From: Cytophagales bacterium
GTDB taxonomy: Bacteria > Bacteroidota > Bacteroidia > Cytophagales > Spirosomataceae
Direction of reading: 5' to 3'
NCBI GenBank assembly: GCA_028868395.1
Contig: JAGWUO010000018.1
Location: 1 to 10,167 of the forward strand
DNA: 10,167 nucleotides
Shown here: positions 1-10,167 of the stretch, piece after piece
Layout: each line of letters opens with the position of its first letter
Position numbering within the stretch: position 1 is the stretch's first letter
Made by a program: the position numbers and the translations under genes
The notes under the pieces: generated by a model
The model's input: only the letters and a program-made list of their open reading frames with translations
Told to the model about the DNA's origin: nothing
The model's database searches: none

Positions 1-1859
1 GAATTTGTTTCCTTTAATTTCTTCCAACGCTCTAAATCCTCTTTCAGTTTCAATAGCTCAGGCTTCGTTTTCAAACGGTTTTGGAAGGCTACTTGCAATT
101 GTTTCACAGTAGCTGGATTCACTTTTCCTGTCTTCGTGAACGTCGTCGAACGAATCATATCCCAAGGTAAGGCACTTGGTTGTGAGCTTTCGCCAAACTC
201 CTCCGCAGAGAAAGCAGATGGCAAAGCGAAATCAGGGCTAACGCCTTTGTGCTGTGTAGAACTACCTGTAATTCGGTAGAATTTCTCTAAGGTAATTTTC
301 AATACCCCCGGATTCTCTTTCTCTGAACGAACGAAACGACTTAAGTCTAACACACTTTGAACCGTTCCTTTACCATAAGATTGCTCCCCTACAATGATTC
401 CACGCTGGTAATCTTGAATTGCTCCTGCAAAAATCTCCGAAGCTGAAGCAGAGAAACGGTTGATCAAAACAGCCATTGGACCGTCGTAAACTAACTCTGG
501 ATTCTCATCATTTTCTTGGGTGATTTGGCCTGTAGATTCTTTTCTTTGAACCACCGGGCCTGAGGTGATGAACAAGCCTGTTAAATCAACAGCCTCAATC
601 AAAGAACCTCCTCCATTATTCCGTAAATCAATTAACAAGGCATCTATTCCTTCTTTCTTGAACTCCAACAAAAACTTGCGAACATCGGCCGAAGTCGATT
701 TGAAGCCTGCCTCGTTATTTCGTGCCCCTTCGAAATCGCGGTAGAACATTGGGATGGTGATTAATCCAATTTTGATGGTTTTGTCGCCTTGTTTTTGGAA
801 CAAAATCTCCTTCTTGGCTGTCTGCTCCTCTAATTTAATCTTCTCCCGAACGATGCGGACTTCTGTGGTAGGAGAACCAGTTACGCCGGAAGCGGGCAAA
901 ATCTTCAAGCGAACTACCGTTCCTTTAGGCCCACGGATTAGTTTCACTGCATCATCTGTAAACCAACCGATGATATCGACGAATTTACCGTCTTCGCCTT
1001 GCGCTACACCCACGATGCGATCTTTAGGATTCACTTGCTTGCTTCGGTAGGCTGGACCTCCCGGGACTAAATCCACAATACTTACATAATCTCCTTCTAA
1101 ACGCAGCGTAGCCCCAATTCCTTCGAAACTTTGGGACATATCCTTGTTGAATTCTTCCGCTGCCTTAGGAATCATATAAGTGGTGTGCGGATCAATACTT
1201 TCTGTGTAGGCATTCATAAAGACTTGAAAAACGTCTTCTGACTTTGTTTTAGCCATGTATTTTTCCGTCCGCTTGTAACGCTCTTTTAATTCGCGTACTG
1301 ACGTAGTGTCTGCCTTCCCGCCTATTTTCCAATCCAATAATTGACGCTTCAAATCTTTACGCCAATAATCATCCAACTCTGCTTCTGATTTTGCCCAAGT
1401 CGCTTTTTCGCGGTTTGGCTGATAGCTTTCGTCTATGGAGAAATCAAATGACTTATCTAATTGTGCGTTGATGAAAGCATAGCGATCCTTCATCCTTTTT
1501 TGATATACATTATAAATCTGAAACGCAGGAGTCAAATCCCCTAAATTCAACGCCTCATCAATCGCAAAACGATACTTTTCTATTTCATTGATATCCTCCG
1601 CTAGAAAGAATACCTTATTCGGGTCCAATTGCTTGATATACGAATCAAATATTTTTGAAGACAAAGAATCATTCACCGGCACCTTGCGGTAATGGTAATT
1701 GCTCAAAATTTCGAATACCTTGCTCTCTACTTTACGCTGCAAAGCAGAAGGTTGCAAATCACCTTCTTGGTAGTTGATTTGATTCTGCAGATCAGAACCA
1801 TGCATAAACCAAACAACCAATAAAGAAAGCGGGATGAAAATAGGAAGTATCTTCTTCAT
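1..1859 (-). CDS. prc: C-terminal processing peptidase, Prc/Tsp type (S41 family), 3' end beyond the window
   Basis: Periplasmic serine protease that degrades or trims envelope proteins from their C-terminus. The frame is open from ATG at 1857-1859 to the window edge, giving 619 residues without a stop. Residues 1-19 form a hydrophobic signal or anchor segment. Residues about 30-235 match the Tsp N-terminal region. A PDZ domain runs from about 245 (FEGIGA) to 335 (RGPKGT). The protease core follows, with LRNNGGG near 415, then the Ser/Lys dyad: Ser472 in RFSASASEIF and Lys497 in YGKGTVQ, 25 residues apart as in E. coli Prc. The end carries the Prc C-terminal domain (DUF3340), recognised by SALPWD near 565. 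The gene starts 6 bases after the FKBP gene stop, so the two are probably one operon pairing a periplasmic foldase with a protease. The family assignment is secure; substrates are unknown. Confidence 0.96.
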   Translation of the reverse strand, partial: MKKILPIFIPLSLLVVWFMHGSDLQNQINYQEGDLQPSALQRKVESKVFEILSNYHYRKVPVNDSLSSKIFDSYIKQLDPNKVFFLAEDINEIEKYRFAIDEALNLGDLTPAFQIYNVYQKRMKDRYAFINAQLDKSFDFSIDESYQPNREKATWAKSEAELDDYWRKDLKRQLLDWKIGGKADTTSVRELKERYKRTEKYMAKTKSEDVFQVFMNAYTESIDPHTTYMIPKAAEEFNKDMSQSFEGIGATLRLEGDYVSIVDLVPGGPAYRSKQVNPKDRIVGVAQGEDGKFVDIIGWFTDDAVKLIRGPKGTVVRLKILPASGVTGSPTTEVRIVREKIKLEEQTAKKEILFQKQGDKTIKIGLITIPMFYRDFEGARNNEAGFKSTSADVRKFLLEFKKEGIDALLIDLRNNGGGSLIEAVDLTGLFITSGPVVQRKESTGQITQENDENPELVYDGPMAVLINRFSASASEIFAGAIQDYQRGIIVGEQSYGKGTVQSVLDLSRFVRSEKENPGVLKITLEKFYRITGSSTQHKGVSPDFALPSAFSAEEFGESSQPSALPWDMIRSTTFTKTGKVNPATVKQLQVAFQNRLKTKPELLKLKEDLERWKKLKETN

Positions 1860-1865
1860 AAGTTT

Positions 1866-2615
1866 TTACTTTTCAATCTCTAATAATTCTACTTCGAATA
1901 TCAACGCCGAATAAGGTTTGATCGTTTGACCACCACCACGAACGCCATAAGCAAGGTTTTGAGGGATAAATAATTTGAATTTAGAACCCACTGGCATTAA
2001 CTGCAAAGCTTCCACCCAACCCGGGATAACACCATTTACTGGGAATGAAATCGGTTCTCCGCGTTGTACTGAGGAATCAAACACTGTGCCATCGATTAAT
2101 GTTCCGTGGTAATGCGTTTTCACTTTATCCGTTTCAACAGGCTTAGGACCCGTACCTAATTTGATGATTTTATATTGTAAACCGGATGCCGTTACGATGA
2201 TGGAATCTTTCTTTTTATTTTCTGCCAAAAACTTCTCTCCCGCCTCCTTATTAGGTAAAAATTGCTTTGATTGTTCCAAAGCCTGCGCCTCTTGATTCTT
2301 CATCATGTAAGCAGAAACAACGTTTTGGCATTCTTGTTCTGTCATTTTCAAAGCACCGCCTTGGGTAGCTGCCTCAAAACCTTTGGCCACCATCGCCGGA
2401 TTCAAAGTCACCTTTTGAGACTTGAAATTCTGTGCTACTAGCACACCTACGGCATAAGAAACAGAATCCACTTGATTCGCAAATTCTTGAGTGGGTACTT
2501 TCGTAACCGATATCGTCAACTTAGGTTTTGAAGCTGGTTTAGCCTTAGGCTTCGTTTGAGCCAGTGCAGATAAAGACAAAACACAAGTTAGAATGGCAAT
2601 TAATTTAAATTTCAT
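1866..2615 (-). CDS. Secreted FKBP-type peptidyl-prolyl cis-trans isomerase (FkpA/Mip-like)
   Basis: Accelerates cis-trans isomerisation of X-Pro bonds and probably acts as a periplasmic chaperone. I start it at the ATG at 2613-2615 (249 residues) because this gives a clean signal peptide (MKFKLIAILT... cleaved after ALA near residue 19). An in-frame ATG at 2690 would add 25 residues that cover the likely promoter. No Cys follows the signal, so it is not an obvious lipoprotein. A Lys/Pro-rich linker (21-42) leads to a helical dimerisation-type region (about 45-130), then the FKBP domain (about 145-248). Pocket residues line up with FKBP12: Tyr169, Phe179, Asp180, Val196, Ile197, Trp200, Tyr223 and Phe240, so the enzyme should be active. 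It precedes the prc-type gene by 6 bases. FkpA is the closest named relative, but orthology cannot be shown from one window, so no symbol is given. Confidence 0.95.
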   Translation of the reverse strand: MKFKLIAILTCVLSLSALAQTKPKAKPASKPKLTISVTKVPTQEFANQVDSVSYAVGVLVAQNFKSQKVTLNPAMVAKGFEAATQGGALKMTEQECQNVVSAYMMKNQEAQALEQSKQFLPNKEAGEKFLAENKKKDSIIVTASGLQYKIIKLGTGPKPVETDKVKTHYHGTLIDGTVFDSSVQRGEPISFPVNGVIPGWVEALQLMPVGSKFKLFIPQNLAYGVRGGGQTIKPYSALIFEVELLEIEK

Positions 2616-2645
2616 AGGATGGATTATTAATTCTAAACAAAGCCT

Positions 2646-2675
2646 CGAAGATACAGAAAAAAGCCTCTTTTTCAA
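2646..2675 (-). promoter_or_regulatory. Likely promoter of the FKBP-prc unit
   Basis: Read on the minus strand, TTG (2673-2675) and TATCTTCG (2646-2653) are 19 bases apart. This resembles the Bacteroidota -33 TTG / -7 TAnnTTTG promoter, with one mismatch in the -7 box. It would start transcription near 2640, about 25 bases before the chosen ATG. It overlaps the reading frame upstream of that ATG, which supports the shorter start. Confidence 0.5.
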
Positions 2676-2791
2676 GAATTTTAACGGCATTTAACAGGGG
2701 TATTATCAGATGCAAAATCACATTCTTTAAAAAGTCTTATGATTATCGTCTTTTTTTTGATTAATTCATGGGATTATTCAAATTTCATGAC

Positions 2792-2799
2792 TAATTTTG
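2792..2799 (+). promoter_or_regulatory. Likely -7 box of the atpA promoter
   Basis: TAATTTTG matches the Bacteroidota -7 consensus TAnnTTTG exactly and lies 70 bases before the atpA ATG, giving a 5' leader of roughly 65 bases. I see no good TTG element at the expected -33 spacing; the nearest TTTG ends at 2759, too far away. The leader is very AT-rich and has no Shine-Dalgarno sequence. Confidence 0.4.
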
Positions 2800-2869
2800 C
2801 ACCCGAAATTTGATTCAAAATAAATAGTTTAAAAATCAGTTTATAAATTAATAAACCCCTCCATTTTAT

Positions 2870-4450
2870 ATGGCATCAGTAAGACCAGATGAAGTTTCAG
2901 CTATTTTACGGGAACAATTATCCCAAGCTAAAACTGTCGCAGAACTAGAAGAAGTAGGTACCGTACTCCAAGTGGGTGATGGTGTGGCACGTATTTACGG
3001 CCTATCTAATGTACAAGCAGGTGAGTTGATCGTTTTTGAAAACGGTCTGAAAGCACTAGCCTTGAACTTAGAAGAGGATAACGTAGGTGCTGTATTATTA
3101 GGCGACTCTAGCTCAGTTAAGGAGGGGGATACCGTAAAAAGAACAAACTTAATTGCCTCTGTTAAGGTAGGTGATGGCATTTTAGGTCGTGTAGTGAACA
3201 CGTTAGGTGAGCCTATCGACGGAAATGGTCCTATCGCAGGTGATTTATATGAGATGCCTTTAGAGCGTAAAGCACCAGGGGTTATCTTCCGTCAACCCGT
3301 TACAGAGCCATTACAATCAGGTATCAAAGCGATCGATGCGATGATTCCAGTAGGTCGCGGTCAACGTGAGCTAGTCATTGGTGACCGTCAAACTGGTAAA
3401 ACAGCGGTTTGTATCGATACGATTATTAATCAAAAAGAATTCTACGATAAAGGGGAGCCCGTTTTCTGTATCTACGTAGCCATTGGTCAAAAAGCTTCGA
3501 CTGTGAAGCAAGTTGAGCAAACTTTACGTAAAGCAGGCGCAATGGATTACACGGTTATCGTTTCTGCAACAGCTGCAGATCCTGCACCGATGCAATTCTA
3601 CGCTCCATTTACTGGTGCAGCCATTGGTGAATTCTTCCGTGATACAGGTCGTCCAGCTTTAGTCGTTTATGATGATTTATCGAAGCAAGCGGTAGCTTAC
3701 CGTGAAGTTTCCCTACTATTACGTCGTCCACCAGGACGTGAAGCTTATCCAGGTGACGTTTTCTACCTACACTCTCGTTTATTAGAGCGTGCGGCGAAAG
3801 TGAACAACTCGGATGAGATCGCGCGTAATATGAATGACTTACCAGAATCAATCAAACACTTAGTGAAAGGTGGTGGTAGCTTAACTGCTCTTCCAATCAT
3901 CGAAACACAAGCGGGTGACGTTTCTGCTTACATTCCTACGAACGTAATTTCGATCACCGATGGTCAGATCTTCTTAGAAACAAACTTGTTCAACGCAGGT
4001 ATTCGCCCAGCGATTAACGTAGGTATCTCGGTATCACGTGTGGGTGGTAATGCACAGATCAAGTCAATGAAGAAAGTAGCGGGTACGCTAAAATTAGACC
4101 AAGCACAATTCCGTGAACTAGAAGCGTTTGCGAAATTTGGTTCTGATTTAGATGCTTCTACTAAATTAACGATTGACCGTGGTCGTCGTAACTTAGAAAT
4201 GTTAAAGCAACCTCAATTCGCGCCTCAACGTGTGGAAGAACAAGTTGCGATGATTTATTTAGCTACAACTGGTAACTTAGATAACGTGCCAGTAGAAAAA
4301 GTTCGTGAATTCGAACAAGATTTCATTCAAGTATTACGTGCGACTGAAAAAGCTACTTTAGAAGCTTTAGGTCAAGGAAAATACGATGATACCTTAACCG
4401 CTACTTTGAAGCGTGTGGGTAATGAAGTAGCAGCTAAATACAAAGCATAA
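2870..4450 (+). CDS. atpA: F1F0 ATP synthase subunit alpha
   Basis: Non-catalytic nucleotide-binding subunit of the F1 head (alpha3-beta3), which makes ATP from the proton or sodium gradient on the cytoplasmic face of the inner membrane. At 526 residues it has the usual length. The N-terminal beta-barrel domain spans about 25-95. The P-loop GDRQTGKT is at 171-178. The segment SVSRVGG (387-393) contains Arg390, the arginine finger that reaches into the catalytic site on the beta subunit. A C-terminal helical domain follows from about residue 395. The start [13 protein letters not shown] is typical of the family. atpG follows after 12 bases, so they are co-transcribed. The gene upstream is a divergent FKBP gene, so atpB, atpE, atpF and atpH are not directly in front, as they are in the classic operon. 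No key residue is missing. Confidence 0.99.
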
Positions 4451-4462
4451 AATTAGAATACT

Positions 4463-5341
4463 ATGGCTTCCTTAAAAGAAGTAAGAAATAGAATTGTATC
4501 CGTTAACTCGACGCAGCAGATTACCAAAGCCATGAAAATGGTTTCGGCAGCGAAGTTGCGCCGTGCACAGGATGCTATTCACCAAATGCGCCCTTATGCT
4601 AAGAAGTTAGCTGAAATGATCGCAACCGTTTCTGCTCAAACAGAGGCTGGTGCAGAGAATCCTTTCACTGAGGTGCGTGAGATCAAGAATGCTTTAATTA
4701 TTGTGGTAACGTCTGATCGTGGACTTTGCGGTGCATTCAATGCGAACGTAGGAAAAGCGACTATGGCTTTAGTGCAAGAAAAATATGCAGACTTGCACGC
4801 AGCAGGGAATGTAGAGATTTTATCATTGGGTAAAAAAGGAGCAGAATACTTATCACGTCGCGGTTATAAAGTGAATGATGCTCACGCAGACATCTTTACA
4901 CGTTTGAACTTCAATAACGTACGTGAGATTGGTGAGGTCGTTTTAGAAGCGTTTACTGAGAAGAAATTCGATGTGGTAGAAGTTATCTTCAACTATTCGA
5001 AAAACGTAGCGACTCAAATCATTCAAACAGAACAATTACTTCCTTTAGTAGCCTCAGAATCAGGCGAAAAAGCAAGTTCAGTGGATTATATTTTTGAACC
5101 ATCTGAAGAAGAAATTATTTCTGAATTAATTCCAAAGTCGATTAAATTATCGATCTTCCGTGCCTTATTAGAGTCCAATTCTTCGGAACATGGTGCGCGT
5201 ATGACAGCTATGGATAAAGCGACTGATAATGCAGGTGAATTAATTAAAGCATTGAAATTAGAATACAACCGTTCACGCCAAGCAGCTATTACGAAGGAAA
5301 TCTTAGAGATCGTAGGAGGTGCAGAAGCGTTAAACGCCTAA
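4463..5341 (+). CDS. atpG: F1F0 ATP synthase subunit gamma
   Basis: Central rotor shaft of F1, which couples rotation of the membrane ring to conformational changes in the alpha/beta head. At 292 residues it is a normal length. The conserved N-terminal helix (MASLKEVRNRI, then TQQITKAMKMVSAAKLRRAQ up to about residue 36) and the C-terminal helix (MTAMDKATDNAGELI, then YNRSRQAAITKEILEIVGGAEAL up to about 290) form the coiled-coil shaft. Between them is the Rossmann-like domain with the SDRGLCGAFNAN motif near residues 86-97. It sits 12 bases after atpA and is followed by a strong terminator, so it closes this transcription unit. atpD and atpC are not in the window. Confidence 0.98.
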   Translation: MASLKEVRNRIVSVNSTQQITKAMKMVSAAKLRRAQDAIHQMRPYAKKLAEMIATVSAQTEAGAENPFTEVREIKNALIIVVTSDRGLCGAFNANVGKATMALVQEKYADLHAAGNVEILSLGKKGAEYLSRRGYKVNDAHADIFTRLNFNNVREIGEVVLEAFTEKKFDVVEVIFNYSKNVATQIIQTEQLLPLVASESGEKASSVDYIFEPSEEEIISELIPKSIKLSIFRALLESNSSEHGARMTAMDKATDNAGELIKALKLEYNRSRQAAITKEILEIVGGAEALNA

Positions 5342-5360
5342 TAGAAACAGCTTACCTAAC

Positions 5361-5393
5361 AAAAAAGCCTTTCTTTACAGGAAGGCTTTTTTT
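5361..5393 (+). terminator. Intrinsic terminator after atpG
   Basis: GCCTTTC (5367-5373) pairs with GGAAGGC (5380-5386), with one T-G wobble and a 6-base loop TTTACA. The stem is extended by six A's on the left (5361-5366) pairing with the T tract on the right (5387-5393). The A-stem-T layout could terminate in both directions. It lies 19 bases after the atpG stop and ends 7 bases before the hflX ATG. Confidence 0.9.
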
Positions 5394-5400
5394 AGCTAAA

Positions 5401-6678
5401 ATGAAAAACAACGTAATTCATCGTACGGATGAGGAACAAGAAACCGCGGTCTTAGTCGCAGTTACTTCTCAAAAACAAAATGCCGAACAAACGGCCGAAT
5501 ACCTCGCGGAATTAGCTTTTTTAGCTTCTACCTCGGGCGTGGTCACGCTTCATAGTTTTACCCAAAACTTAGCGAAGCCAGATAATAAGACCTACGTAGG
5601 AAAAGGAAAATTTGAGGATATCATGGCCTATGTCATTGAAAAGGATGTGGATATGATCATCTTTGACGACGACTTAAGTCCTTCACAGGTCCGCAATATT
5701 GAATTTAACATTCAAGAATACGGCAAAGAAGTCAAAGTACTCGATCGCAGTTTGTTGATCTTGAATATTTTTGCCCAAAGAGCCCAAACCGTACAGGCCC
5801 GTACCCAGGTAGAACTCGCGCAATACCAGTACATGTTACCGCGACTTACCCGCATGTGGTCTCACCTTTCCAAACAACGTGGTGGCGTGGGTATGCGTGG
5901 ACCAGGTGAAAAGGAATTAGAGACGGATAGACGTATTGCAAATGACCGCATTGCCTTTTTAAAGGACAAGCTAGAAGCTATCGATAAGCAATCGTTCACC
6001 CAACGCAAGAACCGCGATCGGATGGTCCGCGTTTCCTTAGTAGGCTACACAAACGTGGGCAAGTCTACTTTGATGCAAAAACTGGCTAAAACAGACGTTT
6101 TCGCTGAAAATAAATTATTTGCCACAGTAGATTCCACCGTTCGCAAGGTGGTTTGGGAGGGCATTCCGTTCTTATTAACAGATACCGTAGGTTTCATTCG
6201 CAAACTCCCTACCCTCTTGATCGAATCCTTCAAATCGACCTTAGATGAGGTACGTGAGGCGGATGTCTTATTACACGTGGTGGATATTTCCCACCCGAAT
6301 TTTGAGGAACAAATTGAAGTCGTTCAAGGAATTCTAAACGAAATGGGTGTAGGCGACAAACCGACCATCTTAGTCTTCAACAAAATCGACCTCTTCCCTG
6401 TCGAAGATATTTTCTTTGAGGGAACCGAAGTAGGTTTGGATGGAGAACCAGAATTAAGTAAAATGGACCGAGTAACGGCCTTTTTAAAACGTACACATTG
6501 GAAAACTAATACCCCTAAAACGGTTTTCATTTCTGCCGAACAACGCAGTAACCTGGCTGAATTACGCGAGACGATCATGGGTATGTTGAAAGATAAGCAT
6601 ATGCAGATTTTCCCGAATTGGCTGGAAGGCAACCACTTGATGGGGCATAGTGATGGGTATAATCCAGAGGGAGAGTAG
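5401..6678 (+). CDS. hflX: Ribosome-associated GTPase HflX
   Basis: Translational GTPase that binds the 50S subunit and splits stalled or stress-arrested ribosomes. At 425 residues it matches the bacterial family. The N-terminal HflX domain contains YVGKGKFEDI near residues 65-74. The middle helical region holds the RGGVGMRGPGEKELETDRR signature (about 160-178). The G domain has G1 GYTNVGKST (215-223), G3 DTVGF (261-265), G4 NKID (327-330) and G5 SAE (378-380). The ATG at 5401 fits the family N-terminus, and the next Met is far inside the domain. No Shine-Dalgarno sequence is present and no TAnnTTTG box is seen between the atpG end and the start, so its transcription may depend on read-through of the terminator or on a non-canonical promoter. 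The stop codon lies inside a 7-base repeat leading to the tRNA gene. Confidence 0.97.
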   Translation: MKNNVIHRTDEEQETAVLVAVTSQKQNAEQTAEYLAELAFLASTSGVVTLHSFTQNLAKPDNKTYVGKGKFEDIMAYVIEKDVDMIIFDDDLSPSQVRNIEFNIQEYGKEVKVLDRSLLILNIFAQRAQTVQARTQVELAQYQYMLPRLTRMWSHLSKQRGGVGMRGPGEKELETDRRIANDRIAFLKDKLEAIDKQSFTQRKNRDRMVRVSLVGYTNVGKSTLMQKLAKTDVFAENKLFATVDSTVRKVVWEGIPFLLTDTVGFIRKLPTLLIESFKSTLDEVREADVLLHVVDISHPNFEEQIEVVQGILNEMGVGDKPTILVFNKIDLFPVEDIFFEGTEVGLDGEPELSKMDRVTAFLKRTHWKTNTPKTVFISAEQRSNLAELRETIMGMLKDKHMQIFPNWLEGNHLMGHSDGYNPEGE

Positions 6679-6713
6679 AGATTATAGATTATAGAGTAGA
6701 GATTATAGATATT
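6673..6713 (+). repeat. Heptanucleotide repeat between hflX and tRNA-Arg
   Basis: The 41 bases read as consecutive 7-mers: GAGTAGA, GATTATA, GATTATA, GAGTAGA, GATTATA, then partial GATATT. The first unit contains the hflX stop codon (6676-6678), and the last runs up to the first base of the tRNA. No terminator is visible, so hflX and the tRNA may share a transcript. Confidence 0.85.
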
Positions 6714-6785
6714 GGCGCTGTAGTTCAACGGATAGAATAGGCGTTTCCTAAACGCTAGATCCGGGTTCGATTCCCGGCGGGGCCA
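6714..6785 (+). tRNA. tRNA-Arg(CCU), reads AGG codons
   Basis: A 72-base cloverleaf. The D stem GTTC (6723-6726) pairs with GAAT (6735-6738). The anticodon stem is GGCGT/ACGCT (6740-6744 with 6752-6756), with loop TTCCTAA and anticodon CCT at 6747-6749. A 4-base variable loop follows. The T stem CCGGG/CCCGG (6761-6765 with 6773-6777) carries loop TTCGATT. The acceptor 5' strand GGCGCTG faces CGGGGCC, discriminator A at 6785, and no CCA is encoded. One oddity is that acceptor position 4 is G opposite G69, a mismatch in an otherwise paired stem; C would be expected there. The D, anticodon and T arms are intact, so it is probably functional. The gene is followed directly by tandem repeats derived from its own 3' half. 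Confidence 0.93.
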
Positions 6786-6786
6786 C

Positions 6787-7190
6787 CCAGAGGGAAGCAG
6801 AAGAGCGCACCTTCTAAACGCTAGAGACGGCCGGGGTCGCGTTCGACTCGATTCCCGGCGGGGCCACCCAGAGGGAAACAGAAGAGCGCACCTTCTAAAC
6901 GCTAGAGACGGCCGGGGTCGCGCTCGACTCGATTCCCGCCGGGGCCACCCAGAGGGAAGCAGAAGAGCGCACCTTCTAAACGCTAGAGACGGCCGGGGTC
7001 GCGCTCGACTCGATTCCCGGCGGGGCCACCCAGAGGGAAGAAGAGAGCGCACCTTCTAAACGCTAGATGAAGCCGGGGTCGCGCTCGACTCGATTCCCGG
7101 CGGGGCCACCCAGAGGGAAACAGAAGAGCGCACCTTCTAAACGCTAGAGACGGCCGGGGTCGCGCTCGACTCGATTCCCGGCGGGGCCAC
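6787..7190 (+). repeat. Tandem array of five 81-bp units derived from tRNA-Arg
   Basis: Five head-to-tail units at 6787-6867, 6868-6948, 6949-7029, 7030-7109 (80 bp) and 7110-7190 differ by only a few bases. By my count the unit is about 67% GC, far above its surroundings. Each begins CCAGAGGGA, then has an anticodon-arm-like part (AGCG, CTAAACGCTAGA) and a T-arm-like part with about 11 extra bases. Each ends in the tRNA's last bases: TCGATTCCCGGCGGGGCCAC is shared exactly with the tRNA except in unit 2, where CCCGCC replaces CCCGGC. The extra bases can form an inner stem GTCG/CGAC inside the T stem GCCGGG/CCCGGC (in unit 1, 6830-6859). No unit has a complete acceptor 5' strand, so none is a normal tRNA. 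Unit 4 carries a one-base deletion and a changed patch (TGAA for GACG). It is not a CRISPR array, because there are no variable spacers. Confidence 0.95.
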
Positions 7191-7193
7191 ATG

Positions 7194-7302
7194 ACGTGAA
7201 GCGTCAGTCCGGAGGGAATGAGTCCGGAGGACGAACATTTTACGAGGTCATCCCCGCAGGGGATTCCAACTTTGTGCTTTTTGCTTTGCTCTTTGTTATT
7301 TG
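7194..7302 (+). repeat. Hairpin/heptad module, copy A (82 bp plus a 27-bp insert)
   Basis: The order of parts is as follows. First is hairpin ACGT-GAA-GCGT (7194-7204, with a T-G closing pair, extendable by G7193-C7205). Next is a 27-bp insert (7207-7233) holding one decayed and one perfect GTCC-GGA-GGAC hairpin. AACATTTTACGAG follows, then hairpin ATCCCC-GCA-GGGGAT (7250-7264). The module ends with five 7-mers of the form nnCTTTG (7268-7302). Without the insert it aligns base for base with copy B, which starts 4 bases after it ends. The GC-rich hairpin followed by T-rich heptads could also stop transcription from the tRNA side, but the T tract is weak. Confidence 0.85.
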
Positions 7303-7305
7303 AAA

Positions 7306-7387
7306 ACGCGCAGCGTCAAACATTTCACGAGTTCATCCCCGAAGGGGAATCCAACTTTATTCTTTGTACTTTATGCTCTATGCTTTA
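7306..7387 (+). repeat. Hairpin/heptad module, copy B (82 bp)
   Basis: Hairpin ACGC-GCA-GCGT (7306-7316) is followed by AACATTTCACGAG, hairpin TCCCC-GAA-GGGGA (7336-7348), and five 7-mers of the form nnCTTTR (7353-7387). The 40-base central block (7319-7358) matches copy A (7234-7273) at 36 of 40 positions without gaps. Hairpin sequences differ between copies but keep stem pairing and a three-base G-N-A loop. Positions 7388-7451, up to the next gene, hold nothing else I can support. Confidence 0.85.
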
Positions 7388-7451
7388 ACTTAAATAACAT
7401 CGGAACCAAAATCAGGTGATCCTTGTTTAAAACACATTTGAAGTCCATTCC

Positions 7452-8582
7452 TTGAATCAACCTTACACCCATCAACTATACACACGCGTCAGTGATTTGC
7501 CTGAAAACTGGGATCAGGTGTCAGAATCATGCATTTTCCTGCAAAGCAATTATTTGGGAGTTTTGGAAAATGCTGCACCCGAAAATATGCAAAATACCTT
7601 TGTAGGGGTTTTTGAAGGGAAAAAATTAATTGCAACCGCATTGTTCCAAGAGATTGATTTAGCGCAATTAAACAGCTTTGGAGAAAGGGATCACTTTATA
7701 GTAACTCAGGTCAGAAATTTTCTTTTTCGACGATTCGCCTCGAAGTTATTAATTGTTGGTAATAATCTATTAAGTGGTCAAAACGCCTACGCCTGTCTAC
7801 CTGAATCAGATGAAAAAAAGGTGGTGGAGAAACTAAAGGAACTTTGCCTTATTTGGCCAAATAAACCCCATTTAACCATTTTCAAGGACTTCACTTTAGA
7901 CCAAACAAAACCTTTTCAAATACCCGCCTTTACTTCCGATTATCCATTTAGCTCACAGCCCAATATGGTTTTTGAGATAAAAGAAAGTTGGAAAACGGAG
8001 GCTGATTATGTGGCAAATTTGACCAAAAAATACCGTGATCAATTGAAGCGATGTCGCAAAAAAGGCAGCGGTATCTGGACGAAGGAATTGACTTTAGACG
8101 AAATAGTTGAGAACGAAGAAATCATCTATTCTTTGTATCTACACGTTGCAAAGAACGCTCCATTTAATACGTTTATTCTACCTGAAACACATTTTTCTGT
8201 TTTCAAAAAACAACTAGGCGAAGCGTTTATTCTGCGTGCTTATTATGAAAACGATCAACTGGTAGGCTTTACTACCGTTATTCGGCATGGAAATGAATTA
8301 GAGACGTATTTTTTAGGCTATGATGATACAATTCAGCGAGAGAAAATGCTTTACCTGAATATGCTTTACGATTTTATCCAATACGGGATTCTACAAGGTT
8401 TCAACCGTATTATTTTAGGGAGAACGGCATTAGAAATAAAGAGTTCTATAGGTGCTATTCCTGTACAACTGAATGGATTTATGCGTCATTCGTATGCCTT
8501 AGTTCACCAAAATCTAAGCTGGATATTTCCCTTCTTAGAGCCTAAATCGAATTGGATTCAACGCCATCCCTTTAAGGATTAA
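7452..8582 (+). CDS. FemAB/GNAT-like acyltransferase of unknown substrate
   Basis: A 376-residue protein with no signal peptide, so probably cytoplasmic. The C-terminal half (about 180-345) resembles the FemAB/BioF2-type GNAT fold. It has the basic YRDQLKRCRKKG segment (194-205), which resembles the region where Fem-like proteins pass between GNAT domains, a strand-rich core (AFILRAYYENDQLVGFTTVI, 258-277), YFLGYD (286-291) and a late helix (MLYLNMLYDFIQYGI). Such proteins transfer acyl or aminoacyl groups, often in cell-wall or lipid modification. The substrate cannot be told here. An in-frame stop at 7428 and no upstream ATG point to TTG at 7452 as the start; the first internal ATG (residue 46) would remove part of the N-terminal domain. 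No promoter motif was found. Its stop overlaps that of the convergent AgaI-like gene. Confidence 0.8.
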   Translation: MNQPYTHQLYTRVSDLPENWDQVSESCIFLQSNYLGVLENAAPENMQNTFVGVFEGKKLIATALFQEIDLAQLNSFGERDHFIVTQVRNFLFRRFASKLLIVGNNLLSGQNAYACLPESDEKKVVEKLKELCLIWPNKPHLTIFKDFTLDQTKPFQIPAFTSDYPFSSQPNMVFEIKESWKTEADYVANLTKKYRDQLKRCRKKGSGIWTKELTLDEIVENEEIIYSLYLHVAKNAPFNTFILPETHFSVFKKQLGEAFILRAYYENDQLVGFTTVIRHGNELETYFLGYDDTIQREKMLYLNMLYDFIQYGILQGFNRIILGRTALEIKSSIGAIPVQLNGFMRHSYALVHQNLSWIFPFLEPKSNWIQRHPFKD

Positions 8583-9277
8583 ATAGCTGAATTATCAATT
8601 AAACATTCCACATTAGGGTGCATCCATAAAAAAGAGGCAGGACAATCGGTTCCAATTTTTCGCTCCATAATCCGCTTTACAGCGTCTTGTTTTCCCTTTC
8701 CAGTAATCAGGAAAATGATTTTTCTTGATTGCATAATACCCTCCATTCCCACGCAAAGCCCATAAGCTGGTTCATTTCCAGTTGATAAAGCTGGATCATG
8801 TGCAATGGTAGATTCTGCTAAAGTAGCTTTGTGAAAATCTGGATTTAACGTTTCCGCAGGTTCATTAAAAGCAATATGTCCGTTTTTTCCTAGCCCCAAA
8901 ATACAGATATCTAAAGGACCATTCTCTTGAATAAATTTACCTATACGTTTGCATTCTGATTCAACAACTTCAGGAGCTGTGTCAAAGGAGGTATATCGGT
9001 TGTTTGAAATTTCCAAAGGGCCTAATAAATGCTTTTTCAAATAGGTTTCACATGAATCCGGATGGCTCAGAGGGATAATTCCCCATTCATCCATTTTAAT
9101 TACCTGCATTTGAGAATAAAGTACTTTTTCTTTCGCCATTTCAGCATACATCCCCGTAGGACTTCCTCCGGTAGCTGCACAAAACAACAAGTTAGGATTT
9201 TGCTTGACTTCTGACGCAATCAATTGTGCCGCTTTTTCACTTAATGCAGCATAATTTTCAAGATAAGTAATTTTCAT
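8579..9277 (-). CDS. Amino-sugar-6-phosphate isomerase/deaminase, AgaI-like (NagB superfamily)
   Basis: Likely converts galactosamine-6-phosphate (or glucosamine-6-phosphate) to a keto-sugar phosphate with release of ammonia. The start is taken at the ATG at 9275-9277 (232 residues), since MKITYLENYAALSEKA matches the family N-terminus; an upstream in-frame ATG at 9322 adds 15 unlikely residues. Motifs are ATGGSPTG (35-42, phosphate-binding loop), MDEWG (62-66, with Asp63 equivalent to NagB Asp72), SCETYLKKHL (75-84), LGLGKNGHIAFNEP (127-140) and ASFLWMH (214-220). Asn132 replaces the NagB Asp141, while His134 and Glu139 are kept. From memory, E. coli AgaI has the same GKNGH and ASFLW features, so AgaI fits better than NagB. 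No other amino-sugar gene is visible in the window to settle the substrate. Confidence 0.85.
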   Translation of the reverse strand: MKITYLENYAALSEKAAQLIASEVKQNPNLLFCAATGGSPTGMYAEMAKEKVLYSQMQVIKMDEWGIIPLSHPDSCETYLKKHLLGPLEISNNRYTSFDTAPEVVESECKRIGKFIQENGPLDICILGLGKNGHIAFNEPAETLNPDFHKATLAESTIAHDPALSTGNEPAYGLCVGMEGIMQSRKIIFLITGKGKQDAVKRIMERKIGTDCPASFLWMHPNVECLIDNSAI

Positions 9278-9370
9278 AATGTGAGATTTAAGCAGCAAGT
9301 TACCAAATAAAAAACAGATCATTTTTAGAGCTTTAAAAATAATTAATTGGAATCCTAATCGAAAAATGAG

Positions 9371-9390
9371 ATTATCAGTTTACTGATAAT
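9371..9390. promoter_or_regulatory. Perfect 20-bp inverted repeat, possible operator
   Basis: ATTATCAG (9371-9378) and CTGATAAT (9383-9390) are perfect complements around TTTA. The site lies between two divergent genes, 94 bases upstream of the AgaI-like start and about 153 bases upstream of the next start. It lacks a following T tract, so it is not a typical terminator. A dimeric regulator could bind it, but none is encoded nearby. Nothing else in the 9278-9543 gap stands out beyond high AT content. Confidence 0.4.
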
Positions 9391-9543
9391 TTATCAAATT
9401 AATACAATGAAAAATCTACCCCTAAAACACCCAAATCGATATTTCAAGGAATTACCTATTTACAAATAATTTATGTTATAACGCATTTAACACCTTTTAT
9501 GTAGCTTGCCTAAGCCTTTGAAAAAATGCCTAACCACGAAACA

Positions 9544-10167
9544 ATGAATACCAGTAAATACCTAACCCCTCTCTATACCTTTCTACTTATCTGTATAATT
9601 CCTTTTTCAAAGCTTTCTGCTCAAGATTGGAATTATCAGATAGGTTTGAATTCCGCCAGTTTCCGATTTCAAAGTCCAGCAGGTATTACTCAAAACTCCT
9701 TCCAACCAGATGCCGGCTTACAGCTCGCCATTCTTAGAAATGATCGCCTCGTCGATTCGGCTAAAACAAAGAGTGCATTTGTGCGTAAACTAAACTACCA
9801 AGTGGGAATCGCTATTAATCAGTTTAATTCCTTTGGAGAGACACAAAATGTACCATTTACTTATTCTTCTACCTATGTGGGACTTAAATTAGGCCTGGGT
9901 ATGAAATCCCGTTTAGGTAGAGGAATGAGCCTTGCTTACAGTGGTATAATGCAGATTAATCAATTGGTTTTAGGGTCCCAAAAAATGGGAAATCAAGTTT
10001 ATAATCTACAAGGCAATAAGCAATTTGATCGAATTCAATGGCTATTAGGGGGCGAAATTAAGCTAACTAAACGAATGAACAATCATACCGCCATTTTCGC
10101 CTACTTTTCAGAGGCTTGGCAACTGAATACGATTCAAAAAGACGGTAGTCAGTTCGCGATTAATCCA
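9544..10167 (+). CDS. Secreted protein of unknown function, possibly an outer-membrane barrel, 3' end beyond the window
   Basis: Open for 208 codons to the window edge without a stop. Residues 1-27 look like a signal peptide (MNTSKYLTPL, a hydrophobic stretch, then SKLSAQ before DWN). The rest alternates polar and hydrophobic residues with many Gly, Asn, Gln and aromatic residues (for example NYQIGLNSASFRFQ, YVGLKLGLGM, QWLLGGEIKL). This is the texture of beta-strands in Bacteroidota outer-membrane barrel or PorT-like proteins, but I recognise no specific family. An in-frame ATG at 9526 would add MPNHET before the signal; I prefer 9544 because it leaves a normal short, basic N-region. No good -7 box was found. 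Codon use and base composition look like its neighbours. Confidence 0.75.
   Translation, partial: MNTSKYLTPLYTFLLICIIPFSKLSAQDWNYQIGLNSASFRFQSPAGITQNSFQPDAGLQLAILRNDRLVDSAKTKSAFVRKLNYQVGIAINQFNSFGETQNVPFTYSSTYVGLKLGLGMKSRLGRGMSLAYSGIMQINQLVLGSQKMGNQVYNLQGNKQFDRIQWLLGGEIKLTKRMNNHTAIFAYFSEAWQLNTIQKDGSQFAINP

Follow-up and report, generated by a model that had tools for sequence, protein, structure and literature searches.

We describe a tandem array behind a tRNA-Arg(CCT) gene in which every unit is a partial copy of that tRNA split in its T-arm by a 17-nt hairpin insert. The same insert is nearly universal in sampled partial copies of this tRNA, occurs in copies of other tRNA genes and of 5S rRNA, and varies through compensatory changes in its stem. 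We put at about one in two the probability that it is a REP-like DNA hairpin element residing in redundant copies of structural-RNA genes, here tandemly amplified and homogenised with the tRNA. The literature searched yielded no description of the hairpin-tagged feature.

According to this reading, the array would have begun with a redundant partial copy of tRNA-Arg(CCU) whose T-arm received a short hairpin element (foot YCGGR, 4-bp stem, loop CGNN) and which was thereby inactivated; tandem amplification of this tagged copy would have followed. The element would work as a DNA hairpin, in the manner assumed for REP-type elements, entering at loops of RNA-gene sequence, while slippage or unequal exchange would expand the array and keep its tails identical to the tRNA. 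Because an insert in a working gene would destroy that gene, inserts would be kept in redundant copies only. If this is true, a structure-conserved hairpin of 17 nt marks nearly every sampled broken copy of certain tRNA genes, plus 5S copies, in many genomes of one family. It would then be a mobile or regulatory DNA element of very small size, associated with RNA-gene loops, and would document in nature the disabling and amplification of tRNA gene duplicates. Searches can use the foot-hairpin as a specific signature, and the responsible protein could be sought in Aquirufa hosts that are in culture.

Anatomy of the locus

The window, by which we mean the whole stretch of 10,167 nucleotides analysed, contains one tRNA gene, a tRNA-Arg with anticodon CCT located by ARAGORN at 6713-6789 and by Rfam (RF00005, 58.2 bits) at 6714-6785; neither program calls any unit of the array as a tRNA. 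An earlier note on this DNA had described five tandem copies derived from the 3′ half of the tRNA and lying directly 3′ of it. The five-copy array is confirmed by the tRNA calls, by Tandem Repeats Finder (6767-7190, period 81, 95% matches, score 783) and by alignment of the units, and its features are as follows.

5401..6678, + strand: hflX-like GTPase gene (Pfam GTP-bdg_N, GTP-bdg_M, MMR_HSR1), ending 35 bp upstream of the tRNA
6714..6785, + strand: intact tRNA-Arg(CCT) gene (ARAGORN, Rfam)
6787..6867, + strand: unit 1, 81 bp; spacer, 3′ part of the anticodon stem, hairpin insert and tRNA tail; loop CGTT
6868..6948, + strand: unit 2, 81 bp; tail CCCGC in place of CCCGG
6949..7029, + strand: unit 3, 81 bp
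7030..7109, + strand: unit 4, 80 bp; the most diverged of the five
7110..7190, + strand: unit 5, 81 bp
6831..6847, + strand: insert of unit 1, CCGGG + GTCG-CGTT-CGAC
6912..6928, + strand: insert of unit 2, CCGGG + GTCG-CGCT-CGAC
6993..7009, + strand: foot-hairpin insert of unit 3
7073..7089, + strand: foot-hairpin insert of unit 4
7154..7170, + strand: foot-hairpin insert of unit 5
6848-6867, 6929-6948, 7010-7029, 7090-7109 and 7171-7190, + strand: tRNA tail copies of units 1-5, from the T-loop to the 3′ end plus one C
6803..6814, + strand: candidate decayed antisense anticodon-loop insert, GAGCGCACCTTC, proposed from the full-length copies in loci L121 and L330

Unit 1 consists of a 28 bp spacer, TAAACGCTAGAGACGG, the 17-nt insert CCGGG-GTCG-CGTT-CGAC and TCGATTCCCGGCGGGGCCAC, where TAAACGCTAGAGACGG corresponds to the 3′ side of the anticodon stem, the variable region and an altered T-stem, and TCGATTCCCGGCGGGGCCAC to the tRNA from T-loop to 3′ end with one additional C. 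The units do derive from the 3′ part of their own tRNA, as had been proposed, but they are not plain halves: each carries in its T-arm a 17-nt hairpin insert, with foot CCGGG, a 4-bp stem and loop CGNN, that had been missed. Even with up to three mismatches allowed, the window contains the insert at these five sites only; its loop ends in CT in units 2 to 5 where unit 1 has TT. The tRNA segment reported as shared by every unit (CTAAACGCTAGA) is found in all five, and units 1, 3, 4 and 5 end with the last bases of the tRNA, unit 2 being the exception already recognized. The depiction of GC-rich, nearly identical units in AT-rich surroundings was equally accurate, with 64-67% GC in the units and 65% over the array against 41% in the window, and 75-80 identical bases in each pair of units.

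Both flanks of the tRNA and array carry further repeats. The gap between hflX and the tRNA (6671-6710) holds AGATTAT/GAGTA microrepeats, with related repeats in relatives, and the region 3′ of the array (7191-7370) holds GACG/CGTC palindromes and TCATCCCC...GGGGATTCC blocks, which relatives also have.

Relatives and homogenisation of unit tails

Comparison of hflX, for which 80 of 503 loci were kept, places the host near Aquirufa (Spirosomaceae), its close relatives being Aquirufa and Cytophagaceae MAGs. The search of relatives suggested in the earlier note does recover units behind tRNA-Arg(CCT), with 1 to 4 units per locus against five in the window, and a pattern search identified units in 20 of the 30 genomes reached through these loci. 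Spacers are, by eye, wholly different between clades. The feature is present in the isolate genomes of A. antheringensis, A. aurantiipilula and A. rosea and is therefore not a MAG artefact; the draft contigs of L001, L009 and L011 stop inside the tRNA or the array.

Unit tails follow the tRNA-Arg of their own locus, in agreement with the maintained identity that had been suggested. Among 47 unit rows, at least three of which repeat a unit (L009/L178 and L023/L092 hold the same units), 36 tails are exact over 19 nt and 43 match at 18 or more positions, the tRNA of the same locus being the uniquely best match in 39. The other eight tails are either decayed (L014, L015 and one unit each of L115 and L179) or differ by single changes (window unit 2, L090, L111 and one unit of L113). 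The CCCGC of window unit 2 is the state of the tRNA itself in L004, L006 and L028, from which we infer ongoing exchange.

The insert, excluding its two free loop letters, is almost constant over 50 unit rows, although some positions were fixed by the pattern used for collection and the foot in L036 reads TCGGA. At 4-fold sites of hflX, the window differs from 11 relatives by 0.28-0.73, with values of 0.67-0.73 in seven of them.

Association of the insert with broken RNA-gene copies

The hflX loci were fetched regardless of the insert, and 53 of them have a forward tRNA-Arg(CCT). Tail copies of the tRNA, 22 in total, are present in 16 of these 53 loci and absent from 37. A perfect 4-bp hairpin with loop CGNN lies just 5′ of the T-loop in 19 of the 22 copies; the hairpin is mismatched in L008 and L015 and lost in L032. 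Applied over the fetched loci, a tail test gives a perfect stem in 46 of 62 copies, 45 of them with loop CGNN. A foot-plus-stem scan of the fetched loci holding a tRNA returned 76 sense T-arm inserts, with stems GTCG (47), GGCG (11), CGGC (9), GTTG (6) and TTCG, GCCG and GTGG (one each), counts that convey variety and not frequency because the loci were mostly fetched through the insert. The foot is YCGGR in most aligned copies; a few have ACGGT or TTGGA. It is common for an insert to take the place of 1-3 bases, and no clear target duplication was seen.

The expectation that the array always follows tRNA-Arg(CCU) does not hold. Units also lie behind tRNA-Arg(CCG), and tagged copies adjoin tRNA-Met (L215), tRNA-Ser, tRNA-Gly and, with a mismatched stem, tRNA-Thr (L271, L284), as well as tRNA-Pro and tRNA-Arg(ACG); the foot-loop format is found with perfect stems at eight tRNA species. 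Nor is a position after the tRNA fixed, copies lying upstream of the gene in L036, L123 and L125. More distant family members have longer copies of the tRNA, nearly full length in L336 and in L121, where copies of tRNA-Arg(CCT) combine a sense T-arm insert with an antisense anticodon-loop insert. Partial 5S rRNA copies with the insert adjoin an intact 5S gene at six loci, and a search for a source copy in the rRNA pieces of these loci produced no further match.

Stem covariation and distribution

An alignment of 41 copies (A1), partly gathered by eye, has 98.8% of its cells paired and changes on both sides at all four pairs. The covariance model built from it (R1) matches 60 of 222 family genomes at E<=0.001, leaving 162 without a match. 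Among 395 phylum genomes, a draw in which the number of other family members is unlisted, and under the stricter filters that large searches use, the only strong match is the seed genome G001, itself in the family. Phylum-wide spread is rejected: three further matches in the 395 genomes (E 0.003-0.008) are at about chance level and coding-like by eye. Within the genomes sampled, the feature is limited to one family.

Twenty of the 60 R1-positive genomes were picked by hand, mostly ones not seen before. A tRNA gene lies within the fetched 2-2.5 kb in 19 of them (16 Arg-CCT and one each of Pro-CGG, Met and Arg-ACG), and in the twentieth the first tagged copy is preceded, at a distance of about 1.6 kb, by an intact tRNA-Arg(CCT). 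Over 32 distinct R1 matches (A2), all 128 cells are paired and 34 are changed on both sides, and the covariation score is 0.784 against 0.161 in shuffled alignments, none of 500 shuffles scoring as high; two of the five measures applied to these shuffles were reached, by 48 and 6 of the 500. A1 having been gathered partly by eye and R1 carrying the structure, A2 leans towards that structure. The five window units all have stem GTCG and therefore show no compensation themselves.

An order-wide pattern at up to three mismatches occurs in 21 of 390 genomes, several of these with RHS or other coding contexts; a looser T-loop pattern (41 of 222 genomes) is noisy, its reversed control also matching, and for a 14-letter pattern (12 genomes) the reversed control gave no match.

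These results bear on a neutral account, in which a local duplication that received a chance insertion was inherited and homogenised, with no mobile or functional hairpin. Turnover of this kind is visible in the unit numbers of Aquirufa-like relatives (1 to 4, against 5) and in the different tail of unit 2. The format nonetheless persists while hflX 4-fold sites are near saturation, and it recurs at the eight tRNA species and in 5S copies with stems that are varied and compensated, which makes neutrality a distinctly improbable explanation.

Integrative elements at the same tRNA genes

Direct repeats of a tRNA 3′ end downstream of the gene are typical of the attachment sites of integrative elements, and such elements seem to use these tRNA genes. 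At the tRNA-Arg(CCG) locus L111 (252-2600), the tRNA is followed by arm-like TGTG[CT]AGCA repeats, a 590-aa ORF, further arm-like repeats and a unit. At L113 (14772-19600), also tRNA-Arg(CCG), cargo including a von Willebrand-like 343-aa ORF (by eye) and arms precede an att-like tRNA half without insert, after which come two units; L112 has the same order at a CCT-type half, its att-like end likewise without insert. Units in L104 contain arm-like repeats.

The units might accordingly be read as leftover ends of integrative elements using tRNA-Arg, with arrays formed by repeated integration and cargo loss. Repeated attachment sites had been among the roles suggested in the earlier note, and it finds partial support, in that tRNA-Arg(CCG) units adjoin arm-like repeats and cargo and that the 20-bp tail repeats resemble tRNA att cores. 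Against it, a conserved insert splits the repeat here, and since the att-like ends beside the arms in L112 and L113 are free of it, with the units lying beyond, it cannot be equated simply with the terminus of an integrated element. By eye, TGTG[CT]AGCA repeats are absent from the window array, and no integrase was seen in the ORF lists read, those of L111 and L113 among them. Copies that lie upstream of the gene (L036, L123), are nearly full length (L121, L336) or derive from 5S rRNA also fit poorly. A phage or plasmid origin was rejected, no such record matching the array and the exact pattern having zero occurrences in viral contigs. We consider an origin as attachment-site relics unlikely.

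DNA or RNA hairpin

In E. coli, tandem repeats behind a tRNA gene at tyrT carry the tRNA 3′ end and are associated with rtT RNA. The window array resembles that locus in its tandem repeats behind a tRNA carrying its 3′ end, and it differs in having a T-arm hairpin insert in each unit, in affecting several tRNAs and 5S rRNA, and in the terminator-like sites that separate copies in some relatives. An array transcribed with the tRNA, serving as an rtT-like structured RNA or as a decoy for tRNA-processing enzymes, had been put forward previously. It is compatible with the window, where a + strand scan detected no terminator-like site between tRNA and array, and compensatory stem changes suit RNA hairpins as well as DNA ones. 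In L121, by contrast, the tRNA and each of the copies have a terminator-like site behind them, and L104 has one separating the tRNA from the first unit. The proposal of repeated T-arm-like hairpins is, in that form, weak: the folds of single units are not clearly better than those of shuffled sequences (z -0.68 to -1.04). In the predicted fold of units 2-5, the segment of the type found at 6803-6814 pairs with the T-arm insert.

Orientation weighs further against an RNA. The scan identified 76 inserts in T-arms that run in the sense of the tRNA, and 11 in anticodon loops that are antisense to it. Seven further sense matches are of other kinds; judged by eye, they comprise junctions, tandem hairpins and a T-arm variant, and no anticodon loop contains one. 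Of the remaining antisense matches, one lies in a tRNA-His copy and two lie in T-arms of L084, where the tRNA is inverted. A DNA hairpin is favoured because the insert takes opposite orientations in the two loops, a difference that would make an RNA read differently and leave a DNA hairpin the same. Pairing in cis between anticodon-loop and T-arm inserts was entertained and rejected: it is near perfect in L121 and not kept in L330, where the three copies with an anticodon-loop insert bear a different stem in their T-arm insert. Because stems differ within a copy, the L330 inserts are not kept for mutual pairing. Altogether, the structured RNA or decoy has little support and appears improbable.

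The tRNA-Arg(CCT) of L084 is inverted relative to its own array, as if the two had been parted by an inversion. A tRNA-His copy in L182 (1527-2128) has an anticodon loop with 43 exact 14-mers (GACCCGGTCTACGC) beside a hairpin insert.

Comparison with REP and other palindromic elements

PMC3733652 describes REP repeats as palindromes of 20-40 bp in which one end bears an unpaired tag, GTAG or CGTC. The preferred reading of a REP-like DNA hairpin draws on the likeness to REP/REPIN sequences in the short hairpin, tagged at one of its ends by unpaired bases, and in the compensatory changes. In a REPIN, two inverted repeats form a larger hairpin; a possible counterpart is the pairing of an antisense anticodon-loop insert with a sense T-arm insert in the copies of L121 and L330, although the stems differ in the latter. 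The differences are several: the tag is YCGGR and not GTAG or CGTC; the insert, 17 nt with a 12-nt hairpin, falls below the 20-40 bp given there; in place of high copy numbers we count 1 to 8 exact matches per genome, with 33 of 222 family genomes positive, and at most 16 for a shorter pattern in a genome searched (G275); and the hairpin resides in partial copies of tRNA and 5S genes, with no link to RAYT found. Since the tests of tag, size, copy number and RAYT failed, the element is not filed as a REP.

A RAYT/Y1 transposase was rejected as the mover. PF01797 is present in all of 60 genomes, of which 30 have an R1 match and 30 do not, and absent from G001 and G020, both of which have units. 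In REPIN/RAYT systems the repeat flanks the RAYT gene; here, twenty RAYT loci contain one footless GTCG-CGGC-CGAC stem (L232), with about one expected by chance.

Rickettsia palindromic elements are short palindromic inserts within genes. The insert described here is likewise found inside genes, including RHS-core genes, but it is much shorter at 17 nt, reading frames change at it, and it occurs mainly in loops of RNA-gene copies.

A bolder and quite unlikely proposal is that Spirosomaceae recognise redundant copies of structural-RNA genes (and repeat-rich RHS genes) and inactivate them in a repeat-triggered manner by placing a micro-hairpin, defined by its structure, in their loops, much as repeat-induced silencing does in spirit, but in bacteria; a variant of this proposal is that an extremely small mobile element targets RNA-gene loops.

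Other contexts and minor observations

Outside copies of RNA genes, the exact 17-mer occurs in RHS genes, in a palindromic repeat and in some coding sequence. RHS-core genes of L122, L131, L135 and L206 hold the same 17-mer, with TIGR03696 in four of six pieces scanned and a toxin-domain match just above the cut-off in one, and overlapping open frames meet at an insert in L122, L131 and L135. Exact short matches in G499, G240 and G468 resemble, by eye, ordinary coding sequence. Genome G481 (L192, L201, L218) has the hairpin at the centre of a repeated palindrome, CCCCTTTAGG...TTTAGGGG.

L321 has a further foot-hairpin, TCGGA + GTCG-CGCA-CGAC, at the junction of T-stem and acceptor strand. A second type of module, CCGNNGTCGCGYAGACCG, was found in 7 of 222 family genomes and is partly coding by eye. 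Repeats of the 15-mer CCGCAGTCGCGCAGA type lie near signal-peptide-like ORF ends in L239 and L242 and translate, by eye, as AVAQT repeats. Finally, a tRNA copy in L341 holds an element (7730-9165) with a 328-aa ORF that is transposase-like by eye and with the short repeat TAGAATACG at both ends.
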